From NCBI RefSeq assembly GCF_016785085.1, contig NZ_JAENHO010000008.1, positions 434,001 through 498,000 on the forward strand: a DNA stretch of 64,000 nt, given 5' to 3'. The position numbers and the translations under genes were made by a program. The notes below the pieces were generated by a model. It was not told the origin of the DNA, made no database searches, and worked only from the letters and a program-made list of their open reading frames with translations. Source of the stretch: Paractinoplanes lichenicola. GTDB lineage: Bacteria; Actinomycetota; Actinomycetes; Mycobacteriales; Micromonosporaceae. This document shows, piece after piece, positions 1 to 64,000 of the stretch (the stretch's first letter is position 1; the number at the start of each line of letters is the position of its first letter).

Positions 1-260
1 AGGTGGGCAAGTGGTATCACCTGGTCGGGGTGCGCGACACGGTGAAGGGCGAACTGCGCCTGTACGTCGACGGTGAGCTGGCCGGAACGGCGAGCTCGTG
101 CCTGCCGCAGGGCGCGCCGACCGGAAACACGGTGATCGGCCGGGGCAAGTACAACGGCAACCCGGTCGATTACCTGGACGGCACGGTCGACCAGGTGCAC
201 CTTTACGACCGCGCTTTGTCGGCCGCCGAGATCAAGGAGTTGTACGCCTCGAACAATTGA
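1..260 (+). CDS. C-terminal fragment of a LamG/concanavalin A-like lectin domain protein (5' end outside window)
   Basis: The frame is open from the window edge to the TGA at 258-260. The roughly 85 visible residues are the last part of a LamG-like jelly roll: a WYHLVGV strand, a LRLYVDGELAG strand, a VIGRGKYNG turn, and the closing stretch DQVHLYDRALSAAEIKELY. This closing stretch is the usual C-terminal strand of LamG_3/laminin-G-like modules on secreted actinobacterial carbohydrate-active or cell-surface proteins. The N-terminal part, and hence the protein's function, is not visible. A strong hairpin terminator follows at 275-310. Another LamG protein lies at 59182-60117. Confidence 0.8.
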   Translation, partial: VGKWYHLVGVRDTVKGELRLYVDGELAGTASSCLPQGAPTGNTVIGRGKYNGNPVDYLDGTVDQVHLYDRALSAAEIKELYASNN

Positions 261-274
261 GGTTCGTCAAGCCG

Positions 275-310
275 AAAGCGTCGCGCCGGGGCATTACGGC
301 GCGGCGCTTT
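275..310 (+). terminator. Intrinsic terminator after the LamG gene
   Basis: A 13-bp stem (275-287 with 298-310, one G-T wobble) and a 10-nt loop are followed by a pyrimidine-rich CTTTCTTCTC tract. It sits 15 nt after the stop codon and could also serve the convergent gene ending at 342. Confidence 0.75.
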
Positions 311-341
311 CTTTCTTCTCAGTCGAGCATTTCCTGCTTTT

Positions 342-992
342 TCAGTCGAGCATCTCCTGCAGCGAAGTGGGACGGGCCGCGGGCTGGGTCCGGCGGCGGG
401 CCTCGGCCACGTCGGCCATCAGGTCGTCCCAGTCGGGGTCGGAGCGCAGCGGGGCCAGGCCGGCCGGGCCGCCGACGCGGGCGTTGGCGTATTCCCACCA
501 GGCGGCCACCCGGACGGGCCAGAGGCCGACCCGGACCGCGCCGGCCAGGAAGCACCGCTGGGCGAGCAGGGTGGCGGCCAGGGTCTCCGGGTCGAGTTCG
601 GCCGCCGGGTTGTCGATGGTGCGGCCCAGGGCCCGCACGTCGCGGTGCATCTCGGAATACGAGATCAGGGTGGGCATGGCCGGGATGCGGCGGTGCGCGC
701 CCGGCTCGACGAGGTCGTCGGCGTACACCGGGTTGAACACCATGTCGTCGACGGTCACGATCAGCGGCAGCACCTCGCGGCCGCGTTTGAGGTCGAGCTG
801 CACGGCCGGCGCCCGGGTCGGCACGAACACCGAGGCCGCGTCAACCACCTCGTCCGGGTCGAGCTGGGCGGTGTCGCCGATCGCGGGGATGTGCACCCAG
901 AGCAGGCCTCGCTTGATCTTGACTTCGACCCCGGGAACCTCGGCCAGCGCCTCGGTCAGCTCGTATACCTGCACGCGTCCGTTATACGTCAT
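342..992 (-). CDS. Hypothetical protein, about 216 aa
   Basis: I do not recognise the family. The ATG at 992 begins MTYNGRVQVYELTEALAEV. The protein looks soluble: no signal peptide, no membrane segment, mixed alpha/beta composition, and two Trp-rich stretches near the C-terminus (GLWPVRVAAWWEYANARVG). The frame stays open far upstream into the antisense of the cellulase, but the third-position GC pattern and protein-like composition support only the part downstream of 992. No strong Shine-Dalgarno sequence is visible. It is divergent from the cellulase gene, so the 243-nt gap 993-1235 should hold both promoters. The last codons (QEMLD-stop) are duplicated just downstream, see findings. Confidence 0.7.
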   Translation of the reverse strand: MTYNGRVQVYELTEALAEVPGVEVKIKRGLLWVHIPAIGDTAQLDPDEVVDAASVFVPTRAPAVQLDLKRGREVLPLIVTVDDMVFNPVYADDLVEPGAHRRIPAMPTLISYSEMHRDVRALGRTIDNPAAELDPETLAATLLAQRCFLAGAVRVGLWPVRVAAWWEYANARVGGPAGLAPLRSDPDWDDLMADVAEARRRTQPAARPTSLQEMLD

Positions 993-1115
993 CAGCCCAA
1001 ACTCGGCGCGATCACCGCTCCGCCCGCCCCGCTCCCACCCCTCCCGCTCCGGCCCCGCCCTCTTCAGCCCCGCTCGCCGGCTTCTTATGGGCCGGTTGTT
1101 AACAGGCGATTGCGG

Positions 1116-1129
1116 TGGGAGCGCTCCCA
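1116..1129. promoter_or_regulatory. CebR-type operator upstream of the cellulase gene
   Basis: TGGGAGCGCTCCCA is a perfect 14-bp palindrome 107 nt upstream of the GH6 start. It is identical to the CebR box known from Streptomyces, where the LacI-family repressor CebR controls cello-oligosaccharide uptake and cellulases and is released by cellobiose. The match is seen directly; control by CebR here is inferred, since no cebR gene lies in the window. Confidence 0.85.
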
Positions 1130-1235
1130 TGTCATGCTGTCGAAACAGCCGGGGAGCGATGCCCCTCGATGTATCCCCGGTTGATCCCCCGGGCCCCCTA
1201 TGGGGGTGCCGCCGCATGTCTCGAGGAGCCACCAC

Positions 1236-2996
1236 ATGAGACCTGTCCTCATCCGCGGTCTGACCGCGGCCGCCGCCGCCTCGCTCGTCACGGGGGTCGG
1301 CATCTTCGCCGCCACCAGCGCGAGCGCGGCGGCCGGCTGCCGGGTCGACTATTCCGCCAACAGCTGGAGCACCGGGTTCACCGGCACGGTCAACGTGACC
1401 AACCTCGGTGACCCGATCTCCGGCGGCTGGCGCGTGACCTGGGCCTTCGCCGGCAACCAGCAGATCACCCAGGGCTGGAGCGCCACGATCACCCAGTCCG
1501 GCCAGAACGTGACGGCGACCAACCCGTCCTGGGCCGGTTCGCTCCCGACCAACGGCAGCGCGAACTTCGGCTTCAACGCCAGCTACTCGGGCACGAACGC
1601 CAACCCGGCCACGTTCTCGCTCAACGGCGTCGCCTGCACCGGCGCGACCGGCCCGACGACCCCGCCGCCGGGCACCACCCCGCCGGCCACGACGCCGCCG
1701 GCCACCACCCCGCCGCCGACGACCACGCCGCCGCCGGCCGGCAGCAAGGTCGACAACCCGTACGCGGGGGCCAAGGGCTACGTCAACCCGGAGTGGAAGG
1801 CCAAGGCCGACGCCGAGCCCGGCGGCAACCGGGTCTCGAGCAACCCGACCGCCGTCTGGCTGGACCGGATCGCCGCGATCGAGGGCACCGACGACAGCAG
1901 CTCCAACGGCTCGATGGGCCTGCGGGACCACCTGGACGCGGCCCTCGCCCAGGGCGCCGGCTACATCCAGTTCGTGATCTACAACCTGCCCGGCCGGGAC
2001 TGCGCCGCGCTCGCCTCCAACGGTGAGCTCGGCCCGAACGAGCTGCCGCGCTACAAGTCCGAGTACATCGACCCGATCGCCGCCATCCAGGCCGACGCGA
2101 AGTACCGGAACCTGCGGATCATCAACGTCATCGAGATCGACTCGCTGCCGAACCTGATCACCAACACCTCGGGCCAGGCCGGCGGCACGGCGACCTGCGA
2201 CACGATGAAGGCCAACGGCGGGTACGTGCAGGGTGTGGGCTACGCCCTGAACAAGCTGGGCGCCCTGCCCAACGGCTACAACTACGTCGACGCCGCCCAC
2301 CACGGCTGGATCGGCTGGGACTCGAACTTCAACCCCACCGCCGACATCATGCTGCAGGCCGCGCAGGCCTCCGGCAGCGTCAACAACGTGCACGGCTTCA
2401 TCACCAACACGGCCAACTACTCGGCCCTGCGTGAGCCGTTCGTGCAGCCCACCACCCAGGTCGGCGGGCAGAGCGTGCGGCAGTCGAAGTGGGTGGACTG
2501 GAACCAGTACACCGACGAGCTGACCTTCGCCCAGGCGTTCCGTCAGCGGCTCGTCTCGATCGGCTTCAACTCCGGCATCGGCATGCTGATCGACACCAGC
2601 CGCAACGGCTGGGGCGGCTCGGCCCGGCCGACCGCGGCCAGCACCTCCACCAACGTCGACACCTTCGTCAACGAGTCGCGCATCGACCGCCGGATCCACG
2701 CCGGCAACTGGTGCAACCAGTCCGGTGCGGGCCTGGGCGAGCGCCCGACCGCGGCCCCGGCCAGCGGCATCGACGCGTACGTCTGGGTCAAGCCCCCGGG
2801 TGAGTCGGACGGCTCCTCCTCGCTGATCCCGAACGACGAGGGCAAGGGCTTCGACCGGATGTGCGACCCGACCTACACCGGTAACGCCCGCAACGGCAAC
2901 AGCCTGAGCGGTGCCCTGCCCAACGCGCCGATCTCGGGCGCCTGGTTCTCGGCGCAGTTCCGCCAGCTGATGGCCAACGCTTACCCGGCGCTGTAG
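1236..2996 (+). CDS. Secreted GH6 cellulase (cellobiohydrolase type) with N-terminal CBM2
   Basis: The protein hydrolyses beta-1,4-glucan outside the cell. The ATG at 1236 is preferred over the upstream in-frame 1200 because GAGGAG at 1223-1228 is correctly spaced. Order: Sec signal peptide (about residues 1-35, ending SASAAAG); a CBM2 cellulose-binding module of about 100 residues bounded by cysteines (GCRVDY to VACTG); a Pro/Thr linker of repeated TTPP units; a GH6 catalytic domain. The motif VIYNLPGRDCAALASNGEL is the GH6 signature with the catalytic Asp in RDC. IEIDSLPNL, DAAHHGWIGW, WVKPPGESDGSS and CDPTY are also typical. The residues around the signature resemble actinomycete exo-acting cellobiohydrolases (Cel6B type) more than endoglucanases, but the exo/endo assignment is an inference. 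The gene has a CebR box upstream and a terminator downstream, so it is probably monocistronic. Confidence 0.93.
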   Translation: MRPVLIRGLTAAAAASLVTGVGIFAATSASAAAGCRVDYSANSWSTGFTGTVNVTNLGDPISGGWRVTWAFAGNQQITQGWSATITQSGQNVTATNPSWAGSLPTNGSANFGFNASYSGTNANPATFSLNGVACTGATGPTTPPPGTTPPATTPPATTPPPTTTPPPAGSKVDNPYAGAKGYVNPEWKAKADAEPGGNRVSSNPTAVWLDRIAAIEGTDDSSSNGSMGLRDHLDAALAQGAGYIQFVIYNLPGRDCAALASNGELGPNELPRYKSEYIDPIAAIQADAKYRNLRIINVIEIDSLPNLITNTSGQAGGTATCDTMKANGGYVQGVGYALNKLGALPNGYNYVDAAHHGWIGWDSNFNPTADIMLQAAQASGSVNNVHGFITNTANYSALREPFVQPTTQVGGQSVRQSKWVDWNQYTDELTFAQAFRQRLVSIGFNSGIGMLIDTSRNGWGGSARPTAASTSTNVDTFVNESRIDRRIHAGNWCNQSGAGLGERPTAAPASGIDAYVWVKPPGESDGSSSLIPNDEGKGFDRMCDPTYTGNARNGNSLSGALPNAPISGAWFSAQFRQLMANAYPAL

Positions 2997-3016
2997 CCGA
3001 CGGGTAAAGAGGACCG

Positions 3017-3053
3017 CCGGACCCCGCTCTAACCCACGAGGAGCGGGGTCCGG
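3017..3053 (+). terminator. Hairpin terminator of the cellulase gene
   Basis: A perfect 13-bp stem, CCGGACCCCGCTC (3017-3029) with its complement at 3041-3053, encloses an 11-nt loop. It starts 21 nt after the stop codon. No long U-tract follows, as is common in actinomycetes. Confidence 0.75.
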
Positions 3054-3070
3054 TGTACTACAAATGAGAA

Positions 3071-3817
3071 GTGGACATCACCAAAGTCGGTTGGACCTCT
3101 GCCGGTCGTCGCCTCACCGCGGCGGCCGGCAGTGTCGTGGGGGAGCGGTACGACACCAACTACGACGTGGTGCACCTTGACCCGGGCGGCCCGCTGGCGG
3201 TGGTGGCCGACGGCATGGGCGACGGCCCCGGCAGCACGGTGGCCGGCAGCACGGCCGTCGAGGTCTTCGTGCGAGAGGCCGCGGTGGGTGACGGTGCGGC
3301 CGCGCTGCGGGCCGCGGTGGCCCAGGCCCAAGAGTCCGTACGCGGGGCGGGCCGCACCCTGGCCGGGCTGACCGGCTGCACGCTGACCGCCCTCGTGGCG
3401 GCCGGGGACGCCTCCGCCTGGATCGTGCAGCTTGGCGACTCCCGGGCCTACCGCCTGCGCGACGGCCTGCTCGACCTGCTGACGGTCGACCACACGATCG
3501 CCTGGGTCGGCCTGCTGCACGGCTGGTTCGCCCACGACTCGCCCGAGGCCGCGGCCGCCCGTTACCGGCTGACCCGCTACGCCGGTCACCCCGACGGCCC
3601 CGAGCCCGACCTGATCAACGTGACCCTGCGGCCCGGCGACGTCTATCTGCTCTGCACCGACGGCGTCTCCGACCAGCTCACGTACGAGAATCTGACCCGG
3701 GTGCTGGCCAACGACGACCCCGGCGCCGCCGTGCACGCCCTGCTCGACGACACCCTGACCGCGGGCGGCCGCGACAACGCGACCGCCGTGGTCATCCGCG
3801 TGGAGCGCAGCGTCTGA
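3071..3817 (+). CDS. PP2C-family Ser/Thr protein phosphatase
   Basis: A cytoplasmic metal-dependent phosphatase of 248 aa with no membrane segment. The metal-binding PP2C motifs are in order: VVADGMGDG (about residue 50), GCTLTAL, QLGDSRAYRLRDG (about 125), VDHT, CTDGVSD (about 200) and the closing GGRDNATAVVI. The length fits a bare PP2C catalytic domain. The GTG at 3071 is the only reasonable start; the ATG at 3064 is out of frame, and the ribosome-binding site is weak. It is isolated between the cellulase terminator and a convergent gene. It resembles the stand-alone phosphatases that reverse Ser/Thr kinase signalling. A second PP2C lies at 17890-18606. Confidence 0.88.
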   Translation: MDITKVGWTSAGRRLTAAAGSVVGERYDTNYDVVHLDPGGPLAVVADGMGDGPGSTVAGSTAVEVFVREAAVGDGAAALRAAVAQAQESVRGAGRTLAGLTGCTLTALVAAGDASAWIVQLGDSRAYRLRDGLLDLLTVDHTIAWVGLLHGWFAHDSPEAAAARYRLTRYAGHPDGPEPDLINVTLRPGDVYLLCTDGVSDQLTYENLTRVLANDDPGAAVHALLDDTLTAGGRDNATAVVIRVERSV

Positions 3818-3845
3818 TCCGACCGCTCAGACGCCGCGCGACCGT

Positions 3846-4014
3846 CGGCTGTTGCTGCTCAGACGCCGGCTGACGGCCAGCTGTCGCTCTGACGCCGGGC
3901 GGCCGTCGGCTGTTGCTCTGACGCTGGGCGGCCGCCGGCTGTTGCTCTGACGCTGGGCGGCCGCCGGCTGTTGCTCTGACGCTGGGCGGCCGCCGGCTGT
4001 TGCTCAGACGAGGG
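3846..4014. repeat. Tandem 29-bp repeat, about six copies, between convergent genes
   Basis: The core CGGCTGTTGCTCTGACGC recurs at 3907, 3936, 3965 and 3994 with exact 29-nt spacing. Two degenerate copies start near 3846 and 3876. There are no unique spacers, so it is not CRISPR. The period is not a multiple of three and the last unit overlaps the stop codon of the gene on the minus strand, so the array is non-coding. Confidence 0.9.
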
Positions 4015-4450
4015 CGGCCGGCAGCAGGGCGAAGGCGCCGACGATGATGGCGACGCGGACGTAGTGCAGGCGGTCCCAGCGCTTGCCCTGCTCCTTCCAG
4101 TCGGCGGGCCGGTTCTCGGGGGTCCACTTCTTGCTGCGGTTGTTGATCGGGACGAGCAGCAGGAGCGACATGATCACGCTGAGGATCAGCAGCGCGCCCG
4201 AGGCGATGACGAGGCCGGTGCCGTCGTCTCCCCAGTCGGCGACGGCCCAGATCACGACCAGGATCAGCGAGCCGATGTACCAGACCGGCATCGCGGCGCC
4301 GAGCATCCGGCCGCCGTGGGCGCGACCCAGCTGACCGGCGTCCTCCGGGAGCGCGTCGAGGATCCGGTTGAGGACGAGGGCGACGGCGAGCTCGACCCCG
4401 ACCAGCAAGCCGACGCTCACGATGGTGACAACCTGAAGTGCGCTGAGCAT
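4004..4450 (-). CDS. Small four-helix membrane protein, DUF1772-like
   Basis: The 148-aa protein has four predicted membrane helices: the N-terminal VVTIVSVGLLVGVELAVALVL, GAAMPVWYIGSLILVVIWAV, LVIASGALLILSVIMSLLLL and the C-terminal VRVAIIVGAFALLPAALV. After helix 3 it has PINNRSKKW, a pattern common in DUF1772 (anthrone oxygenase-like) proteins, where a conserved Asn/Arg loop precedes a WDRLH segment. Function is unknown; the fold relates to small membrane oxygenases or stress proteins. It is divergently transcribed from a TetR regulator across 91 nt that carry two palindromes, so it is probably the regulator's target. The stop codon lies inside the 29-bp repeat array. Confidence 0.8.
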   Translation of the reverse strand: MLSALQVVTIVSVGLLVGVELAVALVLNRILDALPEDAGQLGRAHGGRMLGAAMPVWYIGSLILVVIWAVADWGDDGTGLVIASGALLILSVIMSLLLLVPINNRSKKWTPENRPADWKEQGKRWDRLHYVRVAIIVGAFALLPAALV

Positions 4451-4468
4451 GATGACCCTTCCTGATAT

Positions 4469-4532
4469 CTAGCGTTGCTAGATGACGTGGCAACGCTAGC
4501 ACTGCTGCCGCTCGGATGTCTAGCGGTGCTAG
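4469..4532. promoter_or_regulatory. Paired palindromic operators in the TetR/DUF1772 divergent promoter
   Basis: Two near-identical palindromes, CTAGCGTTGCTAG (4469-4481) and CTAGCGGTGCTAG (4520-4532), lie 51 nt apart, centre to centre, between the divergent starts. A partial third half, CAACGCTAGC, is at 4491-4500. The second copy ends 9 nt before the TetR ATG. This fits autoregulation plus repression of the membrane protein. Binding by this TetR is inferred. Confidence 0.75.
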
Positions 4533-4541
4533 GATCGCTGC

Positions 4542-5120
4542 ATGTCGGTACAGGAACGTAAGGAGCGCGAACGAGCGATTCGCGAACGCCTCATCTTGGC
4601 GACGGCCCGCGAGCTCGCCGAGCAGCAGGGCTGGGAGGCGGTCACCACCCGCCGGCTCGCCGAGCGCATCGAATACAGCCAGCCGGTCCTCTACAGCCAC
4701 TTCCGGGGCAAACGCGAGATCATCGGCGCCGTCGCCGTCGAGGGCGCGGCCGAGATGGCCACCGCGCTGCGGGCCGCGGCGGCCGCCGCCGACGGCCCGC
4801 GCGCCCGGGTGGCCGCCCTGGCCCACGCCTATCTCGACTTCGCCGCGCGCAACCCGGCCGTCTATGACGCCATGTTCCAGCTCGACGGCGGCCTCGACTT
4901 CGCGACGGCGGACACGCCGGAGCCGCTCAAGGACGCCTTCGCGGCGCTGCTGGAGAGCCTGGGTGAGGTGGCCGGCGACGACGTGCACCCGGGCGTGGTC
5001 ACCGAGGTGTTCTGGGCCGCCCTGCACGGGCTGGCCACCCTGACCCGCTCCGGGCGGCTGCCCCCGGCCTTCGCCGAGGGCCGCACGGAGCTGCTCGTCG
5101 ACCACTTCGCCCGGCGGTGA
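4542..5120 (+). CDS. TetR-family transcriptional regulator
   Basis: 192 aa. An N-terminal TetR helix-turn-helix spans about residues 10-60 (RERLILATARELAEQQGWEA, then TTRRLAERIEYSQPVLYSHF and the conserved KREII). It is followed by an all-helical ligand-binding domain of the TetR_C_33/WHG type (YLDFAARNPAVYDAMFQ, VFWAALHGLATL). The ATG at 4542 begins MSVQERKERERAI. It is divergent from the DUF1772-like membrane gene and separated from it by paired CTAGC palindromes, so a local repressor role is likely. The ligand is unknown. A hairpin follows the stop codon. Confidence 0.92.
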   Translation: MSVQERKERERAIRERLILATARELAEQQGWEAVTTRRLAERIEYSQPVLYSHFRGKREIIGAVAVEGAAEMATALRAAAAAADGPRARVAALAHAYLDFAARNPAVYDAMFQLDGGLDFATADTPEPLKDAFAALLESLGEVAGDDVHPGVVTEVFWAALHGLATLTRSGRLPPAFAEGRTELLVDHFARR

Positions 5121-5128
5121 CGGACGGC

Positions 5129-5160
5129 GGCTGACCCGCGCCCCACGCGCGGAGTCAGCC
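5129..5160 (+). terminator. Hairpin terminator after the TetR gene
   Basis: GGCTGAC (5129-5135) pairs with GTCAGCC (5154-5160), extended inward by CGCG pairs around 5137-5150. It starts 8 nt after the TetR stop codon. A second hairpin, GGCCGGGGTG/CACCCCGGCC, lies at 5213-5234. Confidence 0.65.
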
Positions 5161-5291
5161 ACCCATCCGCTCGGCCTCGCTGTGCTTCGCTCTCGCGGGA
5201 CGGCACCTTCACGGCCGGGGTGCCCACCCCGGCCGGACCGATGTCGCGCCCGTCGGGAGACACGGGCGAGGCGGTGAGCCGCATCGATGTC

Positions 5292-5305
5292 CGGCACATG
5301 TGCCG
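5292..5305. other. Perfect 14-bp palindrome in an intergenic region
   Basis: CGGCACATGTGCCG is a perfect palindrome in the 277-nt gap between the TetR gene and the convergent gene ending at 5398. It could be an operator, but neither neighbour starts here, so its role is open. I see no gene in 5161-5397. Confidence 0.5.
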
Positions 5306-5397
5306 AACGTAGTGGCTCGCGGGCTGTTGGTAAACGAACCTAGCGCCACCAGGCCGTGGGGACCTTAAAGGCAGCGAAACGTATTTGCAGGAATCTC

Positions 5398-6225
5398 TTA
5401 ATTCCGCCGCCGGCGCGGCATGCTCTCGAAGCCGGTGGGCATCGCCTGGGTCTCGGTCTGCCACGCCGGCTGCCGCCGGTTGCGCAGCCGTAGCCGCAGC
5501 AGCATGCCGACCCCCAGGAAGACCATCAGCGCGCCCACGATCAGGCCCACGCCGAGCACGTTCGAGCTGTTCGAGGCCGGGGTCAGGGCCGCCTGGTCGG
5601 TCGCGGCGGGCGCCGCGTCCTGCGTCTGTTCGTCGACCGGCTCGTCCTCGACGGGCGCGTCCTCGGTCGGCACGGCCGAGGGGGTCGGCGACGGGCTCGG
5701 GCTCTCGCTCGGCTCGGCCGCGACCGGGCTGACCACGCGGGACTCGGTGCCGGTGGAGCTGAGCAGCCGGCCCGCCGCGTCGAAGGCCTGCGCCTGGAAG
5801 ACCACCTCACCGTCGTCGGGGCCGGTGAACGCGATGTCCCAGCGGCCGGTCACCGTGCGGTCCCGGCAGAGCTGCCCCGGGTCGAGCCGCTCGTCGACCA
5901 CGGTCGCCGTCTCGTCGTCGACCCCGGCTCGTACGGGGAAGGACTGGTTGTTCTCGACCCGGGTCACCCGGACCTGGTCGAGGCTGATGCCCTTGGTCTC
6001 GATGCTCAGCGCCCACCGCACCTTGAGGCAGCGCAGGCCGCGATCGGTGGAGGCGACCGCCGTGAGCGTTCCGGCGTTCTTGCCGGTCGTGAAAGTCTGG
6101 GGCGCCTGCCCCACCTTGACCTCGAACCCCGGCACGTCGGCGCGCGCCGGGGAGGCCCACGCCAGCGTCGCCACGGCGACGAGGACAGCGCTGATCCGAG
6201 TCCCCCCTCGGGCCAGGTGCCGCAT
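5398..6225 (-). CDS. Secreted, C-terminally membrane-anchored protein of unknown function
   Basis: 275 aa. Of three clustered ATGs, 6225 is preferred because AAGGAG lies 9 nt upstream of it. There is a Sec signal peptide (about residues 1-29, ending ASPARA) and an extracellular domain of about 150 residues that looks beta-rich (FEVKVGQAPQTFTTGKNAG, WDIAFTGPDDGEVVFQAQAF), with a probable disulfide pair (LRCLKV and QLCRDR). A Pro/Ser/Glu/Asp-rich stalk follows, then a C-terminal membrane helix (VGLIVGALMVFLGVGMLLRL) and an Arg-rich cytoplasmic tail. I do not recognise the extracellular fold. It stands alone in its transcription unit, and a role at the cell envelope is inferred from topology only. 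Confidence 0.8.
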   Translation of the reverse strand: MRHLARGGTRISAVLVAVATLAWASPARADVPGFEVKVGQAPQTFTTGKNAGTLTAVASTDRGLRCLKVRWALSIETKGISLDQVRVTRVENNQSFPVRAGVDDETATVVDERLDPGQLCRDRTVTGRWDIAFTGPDDGEVVFQAQAFDAAGRLLSSTGTESRVVSPVAAEPSESPSPSPTPSAVPTEDAPVEDEPVDEQTQDAAPAATDQAALTPASNSSNVLGVGLIVGALMVFLGVGMLLRLRLRNRRQPAWQTETQAMPTGFESMPRRRRN

Positions 6226-6580
6226 GCCGATCATCTCCTTCATGACTGAGGCCACAGGTGATGGTTCGCAGCGGAGGGCCGAAAGGTTCACCGGGTGCGC
6301 TGGGTCACTGGCTCGTGACGCCTTATTTTTCGCTTAGGCAACTGTTTCTCCGGCATGTCTTCGCAGCTCAGAGCCCATATGGCAGGGGGCACTGCAAACT
6401 AGGCGACAAAAGAACCGTCAGGCGTTCATCCGAACCCGCTCGCGGCACGTAGTTGGGGGATGGGCAGGGACCGGCCGATGCCGATCGCTGCCCGGCAACA
6501 ACGTGAAGCAGGGGGCACTCCCCACGGGTGCCTGCGTCCCACCGCCCACGGGACGTGACCGCTGCGGAGAACGAGGAGTT
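6226..6580. other. Divergent intergenic region, 355 nt
   Basis: It separates the divergent envelope protein (start 6225) and the redox operon (start 6581), so it must hold both promoters. It is locally AT-richer around 6322-6352 (CTTATTTTTCGCTTAGG). I see no ORF with coding character here and no clear riboswitch or palindrome. Confidence 0.6.
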
Positions 6581-8464
6581 ATGGCCCGGACGAGTAACAA
6601 AGAGCGACCCGCACCCGTCGATGTCGGTGCCACCGGTAAAGGAGCGCCCTCCAAGGGTGCGGTAGCGGTTCTGGCCATAAGCGTGATCGCCGCCATCTGG
6701 GCGGTCGCGATGATGACCAAGCCCGGTCGAGTCGGCTATGTGTACTTCTTCACGTACACGGAGTACTACATCGGCGTGATCACGCTTGTGTCGCTCTCCA
6801 TCACGATCATGATCGGGCTGGTCTCCACCGACCGGCTGGTCCTCTCGATCCGCCAGCGCGTGCTGCTGCAGTCCGCGCACCGCACCACCGGCGTCATCGC
6901 GGTCGCGGCCCTCTTCCTGCACGTCTGGATGAAGATCGTCGAGAAGCACGCCTCGGTCATCGACGCGTTCATCCCGTTCCTCTACGAGGGCGACAAGCGG
7001 GTCTGGATCGGCTTCGGCACGATCTCCGGCTGGGTCATGATCCTCGTGATGTGGACCGGCATCATGCGCTCGCGGTTCATCGGCCGCGGCAGCCCCTGGA
7101 TGTGGCGGGGCATCCACTCGATCTCCTACCTGATCTGGCCGACCGCCCTGATGCACGGCCTGAGCGCTGGCCGGCCCGCGGCGACCTGGGTCGTCGTCAG
7201 CTACATCGTCTGTGTGCTGGGCGTGCTGGTCGGCCTGGCCGTCCGCCTCTCCGTCTCGCTCAACCGCAACAAGGACTTCGCCTCGACCGCCGCGTCGGGC
7301 GGCCTCAAGCCGGTCAGCTCGCTGGTGCCCACCAGCTCGCCGGCCATGAAGCGCCCCGGCCGCCGCGAGCGGGCCGCGCCCGTCGAGCCCGAGCGGCTCG
7401 GCCCGGTCGCCGTGGTCGACACGTTCCAGCCGGCCGAGGTCAAGGCCCCGCCGGTCGCCCCGCCGCCGGCCGACGACCTGGTCGCCCCGCGCCAGCGCCG
7501 GGCCCGCGCCGAGGAGACGTTCGACGAGCCCACCGGCATGATGCCGCGCTACGACGCCGACGAGCGCCGGGGCCGCGGTCGCCGGGTCGAGGAGGAGATC
7601 GAGTTCGACGAGCCGCGCGGCCGCCGCTATCCGGGCGAGGACACCAGCACCCGGATGCGCCGTCCCGAGCTGGAGGACTCCAGCACCCGGATGCGTCGTC
7701 CCGAGCTGGAGGACTCCAGCACGCGGATGCGTCGTCCCGAGCTCGAGGACTCCAGCACGCGGATGCGCCGTCCCGACTTCGAGGACACGCAGACCCGCAT
7801 GCGCCGCGTCGAGATGGACGGCTTCGAGGACACGCAGACGCGGATGCGCCGGGTCGAGATGGAGGACACCGGCTCCCGGATGCGGCGTCCCGACTTCGAG
7901 GACACGCAGACCCGGATGCGCCGCCCCGACTTCGAAGACACGCAGACCCGCATGCGCCGCGTCGAGATGGATGGCTACGACGAGCCGGCCCCGCGCCGCC
8001 GGCGCTACGCCGAGGAGGAGGACGAGCCGCCGCGCTCGCGCCGCCGGGGCGACATGCCGCTCTACGACGAGCCCCAGCGGGGCAACGGTTACGACGAGAT
8101 GCCGCGCCAACGAGGGCGCTACGACGACACACCGCCGCCGCGGCGGTCGCGCTCGGAATCCCGTTACGACCGGGAGGCCGAGGAGGCGCCCCGGGCTCGG
8201 CGCGACCGGGGCGCAGACGACTCAGGCGCCGATTCAGGGCGGCACAGCCGCAGCGGGTTCGTCGATCTCGCCGACAATCCCGATTACATGGAGCCCGACG
8301 AGACGCCGACCCTGGTCGACATGGCGTCCCGGCGGACTCGGCGGGAGCAGCAGGATTCCGGACGCGTCCAGGCGGGCAGGGGAGCCCGCCGCGGCGGGCG
8401 CGGCCGGGTGGAGGACGAGGCTGACGACGGTTACTGGTCGCAGCTGCGAGGGGAAGCGAATTGA
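6581..8464 (+). CDS. Bis-heme ferric-reductase-like membrane protein with a long Arg-rich repeat tail
   Basis: 627 aa. GAGGAG 3 nt upstream supports the ATG at 6581. The N-terminal 230 residues contain about six membrane helices. Four histidines, H100/H114 in one helix and H179/H192 in another, are spaced 14 and 13 residues apart. This matches the paired heme ligands of ferric reductase/NOX-like and cytochrome b561-like domains, so the protein probably moves electrons across the membrane through two stacked hemes. The cytoplasmic C-terminal half is highly charged and holds about nine repeats of an EDTQTRMRR-type unit (nt 7636-7975). It is first in an operon with a NuoF-like protein (4-nt overlap), a TlpA-like lipoprotein and CcdA. 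It likely takes electrons from the NuoF-like subunit and passes them outward. The acceptor is unknown. Confidence 0.8.
   Translation: MARTSNKERPAPVDVGATGKGAPSKGAVAVLAISVIAAIWAVAMMTKPGRVGYVYFFTYTEYYIGVITLVSLSITIMIGLVSTDRLVLSIRQRVLLQSAHRTTGVIAVAALFLHVWMKIVEKHASVIDAFIPFLYEGDKRVWIGFGTISGWVMILVMWTGIMRSRFIGRGSPWMWRGIHSISYLIWPTALMHGLSAGRPAATWVVVSYIVCVLGVLVGLAVRLSVSLNRNKDFASTAASGGLKPVSSLVPTSSPAMKRPGRRERAAPVEPERLGPVAVVDTFQPAEVKAPPVAPPPADDLVAPRQRRARAEETFDEPTGMMPRYDADERRGRGRRVEEEIEFDEPRGRRYPGEDTSTRMRRPELEDSSTRMRRPELEDSSTRMRRPELEDSSTRMRRPDFEDTQTRMRRVEMDGFEDTQTRMRRVEMEDTGSRMRRPDFEDTQTRMRRPDFEDTQTRMRRVEMDGYDEPAPRRRRYAEEEDEPPRSRRRGDMPLYDEPQRGNGYDEMPRQRGRYDDTPPPRRSRSESRYDREAEEAPRARRDRGADDSGADSGRHSRSGFVDLADNPDYMEPDETPTLVDMASRRTRREQQDSGRVQAGRGARRGGRGRVEDEADDGYWSQLRGEAN
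7636..7975 (+). repeat. In-frame repeats encoding ED-S/T-x-TRMRR units
   Basis: Nine imperfect units of 33-48 nt inside the membrane reductase gene each encode an acidic pair, a short polar stretch, then TRMRR or SRMRR and PEL, PDF or VEM. They lie in the predicted cytoplasmic tail, about residues 352-465. Confidence 0.9.
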
Positions 8465-9933
8465 GCGCGTCGCAGGTTCCGCCGGTCACCGCGATCGGCA
8501 CGCCGCGGATCACCGCGGGCTTCGACGAGTACGGCCGTCTCGACCTGCTCGCGCACCAGGAGGTGCACGGCGGGTTCGCGGCCCTGTCCTCGGGCGAGCT
8601 GATCGGCCTGGCCGACCGGATCGAGCTGCGCGGCCGCGGCGGCGCGGGCTTCCCGTTCGCCCGCAAGGTGCGCGCCGTGCTCGACTCGTGCCGCCGGCAG
8701 GAGCTGCCGCCGGTGATCGTGGTCAACGCGACCGAGGGTGAGCCCCCGTCCTGGAAGGACAAGGCGGTGCTGACCCGCGCGCCGCACCTGATCCTCGACG
8801 GGGCCGCGCTGGCCGCCGCCGCGCTCGACGCCGAGGAGATCGTCATCGGCATCGCCGACGACGGCATCGGGCAGAGCTCGCTCACCGCGGCCCTGGCCGA
8901 GCGGCGGATGCCCTGCCCGACCCGCATCGTCACCGTGCCGCACCGGTTCATCTCGGGTGAGGGCGGCGCGCTGGTGCGCGGAATCAACGGCGAGGCGCAC
9001 ATCCCGCCCGGCCGCAAGGTGCGCTCGAGCGACAACGGCGTCATGGGCCTGCCCACCCTGCTGTCCAACGCCGAGACGTATTCGCAGCTCGCGATCGCGG
9101 CCCGGCTCGGCCCGTGGGAATACAACGCGGTCGGCATCCCCGAGGAACCGGGCACGGTCATGCTGACCGTGGGCGGCTCGGCCACCAACCCGGCCGTGGT
9201 CGAGGCGCCGACCGGCACCCCGCTGATGGACGTGCTCAACATGTGCGGCGCCGACATCGGCCCCGGCCTGCTGGTCGGCGGCTACCACGGCAAGTGGATC
9301 ACTGCCGAGGCCGCGCAGACCGTCACCATCTCGCGCAAGGGCTTCGCCGCGGTCGGCGGCACGCTCGGCGCCGGCATGCTGATCCCGATCGGCTCCAAGA
9401 CCTGCCCGCTGGGCGAGGTCTCCCAGGTCGTGCAATATCTGGCGGGCGAGTCGGCCGGGCAGTGCGGCCCCTGCCGGCTGGGCCTGCCCGACCTGGCCCG
9501 CGCGGTCACGCTGGTCTCGCTCGGCGGCAACGCGGTCGAAAACGTGCGCCAGGCGGCCGGTGTGGTCAAGGGCCGCGGCGCGTGCAGCCACCCCGACGGC
9601 ACGGCCCGGTTCGCGCTGTCCGCGCTCGAGGTGTTCGCCAAGGACGTCGAGGCGCACACCAACGGCGAGGGCTGCGGCAAAAACGTACGGGGGATTCTGC
9701 CCCTGCCCTACACGGCGGAGCAGGGTGCCCGGCGGCTCGCGGTGGACTGGTCGCGGTGTGACGGTCACGGGCTCTGCTCGGCCGTCGCGCCCGAGATCAT
9801 CCGGCTCGACGCGAACGGCTTCCCGGCGTTCCCGCAGACGCCGCTGCCGCCGTGGCTCGAGAACGGCGCCCGCAAGGCCGTCAACGTCTGCCCGGCCCTG
9901 GCCCTGCGACTCACGGAGGCTGGTTCCAAGTGA
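8461..9933 (+). CDS. NuoF-like flavin/iron-sulfur oxidoreductase fused to a C-terminal ferredoxin domain
   Basis: 490 aa. The TTG start at 8461 overlaps the previous stop as TTGA, and GAGGGG upstream supports it. The N-terminal two thirds match the NuoF/51-kDa family: the FMN/NADH site GRGGAGFPFARK (about residue 58), NATEGEPPSWKDK, and SNAETYSQLA. They are followed by a SLBB-like stretch and the iron-sulfur region ESAGQCGPCRLG with GRGACSHPDG. The C-terminal 70 residues form a 3Fe-4S/4Fe-4S ferredoxin (CDGHGLCSAVAPEI and VNVCPALAL). NuoF normally sits in complex I, but no other nuo gene is nearby. Here it is sandwiched between a bis-heme membrane protein and a TlpA/CcdA pair, so it probably feeds NAD(P)H or ferredoxin electrons to the membrane partner. 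The cysteine count at the NuoF cluster looks reduced compared with canonical NuoF. Confidence 0.85.
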   Translation: MSASQVPPVTAIGTPRITAGFDEYGRLDLLAHQEVHGGFAALSSGELIGLADRIELRGRGGAGFPFARKVRAVLDSCRRQELPPVIVVNATEGEPPSWKDKAVLTRAPHLILDGAALAAAALDAEEIVIGIADDGIGQSSLTAALAERRMPCPTRIVTVPHRFISGEGGALVRGINGEAHIPPGRKVRSSDNGVMGLPTLLSNAETYSQLAIAARLGPWEYNAVGIPEEPGTVMLTVGGSATNPAVVEAPTGTPLMDVLNMCGADIGPGLLVGGYHGKWITAEAAQTVTISRKGFAAVGGTLGAGMLIPIGSKTCPLGEVSQVVQYLAGESAGQCGPCRLGLPDLARAVTLVSLGGNAVENVRQAAGVVKGRGACSHPDGTARFALSALEVFAKDVEAHTNGEGCGKNVRGILPLPYTAEQGARRLAVDWSRCDGHGLCSAVAPEIIRLDANGFPAFPQTPLPPWLENGARKAVNVCPALALRLTEAGSK

Positions 9934-10508
9934 AGAGGCGCGCTGTTCTGTTCTCGGCGGCGGCGACCGTGCTGCTCGCCGCCGGGTGCAGCAGCGCGCC
10001 CGCTTCGGCGCCGGCTTTTGTGGAGCCGGCCACGGTGCCCGGCTCCACTTCCGACGGCCGCTCCGCCTCTACCTTCCCGGACAAATCGGAAAAGTCCGGT
10101 GTAGTCCCGGCGGCGCTCAAGTTCACCGGGAAGACCCTCGACGGGCAGGCGTTCGACGCGACGACCCTGGCCGGCAAGCCCACCATCCTGTGGTTCTGGG
10201 CGCCCTGGTGCGCGACCTGCGCCAGCGAGGCCCAGAGCGTCCGCGACCTGCAGGAGGAGTACGGCGACAAGCTGTCGTTCCTCGGCATCGCGGGCATGGG
10301 CGGCAACAAGGACATGCACCAGTTCGTCAAGGATCTCGAGGTCGGCAACGTGACCCACCTCGACGACGGCGCCGGCAAGATCTGGAAGCGATTCAAGATC
10401 ACCGAGCAGAGCCTGTACGTGGTGCTCGACCGCGACGGTCAGGTGCGGCACACGGGTTATCTGGACGACCTGCAGCTGACCTCGCAGGTGAAGGCGCTGA
10501 CCGCCTGA
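9930..10508 (+). CDS. TlpA-like thioredoxin-fold lipoprotein
   Basis: 192 aa. The GTG at 9930 overlaps the upstream stop (GTGA), with GGAGG at 9916-9920. A lipoprotein signal VLLAAGC marks it for membrane anchoring on the outer face. The thioredoxin fold carries WFWAPWCATCASE with a WCxxC redox pair at about residues 92-95, preceded by the redoxin/AhpC strand GKPTILWFWAPW, and ends with VVLDRDGQVRHTGY. The family reduces disulfides or hemes in extracytoplasmic proteins. The adjacent ccdA gene would supply electrons. It is third in the redox operon. Confidence 0.9.
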   Translation: MKRRAVLFSAAATVLLAAGCSSAPASAPAFVEPATVPGSTSDGRSASTFPDKSEKSGVVPAALKFTGKTLDGQAFDATTLAGKPTILWFWAPWCATCASEAQSVRDLQEEYGDKLSFLGIAGMGGNKDMHQFVKDLEVGNVTHLDDGAGKIWKRFKITEQSLYVVLDRDGQVRHTGYLDDLQLTSQVKALTA

Positions 10509-10509
10509 C

Positions 10510-11406
10510 ATGGGCGGGGAGCTGCTGCTCGCGCTGACCGCCGGGATGCTCGGCGCGGTCAACCCGTGCGGGTTCGCGCTCCTGCCGGCCTACCTCTCGG
10601 TGCTCGTCGCGACCGAGCCGGGCCGCCCCGCCCGTGCCGTCGGCCGCGCGCTCAAGGCCGGTGCGGCGCTGGCGCTCGGCTACGCGGTGGTGTTCGGTGC
10701 GTTCGGCCTGCTGCTCACCCCGATCGCCGGGGCGCTGCAACCCCGGCTGCCCTGGCTGACCGTGGTGCTCGGGCTGGGCCTGGCCGCGCTCGGCGGGTGG
10801 CTGCTGGCCGGGCGCTCGCTGCCGGCGGTGACCGTGCGCGCGCCGGTCCTGACCGGGTCGACCGGCTCGACCGTGCTCTTCGGGATGGCGTACGCGGTGG
10901 CCTCGCTGGGCTGCGCGGTCGGCCCGTTCCTGGCGCTCGTCGTGTCGAGCCTGCGGGCGGGTTCGATCGGGGCCGGCGTCGCGCTGTTCCTCGCGTACGC
11001 GGGGGGAATGGCTCTTGTGGTGAGCGCGACCGCCGTGGCCGTGGCCCTGGTGCGGGTCTCGGTGATCACCCGGATCCGTGGGCTGCTCGGGCTCGTTCCC
11101 CGGCTCGGCGGTGCGATCCTCGTCGTCTGCGGGCTCTACGTGGCCTATTACGGCTGGTACGAGCTGCGGCTGGCCGGCGATCTGCGGCTGGCCGGCACCG
11201 ACCCGGTGATCAACGCGGCGGCCGTCGTGCAGCGCTGGCTCAGCTCGGGCGTCTCCTCGCTGGGCGCGTGGCCGTTCGTGATCGTCGTGGCGGCCGCGCT
11301 GGTCGTGCTGGTGGTGCTGACGAAGAAACGGCCCGCACGAGGCGGGCCGTTCTCCAGCGAAGGGGTTGCCGATCAGAGGGTCAGGCGGCCGGCGGGTACG
11401 CGCTGA
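10510..11406 (+). CDS. ccdA: CcdA/DsbD-like transmembrane electron carrier
   Basis: 298 aa, one nucleotide after the TlpA-like gene's stop. It has six predicted helices and the two family cysteines: helix 1 has NPCGFALLPAYLS and helix 4 has SLGCAVGPFLAL. CcdA moves electrons from cytoplasmic thioredoxin to extracytoplasmic thioredoxin-like proteins, here presumably the TlpA-like lipoprotein encoded just upstream. The last 25 codons run through a strong hairpin (11327-11351) and overlap the convergent pspC gene by 26 nt, so the C-terminal tail after LTKKR is suspicious and may reflect loss of an earlier stop codon. Confidence 0.88.
   Translation: MGGELLLALTAGMLGAVNPCGFALLPAYLSVLVATEPGRPARAVGRALKAGAALALGYAVVFGAFGLLLTPIAGALQPRLPWLTVVLGLGLAALGGWLLAGRSLPAVTVRAPVLTGSTGSTVLFGMAYAVASLGCAVGPFLALVVSSLRAGSIGAGVALFLAYAGGMALVVSATAVAVALVRVSVITRIRGLLGLVPRLGGAILVVCGLYVAYYGWYELRLAGDLRLAGTDPVINAAAVVQRWLSSGVSSLGAWPFVIVVAAALVVLVVLTKKRPARGGPFSSEGVADQRVRRPAGTR
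11327..11351. terminator. Bidirectional hairpin terminator lying inside the annotated ccdA 3' end
   Basis: AACGGCCCGC (11327-11336) pairs perfectly with GCGGGCCGTT (11342-11351) around a 5-nt loop, followed by a short T-rich stretch (TTCTCC). On the minus strand it lies 30 nt past the pspC stop codon and there reads AACGGCCCGC as well. Confidence 0.7.
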
Positions 11407-11626
11407 CGAACTCGTTCTTCTCGGACGGCATCACGATCCAGAGGATCGGATAGACCAGGATCTGGCTGCCCGGGATGGCCAGCAGGACCACCACGAAGAG
11501 CAGGCGGGCCAGCCACGGGTCGATCCCGAAGCGGCGGGCCAGTCCTGCGACGACACCGGCGAGGAGCCGGCCCTCGCGCGGCCGGGAAAGGCCCTGGCGG
11601 GACATGCTGTCGTGCACGGCGTTCAT
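11381..11626 (-). CDS. PspC-domain small membrane protein
   Basis: 81 aa. PspC (phage shock protein C) domain: RPREGRLLAGVVAGLARRFGIDPWLARLLFVV with the typical amphipathic then transmembrane pattern, followed by a second hydrophobic stretch (ILVYPILWIVMPSE). PspC proteins sense or respond to envelope stress; stand-alone short forms are common in actinobacteria. It is convergent with ccdA (26-nt overlap). The start may be 11626 or the in-frame ATG seven codons later; neither has an ideal ribosome-binding site. Confidence 0.88.
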   Translation of the reverse strand: MNAVHDSMSRQGLSRPREGRLLAGVVAGLARRFGIDPWLARLLFVVVLLAIPGSQILVYPILWIVMPSEKNEFVSAYPPAA

Positions 11627-11752
11627 GTCGGTCTGTTCTCCATCTCTGCGGCTCGTTCGGCCTGATACATCAATGGTGGGCCCCGGCCGCGCCGATCAAC
11701 ATCCGGAACTGCCCTGGCTCGACCCTGAGCCGCGAACCCTGATACCCACTTG

Positions 11753-11782
11753 CTAGAGAACTCTTTCTAAAGCATTCTCTAG
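11753..11782. promoter_or_regulatory. Inverted repeat immediately upstream of the ArsR-like gene
   Basis: CTAGAGAA (11753-11760) and TTCTCTAG (11775-11782) form an 8-bp inverted repeat with a 14-nt spacer. It ends 2 nt before the ATG at 11785. The AT-rich spacer and the position suggest an autoregulatory operator over the promoter of a nearly leaderless transcript. Confidence 0.65.
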
Positions 11783-11784
11783 GA

Positions 11785-12354
11785 ATGAGCGACGACTTCA
11801 AGGTCACCGATCCGCGCACGCTGCGGGCCTACGCACACCCCCTGCGCGTACGGCTCATCGGGCTCCTGCGCTCCGACGGCCCGATGACGGCGACCCGGGC
11901 CGCGGCCGCGCTCGACGACAACGTGCCCAACTGCTCGTTCCACCTGCGGCAGCTCGCGAAATACGGGTTCGCCGAGCGGGTGCCGGGGGCCGACGGGCGG
12001 GAACGGCCGTGGCGGGCGACGGCCCACACGACCTCCTGGGACGACGACTCCGACGACCCGGCCATGCGGGCGGCGACCGACCAGCTCAACAGCGTGCTGC
12101 TCGGGGTGTTCGTGCAGCGCGCCCGGGACTATCTGGCCAGCCGGGCCGACGAGCCGAGCGAGTGGCGGGCCGCGGCCGGGTTCGGCGACGTGCTGATCCA
12201 CGTCACGCCGGCCGAGCTGCGCGAGCTCGACGAGCAGATCCAGGCGCTGGCCGCCCGCTTCTACGACCGGGCGACCGACCCCGCCGCCCGGCCACCGGGG
12301 TCGCGGCCCATCCAGATCATCCAGATGGCCATCCCCCGGGGGCCGGTCTCATGA
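11785..12354 (+). CDS. ArsR-like winged-helix regulator
   Basis: 189 aa. The N-terminal winged helix (TDPRTLRAYAHPLRVRLIGLL, then TATRAAAALDDNVPNCSFHLRQLAKYGF) is the ArsR/HTH_20 type that reads DNA through the NCSFHLRQL recognition helix. No metal-binding cysteine cluster is evident, so it is more likely a drug-sensing or unknown-ligand type than a metal sensor. The C-terminal half is helical (DYLASRADEPSEW, TPAELRELDEQIQALAARFY). The stop overlaps the start of the MFS exporter (ATGA), a pairing often seen where the regulator represses its own exporter. An 8-bp inverted repeat covers the start region. Confidence 0.87.
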   Translation: MSDDFKVTDPRTLRAYAHPLRVRLIGLLRSDGPMTATRAAAALDDNVPNCSFHLRQLAKYGFAERVPGADGRERPWRATAHTTSWDDDSDDPAMRAATDQLNSVLLGVFVQRARDYLASRADEPSEWRAAAGFGDVLIHVTPAELRELDEQIQALAARFYDRATDPAARPPGSRPIQIIQMAIPRGPVS

Positions 12355-13613
12355 CCGTCACCGCCACGACCCCGCTCGGGCTGCTGCGGGGGGCCGCGTT
12401 CCGGCGCTACTGGTCGGCCCAGACCGTCTCGCTCGTCGGCGACCAGGTCACCCTCATCGCCGTACCGCTGCTGGCCGTTCTGGCAGTGGGCGCCGGGCCG
12501 GCCGAGATGGGCTATCTGACCGCCGCCGCCCTGCTGCCCAACCTGTTCTTCTCGCTGCCCGCGGGGGCCTGGGCCGACCGTCGCCACGACAAACGCCAGA
12601 TCATGGTCGTCGCCGACCTGAGCCGGGCGCTGCTGCTGCTCAGCGTGCCCGTGCTGTGGTGGGCCGGGCTGCTCACCCTGCCGCTGATGTGTGTCGTGTC
12701 GTTCGCGGTCGGCGTGTTCTCGCTGCTGTTCGAGGTCGCGCACGCCAGCCTCTTCGCCTCGCTCGTGCGCCGCGACGACTACGTGGACGCCAACACCCTG
12801 CTCAACGGCAGCCGGGCGGCGTCGTTCGTGGCCGGTCCCAGCCTGGGCGGCCTGCTCGTGCAGACCCTGACCGCCCCGATCGCGCTGATTGCCGACGCGC
12901 TGACCTATCTGGTGTCGGCCTTCTTCCTGGCCCGCGTGCACGTCGACGACGGTCCCGGCGCGTCACTCGCTGCGGCCGCCGAGGGCAAGGGCATGCTTGC
13001 GGGCGTACGGTTCGTGGTCCGCTCCGCCGTGCTCCGGGCGCTGCTGCTCGGCGCGGCCACGCTCAACCTGTTCAACTACATCTTCGCGGCGCTGTGGGTC
13101 CTCTACGTGACCACCGAGCTGCACGTCTCGCCCGGCGCCCTCGGCGTGATCATCGGCCTGGGCGCGTTCGGCGGGCTGATCGGGGCCGCGATCGCCGGGC
13201 CGCTCAGCCGCCGCATCGGGTTCGGCCCGGCCGTGATTCTCGGTTACGTGCTGTTCCCGGCCCCGCTGATCCTCGTCCCGCTGGCCTCGGGCCCGAGCTG
13301 GGTCGTCTTCGCGGCCCTGTTCACGGCGGAATTCCTGGCCGCACTGGGTGTGATGGTCCTCGACATCACCGGCGGCTCGGCGCAGACGGCCGCCACGCCG
13401 CGCTCGATGCTGGCCGTGGTGTCCGGCTTCAAGCGCACCGTCAACTATGGAATCCGCCCCATCGGCGCGCTCATCGGCGGCGGACTGGGCGCCACCATCG
13501 GCGTACGGGAATCGCTTTGGATCGCCACCGTAGGAGCGTTGCTGGGGGCACTCTGGATCTATTTCTCGCCGCTGCGGACCATGCACGACCTGCCGACCTC
13601 CGGCGTGGACTGA
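12351..13613 (+). CDS. MFS transporter, 12-helix exporter type
   Basis: 420 aa. The ATG at 12351 is within the ATGA overlap with the ArsR-like gene. It starts LLRGAAFRRYWSAQTVSLVGDQVTLIAVPLL, typical of the MFS_3/enterobactin exporter-like (DHA3) family, where the first loop carries FRRYW...GDQ. The ADRRHDKR loop between helices 2 and 3 and FEVAHASLFASLVRRDDYVDANTLLNGSRAA are also family features. It probably exports a small hydrophobic compound sensed by the upstream regulator. The substrate cannot be read from the sequence. Confidence 0.88.
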   Translation: MTVTATTPLGLLRGAAFRRYWSAQTVSLVGDQVTLIAVPLLAVLAVGAGPAEMGYLTAAALLPNLFFSLPAGAWADRRHDKRQIMVVADLSRALLLLSVPVLWWAGLLTLPLMCVVSFAVGVFSLLFEVAHASLFASLVRRDDYVDANTLLNGSRAASFVAGPSLGGLLVQTLTAPIALIADALTYLVSAFFLARVHVDDGPGASLAAAAEGKGMLAGVRFVVRSAVLRALLLGAATLNLFNYIFAALWVLYVTTELHVSPGALGVIIGLGAFGGLIGAAIAGPLSRRIGFGPAVILGYVLFPAPLILVPLASGPSWVVFAALFTAEFLAALGVMVLDITGGSAQTAATPRSMLAVVSGFKRTVNYGIRPIGALIGGGLGATIGVRESLWIATVGALLGALWIYFSPLRTMHDLPTSGVD

Positions 13614-13718
13614 TCCCCCCATCAACCGATCGGTGGATCGGGGTCTAAGTCAGGGCCGGTCGCACGCGTAACTACGCAGTCGATTCGGGGCGGGGGTGCC
13701 CACCGGCAGGCTTCAGTC

Positions 13719-14621
13719 ATGCCAATCATCGAGGTCAGCAACCTGGTCAAGCGATACGGCGACCACACCGCGGTCAACGGAGTCAGCTTCAGCGTCGAGC
13801 CCGGAGAGATCTTCGGCATCCTCGGCCCCAACGGAGCCGGCAAGACCACCACCGTCGAGTGCATCGAGGGACTGCGCAAGGCCGACGGCGGATCGATCAG
13901 CGTCTGCGGCATCGATGCTCAGGCCGACACCAGCGGCGAGCTGCGCCAGGTGCTCGGCGCGCAGCTGCAGGAATCTGAACTGCCCGACAAGCTCAAGGTC
14001 GGCGAGGCCATGGAGCTGTACGCCAGCTTCTACCGCAACCCCGCGGACTGGCGTGAGCTGCTCGAGTCGCTTCGCTTGTCCGAGAAGATCAACGCTCAGT
14101 ACCGCAGGCTGTCGGGCGGGCAGAAGCAGCGTCTTTCCATCGCCCTGGCCCTGGTCGGCAACCCGCGGGTGGCCGTCCTCGACGAGGTCACCACCGGCCT
14201 CGACCCGCAGGCCCGCCGGGACGCCTGGGACCTGATCGAGTCGATCCGCGACCGCGGGGTCACGATCTTGCTGGTCACGCACTTCATGGAGGAAGCCGAG
14301 CGGCTGTGCGACAGGCTCGCGGTGATCGACAACGGCCGTGTGGTCGCGGTGGACACGCCGGCCGGGCTGGTGGCGCAGGTGGACGAGACGCAGCGGGTGC
14401 GGTTCCGGCCGTCGGCGCCGATCGACCACGCGGTGCTGCTCGCCTTGCCCGAGGTGAGCTCGGTCGAGCGGGCCGGGCATCAGCTCGTGGTCACCGGCAC
14501 CGGCAACCTGCTGCTGGCCATCACCACTGTGCTGGCCCAGCACCAGGTCACCGCGGGCAACCTGCGGATCGACCAGACCACCCTGGACGACGCGTTCGTC
14601 GCCCTGACCAGCCGCGCCTGA
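13719..14621 (+). CDS. ABC transporter ATP-binding protein, ABC-2/DrrA type
   Basis: 300 aa. Walker A GPNGAGKTTT (about residues 37-46), Q-loop around LGAQLQES, signature LSGGQKQR (about 136), Walker B VAVLDEVTTGLDP and the H-loop VTHFMEEAERLCDR. The C-terminal 90 residues form the DUF4162-like domain usual in drug exporters of the DrrA family. Together with the permease at 14960-15700 it makes an export system, probably for an antibiotic or lipid. The two genes are separated by 338 nt of tandem repeats, unusual for such a pair. Confidence 0.92.
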   Translation: MPIIEVSNLVKRYGDHTAVNGVSFSVEPGEIFGILGPNGAGKTTTVECIEGLRKADGGSISVCGIDAQADTSGELRQVLGAQLQESELPDKLKVGEAMELYASFYRNPADWRELLESLRLSEKINAQYRRLSGGQKQRLSIALALVGNPRVAVLDEVTTGLDPQARRDAWDLIESIRDRGVTILLVTHFMEEAERLCDRLAVIDNGRVVAVDTPAGLVAQVDETQRVRFRPSAPIDHAVLLALPEVSSVERAGHQLVVTGTGNLLLAITTVLAQHQVTAGNLRIDQTTLDDAFVALTSRA

Positions 14622-14655
14622 TCTTTCCTCCCGTCGCCCGCCCTGCGCTCCTCTG

Positions 14656-14890
14656 CCTCGCTCGCGCCTACGCCCCTTCACCTCGCTCGCGCCTACGCCC
14701 CTTCACCTCGCTCGCGCCTACGCCCCTTCACCTCGCCTGCCCCGCGCCCCTCCGCCTCGCTCGCCCCGCGCCCCTTCACCTCGCCTGCCCCGCGCCCCTC
14801 CGCCTCGCTCGCCCCGCGCCCCTCCGCCTCGCCTGCCCCTACGCCCCTCCACCTCGCTCGCCCCGCGCCCCTCCACCTCGCCCGCCCTGC
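14656..14890. repeat. Pyrimidine-rich tandem repeats, period about 25 bp, between ABC transporter genes
   Basis: CCTCGCTCGCGCCTACGCC units start at 14656, 14681 and 14706 with an exact 25-nt period. Diverged copies (CCTCGCTCGCCCCGCGCCCC) continue to about 14890, nine or ten in all. One strand is almost purely C/T with G. The array fills most of the 338-nt gap and shows no protein-coding signature. Confidence 0.85.
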
Positions 14891-14959
14891 GGCCCTGTAC
14901 CCACCTGCCTGACACCCCACCCGCCCGATTTATCCGACTTAACGGAAAAGGTTCCTGCC

Positions 14960-15700
14960 ATGTCTGCTCTGACCAAGCTCACCGTGACCGAGACCAAGCT
15001 GTTCCTGCGCGAGCCGATCGTGGTGTTCTTCGCGGTCGCCTTCGCTCCGATCCTGCTGGTGATCCTCGGGCTGATCCCGAGCATGCGCGAGCCGGTGCCC
15101 GAGCTCGGCGGCCTGCGGATGATCGACGTCTACATCCCGATCGTCGTGTCGATGGGGATCGCGTTGTTCGCGCTGAGCGGGTTGTCGCAGCTGTTCGCCT
15201 CGTATCGCGAGAAGGGCATCCTGCGGCGGCTGCGCACGACCCCGGTCAAGCCGGCCGTGATGATCGGCGCGCAGCTGCTGATGGCCACGATCATGAGCGT
15301 CATCACGATGCTGGTCATCCTGACGATCGGCAAGCTGGCCTTCGACGTCGACCTGCCCGGCCAGATCCCGGCCTACCTGATCACCTATCTGCTCGTCGCG
15401 CTGGCCATGTTCGCCATCGGCCTGCTGGTGGCCGCCCTGGCCCCGTCGTCCAAGAGCGCCTCGGCCGTCGGGTCGCTGGTCTTCTTCCCGCTGATCTTCT
15501 TCGCCGGGCTGTGGTTGCCGCGGGAGAACATGAACGACACCCTGCGGACGATCAGCGACCTGACTCCGCTCGGCGCCGGGGTGCAGGCCCTGCAGGACGC
15601 CACCGCCGGTTCTTGGCCCTCGCTGCTGCACCTGGCCGTGCTGGCCGGCTGGACCGTTGTCTCCGGCGCTCTCGCCGCCCGTTATTTCCGCTGGTCGTGA
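14960..15700 (+). CDS. ABC-2 type transporter permease
   Basis: 246 aa. The start ATG at 14960 follows AAAAGG. It begins MSALTKLTVTETKLFLREP, an ABC-2 membrane family N-terminus. There are six predicted helices: VFFAVAFAPILLVILGLIP, IVVSMGIALFALSGLSQLF, AVMIGAQLLMATIMSVITMLVIL, ITYLLVALAMFAIGLLVAAL, SAVGSLVFFPLIFFAGLWLP and the last near the C-terminus. YREKGILRRLRTTPV is the conserved cytoplasmic loop that couples to the ATPase. It partners with the ATP-binding protein at 13719-14621. The substrate is unknown. Confidence 0.9.
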   Translation: MSALTKLTVTETKLFLREPIVVFFAVAFAPILLVILGLIPSMREPVPELGGLRMIDVYIPIVVSMGIALFALSGLSQLFASYREKGILRRLRTTPVKPAVMIGAQLLMATIMSVITMLVILTIGKLAFDVDLPGQIPAYLITYLLVALAMFAIGLLVAALAPSSKSASAVGSLVFFPLIFFAGLWLPRENMNDTLRTISDLTPLGAGVQALQDATAGSWPSLLHLAVLAGWTVVSGALAARYFRWS

Positions 15701-16049
15701 CCTTCACCCCCGCCGCTACCGCCCCTACCGCTACCGCCCCGACCGCCTCTATCGCTTCCGCGCCTGGCCTTCTGCCTTTGCCGCTACCGCCCCGATTGCG
15801 TCTACCGCTTCTGCCCTTACCGCTAGCGTCCTTACTGCTTCCGCTGCGATCGCTTCCACCCCTACTGCCTCCGCCGCTGGCCCTGATCAACTCTTCTCCT
15901 CCCGCTACCTCCCTGGTCATGATCAGCTCCCGACCCGCTCGAGCTCTTCCCAGAACGGCCCCCGGCGTCAGCTGGTGGGCCGTTCGCTGTTTTTTGTCGT
16001 ACCCCTGGACGACACTGGTGGGCGTGATCGGACGTCCGGGGAGGCTGCG
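15701..16049. other. Low-complexity intergenic region, 349 nt
   Basis: Between the ABC permease and dinB lies C/T-rich sequence with many short CTACCGC/CTTCCGC near-repeats (about 15710-15900). It then becomes a more ordinary sequence that should hold the dinB promoter. Open frames cross it in the dinB frame but have no coding character. I see no gene. Confidence 0.6.
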
Positions 16050-17702
16050 GTGAGGCGGGAAGCGAGCGTCGCGCACGTCGACCTCGACGCCATGTTCGCC
16101 GCGGTCGAGCAGCGCGACAAGGTGTCGTTGCGCGGACGTCCGGTCATCGTGGGCGGGGTGGCCGGCCGCGGAGTCGTCGCCACCGCGTCTTATGAGGCCC
16201 GCCGATACGGGGCGCGGTCCGCCATGCCGACCGCGGAGGCCCGGCGGCGCTGCCCGTCGGGCACGGCGTTCCTCGCGCCGCGGTTCGCCGCCTATCGCAA
16301 GACCAGTGAGGTCGTCATGGCCCTGCTGGGCGAGGTGTCGCCGCTGGTCGAGCAGGTTTCGATCGACGAGGCGTATGTCGACCTGGCCGCCGCCGGACGG
16401 CACGACCTCTCCCTGGCCGGGGTCACAGCGCTCGCCGAGCAGATCAGGCGCTCGATCGCCGACGCGACCGGCGGGGTGACGGCCTCGATCGGCCTCGGCA
16501 GCTCGAAGCTGGTGGCCAAGATCGGCTCTGACCTGCACAAGCCCGACGGGTTGACCGTCGTCGCGCCGGGGCAGGAGCAGGCGTTCCTGCATGCGCTGCC
16601 GGTGAGCCGGCTGCCCGGCGTCGGTCCGGCGACCATGGAACGGCTGCGCCGCGCCCGGGTGCACACCGTCGGTGACCTGGCCGGGGTGGCCCTGCCCGAT
16701 CTGATCGAGATGCTCGGGCAGGCCCACGGGGCCGGGCTCTATCGGCTGGCCCGCGCCGACGACGACCGCCCGATCATGGGCGAGCGCGAGGCGAAGTCGG
16801 TCTCGGCGGAGGAGACGTTCGACGTCGACCTGACCGACCGGGTGCGCCTCAACGCCGAGCTCGACCTGCTCGCGGCCCGGGTCGGCGGCCGCCTGCGCAC
16901 CGGCGGGCTGTCGGCCCGCACGATCACGATCAAGGTCCGGCACTACGACTTCACCACGATCACCCGCTCCGCCACCCGGGCCCAGCCCACCGACGATCCG
17001 CGGCTGGTCGCCCAGTTCGCCCGTCGCCTGCTGGCCGAGGTCGACACGTCGGCCGGCATCCGCCTGCTGGGCGTCGGCGCCAGCACCCTGGCCGACTTCG
17101 TCCAGGACGACCTGTTCGGCACCCTCTCCGAAGCCGAGCCCGCCGCCTTGTCCGGGTCGCCGACCGGCGTTGGTCTCGGCGACCTGTCGGGGGCGGTGGC
17201 CGGCGATTTGTTCATCGCGGTGGGCGAGAGTGTCTCCGTGGCTGAGATCGGTCCGGCGCTGGGAAGCGCGTCCGGCGTGGGAGTCGGGGCCGTTGCGGGC
17301 AGCGGAGCTGAGGATGGCGTCGAGTCGGCGGTCGGAAGTAGGTCGGACGAGACGTTCGCGAGCGGAGCCGGCGATCTGCCCGGCGCCCGGGTCGGTGACG
17401 AATCCACTGGTGGCATCGGATCGGCGTCCGTAGGTGTTTCCGATGAGGCCAGCGGTGGCGAATACGCGGGAGACGCCGATTTGTCACGCGGCGGCGGGCT
17501 TGGGTCGGTGGAGTGGCGGCCGGGGCAGGACGTGCGTCATGAGCGGCACGGGGCAGGGTGGGTGTGGGGGAGTGGGCGCGGGCGGGTCACCGTGCGCTTC
17601 GAGGGGCCGAATACGCCGCCGGGGCCGGTGATCACCTTTGCGGTCGATGATCCGGCCCTGCGACCGGGCGATCCGCCGGATTGGCGGCTGCTTGACCCGT
17701 GA
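16050..17702 (+). CDS. dinB: DNA polymerase IV (Y-family) with a long Gly/Ser/Asp-rich linker and C-terminal domain
   Basis: 550 aa. GTG at 16050 with GGGGAGG 6 nt upstream. The Y-family core occupies about residues 1-350: HVDLDAMFAAVEQRD carries the first catalytic Asp, SYEARRYGARSAMPTAEA is the fingers motif, and QVSIDEAYVDL carries the catalytic Asp-Glu pair. SIGLGSSKLVAKIGSDLHKPDG and the helix-hairpin-helix LPGVGPATMERL follow, then the little-finger domain ending FVQDDLF. After a linker of about 130 residues of low complexity comes a C-terminal module (GQDVRHERHGAGWVWGSGRG, then TVRFEGP) known on actinobacterial DinB proteins. It does error-prone translesion synthesis. The linker is longer and more repetitive than I would expect. 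Confidence 0.92.
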   Translation: MRREASVAHVDLDAMFAAVEQRDKVSLRGRPVIVGGVAGRGVVATASYEARRYGARSAMPTAEARRRCPSGTAFLAPRFAAYRKTSEVVMALLGEVSPLVEQVSIDEAYVDLAAAGRHDLSLAGVTALAEQIRRSIADATGGVTASIGLGSSKLVAKIGSDLHKPDGLTVVAPGQEQAFLHALPVSRLPGVGPATMERLRRARVHTVGDLAGVALPDLIEMLGQAHGAGLYRLARADDDRPIMGEREAKSVSAEETFDVDLTDRVRLNAELDLLAARVGGRLRTGGLSARTITIKVRHYDFTTITRSATRAQPTDDPRLVAQFARRLLAEVDTSAGIRLLGVGASTLADFVQDDLFGTLSEAEPAALSGSPTGVGLGDLSGAVAGDLFIAVGESVSVAEIGPALGSASGVGVGAVAGSGAEDGVESAVGSRSDETFASGAGDLPGARVGDESTGGIGSASVGVSDEASGGEYAGDADLSRGGGLGSVEWRPGQDVRHERHGAGWVWGSGRGRVTVRFEGPNTPPGPVITFAVDDPALRPGDPPDWRLLDP

Positions 17703-17703
17703 C

Positions 17704-17735
17704 AAACCCGGCCGTCCGATCCGGGCGCCCGGGTT
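17704..17735 (+). terminator. Probable terminator of dinB
   Basis: AACCCGG (17705-17711) pairs with CCGGGTT (17729-17735). It starts 3 nt after the dinB stop and has a 17-nt internal loop that can partly pair. Confidence 0.5.
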
Positions 17736-17773
17736 GGGTGAGCGTGTGATGCTCGCGTGGGCTTGGAGGCCGG

Positions 17774-17809
17774 CCACCGGCCATCCCGCAGGTGCGCTAC
17801 GGCCGGTGG
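17774..17809 (-). terminator. Hairpin downstream of the PstP-like phosphatase
   Basis: CCACCGGCC (17774-17782) pairs perfectly with GGCCGGTGG (17801-17809), 81 nt beyond the end of the minus-strand PP2C gene. Confidence 0.5.
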
Positions 17810-17889
17810 GGTCGCTCAGGTCGCAGCGGCAGCCGCCGAAGGCGGGGTTCGGCCCTCGTTGCGGTTGGGGAGTCGACGAGGCGTACGGG

Positions 17890-18606
17890 TTAGTGGGTTA
17901 TGTCGGCCACGATGACCGTGACGTTGTCGGGGGCGCCGTTCTCGAGGGTGCGGTGGACCAGCTCGGCCGCGGCTGTCTTGCGGTCGGTGTTGGTCAGCAG
18001 GGTCTCGGCGATCACGCTGTCTTCCACGTAGTCGGACAGGCCGTCGCTGCACAGGAGGAAGCGGTCGCCCTCCTGGATCGGGATCATGCGGCCCGCCGGG
18101 CGGTACGGCCCGCCCTGCACGGCCTGGGTGACCAGGGCCCGCTGGGGGTGGCGGCGGGCGTCGGCGGGGGTGAGCACGCCCTGGTCGACGAGCGCCTGGA
18201 CGTATGTGTCGTCGCGGGTCAGCTGGGTCATCTCGCCGTCGCGGACCAGGTAGCAGCGGGAGTCGCCGACGTTGAGCGCCGCTACGCGATCGCCCGAGAG
18301 CATGATCGCGGTGACCGTGGTGCCCATGCCGTCGCGGGCGTCGTCGTCGGCCACCGCGGCCTCGATCTGCGCGTTGGCGCGCTCGAGGGCGGCGATCAGA
18401 TCTTGCAGCGGCTCGCCGGTGTCGGGGCTCGCGTCGACGACGCTGAGCGCCTGCACCAGGATGTCGCTGGCCAGCTCGCCGGCGGGCAGGCCGCCCATGC
18501 CGTCCGCCACCACGAGCAACCGGTTGCCGACGAAGACCGAGTCCTCGTTGTTGGACCGCACCAGGCCCTGATCGGTGGCGGCGACCGCCCGGACAACAAG
18601 CGTCAT
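17890..18606 (-). CDS. PP2C-family phosphatase, PstP/PrpC-like catalytic domain
   Basis: 238 aa, cytoplasmic. All PP2C metal motifs are present: TDQGLVRSNNEDSVFV (about residue 11), VVADGMGGLPAGELAS (about 33), GMGTTVTAIML (about 92), NVGDSRCYLVRDGEM, RDDTYVQALVDQG, LCSDGLSDYVED and GAPDNVTVIVAD. It resembles the catalytic domain of mycobacterial PstP, which dephosphorylates Ser/Thr kinases, but lacks its membrane helix and stands outside the usual pknA/pknB cluster. It is a likely counterpart of kinases such as the one at 21166-22878. It is divergent from tex. Confidence 0.9.
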   Translation of the reverse strand: MTLVVRAVAATDQGLVRSNNEDSVFVGNRLLVVADGMGGLPAGELASDILVQALSVVDASPDTGEPLQDLIAALERANAQIEAAVADDDARDGMGTTVTAIMLSGDRVAALNVGDSRCYLVRDGEMTQLTRDDTYVQALVDQGVLTPADARRHPQRALVTQAVQGGPYRPAGRMIPIQEGDRFLLCSDGLSDYVEDSVIAETLLTNTDRKTAAAELVHRTLENGAPDNVTVIVADITH

Positions 18607-18792
18607 GTGACAAGACTGCCAAAGCCCCGATCAGATGTCTCTAGTACCTCCTACGTAGTGCGAGGACGAGTTTGTGTTAAGGGTGGACCAAAGGCCATGA
18701 ACTGGGTCTTCGCGGCAGGTCAACCACACCGGAGGACTACCTCGCGCGGGGCGACGGGACAACGGGTGCGGCCGTGGACGACAATCGTCGTC

Positions 18793-21150
18793 GTGACGAC
18801 AGCCATCCATCAGCGCATTGCCACCGAACTCGGCGTCCGTGAGGGCCAGGTCACCGCGGCGGTCGATCTGCTCGACGGCGGGGCCACGGTCCCGTTCATC
18901 GCCCGGTACCGCAAGGAGGTGACCGGCGCCCTCGACGACGCCCAGCTTCGCACGCTCGACGAGCGCCTGGGCTACCTGCGGGAGCTGGAGGACCGGCGCG
19001 CCGCGGTGCTGGAGTCGATCCGCTCCCAGGGCAAGCTCGACGACGCACTGGAGCAGGCGATCCTGGCCGCCGACTCGAAGGCCCGGCTCGAGGACATCTA
19101 CCTGCCGTACAAGCCCAAGCGCCGTACGCGTGCGCAGATCGCTCGCGAGGCGGGGCTCGAGCCGCTGGCCGACAAGCTCCTGGCCGACCCGAATCTCGAT
19201 CCTCGCGTGGAGGCCGCTGCCTTCGTGACCGAGGAGATCAAGGACGAGCAGGCCGCCCTCGACGGGGCGCGGGCCATCCTCATCGAGCGCTTCGCCGAGG
19301 ACGCCGACCTCATCGGTGACCTGCGCGAGCGGATGTGGACGCGGGGCCGGCTGGTGGCCAAGGTGCGCGACGGCAAGCAGAACGACGGCGCCAAGTTCGC
19401 CGACTACTTCGACTTCGCCGAGCCGTACGCGAAGCTTCCCTCGCACCGCATCCTGGCGATGTTCCGCGGCGAGAAGGAGGAGGTCCTCGACCTCACCATG
19501 GAGCCCGAGCCCGAGGACGAGTCGACGTTCGAGCCGCGCATCGCCGCCCGCTTCGGCCTCACCGACCAGGGCCGCCCCGGCGACAAGTGGATGAGCGACA
19601 CCGTGCGCTGGGCCTGGCGCACGCGCATCCTCATCCACCTCGGCGCCGACACCCGCGTCCGGCTGTGGCAGGCCGCCGAGGACGAGGCAGTCCGGGTCTT
19701 CGCGGCCAATCTGCGCGACCTGTTGCTGGCGGCGCCCGCGGGCACGCGCGCCACGATGGGGCTCGACCCCGGATTCCGTACGGGGGTGAAGGTCGCCGTG
19801 GTCGACGCCACCGGCAAGGTCGTGGCCACCGACGTGATCTACCCGCACGTGCCGCAGAACAAGTGGGACGAGTCCATCCACCGGCTCGCCGCGCTGGCCA
19901 GCAAGCACAACGTGGACCTGATCGCGATCGGCAACGGCACCGCCTCGCGCGAGACCGACAAGCTGGCCGGTGACCTGATCAAGCGGCACCCCGAGGCCAA
20001 GCTGACCAAGGTCATGGTGAGCGAGGCCGGGGCGTCGGTCTACTCCGCTTCCGCGTACGCGTCCCAGGAGCTCCCCGGCATGGACGTGTCGCTGCGCGGG
20101 GCCGTCTCGATCGCGCGCCGCCTGCAGGACCCGCTGGCCGAGCTGGTGAAGATCGACCCGCGCTCGATCGGCGTCGGGCAGTATCAGCACGACCTGTCCG
20201 AGTCGAAGCTGTCCAAGTCGCTCGACGCCGTCGTCGAGGACTGTGTGAACGCGGTCGGGGTCGACATCAACACCGCCTCGGCGCCGCTGCTCTCGCGGGT
20301 CTCGGGCATCACGACCGGGCTGGCCGAGAACATCGTGCTGCACCGCGACTCGAACGGCCCGTTCAAGAACCGCAACGAGATCAAGAAGGTGGCCCGGCTC
20401 GGCCCGAAGGCGTTCGAGCAGTGCGCCGGCTTCCTGCGCATCCCGGACGGCGACGACCCGCTCGACTCCTCGGCCGTGCACCCCGAGTCCTATCCGGTGG
20501 TCCGCACGATCCTGGCCTCGGCCAACACCGACATCAAGTCGCTGATCGGCAACAGCCCGCTGCTGCGCGCGCTCAAGCCCGAGCAGTTCATCACCGACAC
20601 CGTCGGCGTGCTGACCGTGACCGACATCCTGCGCGAGCTCGACAAGCCGGGCCGGGACCCGCGGCCCGGGTTCACGACGGCCACGTTCGCCGAGGGCGTC
20701 GAAAAGATCGCCGACCTGCAGCCGGGCATGGTGCTCGAGGGCGTCGTGACCAACGTGGCCGCGTTCGGGGCGTTCGTCGACATCGGCGTGCACCAGGACG
20801 GGCTCGTGCACGTGTCGGCGCTGTCCAACACGTTCGTCAAGGACCCGCGCGAGGTCGTGAAGTCGGGCGACGTCGTGAAGGTGCGGGTCGTCGAGGTGGA
20901 CGAGCAGCGCAAGCGGATCTCGCTGACGATGCGGCTGCAGGACGAGCCCGTACGCAAGCCGCGCGAGCCCCGGGAGGACAAGCCGCGGCAGGGCGGGCAG
21001 CCGCGTCAGGGTGGCCAGCGGCAGGGTGGCCAGCGGCAGGGTGGCCAGCGGCAGGGTGGCCAGCGGCAACAGCAGCAGCCGCAGACCAGCTTCAACGGTG
21101 GCGCGATGGCCGACGCGCTCCGCCGGGCCGGGCTGACGAAGGACAAGTGA
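18793..21150 (+). CDS. tex: Tex-like RNA-binding transcription accessory protein
   Basis: 785 aa, the usual Tex length. I chose GTG at 18793 (encoding the start of VTTAIHQRIATELG), since homologs begin here and the open frame upstream has no coding character; no good ribosome-binding site is seen. Domains: Tex N-terminal helical region (VTAAVDLLDGGATVPFIARYRKEVTG), a YqgF/RNase H-like domain (MGLDPGFRTGVKVAVVDATGK), helix-hairpin-helix repeats (VSGITTGLAENIVLHRDSNG), and a C-terminal S1 RNA-binding domain (LQPGMVLEGVVTNVAAFGAF, VDIGVHQDGLVHVSAL). The tail has four RQGGQ repeats followed by a Gln run. Tex binds nucleic acid and influences transcription and RNA turnover. Confidence 0.94.
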   Translation: MTTAIHQRIATELGVREGQVTAAVDLLDGGATVPFIARYRKEVTGALDDAQLRTLDERLGYLRELEDRRAAVLESIRSQGKLDDALEQAILAADSKARLEDIYLPYKPKRRTRAQIAREAGLEPLADKLLADPNLDPRVEAAAFVTEEIKDEQAALDGARAILIERFAEDADLIGDLRERMWTRGRLVAKVRDGKQNDGAKFADYFDFAEPYAKLPSHRILAMFRGEKEEVLDLTMEPEPEDESTFEPRIAARFGLTDQGRPGDKWMSDTVRWAWRTRILIHLGADTRVRLWQAAEDEAVRVFAANLRDLLLAAPAGTRATMGLDPGFRTGVKVAVVDATGKVVATDVIYPHVPQNKWDESIHRLAALASKHNVDLIAIGNGTASRETDKLAGDLIKRHPEAKLTKVMVSEAGASVYSASAYASQELPGMDVSLRGAVSIARRLQDPLAELVKIDPRSIGVGQYQHDLSESKLSKSLDAVVEDCVNAVGVDINTASAPLLSRVSGITTGLAENIVLHRDSNGPFKNRNEIKKVARLGPKAFEQCAGFLRIPDGDDPLDSSAVHPESYPVVRTILASANTDIKSLIGNSPLLRALKPEQFITDTVGVLTVTDILRELDKPGRDPRPGFTTATFAEGVEKIADLQPGMVLEGVVTNVAAFGAFVDIGVHQDGLVHVSALSNTFVKDPREVVKSGDVVKVRVVEVDEQRKRISLTMRLQDEPVRKPREPREDKPRQGGQPRQGGQRQGGQRQGGQRQGGQRQQQQPQTSFNGGAMADALRRAGLTKDK

Positions 21151-21156
21151 CCGGTG

Positions 21157-21182
21157 GGCCGGGCGCTATCGGGCGCTCGGCC
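21157..21182. terminator. Possible bidirectional terminator between tex and the convergent kinase gene
   Basis: The interrupted stem GGCCG-G-GCGC (21157-21166) / GCGC-T-CGGCC (21173-21182) sits in the 15-nt gap between the convergent genes and extends into the kinase stop region. Confidence 0.45.
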
Positions 21183-22878
21183 CCCGCACCTCGATCTGGT
21201 CGAACGCCACCTCGGCCGCCCCCGCCTCGGGCACGTCGCGGTCGAGGATGATGCCCAGCAGCACCCGGTTCCCCTTGATGTCGGCCGCGCTCAGCGGGGC
21301 GTCCCCGAGCGTCACCCCGTCGCGCGACACGGTCACGGTGTCGCCGTCGACCCGCAGGCCGATCCGCGTGGCCGGGCCGCCCACCGCGACCGGCTGATCG
21401 AGCGGCAGCGTACGCGAGACGGTGACGGCGGTGCTCTGATGCGCCCCGACATAGATGTTGTTCTGACAGACCCGTACGAGGTGGCCACCGCTCGGCACTT
21501 TGAAGTGGAACCACACCGCCGCGCACGCGTTGGGGGTCAGCAGCCGCACGCCGACGTCGATGGTCATATCGTCGGGCAGCGTGTCCTGCGGGCCGCGGCA
21601 CTTGTAGAGCGACGTGTCGTCGATGCGCACCCGCAGCTCGCCCTCGCTGAAGGCGCAGGACGACTTGCCGCCGGGCTCGGTCTTGGCCAGCCACAACCGC
21701 TGCTCGTCGAGCTCGTCGGTGATCAGCACCGGCCCGGGCGGCGGCGTCGGTGACGACGAGACGACCACGGGATCGGGATCGCCCGAACCGGCCACCGGGT
21801 CGGCCCGCGAGCTGAACACCACCAGCATCGCGCCCGCGATCACAGCCAGCACCAGCATCGCGATCGCCACCGGCAGGAACCAGCGCCGCGGCCGGGGTGG
21901 GTCGCCGGCGGGCGGCTCGGACATGCCGGGCACGGCGGACACCGCGACGGTCGGCTCGGCCTGCGGCGGGCTGGGCATCAGCCCGGTCACCGACTGCGCC
22001 TGGTTGGCCGCGGCGCGCAGGTCGGGCTGCCCCTCGAGGGCCGAGACGCCTGCTCGCGACGGGGTGGAGACGAGCAGGTCGAGCAGCTCGCGGGCCGAGG
22101 GCCGGTCGGCCGGATCCTTGGCCAGGGCCCGCGCGACCAGGTCACGCAGCGGGCCGCCGAGCCCGGACAGGTCGGGCTCGCGGGTGAGGATGCGGCCGGC
22201 GGTGGCCGGCGGGGACTCGCCGCCGAAGGGGGTGCGGCCGGTGCCCGCGTACGTCACCACGCCGCCCCACGCGAAGACGTCGGCCGCGGCGGTGATCGGC
22301 ACGTCGTCGTCGCCGAACCGCTCGGGCGCCATGTACGCCACCGTGCCCATCATGAACTCGGGCGACGTGTTCGCGGTGTGGGCGCCGTCGATGTCACGCG
22401 CGATCCCGAAATCGATCACCTTGGGCGTGCCCGGGGCGAGCAGCACGTTGCGCGGCTTGAGATCGCGGTGGATGATGCCGGCGCCGTGGATGGCCGTCAG
22501 CGCCGTGGCCACGCCGATCGCGACACTGTGGAGATTCGCCGCGGTCAGCGGGCCCTTCTGGTCGACGACCTGCTGCAGGGTGGGGCCCTCGACGTATTCG
22601 ACCACGAGGTAGGGGTGCTCGGCGTCGGGGTCGGCGTCGATGACCTCGGCCGTGCAGAACGGCGGCACCTGCCGGGCGCGGGCCACCTCGCTGCGGAACC
22701 GGCGGCGGAACTCGTCGTCGGGGGCCAGGTCGGCTCGCACCACCTTGACCGCCACCTGCGTGCCCGCCGGTGTCCTCGCCAAGTAAACGGTGCCCATGCC
22801 GCCCTCGCCGAGCCGGCCGACCAGCTCGTACGAGCCCAGCCGCACCGGATCGGTCGGACGCAACGGCTCCGGACGCAT
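21166..22878 (-). CDS. Ser/Thr protein kinase with transmembrane helix and extracellular jelly-roll sensor
   Basis: 570 aa. The kinase domain is residues 15-275: YELVGRLGEGGMGTVYLAR (ATP loop), VAVKVVR (lysine), VVEYVEGPTLQQVV, IIHRDLKPRNVLL (catalytic Asp), VIDFGIARDI (DFG), MGTVAYMAPERF and the usual subdomains after it. A Pro-rich juxtamembrane region follows, one membrane helix (WFLPVAIAMLVLAVIAGAMLVVF), a Ser/Pro linker, and an outside domain of about 180 residues. In that domain LRVRIDDTSLYKCRG, VWFHFKVPSGGHLVRVCQNN and VDGDTVTVSRDGVTLGDAPL look like a concanavalin A-like/DUF1080-type beta-sandwich. This differs from the PASTA sensors of PknB. The ligand is probably a glycan, by analogy only. 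Confidence 0.9.
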   Translation of the reverse strand: MRPEPLRPTDPVRLGSYELVGRLGEGGMGTVYLARTPAGTQVAVKVVRADLAPDDEFRRRFRSEVARARQVPPFCTAEVIDADPDAEHPYLVVEYVEGPTLQQVVDQKGPLTAANLHSVAIGVATALTAIHGAGIIHRDLKPRNVLLAPGTPKVIDFGIARDIDGAHTANTSPEFMMGTVAYMAPERFGDDDVPITAAADVFAWGGVVTYAGTGRTPFGGESPPATAGRILTREPDLSGLGGPLRDLVARALAKDPADRPSARELLDLLVSTPSRAGVSALEGQPDLRAAANQAQSVTGLMPSPPQAEPTVAVSAVPGMSEPPAGDPPRPRRWFLPVAIAMLVLAVIAGAMLVVFSSRADPVAGSGDPDPVVVSSSPTPPPGPVLITDELDEQRLWLAKTEPGGKSSCAFSEGELRVRIDDTSLYKCRGPQDTLPDDMTIDVGVRLLTPNACAAVWFHFKVPSGGHLVRVCQNNIYVGAHQSTAVTVSRTLPLDQPVAVGGPATRIGLRVDGDTVTVSRDGVTLGDAPLSAADIKGNRVLLGIILDRDVPEAGAAEVAFDQIEVRGPSAR

Positions 22879-22995
22879 GACCGCCCCCAGTCCCGGAGAA
22901 AATCAGAAGGTGTCACTGTAACGGGTGACGTCCGCCTCCTGCTGTCGGCCGCGCGGCACGGCACGGACCCGGGAGCAAAGCTCTATCCTCGGCAA

Positions 22996-23532
22996 ATGCT
23001 GATCGCCACCGAACGGCTCGTGCTGCGGCGTTTCCGGAGTGCGGACGCGCCGGTGCTCGCCGCATACCGGTCGGATCCGGACGTCGCGCGCTACCAGTCG
23101 TGGGACGCGCCGTTCTCGTTGCTGCGGGCTGAGACCGCCGTGGCCAACTTCATCGCCTCCGATCCCGACAAACCCGGCTGGTTCCAGTACGCGGTGGAGC
23201 GCACCGCCGACCGCCGGCTCGTCGGCGACGTGGCGGTGCACCTGCACGACAACCTCAAGCAGGCCGAGATCGGCTTCACGGTGGCCAAGGAACAACAACG
23301 GCACGGGTACGCCCGGGAGGCCGTGACCGCCGTGCTCGACCGGCTGTTCAAGGTGCAGGGGCTGCACAAAGTGGCGGGGGAGTGCGACGCGCGCAATGTC
23401 GCCTCGGCGTCGCTGATGGAGCGGCTCGGGTTCACCCGCGAGGGGCGGCTGCGGCAGCAGACCTACATCAAGGGCGAGTGGACCGACGACCTGCTCTACG
23501 GGCTGCTCGCGACCGAGTGGCTGAGCCCCTGA
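22996..23532 (+). CDS. GNAT acetyltransferase, RimJ/RimL type
   Basis: 178 aa. It begins MLIATERLVLRRFRSADAPV, the usual opening of RimJ/RimL-like N-acetyltransferases (Acetyltransf_3). The acetyl-CoA binding turn is in VAKEQQRHGYAREAVTAVL and the closing strand is NVASASLMERLGFTREGRLR, with YIKGEWTDDLLYGLL at the end. The family acetylates N-terminal or small-molecule amines. The ATG at 22996 has a weak ribosome-binding site. It is divergent from the kinase gene with 117 nt between starts. Confidence 0.9.
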   Translation: MLIATERLVLRRFRSADAPVLAAYRSDPDVARYQSWDAPFSLLRAETAVANFIASDPDKPGWFQYAVERTADRRLVGDVAVHLHDNLKQAEIGFTVAKEQQRHGYAREAVTAVLDRLFKVQGLHKVAGECDARNVASASLMERLGFTREGRLRQQTYIKGEWTDDLLYGLLATEWLSP

Positions 23533-23566
23533 AAACTTGTCGCACCCGTGTGGTTAGGTTCCGGGC

Positions 23567-24139
23567 GTGGATCTCGATGGATTCTGGGCGCTGATCGAGC
23601 GCAGCGGGCGCAAGAAAAATCAGGACGAGCGGGCCGACTGGCTGACCGGCGAGCTGGCCAAGCTGCCACCGGCCGAGATCGAGTCGTTCGAGATCCTCTA
23701 TTGCGGCCTGCGTGACCGCGTCGACACGTGGCACATGTGGGGCGCCGCGGCGCTGGTCTGCGACGGCGCGTCCGACGACGGCTTCTGGTATTTCCAGGCG
23801 TGGCTGATCGGGCAGGGCCGCGAGGTCTTCGAGGCAGCCGCGGCCGATCCCGACTCGCTGGCCGATGCGCCGGCCGTCCGCGCGCTGGCCGGGCGCGACA
23901 GCGACGACTGGTCCGAGGACGAGTGGCCCGACTGGGAGCTGCTGGATTACGTCGCCTCCGAGGCGTACGAGGAAGTGACCGACGGCGACGACCTCGACGA
24001 CGCGCTGGAGGCCCGCGGCCTGATCTTCCGGGCCTCGCCCGAGCCGTCCGACCCCCGGTTCGAGCTCGACGATCCGGCCGAGCGCCACCGGCGCTATCCG
24101 CGGTTGAGCGCGCTCTTCGACCCCGTCCCGTCTCTCTGA
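23567..24139 (+). CDS. DUF4240 domain protein
   Basis: 190 aa, GTG start at 23567. It begins MDLDGFWALIERSGRKKNQDER and carries LPPAEIESFEILYCGLRDRVDTW and DDGFWYFQAWLIGQGREVFEAAA, the hallmark of DUF4240 proteins of unknown function that are common in actinobacteria. It is acidic in the C-terminal half. The following VOC gene starts 9 nt after its stop, so they are cotranscribed. Confidence 0.85.
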   Translation: MDLDGFWALIERSGRKKNQDERADWLTGELAKLPPAEIESFEILYCGLRDRVDTWHMWGAAALVCDGASDDGFWYFQAWLIGQGREVFEAAAADPDSLADAPAVRALAGRDSDDWSEDEWPDWELLDYVASEAYEEVTDGDDLDDALEARGLIFRASPEPSDPRFELDDPAERHRRYPRLSALFDPVPSL

Positions 24140-24147
24140 GGATTCTC

Positions 24148-24531
24148 ATGTCGCATCGCAGCCGGCTGTCCACCATCCTGATCGACGTGCCCGCCGAGCA
24201 GACCGCCTCCGCCGTCTCGTTCTGGTCGCAGGCCCTCGGCGTCGACACCCGTCAGCCCCCGGGCGAGCCCCAGTTCACCGGGCTGATCGGGGCGCTGCCG
24301 GGGCTGACGCTGGCGATCCAGTCGATCGACGGCGACGCGCGCTACCACGTCGACTTCGAGACCGACGACGTCGAGGCCGAGACCGCCCGGCTGGTCGCGC
24401 TGGGGGCCGAGCAGATCGACCAGTGGCTCGAGTGCCGCATCTTGCGCATCCCCGGCGGGCAGCTGGCCTGCGTCATCCCGCGGCACAGCGACGACGAGAC
24501 GTTCGCCCGCCTGTCGACCCTCTGGCAGTGA
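24148..24531 (+). CDS. VOC/glyoxalase-fold protein
   Basis: 127 aa. Vicinal oxygen chelate fold: STILIDVPAEQTASAVSFWSQALGV at the N-terminus and YHVDFETDDVEAETARLVALGAEQIDQW in the second half, ending with the RIPGGQLACVIP strand. It could be a glyoxalase-like enzyme or a binding protein; the ligand residues are not clear enough to choose. GAGG precedes the ATG at 24148. Likely cotranscribed with the DUF4240 gene. Confidence 0.85.
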   Translation: MSHRSRLSTILIDVPAEQTASAVSFWSQALGVDTRQPPGEPQFTGLIGALPGLTLAIQSIDGDARYHVDFETDDVEAETARLVALGAEQIDQWLECRILRIPGGQLACVIPRHSDDETFARLSTLWQ

Positions 24532-24551
24532 CGTTTTTTGGCACACGGAAA

Positions 24552-24575
24552 AGGCCCCGCCGATCGGCGGGGCCT
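24552..24575. terminator. Bidirectional terminator, perfect 24-nt palindrome
   Basis: AGGCCCCGCCGATCGGCGGGGCCT fits both convergent genes (VOC gene ending at 24531, FBP gene ending at 24617). In the minus direction the palindrome runs straight into TTTTCC, a typical U-tract. Confidence 0.85.
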
Positions 24576-24616
24576 CGATCTTGTACGGGGCGTCTCGGGG
24601 TCGGGCGGCGGCATCA

Positions 24617-25114
24617 TCAGCCCGCCTTGACCCGGTCGGTGAAGGCGCCCAGGTTGGTCAGCGCGCGGTCGACCCGCTCGTCCAGGGTGAGCGTCTCCTC
24701 GCGGCTGACCAGGCGTGCCTTCGGCTTGCGCTTGCCACGCAGATAGAGCGAGCACGCCAGGTCCGAGCAGATGTACTGCCCGACCGTGTTGCCGTTGCGG
24801 CCCGCCGCGCCGGCCAGCGGCGCCACGAAGAGCGCCACCCCCGACGACGAGTGCTCGGTCAGGCAGACCTGGCACATGCTCGACCGGAGCGCGCTCGCCT
24901 TGCCCGGCTCGGGGCGGCGCAGCACGATGCCGGTCGGACCGTCCGGGCCCGGCACGACCAGCAGCGCCCGCAACGGCGCGGCCGGGTCGGTCCAGCCCAG
25001 AAAGTCGAGGTCGGGCCAGGGCACGGGCCCGGTCGGCAGCTTGATCCGCCCGGCCTCGCCCTTGCTGCAGTTGACGAAGGAGCCCCGGATCTCCTTCTCA
25101 TCGAGTGGTTCCAT
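24617..25114 (-). CDS. FBP-domain zinc-finger protein (FusB/EF-G-binding-like C-terminal domain)
   Basis: 165 aa from the ATG at 25114; the longer open frame upstream has no coding character. It begins MEPLDEKEIRGSFVNCSKGE and contains RSSMCQVCLTEHSSSGVALF and GQYICSDLACSLYLRGKR. The four cysteines form the treble-clef zinc finger of the FBP/FusB family, whose staphylococcal members bind elongation factor G and protect it from fusidic acid. Actinobacterial copies are annotated FBP domain proteins; a role at the ribosome is possible but not shown here. Confidence 0.87.
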   Translation of the reverse strand: MEPLDEKEIRGSFVNCSKGEAGRIKLPTGPVPWPDLDFLGWTDPAAPLRALLVVPGPDGPTGIVLRRPEPGKASALRSSMCQVCLTEHSSSGVALFVAPLAGAAGRNGNTVGQYICSDLACSLYLRGKRKPKARLVSREETLTLDERVDRALTNLGAFTDRVKAG

Positions 25115-25124
25115 GGTCGCGAAG

Positions 25125-25649
25125 CTAACCGACCCCGCGGCCATGGTCATCCGCTTTTCGCCGCAGGTGATAGACGATGCCCTCGAAGTCGGGCTCGGGA
25201 TCATCGGGCGTGAACCCGGCTGCGGTCGCGCACCGCACGCTCGCGACGTTCTCCGGCTCGATGCCGACCGCGAAGATCGCGACGTCGGCCGTCTCGGGCG
25301 CGGTGACGACGGCCAGCAGCGCCGACCGGCCGTAACCCTGCCGCTGCCGGCCCGGGTCGACGACGTAGGCGAGCCCCATCGAGCGCCCCGGCTCCCGATA
25401 CCACCGGTCGTAGACGTCGCCGCCGATGTGCGCGACGGGCACGCCGTCCTCGTCGAGCACGACCCACGAGTGCACGCGGAGCACGATCCGGCCGCGGAAC
25501 TCCTCGCCGATCCCGTGCCCGGCGATGCGGAACTCGCGGGCCGGCCAGTCGGGCCCGCCCAGCCACCGCTGCACGTCGGCGTCGGTGAACCACACCTGCA
25601 CGGCCGGCAGCAGATCCTCCGTGAACGGCACGAGCGTGACGTCTCTCAT
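25125..25649 (-). CDS. GNAT acetyltransferase
   Basis: 174 aa from ATG 25649 (MRDVTLVPFTEDLLPAVQVW). Acetyltransferase features: VVLDEDGVPVAHIGGDVYD, the acetyl-CoA loop VVDPGRQRQGYGRSALLAVV, and GIEPENVASVRCATAAGFTPD. GGGAG lies about 11 nt upstream. The substrate is unknown. It ends 10 nt upstream of the FBP gene start and may form an operon with it. Confidence 0.87.
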   Translation of the reverse strand: MRDVTLVPFTEDLLPAVQVWFTDADVQRWLGGPDWPAREFRIAGHGIGEEFRGRIVLRVHSWVVLDEDGVPVAHIGGDVYDRWYREPGRSMGLAYVVDPGRQRQGYGRSALLAVVTAPETADVAIFAVGIEPENVASVRCATAAGFTPDDPEPDFEGIVYHLRRKADDHGRGVG

Positions 25650-25724
25650 GCCCTCATGCTCCCGCGCGGGTAGCGTGACTGTCGTGCTGGTTTCGTCGCC
25701 ACGACCCGGGTCGTGCCCGCCCGC

Positions 25725-26225
25725 ATGAGCGGCTACGCGTTCACCGAGGCCGGTCCGCTGCGGCGGCTCGTGCGCCTGGCCGTGACCAGCCGCCCGCTGG
25801 CCTGGCTGTCGGTGCGCTACCTGGCGCCGATCGACCGGCTGGCGCTGCGGGCCACGGGCGGCCGCGGCACATTCTCGGGCTGGGTCTCGGGCCTGCCGGT
25901 GGTGCAGCTGACCACCACCGGAGCCCGCACCGGTCAACGCCGCACCACCCCGGTGCTGGGCGTCCCCGACGGCGACGGCCTGGTCGTGATCGCGGCCAAC
26001 TTCGGCGAGACCCGCCACCCGGCCTGGTATCACAATCTGCGCGCCCACCCGCAGGCCACGGTCACCCACGGTGCGACCAGGCGCGACTTCACCGCCGTGG
26101 AGCTGGAGGGCGAGGACCGTGACCGCCGTTTCGCCGCGGCCGTCCGGATGAACCCGGGCTGGCTGCGCTTCCGCTCCCGGGCCGGCGCCCGCCAGATCCC
26201 CGTCCTGCGCCTGACACCCGCCTGA
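25725..26225 (+). CDS. Deazaflavin (F420)-dependent nitroreductase family protein
   Basis: 166 aa from ATG 25725 (an in-frame GTG at 25713 is an alternative; neither has a clear ribosome-binding site). It belongs to the DDN family: VVQLTTTGARTGQRRTTPVLGV, VVIAANFGETRHPAWYHNLRAHPQATV and FTAVELEGEDRDRRF. These are the split-barrel elements that hold F420 in mycobacterial Ddn. Family members reduce quinones or nitro-compounds with F420H2. F420 use is inferred from family membership. Confidence 0.9.
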   Translation: MSGYAFTEAGPLRRLVRLAVTSRPLAWLSVRYLAPIDRLALRATGGRGTFSGWVSGLPVVQLTTTGARTGQRRTTPVLGVPDGDGLVVIAANFGETRHPAWYHNLRAHPQATVTHGATRRDFTAVELEGEDRDRRFAAAVRMNPGWLRFRSRAGARQIPVLRLTPA

Positions 26226-26262
26226 CGCCCATCGGGACGCCCGCCTGACGTGCGCCTGATCT

Positions 26263-27216
26263 TCAGAGTCGTCCGCCCACCCATTCGAGGTCGGGGGTGA
26301 CGCAGACGAGCTCGTCGAGCAGGCGGGTGGCCTCGGCCGTCGTCGGCGGCTCGAACGGCTCGAGGCCGACCATGTCCGCGGGGTGCTCGGGGATCCACAG
26401 CCAGGTGCCGTCCGGGCGTTGTCTCTGCAGCTGCGTGGGGTCCGACGGTTTCGCGGTGCCGGCCACGATGCGCAGGACCTGGGTGAACCGGGGGGCCGCG
26501 TACGTGAGCTCCTGGCGCCAGCCGCCGCCGGCCAGGGGGATCAGCCGCGCCGACGTCGAGCCGCGGAAGCGGTCGGGGATCCACGGGGAGCGGATCCACA
26601 CCGGAATCGTCGCCCTGGTCGGGCGGACCGAGCGGGCCATCCGCAGGGCGACCTCGGTGCTGCCGGGCAGGCCGTACACGGTCACGATCATGGTCGGGCC
26701 GCCCTTCGGGGTCCACTCGACGAACGACGAGTCGGTCACCACGAGCCGGCCGGTGACGTCACCGATCGTGACGGGAGTGCCCGCGTTGTCCTCGCTGCGC
26801 TCGCCGACGGCCAGGGTCACGCCCTTGGCGACGGTGTAGTCCGTGGGGTAGGTCAGGCCGTCCAGCAGCCACGTGCGGGTGCCGCCGTCCGTGGTGGCCT
26901 CCCGATACTGCTCGCCCACGCCGGCGGGCAACCAGCCGAGGGCGTAGCGCAGGGGAGCGGTGGCCGCGGGCTTGGGCGGCGGGGCACTCGCCGTCACGGC
27001 GTCGATCGGCGCGGTCTCCGGCGGGGAGCCGCCACGCAGGAAGTGGACGAACGGCACGGTCAGGGCGGTCGCCCCCAGCGCCCCGGCCCCGGCCAGCACG
27101 GCGCGGCGCTGCCGATGCGACCGGGAACGGGCTTGCAGCCGGGCCCGGATGCGCTCGGGTGGTGGCGCCGCGGAGGCGATCTTCTCGTACGCGGCCTGAA
27201 TCAACTCGTCAGTCAT
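26263..27216 (-). CDS. Membrane-anchored protein encoded with a SigE-family sigma factor
   Basis: 317 aa. The N-terminal cytoplasmic segment of about 35 residues (MTDELIQAAYEKIASAAPPP, then ERIRARLQARSRSHRQRR) is followed by one membrane helix (AVLAGAGALGATALTVPFVHFL) and an extracytoplasmic beta-rich domain (YALGWLPAGVGEQYRE, TIGDVTGRLVVTDSSFVEWTPKGG). It has no zinc-binding anti-sigma motif. Position and topology, with an 8-nt overlap after the sigma gene, suggest an anti-sigma or sigma-partner role, as for similar pairs in Micromonosporaceae. This is inference. Confidence 0.75.
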   Translation of the reverse strand: MTDELIQAAYEKIASAAPPPERIRARLQARSRSHRQRRAVLAGAGALGATALTVPFVHFLRGGSPPETAPIDAVTASAPPPKPAATAPLRYALGWLPAGVGEQYREATTDGGTRTWLLDGLTYPTDYTVAKGVTLAVGERSEDNAGTPVTIGDVTGRLVVTDSSFVEWTPKGGPTMIVTVYGLPGSTEVALRMARSVRPTRATIPVWIRSPWIPDRFRGSTSARLIPLAGGGWRQELTYAAPRFTQVLRIVAGTAKPSDPTQLQRQRPDGTWLWIPEHPADMVGLEPFEPPTTAEATRLLDELVCVTPDLEWVGGRL

Positions 27217-27718
27217 GGAGTCCTCCCAGCGGGACGATGGGCGCGGGAAATTGTTTGCGGAGAGTGGCCAGCGCCCGCGAGGCGTGACTGCGCACGGTGA
27301 CCGGGCGGCAGCCCATCTGGTCGGCGATCTCGTCGTCGGACAGCCCTTCGTAGAACCGGAGGGCCACGACGATGCGCTGTTTCAGCGGCAGCCCGGCGAT
27401 CCGGCGGATCATCGCGTCGCGCTCGTCGAGCCGGGCCACCGGGTCGTCGGCGGCCGGGCCGGCCGCCTCGAGCGCGGCCAGCGACATCGGCACGACCCGG
27501 GCCGCCCGGCGCCGCCGCCACGAGGCCAGCTCGTTGATGATCATCCGTTTCAGATAGGCCTCGGGCACGTCGGCGCGGGCGATACGGTCCCACCGCGGCT
27601 GCGCGCGGGCCAGCACCTCCTGCACGATGTCCTCGCCCAGGTGTGGATCGCAGGCGAGAACGGTCGCGTAGCGCAGCAGCGCCGCCAGCCGGGCGGAGAG
27701 AAACTCCTCGAACGTCAC
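27209..27718 (-). CDS. SigE-family RNA polymerase sigma factor (ECF)
   Basis: 169 aa from GTG 27718, preceded by AAAGGGGG at good spacing; a longer open frame from 27757 adds basic residues without support. Region 2 is FEEFLSARLAALLRYATVLA, then CDPHLGEDIVQEVLARAQPRW, YLKRMIINELASWRRRR. Region 4 is RRIAGLPLKQRIVVALRFYEGLSDDEIADQMGCRPVTVRSHASRAL. It matches the actinobacterial SigE family of ECF sigma factors (named after SigE but distinct from E. coli sigma E). It is first in a two-gene operon with the membrane protein at 26263-27216. Confidence 0.92.
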   Translation of the reverse strand: MTFEEFLSARLAALLRYATVLACDPHLGEDIVQEVLARAQPRWDRIARADVPEAYLKRMIINELASWRRRRAARVVPMSLAALEAAGPAADDPVARLDERDAMIRRIAGLPLKQRIVVALRFYEGLSDDEIADQMGCRPVTVRSHASRALATLRKQFPAPIVPLGGLHD

Positions 27719-27788
27719 GAGCCGACCCCCTTTCCGCCCCTTGTGACGCCCCCTCACCCCGGATTTGTTGCGGCCGCCGCCCGGATTT

Positions 27789-28550
27789 CTAAAGTCGCGC
27801 CACCTGCTCCGGGGACAGCCGCACCGACTCGGCGGCCACGTTCTCGGCCAGGTGGGCGAGCGAGGCGGTGCCCGGGATCGGCAGCACGACCGGCGACCGG
27901 GCCAGCAGCCACGCGAGCGCTACCTGGGCCGGGGTCGCACCGACCTCCGCGGCGACCTCGGCCACCGCGCCGCCGTCGTGGGCGAGCGGCCGCCACGGCA
28001 TGAACAGGATCCCCGCCTCCTCGCAGGCCCGGAGCACTGGCTCATGCGTACGGTCAATAAGGTTGTAGCGGTTTTGCACGCTCGCAATGCCGGTGATCGA
28101 ACGCGCGGCCGCCAGCTCGTCGACCGAGACCTCGGAGAGCCCCAGCCGCTCGGCCTTGCCCTCGGTGACCAGCTCGGCCAGGGTGCCGACCTGATCGGCC
28201 AGGGGCACCTCGGGGTCGATCCGGTGCAGCTGCAGCAGCGCGATCCGCTCGACCCGCAGCCGTCGCAGGCAGCCGTCCACCTGCCGCCGCAACGACTCCG
28301 GCCGGCCGTCGAGCCGCCAGTCGCTCAGCTGCCCCGACCCGCTCACGCCCACCTTCGTCGTGACAAGCGTTTCCCCGTACGGGTGGAGGGCCGCGGCCAC
28401 AAGCTCCTCGTTGGCGCCCCCGCCGTACAGGTAAGCCGTGTCGATCAACGGCACGCCCAGCTCGACGGCCCGCCGCAGCACGGCCGCCGACGATTCCCGC
28501 TGCTCCGCCCCTGTCGGCAGCTGCATCGCCCCGAACCCGATCCGTCCCAT
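27789..28550 (-). CDS. Aldo/keto reductase
   Basis: 253 aa from ATG 28550. MGRIGFGAMQLPTGAEQRES; the catalytic tetrad is recognisable: Asp/Tyr in LIDTAYLYGGGANEEL, Lys in ETLVTTKVGV, His in IALLQLHRIDPEVPL. The NADPH-binding end SPVVLPIPGTASLAHLAENVAA is typical. It is shorter than many family members but complete as a barrel. It reduces carbonyls with NADPH; the substrate is unknown. It is divergent from the 474-aa gene, with only 11 nt between the starts. Confidence 0.9.
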   Translation of the reverse strand: MGRIGFGAMQLPTGAEQRESSAAVLRRAVELGVPLIDTAYLYGGGANEELVAAALHPYGETLVTTKVGVSGSGQLSDWRLDGRPESLRRQVDGCLRRLRVERIALLQLHRIDPEVPLADQVGTLAELVTEGKAERLGLSEVSVDELAAARSITGIASVQNRYNLIDRTHEPVLRACEEAGILFMPWRPLAHDGGAVAEVAAEVGATPAQVALAWLLARSPVVLPIPGTASLAHLAENVAAESVRLSPEQVARL

Positions 28551-28561
28551 ACCCTGCCCCC

Positions 28562-29986
28562 GTGACCTTGAAGGTGCCCGCGATCGGCGATGTCGCGGTG
28601 ATGCGACTCCCCGGCGGAGGATACGGCGCGTGCCAAGTCGCCGCGGCCGGTCCGATCCTCTGCGCCCTGGCTTGGCACTCGCCCGAACCGCCCACACTGG
28701 AGCAACTGGCGACGGCCGGGCCGCTGCGGCTGGATCACCACGCCAACCCGGGCGAGCTCGCGCTGATCTCGGTCGTCGCGACAGAACCGCCACCACCCGG
28801 CTGGCAGTGGATCGGGCGGTTGCCGGTGCCCGGCGGCGTCCCCGAGAGCACGGACCGGAACTCGGGCTGGTGGTATCTGGCGCACGAGGTCGCGGCCCAG
28901 CGGCGCTGGGATCACGAGCTTCCGGCCGAGGCCAAACAGGCGTACGCGCGGGCGGCCACCCGCGGCCGGGTCGAGGTCGACTTCGGCGACCGGCCGCAGC
29001 ACCTGCTCGCCGGCCGCACCCGGCTCGACCTGACCGGCTCCGGCGAGATCGACGCGCCCGCCGACGGCCCGGTGCGCTGGGCCGGCCTCGACGACCTGCC
29101 GCGCTGCACGTCGCTCGTCTGGGACGGCCCCGATCGCGGGCTGGGCGCCGCGCTGGCCGCTCACCCCATCGTCGACGACCTGACCTGGACCGACGCCACC
29201 GGCGAAGCCGACCTGAGCGGCAGCGGGCTGACCAGCCTGGCCATCAACGGCCACGTCGAGCTGCTCCGCCTGCCCCGCGGTCTAACGGATCTGCACCTGA
29301 TGGCCGGCGCCCGCATCGAGACGGTCGACCACCGCGGCCGCCTGACCGTCACCGTCAGCGACGCCGCACCCCTGCCGGCCGGACTCGACCAGGTCGACGA
29401 ACTGCGACTCAGCGGTGGCGGCACCATCAGCGCGGCCGCCCTGCCCGACGTGGAATCCTTGTGGCTCGACTTCAACGGCCCACCCGGTCGCCTCGACGAC
29501 GCCGGCGCGCTCGGTCACCTGCCCCGCTTGTCCCGGCTCATGCTCACCGACGCGTACGGCCTCGACGCGGACACGCTGCCCGAGCTGCCCGCGCTGGCCT
29601 GGCTGACGATCCACGGCCTGCGCCGCACGACGGCGGCCGCCCTCAGGGCCCGCTACCGGCGTACGGCCGTACGGGTCTTGATCGGCGGCGCCAAGAACGA
29701 CACGTGGCTGGCCGCCAACCTGACCAACCCGTTCCGCGACTGGCTCGACGTCGACGTACGCGAGGGAAAGGCCGCTTGCAAGGCCTACGCGTCCGCCGTA
29801 CGAGCAATCGACCGCCACGACGACGCCTCACTCGCCCTGCGGACCCTGATCGACCAGCTCAACCGCCTCGACCTCGACACGATCCAGCGCGAGGAGGCGG
29901 GCGACGCTTTTGTGGCTTTGGCCGCCCGCGCCGGCATCCCCCCAGCCACGGCCGACACGTGGTTCGACGCCTGGCGCAACTTCTGA
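28562..29986 (+). CDS. Hypothetical protein with leucine-rich beta-strand repeats, 474 aa
   Basis: GTG at 28562. I do not recognise the full-length family. The N-terminal 60 residues (VPAIGDVAVMRLPGGGYGACQV) resemble small beta-barrel modules found in immunity-like proteins (Imm26 type); this is a weak similarity by eye. The middle (about residues 180-370) has recurrent LTSLAINGHVELLRLP, LDQVDELRLSGGGT and LPDVESLWLDFNG stretches, which resemble irregular leucine-rich repeats. The C-terminal 90 residues are helical (ALRTLIDQLNRLDLDTIQRE) and may be a separate domain. No signal peptide. The 3' end overlaps a small antisense ORF by 128 nt. Confidence 0.8.
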   Translation: MTLKVPAIGDVAVMRLPGGGYGACQVAAAGPILCALAWHSPEPPTLEQLATAGPLRLDHHANPGELALISVVATEPPPPGWQWIGRLPVPGGVPESTDRNSGWWYLAHEVAAQRRWDHELPAEAKQAYARAATRGRVEVDFGDRPQHLLAGRTRLDLTGSGEIDAPADGPVRWAGLDDLPRCTSLVWDGPDRGLGAALAAHPIVDDLTWTDATGEADLSGSGLTSLAINGHVELLRLPRGLTDLHLMAGARIETVDHRGRLTVTVSDAAPLPAGLDQVDELRLSGGGTISAAALPDVESLWLDFNGPPGRLDDAGALGHLPRLSRLMLTDAYGLDADTLPELPALAWLTIHGLRRTTAAALRARYRRTAVRVLIGGAKNDTWLAANLTNPFRDWLDVDVREGKAACKAYASAVRAIDRHDDASLALRTLIDQLNRLDLDTIQREEAGDAFVALAARAGIPPATADTWFDAWRNF

Positions 29987-30215
29987 CAGATGACGCGCGC
30001 CGGGCCCGCAGTGTCGTTTTCTCATGCCGGCGCAGGTCCCACAGCGGCAGCGGCGAATCCTCGAGCGGCTGCAGCACCAGGATTTCGGCGTCGTCCAGCC
30101 AGTCGTCGGCCGTGGCCCCCACCACCACCCCGGACTCGATCTTGGTCGCCGTATAGCCCACCCTCCCGGGGGCCTCCATCCCGGGAGAAGTGTCCCAGAA
30201 ATCGCTGATCTTCAT
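29859..30215 (-). CDS. Small ORF whose 3' part runs antisense into the neighbour; probably 3'-truncated gene
   Basis: 118 aa. The first 70 codons (30215 to about 30000) look genuinely coding: MKISDFWDTSPGMEAPGRVG, then YTATKIESGVVVGATADDWL, with strong third-position G/C and a sensible protein composition ending around PLPLWDLRRHEKT. Beyond that the frame is Arg/Ser/Pro-rich and lies antisense to the end of the 474-aa gene, as a shadow frame does. I therefore read it as a small gene that lost its original end by deletion or frameshift. Function unknown. Confidence 0.45.
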   Translation of the reverse strand: MKISDFWDTSPGMEAPGRVGYTATKIESGVVVGATADDWLDDAEILVLQPLEDSPLPLWDLRRHEKTTLRARRASSVRSCARRRTTCRPWLGGCRRGRPKPQKRRPPPRAGSCRGRGG

Positions 30216-30269
30216 GTGCGGCCGGTGATCGAACTGTGGACAACACTCGATTGTGGATAACCACCGGGG

Positions 30270-31298
30270 TCAGGGGCGGCACTGGGCCATTCGTGAGCGT
30301 GAATACCCCGTGTAGGGGGCGCCCAGGTCGGCCGCGGTGGCGAAGACTTCGTAGGCCTCGTCGGGGCGTCGCTGCCGTAGCAGGTGGTCGGCGAGGGTGA
30401 CGTGGGTCTGTGGGTCGTCGGGGTCGAGTTCGACCGCGCGGCGGTAGTGGTCCTCGGCCGTGGCGGGGTCACGTGCCGCGCGGCCGCGGGTTTGGTGAAG
30501 CACCCGGAGGTTCTCTACGGCGATCAGGCGGTCGGCGGTCCGGAGGGCGATCAGGGCCAGGCGTTCGGCCTCGTCCAGCATGGTGGCCACGGCCAGGTGG
30601 TCGTTGCGGTAGTACGGCAGGAAGCAGATCGCCCGCCACGCTGCGCTGGCCAGCAGCGGGCTCGGGGAACCGTCGTCGAGCAGGCGCATCGCGAGGATGG
30701 CCCAGGGGGCGATGTCGTCCGGGGTCCGGTCGTTGCGGCCGTGATGGGCGGCCAGGTTGACCGCGGCGCTGATCCGTTCCTCGAGCTGGGCGTGGGGATC
30801 ACGAGCGACCTGCGCGTACGTCTCGTACATGTCGAGCGGGACCGGGAAGTCGTCCTCGCCGCGGGCCTTGAGGGCGGCCATGTGCCGGAGCCGGGTGAGC
30901 GTTCGCCATGCGGCGTCGTCGGACGTCGAGCTGGGCCGGGGTGGGGCGAGCCGGAGAATCACGCCCCAGAGGCCGAGCTTGTGGAGCACCCGGGTCACTC
31001 GCAGGCGGTCGGGCAGATCGAGCGAGTCCCAGTCTTCGATCAGCTCGCACAGCCGGGTCCACTCGGGGGACCGCTGGGCCGGTGGCAGGCTCCGGGGGTC
31101 GTCGATCATCGGCCGGTCGGGTGTGTCCAATGAGATGGCGTAGCGCAGGCCGCTCGGCGTGACGGTCTGGCAGACGGGGATCGGGTCTCCCCGGGCGAGG
31201 CAGCGACCCATCAGACCGACGATTCGCGCGTGCACCGGTCCGCGATCGCTGCGCAGGTCGAAGTAGGCGGCGAGCATCTCGCCCGTGCGCGGGCTCAT
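30270..31298 (-). CDS. TPR-like helical protein at the end of the fxs locus
   Basis: 342 aa, soluble, almost all helical. At the C-terminus ATAEDHYRRAVELDPDDPQTHVTLADHLLRQRRPDEAYEVFATAAD is one clear tetratricopeptide pair; earlier helices (about residues 190-270) are weaker repeats (AAWRAICFLPYYRNDHLAVATML). The N-terminal 110 residues are not recognised. It follows the MFS gene by 106 nt on the same strand, so it is plausibly the last gene of the FxsA/FxsB unit, perhaps a scaffold or regulator. That link is inferred from position. Confidence 0.75.
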   Translation of the reverse strand: MSPRTGEMLAAYFDLRSDRGPVHARIVGLMGRCLARGDPIPVCQTVTPSGLRYAISLDTPDRPMIDDPRSLPPAQRSPEWTRLCELIEDWDSLDLPDRLRVTRVLHKLGLWGVILRLAPPRPSSTSDDAAWRTLTRLRHMAALKARGEDDFPVPLDMYETYAQVARDPHAQLEERISAAVNLAAHHGRNDRTPDDIAPWAILAMRLLDDGSPSPLLASAAWRAICFLPYYRNDHLAVATMLDEAERLALIALRTADRLIAVENLRVLHQTRGRAARDPATAEDHYRRAVELDPDDPQTHVTLADHLLRQRRPDEAYEVFATAADLGAPYTGYSRSRMAQCRP

Positions 31299-31404
31299 CG
31301 CCGCACCGAGCGCCGCGGCGGGGGGAACGCGGACGTGGGGAGTGGGAACGCGGGCGCGGGAGGAAGGAGCGCGGGCGCGGGAGGCGGGTAGGGAGCAGGG
31401 GGTG

Positions 31405-32994
31405 TCATTCGGGGACCGCAGGGGACAGGCGGGACGCCTGGTCGATCGGGGCCGGGCGTAGCAGGCGGGTGCAGACGACGGCTGCGGCCAGCATGGCGAT
31501 CGAGAGGATCCAGGCGGTGGTTTGCGGGCCGGCTGAGGCCAGCAGGTAGCCGCCGAGGACGGCGCCGATCGGGACTGCGCCGTCGGTGATGACTGAGGCT
31601 GCGCTGACTATGCGGCCCAGGGCCGAGTCGGGGACGGCTCGGGCGCGGGTCACGGTCAGGGTTACGGCGACTACCGTTCCGACCGCGCCGACGCCGGCCC
31701 AGGCGATCACTAGGACGACCGGGTGGGTGCTGACCGCGATCATCGCCAGCATCACCGTCCACGCCCACACACAACCCAGGAACAGCGCGCGGGGGGAGAA
31801 GCGGCGTTCCAGGCGAGGAGCGGCGAACGAGCCGAGGATGCCACCTACGCCGGCTGCGGCCAGGATCGCGCCCACTGTCCAGGCCGGACGGTCTTCCCGG
31901 GTGCCGACGACCAGGATCATCAGGATTACGCACTGGAACAGGATGTTGGTGAAGCCGGTGACGATCGTGGTCAGCCGCAGGTAAGGGATGCGCCACATCC
32001 AGACGAGACCCTCGCCCATCCGCCGCCAGAAACGAGAGGTTTCCGGCATCACGCCGTCGACGGAGGGGGTGGTGGGCGCGGTGGGTGGAGGAGCGGCGAC
32101 GGAGGGGGAGGTGGGCGCGGTGGGTGGAGGAGCGGCGAAGGAGGGGGTGGTGGGCGCGGTGGGAGGGGGAGCGGCGAAGGACGAGGAGGCGGGAGCGGCC
32201 GGCGGGGGAGCGGCGGAGGCGGGAACGGCGGCGGGCGCGGATGCGGCGGCTGAAGCGGCGCGTGCGGGAGTGGTGGGAGACGCAGGGACGGCGGGGGCGA
32301 AAGCGGCGGGCTGGGAACTCGTGGAGGACACGGAGGCGGGCGCGGCGGTGGGGGAGGACGCAGAGGCAGGAACGGCGGAGGAAGTGTCTGCGGCGGGGGA
32401 GACGGGTGTGGGCGGCCGCGGGTCGAAGAGTTTGCGGGGCATGAAGGCGAGCGTCCACAGGCAGAAGACGTACGAGAAGGCGTTGAAAAGGAACGGCGCC
32501 CAGCGCGACAGGTCGAAGAGCGCACCCCCGACCGCGCGCCCCGCCAGGTTGGCGATTGGTTGTTCGGCCTCGAGGAACGAGAAGGCGACCGTACGTTCCC
32601 GCTCGTCGACCACGTCGCGGACCGCGCCTACCTCGGCGATGCCGAAGACGACGAACGCGGAGCCCTCGACGACCGCCGCCGCGATCAGGATGACTGCCAG
32701 GCCGCGCAGGTCGAGGGCCGATGCCAGCAGCACGGCGAGTGTGGCGACCAGGCCGACCGCCTGCGCCACCAGCATCAGCAGCCGCCGGTTGACCGTGTCG
32801 GCGATCAGACCGGCCGGCACCTGCAGGATCAGCGTGGGGATGGTGGCCGCGAACGCTATCCAGCCGGCCAGTTCGGGCGAGTCGAAGAGGGCCAGCGCGA
32901 GCAGCGGATAGGCGATGCGGACGCCCGCCGTGCCGACCAGCGACAGGGCGTTGCCGCTCCACAGCGCCAGGAACCGCCGATTGTGCAGGATCAC
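31405..32994 (-). CDS. MFS transporter with an Ala/Pro-rich central loop, coupled to the HEXXH gene
   Basis: 529 aa. The GTG at 32994 sits in a GTGA overlap with the stop of the HEXXH gene, so translation is coupled; the longer open frame from 33138 is a shadow of that gene. It starts ILHNRRFLALWSGNALSLVGTAGVRIAYPLL, a DHA3/MFS_3 exporter pattern, with AGLIADTVNRRLL between helices 2 and 3 and FLFNAFSYVFCLWTLAFMPR before the loop. The centre (about residues 193-315) is a hydrophilic insert of Ala, Pro, Ser and Thr with AAPPPTAPT repeats; normal helices resume at WIWRIPYL-like sequence (LVWMWRIPYLRLTTIVTGFT). It could export the matured FxsA peptide; this is inference. Confidence 0.87.
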   Translation of the reverse strand: MILHNRRFLALWSGNALSLVGTAGVRIAYPLLALALFDSPELAGWIAFAATIPTLILQVPAGLIADTVNRRLLMLVAQAVGLVATLAVLLASALDLRGLAVILIAAAVVEGSAFVVFGIAEVGAVRDVVDERERTVAFSFLEAEQPIANLAGRAVGGALFDLSRWAPFLFNAFSYVFCLWTLAFMPRKLFDPRPPTPVSPAADTSSAVPASASSPTAAPASVSSTSSQPAAFAPAVPASPTTPARAASAAASAPAAVPASAAPPPAAPASSSFAAPPPTAPTTPSFAAPPPTAPTSPSVAAPPPTAPTTPSVDGVMPETSRFWRRMGEGLVWMWRIPYLRLTTIVTGFTNILFQCVILMILVVGTREDRPAWTVGAILAAAGVGGILGSFAAPRLERRFSPRALFLGCVWAWTVMLAMIAVSTHPVVLVIAWAGVGAVGTVVAVTLTVTRARAVPDSALGRIVSAASVITDGAVPIGAVLGGYLLASAGPQTTAWILSIAMLAAAVVCTRLLRPAPIDQASRLSPAVPE

Positions 32995-34655
32995 GACGAC
33001 AGCCACGCGGTGAGCTGGACGATGTCGGACGAAGGGGCAGCCGCGTGAACCGCCGCCACTACTTCGGGCCGGCGGAACAGGGCCGACACCGACGCCTCCT
33101 CGGTCAGGTGCCGCAGGCTGAGCGCGAGCCCGGCCCACGACTCGGGGCTGTCGAGCTCCGCCGGATAAAGGCCGACCTCGGCTGTGTAGAGGGCCAGGGC
33201 CCGCTCGTAGTCGCCCTCCAGGTAGGCGAGGTCGGAGGCGGGCGCGTCACCGGCGGAGATGCCCATCTTGAGCAGGCCGACCGGCAGCCGGGAACGCGCC
33301 GGCCGGACCGGAGACGCGACAACGCTCGAGACGGGCAGCTCGCCCGGGGCCGCCCCGGCCTGCCACCGCGAGACCAGGTCGGTGACGTCGACGGTCATGT
33401 TGCGCACCCGCCACGCCACCAGGTGACCGGCTGACGCCTCGCGGGCCAGCGATTCCAGCCGGGCGGGCACGGTCTCGCCCGACCAGCGGGCGGCCGAAGC
33501 GTTCATCTCCTCGACGAACGCCGTGCCGGCCTCGGTCAGCAGCGGCGACGCCCCGGCCACGAGCAGCGCCTGCCGCACCTGGGTGCGCCACCTCGCGAAC
33601 TCGACCTCTGCCTTCGACGACGACGTCCGGAAAACGCGCCAGAAGTCCGTCACACCCAGGTGCGCGTAAATGCCCTGCAACAATCCGGACAACGGCCGCG
33701 GGTCGTCGCGCCACGGGGCGTACAGGTCCTTGACGACCGACGGTTTCTGCAGCTCGACCTGGTCGGTCAGCGCGGCCAGCTTGGCGTGCTGGCATTCGTG
33801 GATCAGGGTGAGCGCGAACTGGTGCGGCCCGCCCGCGGCGCTCATGTGCACACCCCCGTACGCGTGCAGTGAGGTGTTGCTGACCCCGTTGGCGATCGGC
33901 TCCGCGGTCAGTGGCACGACCGACCGCAGCACCTCGTCGATCCCGGCCGAATACTCCTCGTACCGCTGCCGCAGGATCTCGAGCGCGCCGTGGAAGTGCC
34001 GGGACCACGCCGCCGCCTGGGTCGCCGTCAGTCGCGGGGGCGGGGTCGTCAGTTGCGCCTTCGTGTACGGGTCGGACAGGTCGCGAAACGGGTCGAGGTC
34101 GTCGAGGTAGACCGCGCGCAGGGTCGAATACGTCGTGCCCAGCTTGCGCAGCGGCAGCCACCGCTCGTCGCCCTCGCTCCCCAGGTCGAGCAGCTCGATC
34201 CGGGTGTCCTCGCGGCTGATCTCGACGCGGCCGGGCGCGACGGTCACGACCGCCGTCCCGTGCGTGCCGGGCGGCGCGAGCCGGGCCAGCCCGAGCCCCG
34301 GCAGCATGATCGCGCCGTCGCGCACGACCACCTCGTGGCGGCCCGCCCGGCCCGACGTGATCGCGTGCGCGGCCACCAGCCAGCCCGGATAGCCGAGGTC
34401 GGCCCAGATCGGCACCGGGTCGTCGGCCGGATGGGCCAGCCGCCGGATGCAGTGGACCAGCCAGGCGCCGACATTCGGATAGTCGAGAAGTTCGTGCGGA
34501 AGGTCCGGAATGTCGGCGGACGGGGCGTCGTTGCGCAGCATCCGCAGCAGCACCGACCGCTTGCGCCGCTGCCCGGTGATCAGCGCGGCCAGGCTGTCCG
34601 GCGTGCCGAAGCCCGTGCCGATGTCGCGGGCCAGGGTCTCGGGGTCAATGTCCAC
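32991..34655 (-). CDS. HEXXH-motif protein of FxsA/FxsB loci (putative peptide-processing metalloprotein)
   Basis: 554 aa. GTG at 34655 with GAGGAGG 8 nt upstream, lying 12 nt after the FxsB stop. The zinc-protease-like motif LIHECQHAKLAAL places H286-E287-C288-Q289-H290. Around it GGPHQFALTLIHECQH and YAPWRDDPRPLSGLLQGIYAHLGV are characteristic of the HEXXH protein that accompanies FxSxx-COOH peptides and their radical SAM maturase. The role proposed for the family is peptide modification or cleavage, not demonstrated here. The N-terminal part (VGAWLVHCIRRLAHPADDP) and the helical C-terminus (LAYLEGDYERALALYTAEVG, TPR-like) are unassigned. It is cotranscribed with fxsB and the MFS gene. Confidence 0.9.
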   Translation of the reverse strand: MDIDPETLARDIGTGFGTPDSLAALITGQRRKRSVLLRMLRNDAPSADIPDLPHELLDYPNVGAWLVHCIRRLAHPADDPVPIWADLGYPGWLVAAHAITSGRAGRHEVVVRDGAIMLPGLGLARLAPPGTHGTAVVTVAPGRVEISREDTRIELLDLGSEGDERWLPLRKLGTTYSTLRAVYLDDLDPFRDLSDPYTKAQLTTPPPRLTATQAAAWSRHFHGALEILRQRYEEYSAGIDEVLRSVVPLTAEPIANGVSNTSLHAYGGVHMSAAGGPHQFALTLIHECQHAKLAALTDQVELQKPSVVKDLYAPWRDDPRPLSGLLQGIYAHLGVTDFWRVFRTSSSKAEVEFARWRTQVRQALLVAGASPLLTEAGTAFVEEMNASAARWSGETVPARLESLAREASAGHLVAWRVRNMTVDVTDLVSRWQAGAAPGELPVSSVVASPVRPARSRLPVGLLKMGISAGDAPASDLAYLEGDYERALALYTAEVGLYPAELDSPESWAGLALSLRHLTEEASVSALFRRPEVVAAVHAAAPSSDIVQLTAWLSS

Positions 34656-34667
34656 CGGTCGGCCTCC

Positions 34668-35867
34668 TCACGCGGATCCGGCCGGGCGACGATCCGGCTG
34701 GATTTTGGCCAGCTCACCCGACACCCGCGCCCGGACGTGGTTGATCAGGAAGGTCAGGTCGGGGCAGTAGACCGACGGGTTGAGGAAGCCCGAGCCCGCC
34801 CGGAACCGGTGGGTGTAGTTGCCGCCGCCGCAGATCTCGTGGATCGAGCAGGCCCGGCACGTCGCGCACAGGGCCTTCTTGCCGAGCTGCCGGGCCACGA
34901 TCTGCGGCTCGAGCACCGCGGCGTCGAACGGGTTGCCGCCGCCCGCCGGGCGCATCCGGGTGGCACCGGCGAACGCGGTCTTCAGCGTGTCGACCTGCTC
35001 GATCGTGCCGTCGGTCTCGATCACGGCGACCCGGATCGGCAGCAGCCCGACCGATTCCGACGTGCCGCGGCCGCCCAGGATCAGCGCGAGGATGTCGTCG
35101 AACAGCCGCACGCCCGTCTCGCGGACCGGCGCGTCGAACCACCGGTCGAAGATCAAGGACAGCCATTCCCCGTACGCCGGAGGCCCGCCCTCGGCGCGTC
35201 CGGGCGGCGGTGTCGTCCAGTTGCCGTGCGGCAGCAGGAAGTCGACGGTCGGCGGCCCGAGTTCGACGAGGGCCTCGTACGTGGTGATCGGGTCGTTCGC
35301 GAGGTCCACCGTGCACAGCAGACCGGCGTACAGGTGGGGGTGTGCTCGCAGGACCCGCAGCCCGCGCACGACCTCGGCGTGGCTGCCCCGGCCGTCCCGG
35401 AATCGCCGGTGCCGATCGTGCCCGGCCTCGTCGCCGTCGACGCTCACGGCCACCCGGATCTGCCGGCGGTCGCAGACCTCGGCCACCCGCTCGTCGAACA
35501 GCAAACCGTTGGTCTGCATGCCCAGGCGCAGCCGGCGGCCGGGCCCGACGACGCTCGTGGCCAGGGCGGCCAGCCGGTCGAGATGATCGGCCCCGGCCAG
35601 CAGCGGCTCGCCGCCGTGGAAGACCAGGCTGACCGACTCACCGGCGTGCTCGGCGATCTGGCGGCAGGCCGTCGCGAACACGGCCTCGCTCATCACCCGC
35701 GGCTGGTCGCGCCAGCCCTGGTCGGCCGACTCGTAGACGTAGCAGTAGCCGCAGGCCAGGTTGCACCGGCTGTGGATCTTGACGATGAACTGGTTGAAGT
35801 TCTTGGGCGCCCAGCCGTGGGCGGTCAGCGCCGTCACGTCGAGGTCGTCGGGCCAGGACACGTCCAT
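34668..35867 (-). CDS. fxsB: FxsB-type radical SAM/SPASM cyclophane-forming peptide maturase
   Basis: 399 aa from ATG 35867. Near the N-terminus C35-x3-C39-x2-C42 (HSRCNLACGYCYVYE) binds the radical SAM cluster; SLVFHGGEPLLAG carries the GGEP motif. The SPASM region has C334, C337, C340, C346 and C368 (LCATCRACSIHEICGGGNY and SVYCPDL) for auxiliary clusters. The family installs carbon-carbon or carbon-nitrogen links between an aromatic residue and a residue two positions later in FxsA peptides (three-residue cyclophanes, triceptides). It starts 22 nt after the precursor stop and is followed by the HEXXH gene. The length is normal for FxsB without an extra HEXXH domain, which here is separate. 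Confidence 0.93.
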   Translation of the reverse strand: MDVSWPDDLDVTALTAHGWAPKNFNQFIVKIHSRCNLACGYCYVYESADQGWRDQPRVMSEAVFATACRQIAEHAGESVSLVFHGGEPLLAGADHLDRLAALATSVVGPGRRLRLGMQTNGLLFDERVAEVCDRRQIRVAVSVDGDEAGHDRHRRFRDGRGSHAEVVRGLRVLRAHPHLYAGLLCTVDLANDPITTYEALVELGPPTVDFLLPHGNWTTPPPGRAEGGPPAYGEWLSLIFDRWFDAPVRETGVRLFDDILALILGGRGTSESVGLLPIRVAVIETDGTIEQVDTLKTAFAGATRMRPAGGGNPFDAAVLEPQIVARQLGKKALCATCRACSIHEICGGGNYTHRFRAGSGFLNPSVYCPDLTFLINHVRARVSGELAKIQPDRRPAGSA

Positions 35868-35889
35868 CAGCCGGCCGCCGCCCGGATGG

Positions 35890-36051
35890 CTAGAGGTCGG
35901 CGTCTACGAAAGAGTTGAATCCACCTGGGCCCTCCAGGGCCTCGGGGGAGTAGACGCGCTCGATCGCCGCGCGCAGGGCCGGGCTCAGCTCGTTCAGCAG
36001 GTCGTCGTCGACGTCGCGCAGGTCGACGCGCTCGGGTTCCTGAGCTTCCAT
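35890..36051 (-). CDS. fxsA: FxsA-type RiPP precursor peptide, 53 aa
   Basis: Too short for routine ORF calling, found by reading upstream of fxsB. Two ATGs at 36054 and 36051 follow GGAGG (36057-36061); 36051 has the better 6-nt spacing. The leader contains VDLRDVDDDLLNELSPALRA then AIERVY, an acidic, helical sequence of the FxsA kind with the VDLR element. The core is GGFNSFVDADL with the stop TAG at 35890-35892. FNS matches the F-x-S target of FxsB, but canonical FxsA ends two residues after Ser, whereas here six residues (FVDADL) follow, containing a second aromatic triplet, F-V-D. Position next to FxsB and a HEXXH protein supports the call strongly. Product and bioactivity unknown. Confidence 0.85.
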   Translation of the reverse strand: MEAQEPERVDLRDVDDDLLNELSPALRAAIERVYSPEALEGPGGFNSFVDADL

Positions 36052-36133
36052 CATCTGCCTCCGATCGCCCCGGACCCGCCGCCCGGCGGGCCGAAAGGAG
36101 TTCCCTGAACCTATTGACCAACTTCTCAGGGTT

Positions 36134-36167
36134 GAACCCGCCTGTCCGATTAGCGACAGACGGGTTC
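36134..36167. terminator. Hairpin terminator between glgB and the fxs locus
   Basis: GAACCCG plus CTGTC (36134-36146) pairs with GACAG plus CGGGTTC (36155-36167), with one C-A mismatch and an 8-nt loop. It ends 23 nt from the glgB stop and so terminates the glg operon before the fxsA promoter, which should lie in 36052-36133. Confidence 0.7.
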
Positions 36168-36189
36168 TCTCAGGGCGACGGGTGTTGTA

Positions 36190-38340
<2,151 letters not shown>

Positions 38341-38368
38341 GAGGGGAGTCTCCTTCTGCAGTGGTGGG

Positions 38369-39679
38369 TCAGCCGACGAGCCGGGCGATGGACCGCAGCG
38401 GGATCCGCAGCCATCCGGGCCGGTGCCGGGATTCGTACGCGGCCTCGTAGACCGCCTTGTCCAGCTCGTACGCCGCGAGCAGCGCACCCTGCTCGCGCGG
38501 GTCGGCGCCGGCCACGTTCGCGTAGCCGTCGCAGAACGCCGACCGGTTGCGGTCGACCCATTCGCGGGCCCGCGCGGCCAGGTGCTCGTCGTCGTCCTGG
38601 TCGACCAGCAGCTGATAGGCCGCGTATTCATAGGAGCGCAGCACGCCGGCCACGTCCCGCAGCGGCGAGTCGGGCAGCCGGCGCTCGTCGAGCGGGGCAC
38701 CGGGCTCGCCCTCGAAGTCGATCAGCAGCCACGCCTCGGGCACCCGCAGCACCTGGCCCAGGTGCAGGTCGCCGTGCACGCGCTGCACCTCGACGGGTTC
38801 GCTGGTCAGCGCGCGGAACTGGGCCTCGATCGTCGGCACGTACTGCTGGATCTCGGCGACCGCCTGGGCCGCCTCGCGCAGCCGGGCCAGCATGGCGTCG
38901 ACCGGGAAGGTGGCCGGGCCGGAGCCCAGCGCCGCGGCCAGGTCGGCGTGCACCGACGCGACCGCCTCGCCCAGCCTGTACGACTCGCCCTGGAAGTCGC
39001 CGCCCACCTCGTCGGCGCCGAACTCGGCGTCGGCGAACAGGTCGCGCGCCGAGGCCGTGGCCATCGCCCAGCCCTCGGCCGAGTTCGCCGCGTACTGCGT
39101 CACCATGCCCAGTGGGCACGGCTCGCCGCTCTCGGTGGTCTCGAACGAGCCCAGCAGCCGGGCCACGTGCGGGTTGTCGCGCCGGCCGAGCACCCGGTTG
39201 AGCTCGATGTCGGGGTTGATGCCGGCCGAGACCCGGCGGAACACCTTGAGGATGGCGTCCTGCTCGAAGATCACGCTGGTGTTGCTCTGCTCGGCGTCGA
39301 AAACCCGCGGCCACAGGTCGACCGGGAACTCGGCGCCGGGCTCGGGCTCGAAGATGACGTCACCGACCGTGCCGCCGGCCGCGATCAGCGCGAGCAGCTT
39401 GCGCGCGGCGGCGGTGTCGTAGAGCGCGTCGTACCCGATCCGGTCGCCGTCGGTGCCGATCGTCGCCACCTCGCTGTACTCGATGATCGGGCCGGTTCCC
39501 CAGGCCACGACGATCTGGTACCGCTCGGAGCTGCCGTCGGTGTACTCGACGTCGACGAGCACCAGGTCGAGGTTGTCGGCCAGCGTCGTCGTCGACGCCT
39601 CCTTGACCGACGACAGGGTGCGGGAACGTCCGGCGTACCACCGCTGCTGCGGCAGCCATTCGGCGAAAGGCAACGTCAT
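38369..39679 (-). CDS. mak: Maltokinase (maltose-1-phosphate producing)
   Basis: 436 aa. The ATG at 39679 overlaps the treS stop (ATGA), with GAGGAG upstream. The N-terminal cap begins [20 protein letters not shown], typical of Mak/Pep2. The aminoglycoside-phosphotransferase-like kinase core has [16 protein letters not shown] (catalytic Asp) and [18 protein letters not shown] (metal-binding Asp). It phosphorylates maltose, made by TreS, to maltose 1-phosphate for GlgE. In many actinobacteria TreS and Mak are fused or complexed; here they are separate but translationally coupled. Confidence 0.95.
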
Positions 39680-41454
39680 TGCTTCTCCTCGGACCCACAC
39701 AGCTGGAACCAGTAGAAGCCGTGCCCGGGGAGGGTCAGAAGGTACGGCAGCTGGCCGATACGCGGGAAGTTCACGTGCCCGGTCAGCTCGACCGGCGTGT
39801 ATCCGTTCCAGTGCTGCAGGTTCAGCTCGATCGGTTGCGGGAAGCGCGACAGGTTGTTGACGCAGAGCACGACGTCGTCGCCGTCCTCGCGCAGGTACGC
39901 CAGCACCGACGGGTTCGATCCGCCCAGTTCGCGGAAGGTTCCGACGGCGAACGCTTCGTGGCGGCGTCGCACCGCAAGCATGGTACGCGTCCAGTTGAGC
40001 AGGGACGTGGAACTGTCCCGCTGGGCCTCGACGTTGACCGCCTGATAGCCGTACACCGGGTCCTGGTTGGCCGGCAGATAGAGCCGGCCCGGATGCGCCG
40101 TGGAGAACCCGGCGTTGCGGTCGGGCGTCCACTGCATCGGCGTGCGGACGCCGTCGCGGTCACCGAGCCAGATGTTGTCGCCCATGCCGATCTCGTCGCC
40201 GTAATACAGCACCGGCGAGCCCGGCAGCGACAGCAGCAGCGCGGTGAACAGCTCCATCTGGTTGCGGTCGTTCTCGAGCAGCGGGGCCAGGCGGCGGCGG
40301 ATGCCGACGTTGGCCTTCATCCGCGGGTCCTTGGCGTACTCGCCGTACATGTAGTCGCGCTCTTCGTCGGTCACCATCTCGAGCGTCAGCTCGTCGTGGT
40401 TGCGCAGGAAGATGCCCCACTGGCAGTTGTCGGGGATGGCCGGCGTCTGGGCCAGGATCTCCGAGATCGGGAAGCGGGACTCGCGCCGGACCGCCATGAA
40501 GATGCGCGGCATCAGCGGGAAGTGGAACGCCATGTGGCACTCGTCGCCGCCGGCCTTCGAGTCGCCGAAATACTCGACCACGTCGGCCGGCCACTGGTTG
40601 GCCTCGGCCAGCAGCACCCGGCCCGGGAACTCGTCGTCGATCACCTTGCGGCAGTGCTTGAGGAAGGCGTGCGTCTCGGGCAGATTCTCGCCGTTGGTGC
40701 CCTCGCGCTCGAACAGGTAAGGCACGGCGTCGAGCCGGAAGCCGTCGATGCCCAGGTCGAGCCAGAAGCGCAGGACGTCGAGCATCGCCTCCTGCACGGC
40801 CGGGTTGTCGTAGTTGAGGTCGGGCTGGTGCGAGAAGAACCGGTGCCAGAAGAACTGCCGCCGCACCGGGTCGAACGTCCAGTTCGACTCCTCGGTGTCG
40901 ACGAAGATGACCCGCGCGTCCTGATACTTGTCGGAGGTGTCGCTCCAGACATAGAAGTCGCCGTACGGCCCGTCGGGGTCACGCCGCGACTCCTGGAACC
41001 ACATGTGCTGGTCGGAGGTGTGGTTCATGACCAGGTCGGTGATGACCCGGATGCCGCGCTTGTGTGCCGCGTCGAGCAGCGCCACAAAATCCTCGACCGT
41101 GCCGAACTCGGGCAGCACCTGATAGAAGTCGCTGATATCGTAGCCGCCGTCGCGCAGCGGCGACTGATAAAACGGCGGCAGCCAGAGGCAGTCGACGCCG
41201 AGCCACTGCAGGTAGTCGAGCCGCTCGATCAGGCCGCGGAGGTCACCCGAGCCGTCCGAGCTCGAGTCGTAGAAAGCCCGGACCAGCACCTCGTAGAAGA
41301 CGGCACGCTGGAACCACGTCCGGTCGGCCGGTAGCGCCCGGGCGTGCTCGAAGTCGTCGGCCGTGGGGTGTTCCACCACCCCGTCTTCGACGTGGCTGCC
41401 CTCGGTCGGATCATGGTCTGCCACCACGAGGTCGAGATCGTCTTTCTGGTCCAT
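39676..41454 (-). CDS. treS: Trehalose synthase (maltose alpha-D-glucosyltransferase)
   Basis: 592 aa from ATG 41454; an in-frame GTG four codons upstream (41466) is an equal alternative. GH13 family: [56 protein letters not shown], the nucleophile Asp in [16 protein letters not shown], the acid/base Glu in [18 protein letters not shown], and [13 protein letters not shown]. It interconverts trehalose and maltose, feeding Mak. Length is normal for a stand-alone TreS. The gene is 38 nt after glgE. Confidence 0.96.
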
Positions 41455-41492
41455 CAGGTTCCCCACCTACCCACCCGCAGGTACTTGAATCT

Positions 41493-43457
41493 TTACTTCG
41501 GCTCGATCACGAAGATGTGTGCCGGTTCGACGTACGGATCGATCCGCACGGCGTTGTGCTGCCCCCACTCGTACGTGGCCCCGGTGATCTGGTCGGTCAC
41601 CGTGAACCGGTCGTGCCAGTCCAGGCCGAGCGCCGGCATGTCGAGCACCGTGTTGCCCCACTGCACCGTGGCCGAGTCGAAGCTGACGACCACGAGAACC
41701 GTGTTCCCGGTCTCGAGGTCACGCTTCGAGAAGCACAACAACGCGCCGTTGTCGATCTCGTGGAACTTGAGGTTGCGCAGCCAGTGCAGCGCCGGGTTCT
41801 CGTCCCGGATCCGGTTGAGGTTGGTCAGGTACGGCGCCAGCGACCGGCCGGTCCGCTCGGCGGCCGCCCAGTCCCGCGGCTTGAGTTCGAACTTCTCGTT
41901 GTCGATGTATTCCTCGGCGCCCGGCCGCGGCACGTGCTCGAACAGCTCGTACCCGGAGTACATGCCCCATGACGGCGTGAGCATGCTGGCCAGGACGGCC
42001 CGAATCTTGAACATCGGCGGGCCGCCGTGCTGCAGCGACTCGTGCAGGATGTCGGGGGTGTTGGGCCAGAAGTTGGGGCGCATCCAGTCGATCGTGGTCA
42101 GCAGCTGCTCCATGTACTGCCGCATCTCCCACGCCGTCGTGCGCCACGTGAAATACGTGTACGACTGGGTGAAGCCGACCTTGCCGAGCCCGTTCATCAT
42201 CGCGGGCCGGGTGAACGCCTCGGCCAGGAACAGCACCTCGGGGTTGGTCTCCTTGACCTTGGCGATCAGCCACTGCCAGAAGTTGAGCGCCTTGGTGTGC
42301 GGGTTGTCGACGCGGAAGATCTTCACGCCGGTGTTCACCCAGTGCATGACGACGCGATAGACCTCCTCGCGCAGCGTCTTGTAGTCGTTGTCCCAGTTGA
42401 TCGGGTAGATGTCCTGGTATTTCTTGGGCGGGTTCTCCGCGTACGCGATCGTGCCGTCGGCCCGCCGGGTGAAGAACTCGGGGTTGGACTTGACCCAGGG
42501 GTGGTCGGGCGCGGCCTGCAACGCCAGGTCCATGGCGATCTCGAGGCCGTGCTCCGCCGCCTTGGCGATGAACGCCTTGAAGTCGTCGAGCGTGCCCAGC
42601 TGCGGGTGGATCGCGTCGTGGCCGCCCTCGTCGGAGCCGATGGCCCACGGCGAGCCCACGTCTTCCGGCCGGGCCACCAGCGTGTTGTTGCGGCCCTTGC
42701 GGTTGATCTTGCCGATCGGGTGGATCGGGGGCAGATAGAGCACGTTGAAGCCCATGGCGGCGACGGCCGGGATGCGCTCGGCCGCGGTGGCGAACGTGCC
42801 GTGCTTGATCGGCGTCGACTCCGGACCGATCTCGGCGCCCTCGGAACGCGGGAAGAACTCGTACCACGCCGAGTAGAGCGCGCGCTTGCGGTCGACCCAG
42901 ATCGCATAGGACCGGGTGGTGGTGACCAGCTGCCGCACCGGGTGGTGCCAGAGCAGTTCTTCCAGGTCGAGGGCGGGGGAGACGCGGGCGAACAGCGAGC
43001 GCTGCTCGTCGCGCAGGGCCGCCGCGGCGTCGCGCACCCGCTCCTCGTCGTGGGCCGGGACGATCTTGGTCGCCAGGTCGAGCACGTCGGCGCCCTCGGC
43101 CAGGTCGTTCGCCAGATCCTCGAGGCCCTGGCCGGCGCCGATCTTCTTCACGACGGCGTCGCGCCACGTGCGGTACGGGTCGTCGAAGGCCTCGACGGTG
43201 AACGTCCACCGGCCGACCCGGTCGGGCCGGATCGTGCCGTGCCACTGGTCGAGGCCGGGCTCGCCGGGGCCCATGCGGGTGAACGGCTCGGACTCGCCGT
43301 CGGGGCCGCGCCATACCACGTTGACCCCGAGGGCGTTATGACCTTCGCGATAGGACACGGCGGAAACCGGCACCAGTTCGCCGACAACCGCCTTGGCCGG
43401 ATAGCGGCCACAGGACACCGACGGCGTCACGTCTTCGATGGGAAAGCGACCGGTCAT
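41493..43457 (-). CDS. glgE: Alpha-1,4-glucan:maltose-1-phosphate maltosyltransferase
   Basis: 654 aa from ATG 43457 (GGAG just upstream; an in-frame GTG at 43466 lacks a ribosome-binding site). GH13_3: the N-terminal domain has DVTPSVSCGRYPAKAVVGE; the barrel has VLYLPPIHPIGKINRKGRN, LDLALQAAPDHPWV-type loop (MDLALQAAPDHPWVKSNPEF), the nucleophile Asp in VKIFRVDNPHTKALNFW, and the Glu in VLFLAEAFTRPAMM. It extends alpha-1,4-glucan using maltose 1-phosphate. It is first in the operon with treS, mak and glgB, so the promoter lies in 43458-43849. Confidence 0.96.
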   Translation of the reverse strand: MTGRFPIEDVTPSVSCGRYPAKAVVGELVPVSAVSYREGHNALGVNVVWRGPDGESEPFTRMGPGEPGLDQWHGTIRPDRVGRWTFTVEAFDDPYRTWRDAVVKKIGAGQGLEDLANDLAEGADVLDLATKIVPAHDEERVRDAAAALRDEQRSLFARVSPALDLEELLWHHPVRQLVTTTRSYAIWVDRKRALYSAWYEFFPRSEGAEIGPESTPIKHGTFATAAERIPAVAAMGFNVLYLPPIHPIGKINRKGRNNTLVARPEDVGSPWAIGSDEGGHDAIHPQLGTLDDFKAFIAKAAEHGLEIAMDLALQAAPDHPWVKSNPEFFTRRADGTIAYAENPPKKYQDIYPINWDNDYKTLREEVYRVVMHWVNTGVKIFRVDNPHTKALNFWQWLIAKVKETNPEVLFLAEAFTRPAMMNGLGKVGFTQSYTYFTWRTTAWEMRQYMEQLLTTIDWMRPNFWPNTPDILHESLQHGGPPMFKIRAVLASMLTPSWGMYSGYELFEHVPRPGAEEYIDNEKFELKPRDWAAAERTGRSLAPYLTNLNRIRDENPALHWLRNLKFHEIDNGALLCFSKRDLETGNTVLVVVSFDSATVQWGNTVLDMPALGLDWHDRFTVTDQITGATYEWGQHNAVRIDPYVEPAHIFVIEPK

Positions 43458-43849
43458 GATCTCCACCGTAATCAGGAGGGCGCGGGCGGGGTCGGCTATC
43501 GCCGTCAGGGCATACTTCTCCGCTGTGGAGGCGCCGCAAACGACGGCACGCCGATGCGCTCAACCTACCGGAGTGGGCTCGGCCCGCCTCATCCAGGCGC
43601 GCTCTCGCGCCACCGATGAATTCGGCCAATTCCCCGCCACTGATGATTGCCGATTTTGATCATCGGGACGTTACCGGCCGTTTTCCTCCAGCCTCACCGG
43701 AATCACCCGCCACAGCCCTCACCGCCGGGGAGCGCCTCGGTTGCCGTGCGGTCCCATCCCGGTGCCCCACCTCAGATCCCCCTCCGCCGCGACCGAGAGG
43801 TATCCCGTGACGCGGACCGACCGGGCCGCGCCGGAGCGGAGGAGACCAC
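43458..43849. other. Divergent intergenic region, 392 nt, upstream of glgE
   Basis: Holds the promoters of the glg operon and of the 190-aa gene. It has a locally AT-rich pocket at about 43616-43672 (GATTTTGATCATC). I see no gene, RNA element or clear operator in it. Confidence 0.6.
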
Positions 43850-44422
43850 GTGGCTGGACCGTCTGTCGAGCTGTCGCCCGTCATCGCGGCGAGCACGCAC
43901 TGGCTCTCGCGTGCCTACCCGGCGGGTAGCCCCGACACGATCGCCCACACCCTGTCGGAGCTGCAGGCCCGGCAGGCCGTGACGGTCGCCGCGTGGCTGC
44001 GCTACCCGACCGAGGTCGACGCCGCGCTGGTGGCGATCGCCGGCCCCGGCGGCTCGGCCGTGCTCGACTGGCGCGCCGGCAGCGAGCCCGAGGACGAGGA
44101 GGCCGAGGAGGAGGGCTGGCGCACCTGGGTCGACGAGGTCGTGGTCAGCTGGGCCGCCTGCCTGCTGGCCGACCCCGAGCTGGCCCGCCGCGGCGTCGAC
44201 GCGGTCGTCGCCGCGCTGCCCCCGTCGGCCGACCGGCCGCTGCCCTACCCGCGCAAGAACGGCGGGGCGCCCGCGGAGTTCCGCCGCCTGCTCGAGCCCG
44301 ACCTGCGCGACCGCGACGCGGCAGTCCTGCTCCGCCACCCCGACCTGCTCGAGCCCGTAGCCGAAATGCACCGCGACACCCTCCTGTATCTGCTCGACGC
44401 TGAGCAGCCGTCAGTCGCCTGA
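43850..44422 (+). CDS. Hypothetical protein, 190 aa
   Basis: GTG at 43850 preceded by GGAGGAG. Not recognised. It is helical and soluble with an acidic stretch (EPEDEEAEEEGWRTW) in the middle; it begins MAGPSVELSPVIAASTHWLS and contains HTLSELQARQAVTVAAWL. It ends with DLLEPVAEMHRDTLLYLLDAEQ. No signal peptide, no membrane segment, no catalytic motif. A strong terminator, shared with a convergent RNA element, follows 8 nt after the stop. Confidence 0.8.
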   Translation: MAGPSVELSPVIAASTHWLSRAYPAGSPDTIAHTLSELQARQAVTVAAWLRYPTEVDAALVAIAGPGGSAVLDWRAGSEPEDEEAEEEGWRTWVDEVVVSWAACLLADPELARRGVDAVVAALPPSADRPLPYPRKNGGAPAEFRRLLEPDLRDRDAAVLLRHPDLLEPVAEMHRDTLLYLLDAEQPSVA

Positions 44423-44430
44423 CGCCCACC

Positions 44431-44464
44431 AAAGGCCGGCACCCCGCACGGGGTGCCGGCCTTT
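44431..44464. terminator. Bidirectional intrinsic terminator
   Basis: AAAGGCCGGCACCCC pairs with GGGGTGCCGGCCTTT: a 15-bp perfect stem with a 4-nt loop (GCAC). On the plus strand TGTTTCTT follows (ending the 190-aa gene); on the minus strand it ends the RNA element at 44431-44600. Confidence 0.92.
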
Positions 44465-44600
44465 GTTTCTTGCTCTTGGGCGCAACCACTCACTCACGCC
44501 GCCGCGGCACGACGAGCGCCCTGGACGCGTCAGCGGCCAGCTCGTCGTGTCGCGGTCCCCGCGGGAGCGACGGTCCGTACCCACCACCCCGCTGGGACAT
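44431..44600 (-). ncRNA. Candidate structured RNA, copy 1 of 2
   Basis: About 170 nt on the minus strand. The 5' part carries AGCGGGGTGGTGGGT, then CGGACCGTCGC. Next is a long hairpin whose core is GCTCGTCGT/ACGACGAGC (9 bp; plus-strand positions 44540-44548 and 44509-44517). The 3' part is GTGAGTGAGTGGTTGCGCCC followed by AAGAGCAAGA and the intrinsic terminator. The 5' block (32 of 34 nt) and 3' block (27 of 30 nt) match copy 2 at 48391-48551, while the middle differs in sequence but still folds. Neither block has a coding pattern I trust. Not a family I recognise. Confidence 0.65.
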
Positions 44601-44714
44601 GGGCCTCTTGATTTTGATCTGAAGGTCCCTGGCGCGAATCCGGGAAGAAACTTTCGAAAGGATGCAGCATTCTCCTTACGCCGGGCGTTTTCGGTGCACA
44701 AACAAGGAGCGGGG

Positions 44715-45221
44715 ATGCGTGACGCGGACGGCTTCGACGAGTTCTACCGGGAGACGTCCGCGCGTATGTTGCGCTACGGATACGCGCTGACCGGGGATCT
44801 CGCCGAGGCGCAGGATGTGGTGCAGGAGGCGTACACGAGGGCGTGGCGCCGCTGGGCGACGGTGTCCGCGCACCCGGCACCGGAGGGCTGGCTGCGGCTG
44901 ACCGTGGGCCGGTTGTCGACCGACCGGTGGCGCCGGCTCAGCGGCTGGCGGGCCGCCGTGCGCCGGGCCGGGCCACCCGAGCCGGTCGGACCGCCCAGCG
45001 AGGACGCCGTGCTGCTGACGGCGGCGCTGCGCAAGCTGGCCGTGCCCACGCGGCAAGCCGTCGCCCTGCACTACCTCTTCGATCTCTCGGTGGCCGACAT
45101 CGCCGCCGAGATCGGTGCGCCGGTCGGCACGGTGACGTCGCGGCTCAGCCGTGGACGCGCCGAGCTGGCCGAGATCCTCACCCCCGCCCGGACGCCGGAG
45201 GTCACCGATGCCGAACACTGA
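44715..45221 (+). CDS. SigE-family RNA polymerase sigma factor (ECF)
   Basis: 168 aa. ATG 44715 with AAGGAG at 44704-44709. Region 2: FDEFYRETSARMLRYGYALT, DLAEAQDVVQEAYTRAWRRW. Region 4: ALRKLAVPTRQAVALHYLFDLSVADIAAEIGAPVGTVTSRLSRGRAEL. It belongs to the same broad family as the factor at 27209-27718 but is not a close copy. It overlaps the following membrane-protein gene by 14 nt, the usual sigma/partner arrangement. Confidence 0.9.
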   Translation: MRDADGFDEFYRETSARMLRYGYALTGDLAEAQDVVQEAYTRAWRRWATVSAHPAPEGWLRLTVGRLSTDRWRRLSGWRAAVRRAGPPEPVGPPSEDAVLLTAALRKLAVPTRQAVALHYLFDLSVADIAAEIGAPVGTVTSRLSRGRAELAEILTPARTPEVTDAEH

Positions 45222-46125
45222 AGTCGACGACGCTTTCGCCGCGCTCTCCTCGGACGCCGAGCGGGGGCTGCTGCTCTCCGGGCCCGAGTTGCGCCGCCAG
45301 GCCGGCAAGCGGCACAACCGGGGCCTGGCCGTCACCCTGAGCGCGGTCGCGGTGATCGCCGTCGCCGCGAGCGGGGCCGGCTGGTCGCTGGCCAACAGCA
45401 GCAACCGGGAGACGGCCCTGCCGCCCGCGGAGAACTCGTCCCCGTCGTTCTCGCCGCCACCGCAGCCGTCGTCGTCCGCCCCACCGTCGTCGTCGCCGTC
45501 GTTGTCCGAACCGCCGTCGTCGGCCCCGCCCCCGGCGTCCGCGCCGCCGACCGCCGAGGGCCCGCCGCTGCCCAAGTCGATCCCGGCCAAGGCGCTGCTG
45601 ACCAAGGCCGACAGCAGGTCCGACAACTTCGCCCGGCTGGACGAGGCCCGTGGCGTTCCCGAGTTCTGCTCGAAGGCGAAGTTCCCCAGCCGGGACCAGA
45701 AGGGCGTGAGCGCCTCGGTGCAGCTGGGCTATCGCAAGGCCGGCACCCCGGCCGAATACATCCCGGACGACCTCATCTACGACACCGTCACCGTCTTCCG
45801 CGGTCAGGGCGCGCAGGACTACCTCGGTGACCTGCGCCGGGCCGTGCAGGCCTGCCCGTCGACCAAGGACGCGGAGTTCGACTCGCTGGGCTCGCTGGGT
45901 CTGGGCGACGAGTCGCTCATGATCAAGCGGTCGTTCACGGCGACCGACGGCGAGGGCAACCCGGTCGACAACGGCTCGAAGACCGTCACCTTCATCGCCG
46001 CCGTGCGCATCGACGACGCGGTCACGCTGGTCGAATCCGTCGGGTACGAGAACCTGGGGTCGGAGCAGGCCGAGATCGAGAAGGTGGCCAAGGTCGCGGC
46101 CGGCCGGCTGGACGACTGGCGCTAA
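45208..46125 (+). CDS. Membrane protein partner of the SigE-family sigma factor
   Basis: 305 aa. Cytoplasmic N-terminus of about 45 residues (PNTEVDDAFAALSSDAERG), one helix (GLAVTLSAVAVIAVAASGAGW), a Ser/Pro-rich stalk of about 60 residues, and an extracytoplasmic domain of about 170 residues with ARGVPEFCSKAKFPSRDQKG, VFRGQGAQDYLGDLRRAVQACP and AVTLVESVGYENLG. The outside domain resembles sensor-domain lipoproteins by general pattern (PknH-type sensor-like, with a likely disulfide between the two Cys). The short cytoplasmic part could bind the sigma factor. Function inferred from arrangement. Confidence 0.75.
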   Translation: MPNTEVDDAFAALSSDAERGLLLSGPELRRQAGKRHNRGLAVTLSAVAVIAVAASGAGWSLANSSNRETALPPAENSSPSFSPPPQPSSSAPPSSSPSLSEPPSSAPPPASAPPTAEGPPLPKSIPAKALLTKADSRSDNFARLDEARGVPEFCSKAKFPSRDQKGVSASVQLGYRKAGTPAEYIPDDLIYDTVTVFRGQGAQDYLGDLRRAVQACPSTKDAEFDSLGSLGLGDESLMIKRSFTATDGEGNPVDNGSKTVTFIAAVRIDDAVTLVESVGYENLGSEQAEIEKVAKVAAGRLDDWR

Positions 46126-46133
46126 CCGGCGCT

Positions 46134-46161
46134 AGCCGGGCCCACGGCACGGGGCCCGGCT
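46134..46161. terminator. Bidirectional terminator
   Basis: AGCCGGGCCC (46134-46143) pairs with GGGCCCGGCT (46152-46161) around an 8-nt loop, between the convergent genes ending at 46125 and 46171. Confidence 0.75.
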
Positions 46162-46170
46162 GTCACGAAG

Positions 46171-46632
46171 TCAGGCCAGCCGGGCCGGGAAGCCGCCGGT
46201 GGCGATCGGGCCCCAGCGCTCGATCGTGATGCGGATCAGGGACTTGCCCTGGTCGCGCATGGCCTGGCGATACTCGTCCCAGTCGGAGTGCTCGCCGGAG
46301 ATGACCCGGAAATACTCCACCAGGGGCTCGAGCGCCTCGGGCAGGTCGAGCACCTCGGCCGTGCCGTCGACCTGCACCCACGGGCCGCCGAAGTCGTCGG
46401 AGAGCACGCAGACCGAGACCAGCGGGTTGCGCCGCAGGTTGTAGACCTTGGCCCGCTCCGGATAGGTCGAGATGACGATGCGGCCCTCGGTGTCGACGCC
46501 GCACGTGTTGGGCGAGGCCTGCGGGCGGCCGTCGCGCCGGGTGGTCATCAGGATGGCCTTGTGCCGCGGGCGCAGGAACTCGAGCAGCTGCTCGCGCTCG
46601 ACGTCGGTGTTGGTGGCGACCGTGCGGGCCAT
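46171..46632 (-). CDS. PPOX-class F420/FMN-dependent oxidoreductase
   Basis: 153 aa from ATG 46632, which overlaps the ppgK stop (TGATG). Split beta-barrel flavin/F420-binding family: [60 protein letters not shown] and VSVCVLSDDFGGPWVQVDGT. The TTR..GRPQ and NLRRNP motifs are hallmarks of PPOX-class F420-dependent enzymes. It reduces or oxidises an unknown substrate. Cotranscribed with ppgK. Confidence 0.9.
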   Translation of the reverse strand: MARTVATNTDVEREQLLEFLRPRHKAILMTTRRDGRPQASPNTCGVDTEGRIVISTYPERAKVYNLRRNPLVSVCVLSDDFGGPWVQVDGTAEVLDLPEALEPLVEYFRVISGEHSDWDEYRQAMRDQGKSLIRITIERWGPIATGGFPARLA

Positions 46633-47429
46633 CAGCCGGCCACCCGCTCGCCGGCCTCGTGCGGGGTGACGCCGTCGTGGTCGGGGGCCCGGCCGTCGAT
46701 CTCGGCGATCCGCGCGGCGCCGATGATGCCCGCGTTGTTGAGCAGCGTGGCCGGCACCATCGGGGTGCGGATGTCGATCAGCGGGAGCCAGCGGTCGGCC
46801 TTCTTGCTGACGCCGCCGCCGATGATGAACAGGCGCGGCGAGAGCAGCATCTCGACGTGGGCCAGATAGTTGCGGACCCGGCCCGCCCACTTCTCCCAGG
46901 TCAGATCCTCCTGCTCGCGGGCCCGGTCGGCGGCCTTGGACTCGGCGTCGTGACCGTCGAGCTCGAGGTGGCCGAACTCGGTGTTCGGGATCAGAGTGCC
47001 GTCGAGGAAGAGCGCGCTGCCGATGCCCGTGCCGAACGTGAGCATCATGATCAGGCCGGACTGGTCGCGCCCGGCGCCATAAGCCACCTCGGCCACGCCC
47101 GCCGCGTCGGCGTCGTTGAGCACCGACACCGGCTTGCCGAGCCGGTCGCTGAACAGCCGCGCGGCCGGGGCGTCGAGCCAGGATTTGTCGACGTTGGCCG
47201 CGGAGCGGGTGACGCCGTCGACCACGACACCGGGGAAGGTGATGCCGACCCGGTCGAAGCCGCCCTCGAACTGCGCGGCCACCTCGGCCACCGCCTCGAC
47301 CACGCTGGTGACGTCGGACGGCTGGGGTGTGGGCACCCGGTGCCGCTCGGCGAGCAGCTCGCCCGCGGCCGTGTCGACCGGGGCGCCCTTGACGCCCGAG
47401 CCGCCGATGTCGATGCCGAGAATGGCCAT
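46632..47429 (-). CDS. ppgK: Polyphosphate glucokinase
   Basis: 265 aa from ATG 47429. ROK-family kinase: [20 protein letters not shown] (phosphate-binding), [58 protein letters not shown] with [13 protein letters not shown]. This matches the actinobacterial PpgK signature, in which polyphosphate (or ATP) phosphorylates glucose. It supplies glucose 6-phosphate in glycolysis. It overlaps the PPOX gene by its stop codon. Confidence 0.93.
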
Positions 47430-47494
47430 CTTGTTTCCCGTCTTGAGGTGCCAGGTGTGCATCCGCTGTTTACCACGGAGCCCCGACATTAAAT

Positions 47495-47521
47495 CCCCTC
47501 GCCGGAAGCGGGCCGGAGGGG
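47495..47521. other. Hairpin in the ppgK/sigma-factor divergent region
   Basis: CCCCTCGCCGG and GCCGGAGGGG can form a near-perfect stem in the 213-nt gap between ppgK (start 47429) and the sigma gene (start 47643). It may be regulatory. Further to the right (47577-47590) is an AT-rich stretch ending GTTAAAC. Confidence 0.4.
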
Positions 47522-47642
47522 TTGTCGGGTGACCCTCGTACTTTCGGCTAGGCAAGGCTCATCTTCTCAGTTAGCGTTAAACCATCTGAACGGTCGCCGC
47601 AAGCGGACACGGCTCTCTGTCCGCTCTCTGGAGGACCCGACC

Positions 47643-48377
47643 ATGACCGTGCCCACAAAGGTGCCGGACACCGCGACACAACTGCTGGGCAAGCCGCATC
47701 TGCGGGACGAGGCCATCGAGGCCTGGCTGCCCCTGGCCCGCCATCTCGCCCACCGCTACGCGGGTCGCGGCGAACCCACCGACGACCTGGTCCAGACGGC
47801 CACGGTCGGCCTGATCAAGGCGATCGACCGGTTCGACCCCGGCCGTGGCGTCGACTTCGCCGGTTACGCCATCCCCACCATCATCGGCGAGATCAAACGC
47901 CACTTCCGCGACCGCACGTGGTCGGTCCGCGTGCCCCGGCGGCTGCAGGAGCTGCGCCTGGCGATCACCGAGGCCAACGCGACGCTGACCCACAGCCTGG
48001 GCCGCTCGCCCACGGTGGCCGACGTCGCCACCCACCTCGGGGTCACCGAGGAGGACGTGCTGGAGGGGCTGGAAGGTGCGCGGGCCTACAACGCGACCTC
48101 GCTGTCCACGCCGATCAGCGCCGACGGCAGCACGTCCCTGGGCGACACGCTCGGCGGCGAGGACTCCGAGTTCGAGCTGGCCGAGACCCGGGTCGCCCTC
48201 GGGCCGGCGCTGGCGACCCTCGACGAGCGTGAGCAGCAGATTCTGACGCTGCGCTTCTACGGCAACCTCACGCAGTCACAGATCGCCGACCGCATCGGCA
48301 TCTCCCAGATGCACGTTTCGCGGCTGCTGGCTCGCGCTCTGACCAAGATGCGCGGAGAGCTGCGAGAAGGACTTTAA
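47643..48377 (+). CDS. SigB/SigF/SigG-family RNA polymerase sigma factor
   Basis: 244 aa. ATG 47643 with GGAGG 9 nt upstream. Region 2 (AIEAWLPLARHLAHRYAGRG, DDLVQTATVGLIKAIDRFDP, GVDFAGYAIPTIIGEIKRHF, RDRTWSVRVPRRLQELRLAI), region 3 (LTHSLGRSPTVADVATHLGV) and region 4 (LDEREQQILTLRFYGNLTQS, QIADRIGISQMHVSRLLARAL) are all present. It is the stress/development type sigma factor of actinobacteria. No anti-sigma gene is adjacent. The neighbouring minus-strand gene encodes a general stress protein. Confidence 0.93.
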   Translation: MTVPTKVPDTATQLLGKPHLRDEAIEAWLPLARHLAHRYAGRGEPTDDLVQTATVGLIKAIDRFDPGRGVDFAGYAIPTIIGEIKRHFRDRTWSVRVPRRLQELRLAITEANATLTHSLGRSPTVADVATHLGVTEEDVLEGLEGARAYNATSLSTPISADGSTSLGDTLGGEDSEFELAETRVALGPALATLDEREQQILTLRFYGNLTQSQIADRIGISQMHVSRLLARALTKMRGELREGL

Positions 48378-48390
48378 GAACATAAGACAG

Positions 48391-48551
48391 ATGTCCTAGC
48401 GGGGTGGTGGGTGCGGACCGTCGCGGGGACCCGGCCGGCCCGAGCAGGGCGCTGGCGCGCCCAGAACGCTCGGTCCGACCGGGCGACGTGAGTAAGTGGT
48501 TGCGCCCAAAAGCAAAAGCCGGCACCGCCGTCCGAGGGAGTGCCGGCTTTT
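48391..48551 (+). ncRNA. Candidate structured RNA, copy 2 of 2
   Basis: About 161 nt starting 13 nt after the sigma gene stop. 5' block AGCGGGGTGGTGGGT then CGGACCGTCGC. Central stems: CCCGG/CCGGG outside CCGAGC/GCTCGG outside the tip hairpin GGGCGC-TGGC-GCGCCC. 3' block GTGAGTAAGTGGTTGCGCCC followed by AAAAGCAAAA, then the terminator. Shares both flanking blocks with copy 1 (44431-44600) while the central arm is different but again self-complementary. I take this as evidence for a conserved RNA structure. Family not recognised; could be a small RNA or a 3'-UTR-derived RNA of the sigma gene. Confidence 0.65.
48514..48551. terminator. Bidirectional intrinsic terminator of RNA copy 2 and the general stress gene
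   Basis: AAAAGCCGGCAC (48514-48525) pairs perfectly with GTGCCGGCTTTT (48540-48551), 12 bp including the A/T ends. It lies 10 nt past the stop of the minus-strand gene ending at 48562. Confidence 0.9.
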
Positions 48552-48561
48552 GCGCAGGTTG

Positions 48562-49128
48562 CTACTGGGCGCCGCTGGCTTGCCAGTTGAGTTGGACCAG
48601 GAGTTGGCGGGCCTGGTCGGCTACCTCGGCGTCGGTGACGACCGCGTACTGGCCGGCCTGGATGGAGGAGCGGGAGGCGAAGTCGCGGCGGCCGCCGGTG
48701 GCGGCGTGGGCGATCGCGCCGAAGACCGCGCCCCAGGCCGCGCCGATCAGCAGGCAGACCAGGATCACGGCGAACCAGCCGGAGTCGCTGAACAGGCCGA
48801 ACAGCAGGCCCACGAAGAGGCCGAACCAGGCGCCGCTGGCCGCGCCGGCCAGGGCCGCCCGGGCCGTGGTGAGCCGGCCCAGCACGTTCTCGATCAGGCG
48901 CAGGTCGGTGCCGATGATGGCCGTGCGCTCGACCGGGAACTTGTTGTCGCTCAGCGTGTCGACGGCCTTCTGGGCCTGCGCGTAGTCGGGGTAGGTGCCG
49001 ACCACGACGGTCGGGGCGCCGCCCGCGGCCTGGGTCTGCGCGGGCAGGCTGGGCACTCCAGCCGGGCCGGGCGGGATGCCGCCGGCGGCGGTGGACGGGT
49101 TATCGGCAGGGGTGTTGGGCGTGGTCAT
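48562..49128 (-). CDS. General stress protein, YflT-like with a glycine-zipper membrane region
   Basis: 188 aa from ATG 49128 with GGGAGG 6 nt upstream. A Pro/Ala-rich N-terminus precedes TVVVGTYPDYAQAQKAVDTL and FPVERTAIIGTDLRLIENVL, the YflT/GSP17M-like domain of general stress proteins. Next is a Gly-rich membrane hairpin (AASGAWFGLFVGLLFGLFSD, WFAVILVCLLIGAAWGAVFG) and a C-terminal strand QAGQYAVVTDAEVADQARQLL. Function is unknown. Its start overlaps the PAP2 gene stop (ATGA). Confidence 0.85.
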   Translation of the reverse strand: MTTPNTPADNPSTAAGGIPPGPAGVPSLPAQTQAAGGAPTVVVGTYPDYAQAQKAVDTLSDNKFPVERTAIIGTDLRLIENVLGRLTTARAALAGAASGAWFGLFVGLLFGLFSDSGWFAVILVCLLIGAAWGAVFGAIAHAATGGRRDFASRSSIQAGQYAVVTDAEVADQARQLLVQLNWQASGAQ

Positions 49129-50090
49129 TTCGTGCCTCCCTTGACTCGGCGGCCGGCGGCTGCCGGAACGCCGGACTTCTTCGGAGCGGGCTCCACCGGG
49201 GTCTCGGCCACCAGCTTGTCGCCGGCGGCCAGCCGCACCCAGACCAGGAAGACCACGGCCGCCGCGGCGGCGATCGAGGCCGAGCCGGTCAGAAAGGCGA
49301 ACCGGCCCGAGACGAGGTCGGGCATCGAGCGCTCGGACATGGTCACCGCGGCCAGGCCGACCAGCCCGGCCGCGCCGGCCACCCCGGCGATCGCGAGCAG
49401 CGGCAGCGTCACCAGGCGGCTGGGCGGCTGGGTGCCGCCGGGGGCGTTCCACCGGCGTACGCGGATGAGGAAGACGGCCAGGGCGCCCCAGGCCGTCGTC
49501 ACCGCGAGCGCGGCCACCGTGTCGCTCGGCCGGTGCCACTCGGCCCAGACCGTGGCGATCGCGATCACCGAGACGTACGCGAGACCGACGAGGGCCACCA
49601 TGCCCCGCAGGGCCTGCGGCAGCACGAGCACGACGGCGAACGCCACCGAGGCCGCGGCCGTGGTGTGGCCGGACGGGAACGAGTTGGGCATCGCGAAGCC
49701 GTCGAGGTCGGGCCGGGTCAGGTGGGTCTTCATCAGCTGGGTGGTCACGTTGGCCCCGATCACCAGCAGCGCCGCGCCCAGGGCGAGGTCGAGCCGGCGC
49801 CGCAGCACGCCGAAGACGGCGGCGAACAGGCAGACCAGCACCAGGCTGGCCAGGCTCGTGCCGTTGAGCGTGCGGTCGAGCACCTCGACCACCCGCGGGT
49901 GGTGCACGTCGGCCCCGCGCATGGCGATCGTGTCGACCCGCTGGCCGAGCGTGGTGCGCACGAAGACCTGATAGAGCGCGCCGGCCGCGACCGCGGCGAG
50001 CAGCGCGATGGCGATCGGCGCGAGCAGGTGCCGGGCGCCGCGGGGACGCGTGGGGGCCGCCTGCTGGGGGGACGCCAGGACCGTCGTCAT
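49125..50090 (-). CDS. PAP2-superfamily membrane phosphatase
   Basis: 321 aa with about seven helices. The three PAP2 active-site motifs are present: KTHLTRP (motif 1, KxxxxxxRP-like), PNSFPSGHTTAA (motif 2) and the WHRPSDTVAA region (motif 3, SRxxxxxHxxxD-like with the first Ser/Arg less clear; WAEWHRPSD supplies H and D). It probably dephosphorylates a lipid phosphate or polyprenyl pyrophosphate at the outer face. A C-terminal extension of about 100 residues adds further helices and a basic tail. First in a two-gene operon with the stress protein. Confidence 0.88.
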   Translation of the reverse strand: MTTVLASPQQAAPTRPRGARHLLAPIAIALLAAVAAGALYQVFVRTTLGQRVDTIAMRGADVHHPRVVEVLDRTLNGTSLASLVLVCLFAAVFGVLRRRLDLALGAALLVIGANVTTQLMKTHLTRPDLDGFAMPNSFPSGHTTAAASVAFAVVLVLPQALRGMVALVGLAYVSVIAIATVWAEWHRPSDTVAALAVTTAWGALAVFLIRVRRWNAPGGTQPPSRLVTLPLLAIAGVAGAAGLVGLAAVTMSERSMPDLVSGRFAFLTGSASIAAAAAVVFLVWVRLAAGDKLVAETPVEPAPKKSGVPAAAGRRVKGGTK

Positions 50091-50316
50091 GGGCGGTTCC
50101 TTCTGCTGCTGGGGCTGGACGAGGCGCCAAGCCCTTTGCCCAGCCGGTCGCTTTTCTAAGCGCGAGAAATCATAAGTCCCCCTGGGCGCCTCCCGACACT
50201 CGCGTCACATGTGGGCATCGTCGCAACCGATCCGCACCCGAACGCTTTCCGGCCCGGCAACGGCCCCGCACGACCTTTCTTTACGACGCCGCCCGTGAAG
50301 AAGGAGACGTTTTCGT

Positions 50317-51471
50317 ATGAGGCAGTACGCCCGCCGCTTTGCCGGCCCCCTGCTCGTCGCCGCCGTCGGCGCCGGTCTCGTGACCGCGCCCGCCCCGGCG
50401 TTCGCGGCCGGGGCCACGGTCACGGTCGATGTGCGCAGCACGCTCAAGGTGCGTTCCGCGCCGTCGCTGGCGGCCAAGGTCGTGGGCTCACTGCGCGACA
50501 ACCAGCGGGTCGCCGCGGTCTGCTCGATCACCGGTCAGAACGTGCGCGGCTCGGTGCGCACGACGGCCCAGTGGGACAAGCTCAGCACCGGCGGGTACAT
50601 CACCCACGCGTACGTGAGCGTCAACACCGGCGACCTGCCGCGCTGCGCGACCACGTCGCCGCAGGCCGCCGCGGTCAAGGTCAAGCCGGGCAAGAAGCCC
50701 GCGACCCCGTCGAAGTACAAGACGGGCACGGTCAAGAGCGCCGACGGCAAGGTCAACATCCGGACCGGCCCGTCGGTCGCCGCGCCGGTCAAGCGCGTGG
50801 TCACCACGGGGGCCAAGGTCAGCGGGGTCTGCTACGTGCAGGGCACCAAGGTCGTCGGCACGGTTCGCTCCACGACCCAGTGGAACCGGCTCTCCGACGG
50901 CTCGTACATCTCGCACGCGTACGTCGTGACGCCCGCCCTGTCGGTCTGCCCGGGCACCCCGGCCACCACGCCGTCCACCCCGGGTGTCGCGCTGACGCCG
51001 GAGCAGTTCATCAAGGCCGCGGTGCCCGGCGCGCAGCAGGGCTGGCGTGAGTACGGCGTGCCCGCCTCGGTGACCCTGGCCCAGGCGATCCTCGAGTCGG
51101 GCTGGGGCCGCAGCGGCCTGTCGACCGTCGACCGCAACTACTTCGGCATCAAGTGCCAGAGCGGCAAGTTCGGCACGCTGGCCAACGGCTGCCACGACTA
51201 CCGCACCCAGGAGTGCACCAAGGCCGGCGAGTGCTTCTCGACCGTGGCCAGCTTCCGCACGTACGCCTCGATGGGGCACTCGTTCCGTGACCACGGCAAC
51301 TTCCTGCGGGTGAACCCCCGCTACGCCGGCGCCTTCAACTACACGACGCAGGCCAACAGCTTCATCTGGAAAGTGTGGAAGGCCGGCTACGCCACCGACC
51401 CGAACTACTACACCAAGGTCACCACCCTGATGGCCTCGCAGAACCTGTACCAGTACGACATCTGGAAGTGA
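50317..51471 (+). CDS. Secreted peptidoglycan hydrolase: two SH3-like domains plus glucosaminidase (GH73)
   Basis: 384 aa. AAGGAG lies upstream of ATG 50317. Signal peptide (about residues 1-31, ending APAFAAG). Two bacterial SH3 repeats: VDVRSTLKVRSAPSLAAKVV and GKVNIRTGPSVAAPVKRVV, each ending with GGYITHAYV or GSYISHAYV. The C-terminal GH73 domain (about residues 230-384) has TPEQFIKAAVPGAQQGWREY, VTLAQAILESGWGRSGLS with the catalytic Glu, RNYFGIKCQ and ATDPNYYTKV. It cleaves glycan strands during growth or sporulation. No c-di-AMP (ydaO) leader is recognisable in the 226-nt upstream gap. A strong terminator follows. Confidence 0.92.
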   Translation: MRQYARRFAGPLLVAAVGAGLVTAPAPAFAAGATVTVDVRSTLKVRSAPSLAAKVVGSLRDNQRVAAVCSITGQNVRGSVRTTAQWDKLSTGGYITHAYVSVNTGDLPRCATTSPQAAAVKVKPGKKPATPSKYKTGTVKSADGKVNIRTGPSVAAPVKRVVTTGAKVSGVCYVQGTKVVGTVRSTTQWNRLSDGSYISHAYVVTPALSVCPGTPATTPSTPGVALTPEQFIKAAVPGAQQGWREYGVPASVTLAQAILESGWGRSGLSTVDRNYFGIKCQSGKFGTLANGCHDYRTQECTKAGECFSTVASFRTYASMGHSFRDHGNFLRVNPRYAGAFNYTTQANSFIWKVWKAGYATDPNYYTKVTTLMASQNLYQYDIWK

Positions 51472-51477
51472 GCGGGA

Positions 51478-51514
51478 GCCCCCGTCGGCCGAACCGGGCC
51501 GACGGGGGCGTTTT
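51478..51514 (+). terminator. Intrinsic terminator of the cell-wall hydrolase gene
   Basis: GCCCCCGTCGGCC (51478-51490) pairs with GGCCGACGGGGGC (51497-51509), loop GAACCG, followed by GTTTT. It ends 8 nt before the next ATG. Confidence 0.92.
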
Positions 51515-51521
51515 GCGTCTT

Positions 51522-53846
51522 ATGCTCGTTTCGGTGAAGGGGCGCGGGCAACACCTGAGCGGTCTGCTGGTCGCCGGGGTCGTCCTCGTCGTCGGTCTCT
51601 CCGTCGTGATCTCCGTCTACGCCGGGTTACGGGCCAACCAGCGCGAGAACGCCGACCGCGTGATGGACCAGCGCACCGCCGTGGCCGAGGCCGCCGTGCG
51701 CAGCGAGACCGAGCGCTATCGGGCCCTGGTCGAGACCACCGCCGCCGGTTTCCGCACGAACGACGTGCTGACCTGGGACGACTTCGACACCGCGACCGCG
51801 CCGCTGGCCTCGGCCAACCTGATCGGGGCGGCCTCCCTGGCCTTCGTCGTGCCGGCCACCAAGGGGCAGATCCCCGCGTTGCAGCAGCTGTGGCGCTCCC
51901 GCGGCGCCGAGGGCCTCGAGCTGCGTCCGGTAGGCGCGGGCGAGGAGCACTACTTCACGATCTTCACCCGTACGCTCAACGCCGCGGGGCGTCCGATGAA
52001 CGGGCTCGACATTGCGGCCGCGCCCGAGGCGGCCGCGGCCCTCGACGACTCCCGGCGGGTCGGCCTGCCCAGCGTCTCCGACACGTATGTGCTGCTGCGC
52101 GACCGCAACCTGCCGGCCGCCGAGCAGCAGCGCTCGTTCGTGTTCGCCGCGCCGGTCTGGACGCGCGCCAACCATCCCGAGTTTCGCGGCTGGGTCGTGC
52201 TCGGCCTGCGCGGGCAGGACTTCCTCTCCGGCGTGCTGGCCACCGTGAGCCAGGGCCAGCTCGACGGCGAGCTGCTGGCCACCGGTCGCGACGGCGCCCG
52301 GCCGGTGGTGGCCGGCTACACCGTCCCCGGCTCGCCCGACCTGCGCCGCAGCGTCGACCTGGTGGTCGCCGATCGCGGCTGGACGCTGATCACCCGGGCC
52401 GACGCCTCGCACCTGCCCGGCGCGTCGAGCACCCTGCCGCTGACCTTGCTGCTCACCGGCGGCGCCATGAGCGTGCTGCTGGCCGGGCTGGTCTACGTGC
52501 TGGCCACCGGCCGGGCCCGGGCCATCGCCCGCGTACGGGCGGCGACCGCCGAGCTGCGCGCGGCCGAGGAGGAGAGCCGCCGCCAGGCCGGGCTGCTCGG
52601 CGCGATCATGTCGAGCATCAGCGAGCCCGTCGGCGTGGTCGACGAGAACGGCGCCTTCCTGCTGCACAACCCGGCCGCCCGGGCCATGCTCGGGGTGGCC
52701 GCCGACGCCGCCGAGCCGGACGCCTGGCAGCGGCACTACGGCCTCTTCCGCCCGGACGGGCGCACCCCGTTCCCGGTCGACGAGATGCCGCTGATCCGGG
52801 CCCTGCACGGCGAGCCGTCCGACGGCGTCGAGATGATCATCCGCAACGACCGCAGCCCCGAGGGCATCCTGGTCAGCGTCGACGCCCGTCCGCTGGACGC
52901 CGGCGCCGGGCAGCCCGGCGCGGTCGCCGTCTTCCGCGACGTCACGGAGCTGCGGCGCTACGAGAACGACCTGGCCGTCTTCGCGGGCGTGGTCGCGCAC
53001 GACCTCAAGGCCCCGCTGACGGTGATCCGCGGGCACTGCGAGGCCGCCCGCGAGGACCTCGACGAGGCGCCGGACGAGGTGCGGGGCAGCCTCGACCGGA
53101 TCATCCTGGCCGTCGACCGGATGGCCACCCTGATCGACACGCTGCTGGCCTACACGACCGCCCGCGACGCGCCGCTGCGCACCCGCCGCGTCGACCTGGA
53201 CGCGCTGGTGGCCGAGGTGGTCCACGACCGTACGGCGCATCTGCGCGAGGAGGACCGGCCGCACATCTACGTCGGCCCGCTGCCGGCAGTCACCGCCGAC
53301 CCGGCGATGCTGCGGCACGTCCTGGACAACCTGATCGGCAACGCCCTGAAGTACGTGCAGCCGGGCGCGGCGCCGCACGTCGACATCACCGGCGCCCCGG
53401 CGGGCCAGGAGTGGGTGCGGATCGACGTCGCGGACCGGGGGATCGGCATCCCCGACGCCGACAAGCCCGACATCTTCGACAGCTTCCACCGGGCGCACGC
53501 CGAGGCCGGGTACGCCGGCACCGGCCTGGGCCTGGCCATCTGCAAACGCATCGTGGAACGCCACGGCGGCGAGATCGCCGTGGCCGACAACCCTGGCGGG
53601 GGCACCCGCTTCGGCTTCACCCTGCCCGCTCACCTCGAGGAGACGACCGTGAAAGAGACCGACGAGGCCACCGCCCGCGCGGCCCTGGAGCGCGCGCTGG
53701 CCGAGCGCGCCGCCATGGAGAACTCGCGGCTGCCGGGCCTGAGCGCCCTGCCCGCCGCCGAGCCGTCCGCGCACGACCCGGCCTCGGCCCGGCTGCGGGC
53801 CCCCGTGCCCGACCACCACCCGACATCGACCGCCGGAGCGGAGTGA
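51522..53846 (+). CDS. CHASE-PAS sensor histidine kinase
   Basis: 774 aa from ATG 51522; GTG 51534 is a plausible alternative. One N-terminal helix (LLVAGVVLVVGLSVVISVYAGL), an extracytoplasmic CHASE-type sensor of about 270 residues (AAGFRTNDVLTWDDFDTATA, LIGAASLAFVVPATKG, AGEEHYFTIFTRTLN), a second helix (LPLTLLLTGGAMSVLLAGLV), a PAS domain (MSSISEPVGVVDENGAFLLH), a HisKA dimerisation helix with the phospho-His in FAGVVAHDLKAPLTVIRGHC, and HATPase_c (DNLIGNALKYVQ, DRGIGIPDADKPDIFD, GTGLGLAICKRIVERHGGEI, GGGTRFGFTLP). An extra C-terminal 65 residues are Ala/Glu-rich. No response regulator is adjacent, so the partner is elsewhere. Confidence 0.92.
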   Translation: MLVSVKGRGQHLSGLLVAGVVLVVGLSVVISVYAGLRANQRENADRVMDQRTAVAEAAVRSETERYRALVETTAAGFRTNDVLTWDDFDTATAPLASANLIGAASLAFVVPATKGQIPALQQLWRSRGAEGLELRPVGAGEEHYFTIFTRTLNAAGRPMNGLDIAAAPEAAAALDDSRRVGLPSVSDTYVLLRDRNLPAAEQQRSFVFAAPVWTRANHPEFRGWVVLGLRGQDFLSGVLATVSQGQLDGELLATGRDGARPVVAGYTVPGSPDLRRSVDLVVADRGWTLITRADASHLPGASSTLPLTLLLTGGAMSVLLAGLVYVLATGRARAIARVRAATAELRAAEEESRRQAGLLGAIMSSISEPVGVVDENGAFLLHNPAARAMLGVAADAAEPDAWQRHYGLFRPDGRTPFPVDEMPLIRALHGEPSDGVEMIIRNDRSPEGILVSVDARPLDAGAGQPGAVAVFRDVTELRRYENDLAVFAGVVAHDLKAPLTVIRGHCEAAREDLDEAPDEVRGSLDRIILAVDRMATLIDTLLAYTTARDAPLRTRRVDLDALVAEVVHDRTAHLREEDRPHIYVGPLPAVTADPAMLRHVLDNLIGNALKYVQPGAAPHVDITGAPAGQEWVRIDVADRGIGIPDADKPDIFDSFHRAHAEAGYAGTGLGLAICKRIVERHGGEIAVADNPGGGTRFGFTLPAHLEETTVKETDEATARAALERALAERAAMENSRLPGLSALPAAEPSAHDPASARLRAPVPDHHPTSTAGAE

Positions 53847-53930
53847 CGGCGGTGGCCGGATGGGAGCCATGACGATTCCCGCCGTGCCACATCCGTTCGG
53901 TCGTTGCTGCTGAAACGAGCTGGTGGGCCG

Positions 53931-53945
53931 ATCTGATTATCAGAT
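53931..53945. promoter_or_regulatory. Palindromic operator of the Phd/VapC toxin-antitoxin operon
   Basis: ATCTGATTATCAGAT is a perfect 15-nt palindrome (7-1-7) in an AT-rich patch, 11 nt before the antitoxin ATG. Type II antitoxins of the Phd/YefM family bind such sites with their toxins to repress the operon. Binding here is inferred. Confidence 0.8.
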
Positions 53946-53956
53946 ATGGTGGTGAC

Positions 53957-54214
53957 ATGCGGACGATGACCGCCACCGAGGCTTCTCGCAACTTCTCGGA
54001 GCTGCTCGACGCGATTGAGCGGGGTGAAACCGTGACCATCACTCGTGGCAACGAGCCGGTGGCGGAGATCGGACCGGCCCGCCGACGCACCGGCGCGGAT
54101 CTCCGTTCCGCTCTTGAAGGCATCCCGGCACCCGATGATCGATTCGCCGACGACATCGCAGGAGCGGTGGCCCTGCTGGAGTCCGAGCGGAGCGACCCGT
54201 GGGCCGACGCCTAA
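53957..54214 (+). CDS. Type II antitoxin, Phd/YefM family
   Basis: 85 aa. RTMTATEASRNFSELLDAIE and GETVTITRGNEPVAEIGPAR are the DNA-binding N-terminal Phd/YefM fold. The C-terminal half (PAPDDRFADDIAGAVALLES) is the flexible toxin-binding tail. It overlaps the toxin gene by 16 nt. It neutralises the VapC-like ribonuclease and represses the operon through the palindrome at 53931-53945. Confidence 0.9.
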   Translation: MRTMTATEASRNFSELLDAIERGETVTITRGNEPVAEIGPARRRTGADLRSALEGIPAPDDRFADDIAGAVALLESERSDPWADA

Positions 54215-54600
54215 TTCTCGACACCAACGTGCTGATCGCCTACGAGCGAGGCACGATCGACCGGTCAGCATTTGACCATGACGAGCTGGCGGTCGCAGCG
54301 ATCACCATCGCGGAGTATCGCGTCGGGATCGAACTCGCCGACACCGCGGAACGAGCCGCCGCACGCAGTCGTGCCCTGGCTGCGATCGTCAGCGTGATCG
54401 ACGTTCTGGCCTATACGGACACAACCGCGGCCCACCATGCCCGCTTGATTGCTCACGTCCGCCGGACCGGTACCCCGCGCGGTGCACATGACCTGATCAT
54501 CGCGGCTCACGCGGCCGAGACCGGCCGCACCGTCGTGACCCGCGACGTCAAGGCCAGCTTCGCTGATCTGCCTGGCGTCCTGGCAATCGGCACGCCATAG
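54199..54600 (+). CDS. vapC: Type II toxin, PIN-domain ribonuclease (VapC)
   Basis: 133 aa from GTG 54199. PIN-domain acidic residues: Asp in RRLILDTNVLIAYERG, Glu in AITIAEYRVGIE, Asp in RGAHDLIIAAHAAETGRTVV and Asp in TRDVKASFADL. This is a complete four-acid metal site, so the toxin should be an active RNase against tRNA or rRNA. Base composition and codon use are a little less GC-extreme than the neighbours, in line with a mobile toxin-antitoxin cassette between the kinase gene and hrpA. Confidence 0.92.
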   Translation: MGRRLILDTNVLIAYERGTIDRSAFDHDELAVAAITIAEYRVGIELADTAERAAARSRALAAIVSVIDVLAYTDTTAAHHARLIAHVRRTGTPRGAHDLIIAAHAAETGRTVVTRDVKASFADLPGVLAIGTP

Positions 54601-54679
54601 AGCTGAGCCTGATTCCCGGTCGGCGGGCGGCGTTAATCACCAGGCGTTTTCGGCGTGATCCGCCTATTCTTGCTGCGCG

Positions 54680-57600
54680 ATGTCGACAACACCCGAACTC
54701 CGTAACCGCCTGGCCGAGCTTCTTCCGCGCGACAGTCACCGCCTGGGGCGGCGGCTCGAGGGCACCCGGCGCATCAAGGACGAGACCGCCCGCGCCGCCG
54801 CGCTCGACGAGATCTCGGCCGAGATCGACCGGGCGGGGGAGCGGCTGGCCGCGCGGGTCGCGAGCGTGCCCCCGATCAGCTATCCGGAGTCGCTGCCGGT
54901 CAGCCAGCGCAAGGACGACATCGCGGCCGCGATCCGCGACCATCAGGTGGTCGTCGTGGCGGGCGAGACCGGCTCGGGCAAGACGACCCAGATCCCCAAG
55001 ATCTGCATGGAGCTGGGTCGCGGCGTGCGCGGCCAGATCGGCCACACCCAGCCCCGCCGGATCGCCGCCCGTACGGTCGCCGAGCGCATCGCCGAGGAGG
55101 TCGGGCGCCCGCTGGGCACCACGGTCGGCTACAAGGTGCGCTTCACCGACCAGGCCGGCGACGACACCATGGTCAAGGTGATGACGGACGGCATCCTGCT
55201 GGCCGAGATCCAGAACGATCGCAACCTGTACCGGTACGACACGCTGATCATCGACGAGGCCCACGAGCGCAGCCTCAACATCGACTTCATCCTGGGCTAC
55301 CTGCGCGAGCTGCTGCCGCGGCGCCCCGACCTCAAGCTGATCATCACGTCGGCCACGATCGAGACCGAGCGCTTCGCCACACACTTCGCCGACAAGGACG
55401 GCAAGCCGGCCCCGGTCATCGAGGTCTCCGGCCGCACGTTCCCGGTCGAGACCCGTTACCGGCCCCTCGTCACCCAGAACGAGGAGGACGACACCGAGGA
55501 GCCGATGGACCAGGTCGACGGCATCGCCGAGGCGGTCGACGAGCTGGGCCGCGAGGGCGACGGCGACATCCTCGTCTTCCTCTCCGGCGAGCGCGAGATC
55601 CGCGACACCGCCGACGCGCTGGCCAAACGCAACCTCAGAAACACCGACATCGTCCCCCTGTACGGCCGGCTCTCCGCGGCCGAGCAGCACAAGGTGTTCG
55701 AGCGGCACTCGCAGCGCCGGGTCGTGCTGGCCACCAACGTCGCCGAGACGTCGCTGACCGTCCCCGGCATCCGTTACGTGATCGACCCCGGTACGGCCCG
55801 GATCAGCCGCTATTCGCACCGCCTCAAGGTGCAGCGGCTGCCCATCGAGCCGGTCTCGCAGGCCAGCGCCAACCAGCGCAAGGGCCGCTGCGGCCGGGTC
55901 GCCGACGGCATCTGCATCCGGCTCTACTCGGAGGAGGACTTCGAGGGCCGCCCCGAGTTCACCGAGCCCGAGATCCTGCGCACCAACCTGGCCAGCGTCA
56001 TCCTGCAGATGACCAACCTGGGCCTGGGCGACCTGGCGAAGTTCCCCTTCATCGACCCGCCGGACCGCCGCAACATCACCGACGGCGTGAAGCTGCTGGA
56101 GGAGCTGGGCGCGCTCGGCGACCGCAAGCTCACCCCGCTCGGCCGCCAGCTGGCGCAGCTCCCGGTCGACCCGCGGCTGGCCCGCATGGTCATCGAGGCC
56201 GACCGGCAGGAGTGCGTGGCCGAGGTCATGGTGATCGCGGCCGCGCTGTCCATCCAGGATCCGCGCGAGCGCCCGACCGAGAAGCAGCAGCAGGCCGACG
56301 AGAAGCACGCCCGGTTCACCGACAAGGAATCGGACTTCTTCAGCTATCTCAACCTGTGGCGCTACCTGCGCGAGAAGCAGCAGGAGCTGTCGGGCAACCA
56401 GTTCCGCCGCTTGTGCCGCAACGAGTTCCTCAACTACCTGCGCGTACGGGAATGGCAGGACATTTATGCCCAGCTGCGTCAGGTGTCCCGCACGCTGAAT
56501 CTGGCCATTGTCGAGGATCGCGAGGAGGTCGCGGCGGGGCAGAACGTCCACACCGCCCTGCTCTCCGGTCTGCTCTCGCACATCGGCCTCAAAGAGGGCG
56601 ACAAGCGCGAATATCTGGGCGCCCGCGGGGCCAAGTTCGCGATCTTCCCGGGCTCGGCGCTGTTCAAGAAGCAGCCGCGCTGGGTGATGTCGGCCGAGCT
56701 CGTCGAGACCAGCCGCCTGTGGGGCCGGGTCAACGCCCGGATCGAGCCCGAGTGGGCCGAGAAACTCGCCCCGCACCTGGTGAAACGGTCCTACTCGGAG
56801 CCGCACTGGGAAAAGAAGCAGGGCGCCGTGATGGCGTACGAGAAAGTGACTCTCTACGGCCTGCCGATCGTGCCCCGCCGCAAGGTGCTCTACTCCCGGG
56901 TCGATCCGGTGGTGTCGCGCGAGCTGTTCATCCGGCACGCGCTCGTCGAGGGCGACTGGGACACCCACCACAAGTTCTGGACCGACAACGCCAAGCTGCT
57001 GGCCCAGATCGAGGAGATCGAGAACAGGGCCCGCCGGCGCGACATCGCGGTCGACGACGAGACGGTGTACGCGCTCTACGACGCCCGCATCCCGGCCGAC
57101 GTGGTCTCGCAGCGGCACTTCGACGCGTGGTGGAAGAAGGCCCGGCGCGACGATCCCGAGCTGCTCACGTTCACGCGCGAGCTGCTCGTCAACTCGGGCC
57201 GCGACTCGGTCGACCCCAACGCCTATCCGGACGCCTGGCTCGCCGGCGGGGTGCGACTTCCCCTCTCGTACGAGTTCGAGCCGAACACGACGGCCGACGG
57301 CGTCACCGTGACCGTGCCGTTGCCGCTGCTCAACAAGCTCGACCCGGAGGACTTCGTCTGGTCGGTGCCCGGCTTCCGCAAGGAGGTCGTGATCGCGCTG
57401 ATCCGGGCCCTGCCCAAGGCCCTGCGCACCAACTTCGTGCCGGTGCCGGACTGGGCCGAGGCCGTGCTCGACCGGGTGCCGGCCCGGCGTGGCCCGCTGC
57501 CCGACGCGATCGGCAACGAGTTGCGGCGGCTCACCGGCACGATCGTCCCGCGCGACGCGTGGCGGCCCGACCAGGTGCCCGAGCATCTGCGGGTCAACTT

Positions 57601-58576
57601 CCGCGTGGTCGACGAGAACGACAAGGTGCTGGGGGAGGGGCGCGACCTCGAGGTGCTGCGCCGCTCGCTCGCGCCCAAGGTGCAGCAGACGATCTCGAAG
57701 GCGGCCGGCGACATCGAGCGCCGCGGCATCACCACCAACGACTTCGGCCAGCTGCCGCGCCGGGTCCGCCAGATGCGCGGCGGCTACGAGGTCAACGTCT
57801 TCCCGGCCCTGGTCGACGAGGGCGAGAGCATCGCGATCAAGGTCTTCGAGTCCGAGGCCGAGCAGCGTACGGCCATGGTCGCGGGCACGCGCAAGCTGCT
57901 CCTGCTGACCCTGCCGCCGGCCGCGCGCTACCTGCAGGGCCGGCTCGACAACAAGGCCAAGCTCGAGCTCTCGCGCGGGAATCCGTACAGGTCGATCGCG
58001 GAGCTGCTTGACGACTGCGCCGGCGCGGCGGTCGACAAGCTGGTGACGGACGCGGGCGGCCCGGTGTGGTCGTCGATCGAGTTCGCCTCGCTGCGTGACG
58101 CCGTACGGCAGGATCTGGTCGACGCCGTGGCGAACGTGGTCACGCAGGTGCGGCAGGTGCTGGCGACGGCGTACGACATCGACCAGCGGCTCGCCTCGAC
58201 CCGCAACCCGGCCCTGGTGGCCGCCCTGGCCGACATCCGGCAGCAGCTCAAGGGCCTGGTGCACGCCGGGTTCGTGACCGAGACGGGCTGGAAGCAGCTG
58301 CACCACCTGCCCCGCTATCTGCGCGGCATCGTCTATCGGCTCGACCGGCTGGGCGGCAACCTGGCCCGCGACCGGCAGCTGATGGCCCAGCTTCACGAGA
58401 TCGAGACGGAGTATCGGGAGCTCAGGTCGGAGCTGCCGGCCGGCACGGAGGGCCTGAGCGAGATCCGGTGGATGATCGAGGAATTGCGGATCAACCTCTT
58501 CGCCCAATCGTTGGGTACCGCCTATCCGATATCGGACAAACGGATCTTCAAGGCGATGGACCAGCTCCCGGCGTAG
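54680..58576 (+). CDS. hrpA: ATP-dependent RNA helicase HrpA
   Basis: 1298 aa, the expected size of HrpA. DEAH-box motifs: I VVVVAGETGSGKTTQIPKIC (about residues 92-110), Ia TQPRRIAARTVAERIAEEVG, II TLIIDEAHERSLNIDF, III ITSATIETERF, V VLATNVAETSLTVPGIRYVI, VI ASANQRKGRCGRVADG. Then HA2/OB domains and a large C-terminal DUF3418 region typical of HrpA (YANAWPDAWLAGG-like: NAYPDAWLAGGVRLPLSYEF). It remodels RNA or RNP in translation and ribosome rescue. A TATTCT box 9 nt upstream of the ATG suggests a very short leader. Confidence 0.96.
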   Translation: MSTTPELRNRLAELLPRDSHRLGRRLEGTRRIKDETARAAALDEISAEIDRAGERLAARVASVPPISYPESLPVSQRKDDIAAAIRDHQVVVVAGETGSGKTTQIPKICMELGRGVRGQIGHTQPRRIAARTVAERIAEEVGRPLGTTVGYKVRFTDQAGDDTMVKVMTDGILLAEIQNDRNLYRYDTLIIDEAHERSLNIDFILGYLRELLPRRPDLKLIITSATIETERFATHFADKDGKPAPVIEVSGRTFPVETRYRPLVTQNEEDDTEEPMDQVDGIAEAVDELGREGDGDILVFLSGEREIRDTADALAKRNLRNTDIVPLYGRLSAAEQHKVFERHSQRRVVLATNVAETSLTVPGIRYVIDPGTARISRYSHRLKVQRLPIEPVSQASANQRKGRCGRVADGICIRLYSEEDFEGRPEFTEPEILRTNLASVILQMTNLGLGDLAKFPFIDPPDRRNITDGVKLLEELGALGDRKLTPLGRQLAQLPVDPRLARMVIEADRQECVAEVMVIAAALSIQDPRERPTEKQQQADEKHARFTDKESDFFSYLNLWRYLREKQQELSGNQFRRLCRNEFLNYLRVREWQDIYAQLRQVSRTLNLAIVEDREEVAAGQNVHTALLSGLLSHIGLKEGDKREYLGARGAKFAIFPGSALFKKQPRWVMSAELVETSRLWGRVNARIEPEWAEKLAPHLVKRSYSEPHWEKKQGAVMAYEKVTLYGLPIVPRRKVLYSRVDPVVSRELFIRHALVEGDWDTHHKFWTDNAKLLAQIEEIENRARRRDIAVDDETVYALYDARIPADVVSQRHFDAWWKKARRDDPELLTFTRELLVNSGRDSVDPNAYPDAWLAGGVRLPLSYEFEPNTTADGVTVTVPLPLLNKLDPEDFVWSVPGFRKEVVIALIRALPKALRTNFVPVPDWAEAVLDRVPARRGPLPDAIGNELRRLTGTIVPRDAWRPDQVPEHLRVNFRVVDENDKVLGEGRDLEVLRRSLAPKVQQTISKAAGDIERRGITTNDFGQLPRRVRQMRGGYEVNVFPALVDEGESIAIKVFESEAEQRTAMVAGTRKLLLLTLPPAARYLQGRLDNKAKLELSRGNPYRSIAELLDDCAGAAVDKLVTDAGGPVWSSIEFASLRDAVRQDLVDAVANVVTQVRQVLATAYDIDQRLASTRNPALVAALADIRQQLKGLVHAGFVTETGWKQLHHLPRYLRGIVYRLDRLGGNLARDRQLMAQLHEIETEYRELRSELPAGTEGLSEIRWMIEELRINLFAQSLGTAYPISDKRIFKAMDQLPA

Positions 58577-58651
58577 CGCGCTCGTTGAGGCTCGGGTGCC
58601 GTTCGGTTACCCCCCTCCCGTGGGGCTCCGGCAGGCCCTAGCGTTCTCGCC

Positions 58652-59032
58652 ATGACGAACGAATTCCTCGCCTTCGCCCCGATTTCTCCGCTCGTTCCGG
58701 CCTCCCCGGCGACCGGCCTGCTGGACGAGATGATGGCGCGTGTGGGCGTCGACGGAATCGTCGCCGCGCTCGCCGACCCGGGCCTGCTGGCCCTGATCGA
58801 CCAGCACTCCGCCGCCGTGCGCGACGCGCTCGAGTCGGCCGGCCGGGACGCCGACGCCGAGGGTCTCGCGAGCTACGCCCGCGCGATCGTGGCCGGCGCC
58901 CGCCGGACGGGCCTCTCGCTGCCGTCGCCGGGCGACGCGCCCGAGGCGCCGGCCGAGTGGAAGGCCGCCGACTGGCACCTGCTGCGCCTGGTCGCGGTGT
59001 GCGCGATCGCCGAGGAGAACGCGATTCTCTGA
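58652..59032 (+). CDS. Small hypothetical protein, 126 aa (possibly DUF6401-like)
   Basis: ATG 58652. MTNEFLAFAPISPLVPASPA, then TGLLDEMMARVGVDGIVAAL, DPGLLALIDQHSAAVRDALE and the C-terminal AEWKAADWHLLRLVAVCAIA. It is helical and soluble. The tail WKAADWHLLRLVAVCALA-type signature resembles DUF6401-like actinobacterial proteins sometimes annotated near natural-product genes, but I cannot confirm this by eye. It is monocistronic, with a strong terminator after it. Confidence 0.75.
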   Translation: MTNEFLAFAPISPLVPASPATGLLDEMMARVGVDGIVAALADPGLLALIDQHSAAVRDALESAGRDADAEGLASYARAIVAGARRTGLSLPSPGDAPEAPAEWKAADWHLLRLVAVCAIAEENAIL

Positions 59033-59044
59033 CCACGCCTCGAG

Positions 59045-59073
59045 GAAACGGCCCGCTTCGGCGGGCCGTTTTC
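59045..59073 (+). terminator. Intrinsic terminator
   Basis: GAAACGGCCCGC (59045-59056), a TTCG tetraloop, GCGGGCCGTTTTC (59061-59073). A classical terminator with a T-tract, 13 nt after the 126-aa gene. Confidence 0.93.
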
Positions 59074-59181
59074 GTGTGGGGGGTGTCCTCCGTCCGGGCT
59101 CGGTCGTTCGTCACGGGGAACGCCCCGAAACGCCGATAGGGCAGATTTGCCGCAAAACGGTCGATACGGGATGGTGGGGGG

Positions 59182-60117
59182 ATGAAGCTCGCTATCGTGC
59201 TCGCCGCCGCTGCCGGCCTGGCCCTCCCGGCGGCGCCCGCCCTGGCCGCCGCACCCACCCCCGACTCCTCGTCCGCCGTGTCGGCCGATGACATGACGAC
59301 TGACGACGCGTGGGACGACGACGACACGTGGGATGACGACGCTCCGGGTGACGACGCTCCGGGTGACGACGCTCAGGCTGACGACGCGCCGGCTGACGAC
59401 GCTCAGGCTGACGATGAGGCGCCCGTCCTGGCCGCCACCACTCCCGTTCAGGCCGCCGCCCCCACCGGCGCGCAGGTCGTCGCCCGCTGGACGTTCGACG
59501 CCGGCGCCGTCAACGGCAACGTCGCCGACACCTCCGGCCGCGGCCCCGCGCTCACCACCCGTACGGCCAACGGCGGCGCCATCCGCTATGACAACGCCAC
59601 CCCGAGCGGTCGCTACGTGACGTTCCCGGCGGCCTGCTCGGCCACCGCCACCGCCTGCCCGCGGGCCCTGTTCGAGACGGCCAGCGTGGCCAGCCTCAAC
59701 CCCGGCACCCGGACGTTCCGCTGGTCGGCACGCATGCAGCTGACCAAGGCGCAGATCGTCGGGTCGGCCAACATCATGCAGAAGGGCGTGGCCAAGGCGT
59801 CCAGCCAGTGGAAGATGCAGGTCGGCAAGACCAACGGCAAGGCGCAGTGCGTCATGGTCGGCGCCGGCTCGGCGGCGGTCCACATCGCCCGCTCGTCGGC
59901 CACGGTCGCCGACGGCCAGTGGCACAAGGTCGTCTGCCAGCGCAGCGGCGCGACCCTGTCGGTGTGGGTCGACGACAAGCAGGTCGGCTCGACCGCCATC
60001 CCGTCCACCCTGTCGGTCAGCAACACGCTGCCGCTGCGCATCGGCGGCCCCAACTTCAACACCAAGAGCGACATGTACCACGGCCGCCTCGACGACGTGT
60101 ACGCCGAGCTGGGGTAG
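59182..60117 (+). CDS. Secreted LamG-domain protein with an acidic DDA repeat linker
   Basis: 311 aa. Signal peptide (MKLAIVLAAAAGLALPAAPA). Residues 35-75 form an acidic low-complexity linker of repeated GDDAP/ADDAQ pentads. The rest is a LamG jelly roll: VVARWTFDAGAVNGNVADTS, GRYVTFPAACS, TFRWSARMQLTKAQIVGSAN, CQRSGATLSVWVDDKQVGST, LRIGGPNFNTKSDMYHGRLD, DVYAELG. It presumably binds glycans or calcium outside the cell. It is related in fold to the fragment at 1-260 but lacks that fragment's ALSAAEI closing motif. Stand-alone gene. Confidence 0.88.
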   Translation: MKLAIVLAAAAGLALPAAPALAAAPTPDSSSAVSADDMTTDDAWDDDDTWDDDAPGDDAPGDDAQADDAPADDAQADDEAPVLAATTPVQAAAPTGAQVVARWTFDAGAVNGNVADTSGRGPALTTRTANGGAIRYDNATPSGRYVTFPAACSATATACPRALFETASVASLNPGTRTFRWSARMQLTKAQIVGSANIMQKGVAKASSQWKMQVGKTNGKAQCVMVGAGSAAVHIARSSATVADGQWHKVVCQRSGATLSVWVDDKQVGSTAIPSTLSVSNTLPLRIGGPNFNTKSDMYHGRLDDVYAELG

Positions 60118-60190
60118 TTACCCGGAGGTGCCCTGGGCTCGGAAAAGTGCATTCTTCCGGGCCCGGGGCGCCGCCCGTACGGTCGTCGGC

Positions 60191-60577
60191 ATGACTGTCA
60201 CGTTGATCGACGCGCCCGGCCTGCCCGAGATCCCCATCTACCGTCAGGTATCGGTGGCCACGGGTTCCCGGATCATCCACATCGCCGGTCAGGTCGCCTG
60301 GGACGGCGGCGACTTCGCCACCCAGGTCGAACAGGCCTACCTCAATGCCGGCACCGCCCTCGCCGCCGCCGGCGCCACGTTCGACGACGTGGTGAAGCTG
60401 ACCGCCCACGTCGTCGACTGGACGCCCGGCCTGATGCCGGAGCTGCTCGACGGCATCGCCCGCGCGTCGGCGAAGCTGGGCGTCACGATCGCCGCCCCCG
60501 CGTCGCTGTTCGGCATCGTGACCCTCGACGTGCCCGAGCACCTGGTCGAGGTCGAGGCGGTGGCCGTGCTCGACTAG
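60191..60577 (+). CDS. RidA family (YjgF/YER057c/UK114) protein
   Basis: 128 aa from ATG 60191. RidA fold: QVSVATGSRIIHIAGQVAWD, FATQVEQAYLNAGTALAAAG, FDDVVKLTAHVVDWTPG, SLFGIVTLDVPEHLVEVEAV. The canonical catalytic Arg (R-x-x-x/V-G/P..) is replaced: the usual xPxRx motif before the last strand reads PASLFGIVTL, so it is probably not a standard imine deaminase but a subgroup of unknown activity. It is convergent with the HxlR gene, the ends overlapping by 4 nt. Confidence 0.88.
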   Translation: MTVTLIDAPGLPEIPIYRQVSVATGSRIIHIAGQVAWDGGDFATQVEQAYLNAGTALAAAGATFDDVVKLTAHVVDWTPGLMPELLDGIARASAKLGVTIAAPASLFGIVTLDVPEHLVEVEAVAVLD

Positions 60578-60951
60578 AACCTGTTGCGGGCCGCATCGAT
60601 GTGACCCAGATAGGCCTGGGTCCAGTCGCACATCCCGTCGACCACCTTGCGCAGCGCCTGGCCGGCCTCGGTGAGCGAATAGTCGACACTCGGCGGCACG
60701 GTCGGGTGCACGGTCCGCTCGACGAGCCCGTTGCGTTCGAGGGTGCGCAGATTTTGGGTCAGCACCTTGTGGCTGATGCCGCCCACCTCGCGGCGCAGTT
60801 CGTTGAAGCGCATGGTGCGCAACCCGAGAAACTCGATGATCAGCAGCGACCACTTGTTGGCCACGTCGGAGAAGATCTCCCGGGCCAGCGAGTCGGCCCG
60901 GGCCAGGTCGGCCTCGGGCGGCAGCGCGCCGATCTCCTCCCGGGTCCCCAC
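60574..60951 (-). CDS. HxlR-family transcriptional regulator
   Basis: 125 aa from GTG 60951. Winged helix of the HxlR type: SDVANKWSLLIIEFLGLRTM, RFNELRREVGGISHKVLTQN, LRTLERNGLVERTVHPTVPP, VDYSLTEAGQALRKVVDGMC. The usual redox Cys near the N-terminus is absent. It starts 19 nt after the hydrolase gene on the same strand, so it may be cotranscribed with it. Confidence 0.9.
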   Translation of the reverse strand: MGTREEIGALPPEADLARADSLAREIFSDVANKWSLLIIEFLGLRTMRFNELRREVGGISHKVLTQNLRTLERNGLVERTVHPTVPPSVDYSLTEAGQALRKVVDGMCDWTQAYLGHIDAARNRF

Positions 60952-60970
60952 GACTCCCAGCCTAGCGGGG

Positions 60971-61774
60971 TCAGCCGGCGTAGAACGTGGTGAGGATCGG
61001 GCCGAGCGCGGCCGGGTCGGCCACGTGGCCCTCGACCTTCAGCGTCTGCCGCCGGGCGTCGGGCAGGGCGGCGGCGGCCGCGTCGGCCGCCGCGCCGAAG
61101 AAGTCGACGGGCAGCCCGGCCATGTGCGGGTCGACCGTGACGCCGGTCGTCAGGAGCACCGGCTGCCGCACCCCGGCCAGCCGGTCGGCGGGCGGTGGGC
61201 CGTCGCCGAGGCAGGCCGCGTCGTAGCGCAGCGTCGGGGCCAGCGCGCGCAGGGCGGGCCAGACCGGGGCGGCCTCCGCGCCCGCGACGTCCTGCTCTGA
61301 GGACCCGGCGAGCCGCATGAACAGCCGGAGCGCCTGGTCGCGGTCGCCCGCGTCGAGCGCCTTGCCGAGGTCGAGCCGGTACGCCCGCCAGGCGGCGACC
61401 ATCGCGTCGTCCACCTGGTAGGGCACCTCGTGGACGGCGACCCGGTCGACGGGAAGCCCCGCGGCGGCCGCCGCCAACGCGAGGGCGCCGCCGGTCGACG
61501 CCCCGAACAGGTGTGCCCGCCCGCCGACGGCATCGATCACCGCCGCGAGATCCTCGACCTCCCGCTCGACGGCGTAGGGCTGCGTGTCGCCGCTGTCTCC
61601 GCGGCCGCGGCGCCGGTAGTTCACGACGGCGAAGCTCTTGGCCAGGTGCTCGCCCAGCGGCCGGTTCTCCGTGCCGTCGTCCAGGCCGCCCCCGACGAGC
61701 ACCAGCACCGGCCCCGCGCCGCCGATCCGGTCGTAGCCGATCGACGTGCCGTCGGCCGAGGTCACATGTGGCAT
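60971..61774 (-). CDS. Alpha/beta hydrolase
   Basis: 267 aa from ATG 61774. MPHVTSADGTSIGYDRIGGA, oxyanion region VLVLVGGGLDDG, nucleophile elbow LFGASTGGALALAAA (Ser in GASTG), and VEGHVADPAALGP carrying the likely catalytic His. It hydrolyses an ester, lactone or epoxide of unknown identity. It is divergent from an HxlR regulator; the 15-nt palindrome between them (61799-61813) is likely its operator. Confidence 0.88.
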   Translation of the reverse strand: MPHVTSADGTSIGYDRIGGAGPVLVLVGGGLDDGTENRPLGEHLAKSFAVVNYRRRGRGDSGDTQPYAVEREVEDLAAVIDAVGGRAHLFGASTGGALALAAAAAGLPVDRVAVHEVPYQVDDAMVAAWRAYRLDLGKALDAGDRDQALRLFMRLAGSSEQDVAGAEAAPVWPALRALAPTLRYDAACLGDGPPPADRLAGVRQPVLLTTGVTVDPHMAGLPVDFFGAAADAAAAALPDARRQTLKVEGHVADPAALGPILTTFYAG

Positions 61775-61798
61775 CCCGCGCTCCTTCGATAGCTGTTG

Positions 61799-61813
61799 CT
61801 CCTAAAGTAGGAG
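61799..61813. promoter_or_regulatory. Palindromic operator in the hydrolase/HxlR divergent promoter
   Basis: CTCCTAAAGTAGGAG is a perfect 6-3-6 palindrome 25 nt from the hydrolase start and 34 nt from the HxlR start. Its AAGTAGG core fits the pattern known for HxlR-type sites (TAC/GTA flanking a short centre). Confidence 0.75.
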
Positions 61814-61846
61814 TAGTCGGTGTCGAAAGCAAGGTACGATCGGCGC

Positions 61847-62581
61847 ATGCGGAGCTACCGGGATCTGTGCGGCATCGCCCGAGCGCTCGACGTGGTCGGC
61901 GAACGCTGGGCGCTGCTGGTGGTGCGCGAGCTGCTGTTCGGCCCCAAGCGGTTCGCCGATCTGCACCGGGGACTGCCCGGCCTGAGCCAGAACGTGCTGA
62001 CCCAGCGGCTGCGCGAGCTCGAGGACTCCGGCGTGCTGGTGCGGCGGCGCGCGCTGCCCCCGGCGGCCGGGCTGATCTACGAGCTCACCGACCGGGGTCG
62101 CACGCTCGAGCCGGTGCTGCTGGCGCTGGGGCGTTTCGGCAGCCCGCTGTCGCCGCAGCCGGACTCGGCCGAGGAGCTGAGCCCGGACGCGCTGATCGTG
62201 GCCCTGCGCACCACCTTCGACGCCGCCGCGATGGGCGCCGTGCGCGGCACCGTCCGGCTCCGGCTGCCGGGCGACGCTTTCCTGCTCACGGCCGGCCCCG
62301 AGGGGCTGACGGCGGTCCGGGGTGACGCCCCCGCCGACGCCGCGCTGACCTGCACCGTACGCACGGTGCAAGATCTCGTCTTCGACCGGCGCGACCTCGA
62401 CGAGGCCATCCGAAGCGAGGCCGCGACCGCCGAGGGCGACTTGCGGTTGCTGCGCCTGTTGCTGGTCGCGTTCGACGATCACCGCGCCGTAACGGATGCC
62501 GCGCCGCCAGGGTCGCCGCCCGGCTCCTCATCGCCGGCGCCATCCCAGGAGTCATCCCCGGCGCGATCATCCTTGGGGTGA
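61847..62581 (+). CDS. HxlR-family regulator with a C-terminal SCP2-like domain
   Basis: 244 aa from ATG 61847 (a GTG at 61820 is in frame). Residues 1-100 are an HxlR winged helix (YRDLCGIARALDVVGERWAL, LVVRELLFGPKRFADLHRGL, PGLSQNVLTQRLRELEDSGV). The C-terminal part (FDAAAMGAVRGTVRLRLPGD, AFLLTAGPEGLTAVRGDAPA, CTVRTVQDLVFDRRDLDEAI) resembles the SCP2 sterol-binding fold that such regulators often carry, perhaps to sense a lipid. The last 30 residues (PGSPPGSSSPAPSQESSPAR) are low complexity and run into a repeat region, so the true end may have shifted. Confidence 0.87.
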   Translation: MRSYRDLCGIARALDVVGERWALLVVRELLFGPKRFADLHRGLPGLSQNVLTQRLRELEDSGVLVRRRALPPAAGLIYELTDRGRTLEPVLLALGRFGSPLSPQPDSAEELSPDALIVALRTTFDAAAMGAVRGTVRLRLPGDAFLLTAGPEGLTAVRGDAPADAALTCTVRTVQDLVFDRRDLDEAIRSEAATAEGDLRLLRLLLVAFDDHRAVTDAAPPGSPPGSSSPAPSQESSPARSSLG

Positions 62582-62837
62582 GTCGCGGCTTTGCCGATTG
62601 TTGGCCGCGGCCATGACCGCGAACCCATAACGGGCGCCGCGCCGCAGCACGGCCCAGGGCGTTGCCCGCGATCACCTGCGGCTCGCCATTTGATGGTGGC
62701 TATGAAGATCCGAGCAGCGGTTCGCCGCAGCACGGCCCAGGACGTCGCCCGCGATCACTTGCGGCTCGCTATTTGGTGGCCGTCTTCGACGACCACCGCA
62801 AACTCCGGAACGGATAGCTACTTGTTCGGCAAACTAT
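62582..62837. other. Degenerate repeat region downstream of the HxlR gene
   Basis: No gene. It contains a direct repeat of about 58 nt (62641-62699 and 62724-62782, offset 83) with the shared stretch GCCGCAGCACGGCCCAGG. The end of the second copy (TTCGACGACCACCGC) resembles the 3' end of the HxlR gene (TTCGACGATCACCGC at 62471-62485), as if partial copies of that end had been duplicated and decayed. Confidence 0.7.
62641..62782. repeat. Two-copy direct repeat, about 58 nt each
   Basis: Copies at 62641-62699 and 62724-62782 differ at a handful of positions (AGGGCGTTG / AGGACGTCG, CACCTGCGG / CACTTGCGG) and one single-base indel near the end. Confidence 0.85.
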
Positions 62838-62870
62838 GTGGGGCGGGCCGGCACCGCCGGTCCGCCCCAC
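62838..62870. terminator. Strong hairpin terminator of the small repeat-peptide gene
   Basis: GTGGGGCGGGCCGGC (62838-62852), loop ACC, GCCGGTCCGCCCCAC (62856-62870): 15 bp with one G-T pair. It lies 24 nt after the stop of the minus-strand ORF 62894-63184. Confidence 0.85.
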
Positions 62871-62893
62871 ACAAATCAACAACCCCGTTCGGT

Positions 62894-63184
62894 CTAGCTG
62901 CGGCGGAATGCGTAGGACCGACCGCCCCCGGCACCGGCCGCGCGGCCCGCGTGGGCTCGCTCGGAGCGCTGGCGGGCGGCCTGCCGACTGTCCGAGGCGC
63001 CGTGGTGCTTCGCACCGGCGGTCGGATTCGCCCCAGGCTCGTCGCCGTCGCTCGTCAGGTGGGGCAGCGACGGCAGAGCGCCGTTCGTCTGCTGGGGCAC
63101 CGACGGCAGAGCGCCGCTCGTCAGCTGGGGGAGCGACGGCACGGAATCGGGCGTGAGTTGAACTTTGAAACGCTGACCAGGCAT
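62894..63184 (-). CDS. Small repeat-containing protein, 96 aa, possible peptide precursor
   Basis: Not recognised. ATG 63184 has GGAGG 5 nt upstream, and a strong terminator follows the stop, so it is a genuine gene. The N-terminal third is MPGQRFKVQLTPDS followed by three 11-residue repeats, SVPSLPQLTSG, ALPSVPQQTNG, ALPSLPHLTSD. The C-terminal half is hydrophilic (Gln/Arg/Ala-rich) and ends GGGRSYAFRRS. No signal peptide. The repeats followed by a variable tail recall ribosomal-peptide precursors, and the next gene encodes a cobalamin-binding protein, but no maturase is visible in the window. The precursor role is a hypothesis. Confidence 0.7.
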   Translation of the reverse strand: MPGQRFKVQLTPDSVPSLPQLTSGALPSVPQQTNGALPSLPHLTSDGDEPGANPTAGAKHHGASDSRQAARQRSERAHAGRAAGAGGGRSYAFRRS

Positions 63185-63374
63185 ACAGACCTCCTGCGGT
63201 GGAGCCAGGGGATGATCAGAGAAGCGCGCGTGTGCTCCGGGCGTCGGCGCGATGGTGGCTCCACGGCGGACGAATCACGCCGGAGCACCCGGAACCGAGC
63301 ACAGGGGACGGCCCGACCGGGCCGGAGCATCAGGAGATCATGCGGACGAGGCTAATCCGGCCCGCGATGCCGCG
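63185..63374. other. Upstream region of the small repeat-peptide gene, 190 nt
   Basis: Contains the complementary 9-mers GTGCTCCGG (63232-63240) and CCGGAGCAC (63280-63288), able to close a 39-nt loop in the presumed leader or promoter of the minus-strand gene, and a small palindromic stretch CGGCCCGACCGGGCCG (63310-63325). No ORF of its own. Confidence 0.5.
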
Positions 63375-64000
63375 CTACTGATTTAAAAGCCGCATTCCGG
63401 CCGTCAGCATCGCCGCGGCCGTCGGGTAGTCGCGCAGCTGCGCCTGGACCGTCTCGAGGCCCACCCGCAGCGCCACCGCCGGCACGCCCCGGGCCTGTAG
63501 CACCTCGTTCGTCCAGGCCACGAAGTCGGTGAAGATCGCGGTCTCGCTCACGTAGAGCGCGGCCGCCAGGAAGTCGACGATGTGCGCCATGTCTTCGGCC
63601 GTGGAGTCGAGCTGGCGCTGACTGTATTCGCGCATGGCGGGATACGCCTCGGTGAGCTGCCGCATGGCCGTGTTGATCAGCTCGGGGCGGTGGCGCACCA
63701 CGTACGTGTATTCCTCGTCGCCCAGGAAGGCCGAGAGCTGCGGGTCCTGGTTGTGCGGGGGCCAGTTGTGGGCCAGCCGCCGCACGGCCTCCTCGGCGCC
63801 GGCGGCCCAGGCGTCCGCGCCCAGGTGCTGCGCGTATCGCCCGCCGGGGCCGAAGCCGCGGCCGCCCGCGATGACCGGGATGCCGGCCGTCCTGCAGGCC
63901 GTGATGGCGGCGTGCGCCCGCGGCAGCCGGGTCGCGATCATGCAGCTCAGCGCGACCACGTCCGGTCCGGTCTGGTGCAGGTGGCTGATCAGATGCGGCC
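63375..64000 (-). CDS. Cobalamin (B12)-binding domain protein, N-terminus outside window
   Basis: About 208 residues visible; the frame is open to the edge (PHLISHLHQTGPDVVALSC). The first 110 residues are the C-terminal part of a B12-binding Rossmann fold: DVVALSCMIATRLPRAHAAI, ITACRTAGIPVIAGGRGFGP, YAQHLGADAWAAGAEEAVRR. The DxHxxG loop that holds the lower ligand would lie upstream. A helical C-terminal domain follows (SQRQLDSTAEDMAHIVDFLA, FTDFVAWTNEVLQARGVPAV), seen in corrinoid regulators or sensors. It could be a B12- or light-dependent regulator; family-level call only. Confidence 0.85.
   Translation of the reverse strand, partial: PHLISHLHQTGPDVVALSCMIATRLPRAHAAITACRTAGIPVIAGGRGFGPGGRYAQHLGADAWAAGAEEAVRRLAHNWPPHNQDPQLSAFLGDEEYTYVVRHRPELINTAMRQLTEAYPAMREYSQRQLDSTAEDMAHIVDFLAAALYVSETAIFTDFVAWTNEVLQARGVPAVALRVGLETVQAQLRDYPTAAAMLTAGMRLLNQ

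Follow-up and report, generated by a model that had tools for sequence, protein, structure and literature searches.

The window, a 64,000-nt stretch of the genome of Paractinoplanes lichenicola, contains two copies of a short element that flank a small group of genes. The conserved core of copy 1 (44478..44601, minus strand) covers positions 1–124 of the covariance model described below (alignment A2; 129.8 bits, E 3.4e-22), and that of copy 2 (48390..48507, plus strand; 110.1 bits, E 3.4e-18) has a 6-nt gap in its 5' block and starts 12 nt past the stop codon of a sigma-factor gene. Lying on opposite strands, the copies form an inverted, head-to-head pair. The segment between them (44602..48389), delimited by element positions, gene order and junction sequences, carries according to Pfam a sigma-factor gene limited to regions 2 and 4, a gene that matches no Pfam family, a PNPOx-like gene, a ROK gene, and a sigma-70-family gene.

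Each core encloses a variable central hairpin. In copy 1, covarying pairs and direct reading place it at 44504..44553 on the minus strand (model positions ~49–98); in copy 2, alignment A2 and the fold place it at approximately 48432..48481 on the plus strand. A variable purine-rich leader of a type that precedes many copies adjoins copy 1 (44602..44621, minus strand; flank listing of 33 copies). Furthermore, terminator-like hairpins lie beside both elements: one at 44430..44465, whose T-run a rule-based scan placed on the plus strand, and an imperfect one at 48514..48551, visible by eye and in the fold and absent from rule-based scans. An earlier note on this DNA had described the pair, and direct reading reproduced its block identities (32/34 with two differences in the 34-nt 5' blocks, 27/30 with three differences in the 30-nt 3' blocks) as well as the self-complementary arm GCTCGTCGT/ACGACGAGC of copy 1. 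In a BLAST search of the whole own genome, copy 2 matched copy 1 with E = 1.4e-24, far beyond chance. The match is thus real, and the pattern is larger than reported; what the note had said about copy number, the middle of the element and the terminators needed correcting.

The element is not limited to two copies, as had been assumed. A covariance model built from 33 BLAST matches yielded 33 full-length matches in the 10.67-Mb genome assembly (35 contigs; E 1.3e-24 to 3.4e-18, best 150 of 22,660 candidates scored), and BLAST gave dozens of matches, some of them partial (best 40 of 148 candidates scored). Across 40 genomes, 20 including the own genome contain matches, and all 20 belong to the same genus. 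One 12-Mb relative (G016) has at least 150 copies, with all 150 scored candidates matching the model, and the other genomes of the genus have from 0 to at least 88 copies each. A larger sample of the family, searched with stricter filters and with the best 11 candidates per genome scored, gave the same restriction: the element occurs in 54 of 67 genomes of the genus, own genome included, and in none of 233 genomes from other genera, so that one of 44 genera has matches. Among 80 listed loci of named genomes that contain an exact sequence pattern, the model gives a match at E 0.001 for 66 of the 69 in Actinoplanes, Paractinoplanes, or Amorphoplanes and for 0 of 11 in other taxa. The clear named matches come from Actinoplanes and Paractinoplanes; the three loci of this group without a match at that threshold are L141, L145, and L156, the last of which is the sole Amorphoplanes locus and matches weakly (E 0.0018). 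Along the 12.0-Mb sequence C1 of G016, few of the listed copies fall in the middle third (18 of 150 at ~4–8 Mb); no replication-strand bias was detected there, with 81 of 150 copies co-oriented (p 0.37, coordinate 1 being assumed to lie near the origin).

All copies share one anatomy. The core of ~125 nt consists of a conserved 5' block (GTCCYAGCGGGGTGGTGGGT..CGGACCGTCGCTCCCGCGGGGACC), the central hairpin, and a conserved 3' block (GCGACGTGAGTGAGTGGTTGCGCCC); in the 33-copy flank listing, many copies are preceded by a variable purine-rich leader of the AAGATCAAGAGCC type and many are followed by an A-rich tail. The middles of the two window copies had been called unrelated, but the middles of all copies can be aligned, with most of the variation in the stem. 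Leader and 5' block are tandemly repeated at several loci, for example upstream of a full copy at L013:2886-3140 (51-nt units) and at L017:3184-3357 (48-nt units). We also considered 5' modules that stand alone and rejected them, since all 28 exact matches to the 5' block pattern in the own genome lie inside or directly beside full copies; matches with one or two mismatches mix with background (control 13 and 13). A comparison with Rfam, which the note had suggested, gave no known family in the window at gathering thresholds; eight weak hits within 44380-48620 all fall below threshold. In the open-access literature available to us, where one query was swamped by unrelated papers, we found no description of this repeat family.

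The copies are intergenic. Genes were predicted with a caller trained on the window, and the largest overlap between any of the 33 own copies and a called gene is 12 nt, so that none exceeds the limit of 30 nt. Given these overlaps, a conserved peptide, which could have started at a GTG in the 3' block and which the note had raised as a counter-explanation, is not supported. Placement was analyzed for 137 copies with callable genes on both sides, namely the 33 own copies and 104 of 109 from other genomes (one overlapped a call and four lay at edges). Of these, 61 lie between convergent genes, 32 and 35 between co-directional genes, and nine between divergent genes, so that a gene 3' end borders 128 of the 137. 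Control placements (n=210), a small set drawn from the same loci as five placements in each of 42 element-free gaps, fell into 25 convergent, 45 co-directional, and 140 divergent positions. No recurring partner gene was detected beside the copies: no gene family occurs at more than four own loci, and the one that reaches four includes the window sigma-factor gene.

This preference for gene ends could reflect a cis-acting RNA element of 3' untranslated regions, such as a terminator, a protector of transcript ends, or a cleavage site, that is under selection and has spread by duplication. In its favor, 13 of the 21 own copies with an upstream sense gene, and 40 of 72 copies from other genomes, have their 5' end no more than 40 nt from a sense stop codon; long retention of sites, the covarying hairpin, and a wobble asymmetry like that of an RNA fold, all described below, agree with it as well. 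However, 18 of 44 control placements are equally close to a sense stop codon, which makes closeness alone weak evidence. In co-directional gaps, the element points with transcription in 32 cases and against it in 35, so that its direction follows no rule relative to the upstream gene, and opposite orientations occur at one orthologous site. Moreover, 33 copies could serve at most a small fraction of the genes in a genome of this size. We therefore consider such a role unlikely as the explanation of the family.

The earlier note had interpreted the pair as a small RNA of about 165 nt that ends in a terminator and possibly has an exchangeable arm. Hairpins are indeed present beside both window copies, as it had stated, but neither appears to be a terminator of the element in the sense proposed. 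Of the two strands, only the plus strand, which is not that of copy 1, gives a terminator for the hairpin beside copy 1; in the relative G004, the gene next to copy 1 keeps a terminator without the element (the gene beyond differs in that genome), and terminators are not conserved across copies. For these reasons, we judge that 44430..44465 belongs to the neighboring plus-strand gene 43850-44422. The imperfect hairpin at 48514..48551 is likewise judged not to be part of the element. With a simple finder, 3 of the 33 own copies had a terminator-like hairpin in the 120 nt on their 3' side, or ~4 of 33 if copy 2 is counted. No consensus promoter was found beside either window copy with a scan suited to E. 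coli-type promoters, which is a weak test in this group. The conserved blocks and the stable folding of the two copies (z −4.8 and −4.0, for stretches that include the neighboring terminator-like hairpins) would fit a small RNA gene, but other observations speak against it: there are 33 to at least 150 copies per genome, the consensus fold is stronger on the other strand, and presence and orientation at one site differ between species. A small RNA with its own terminator was rejected on terminator conservation, terminator strand, and orientation, and the interpretation of the note as a whole appears extremely unlikely. What endures of that interpretation is a family with a paired, variable middle and an exchangeable arm; the small RNA gene and the two-copy element do not.

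The pairing itself extends across the family. In a structure-blind alignment of 122 distinct copies (136 copies reduced, with 15 partial or end-cut model matches excluded, 1 of 46 and 14 of 72), the strongest base-pair covariation marks the central stem; the alignment pair 60-87, for example, is CG in 65 copies, AT in 45, GC in three, TA in three, and unpaired in five. Covariation is weaker for a 5' hairpin, whose pair 7-42 is CG in 76 copies and GC in 30. For a second count, we used 82 rows, comprising copy 1 and 81 distinct copies of 118–127 nt from other genomes, and the fold of the 33 own copies, from which three 5' pairs were dropped and to which one stem pair was added after the covariation analysis. 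In this structure, 93.0% of cells are paired, pairing falls to 44.0 or 36.5% when the structure is slid by one column, and both sides have changed in 227 cells compared with 77.8 in shuffles; the copies from other genomes were found with a model that holds the structure, so that the sample leans towards it. The note had predicted further homologs with compensatory changes in related genomes, and these exist; both data sets uphold its view of a family in which conserved flanks enclose a middle that varies yet stays paired.

The strand on which the element folds is probably the complement of the one read in the note (the minus strand for copy 1). On the strand read there, the central stem contains 120 C.A mismatches compared with six G.T pairs, a count that includes three added stem pairs (52-99, 53-98, and 55-96) and without them becomes 50 to 6; on the complement, these mismatches are G.U wobbles. 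Consensus folding energies are also lower on the complement (−50.6 versus −30.0 kcal/mol for the own copies, −35.8 versus −18.9 for alignment A4). Single-sequence folds disagree, with the complement more stable in 7 of 33 own copies and in 29 of 82 rows, and the wobble tendency is opposite in the outer helices P1 and P2 and in the 5' hairpin, so that the strand assignment refers to the central stem alone.

Covariation of this kind could arise without selection for pairing, either by template switching within a quasi-palindrome or by recombination among a few arm haplotypes. Linked unpaired columns (63-66, 63-77, and 66-77) do define two arm haplotypes, and one site shared between the own genome and its relative G231 carries different arm types (L028 versus L262). 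Against this, several pair types occur per position, with four each at alignment pairs 61-90 and 62-89, although independence of these events is not assumed; in addition, the stem keeps its C.A positions (G.U on the complement) instead of being perfected, and the strand asymmetry is strong. We regard an origin without selected pairing as possible but rather less probable than one with it. It would be compatible with the repeat family that we propose below. The hairpin tip of one G222 copy (L222:4423-4555) consists of ~30 G followed by ~30 C; we considered this as an arm swap and set it aside as a probable sequencing or assembly artefact.

Comparison of orthologous sites revealed that presence of the element differs between related genomes. 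At the site of copy 2, the model finds no match in G004 and G262, and in G004 a plain terminator separates the two convergent genes. The element has the opposite orientation at this site in G002 and G225, and G222 has two inverted copies there, arranged tail-to-tail. At locus L022, the site after a panB-like gene (Pfam) holds the element in eight of nine genomes, in G222 in disrupted form, while a second site holds it in the own genome, G231, G271, and G002, holds a truncated form in G003, and gave no model match in G245, G225, G264, and G222.

Many copies have been kept in place long enough to be common to several species. In a comparison with 27 of the 30 G003 copies and with 11 G231 copies, 16 of the 33 own copies share their 5' neighbor with a G003 copy, nine of them on both sides, and 9 of the 11 G231 copies occupy sites used in the own genome. 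Such persistence, together with that of the site after the panB-like gene, speaks for some function. In the closer relative G231, similarity is higher at shared sites than among non-matching copies (0.907 versus 0.859), whereas in G003 it is not (0.815 versus 0.812). The G003 pattern fits conversion or exchange between copies, and saturation or repeated insertion is also compatible with it. The exchangeable arm proposed in the note is borne out on the evolutionary scale, both by the two arm types at the shared site and by G231, where the arms of the window copies are joined to each other's leaders.

This exchange accompanies an inversion. In two of nine other genomes, G231 and G271, the genes between the window copies are reversed, whereas the outer neighbors have not moved and an element stands at each junction (for G003, six of the seven genes of this locus are shown in the comparison). 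In the left element of G231, the leader of own copy 2 is joined to an arm and a 3' flank that correspond to own copy 1. The right element has its leader from copy 1 and its arm from copy 2; it adjoins the gene beyond copy 2, with an immediate 3' flank unlike that of copy 2. The exchange therefore took place in the conserved 5' block, which separates leader from arm. The arms in G271 match neither window copy, which makes the exchange untraceable there; G231 is a single contig and G271 a draft, so that an assembly error is possible in the latter. In G264, both copies that border the same segment (L297:1447-1528 and 5402-5482) are short forms without most of the central arm.

A second inversion, of an 11-gene segment, distinguishes the own genome from G003. 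An element stands at one junction; the other lacks two genes as well as the element that would be expected there. Furthermore, neighboring copies less than 5 kb apart are inverted in all 14 pairs among the 150 listed copies of G016 and in all four pairs of the own genome, a pattern that would follow if recombination between direct pairs deleted the genes enclosed by them. The tandem 5' modules, as direct repeats, are an exception, and so is L134, where a weak partial match and a full copy point the same way, the partial match lying 45 nt upstream.

The copies could alternatively be fixed sites of a site-specific recombinase, comparable to the folded attC sites of integrons, and not passive repeats. 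An imperfect hairpin that adjoins stop codons, conserved ends, and the leader and arm exchange in G231 are features that such sites would share. The attC core motif is GTTRRRY. It is not conserved in the element, whose 3' block reads GGTTGCG, GGTCACG, or GGTGACG, and the copies are scattered over the genome instead of being collected in cassette arrays, all of which makes attC-like sites a very unlikely explanation.

The element is a dispersed intergenic palindromic repeat by its properties: it is short, non-coding, intergenic, and present in many copies, it can fold through inverted repeats (own-copy fold and covariation), and its presence at sites varies. In size, dispersal, preference for convergent genes, and inverted neighbors, it resembles the ERIC, REP, and BOX/SPRITE repeats (PMC2229807, PMC3733652, PMC3049150, PMC2267715). 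ERIC, or IRU, of Enterobacteriaceae is the closest in length, being a 127-bp intergenic repeat with dispersed copies, a proposed RNA fold, and no established mobilizing enzyme (PMC2229807). ERIC also has an effect on upstream mRNA stability. The present element differs from ERIC in sequence and host, in being GC-rich, in its tandem 5' modules, and in its strong covariation and inversions at copies. REP units measure 20–40 bp, carry GTAG or CGTC tags, and form BIMEs (PMC3733652); the main text of that paper contains neither "Actinobacteria" nor "Actinoplanes". Identity with REP and its RAYT transposases was rejected, because the unit here is ~125 nt long, its CGTC lies inside the unit and not at an end, and the own genome has no match to the Y1 (RAYT-type) transposase family PF01797. 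The pneumococcal BOX, RUP, and SPRITE repeats are small and over-represented between convergent genes, and BOX is modular with a repeatable internal module (PMC3049150), which recalls the repeated 5' modules of the Actinoplanes group. Terminal inverted repeats and target-site duplications characterize BOX and RUP, and the likeness drawn here is one of description. Structured RNAs of Rfam have a covarying stem in common with the element, and none of their families exceeds its curated threshold in the window.

Taken together, these results probably identify a new family of short (~125 nt), non-autonomous, dispersed palindromic repeats of the ERIC/REP/BOX kind in the Actinoplanes group. New copies would arise by transposition through a putative enzyme and settle in intergenic DNA, mostly just past gene 3' ends. 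Recombination between copies would then flip segments and reassort leaders and arms by crossing over between leader and arm, perhaps together with gene conversion. The hairpin may be kept because the folded single strand, probably the complement of the strand read in the note, is recognized by the machinery of spreading or recombination; alternatively, within the same model, it may be kept through use as RNA once transcribed, and an RNA role of the element may thus exist. The Y1 transposase search and the search for recurring neighbors yielded no mobilizing enzyme: PF01797 has no match in the own genome, G003, or G011, which hold 33, 30, and 31 copies, and it matches in 4 of the 15 genomes of the genus that were searched. 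No autonomous parent was found, and no exact 5' block lies away from full copies in the own genome. Sites without the element exist, with flanks too diverged to define the insertion point, and no target-site duplication was found at them. A possible MITE of a DDE transposon would be expected to have such a duplication and to share terminal inverted repeats with an autonomous element. A bolder model, which we consider improbable, holds that the element is genus-specific, is maintained as a folded single strand, and is spread by a mobilizing system of a type undescribed for such repeats, and in addition an inversion module that exchanges arms and flips segments such as the one with the two sigma-factor genes.

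These analyses add a large family of structured intergenic repeats for the Actinoplanes group, which includes the acarbose producer SE50/110. Recombination between copies is the most interesting feature of the family, as repeat copies stand at the junctions of small inversions in natural genomes. The shared sites, empty sites, and swapped arms provide a data set on how such repeats spread and stay alike. The case also calls for caution, since paired-arm covariation between two repeat copies can be mistaken for a small RNA gene. Repeats of other kinds occur elsewhere in the window: short tandem repeats with periods of ~29, 24–25, and 15 nt at 3835-4008, 14646-14901, and 15701-15883, respectively, lie outside called genes or at a gene edge, and repeats with a 36-nt period occupy 7601-8014 within the called gene 6683-8464.
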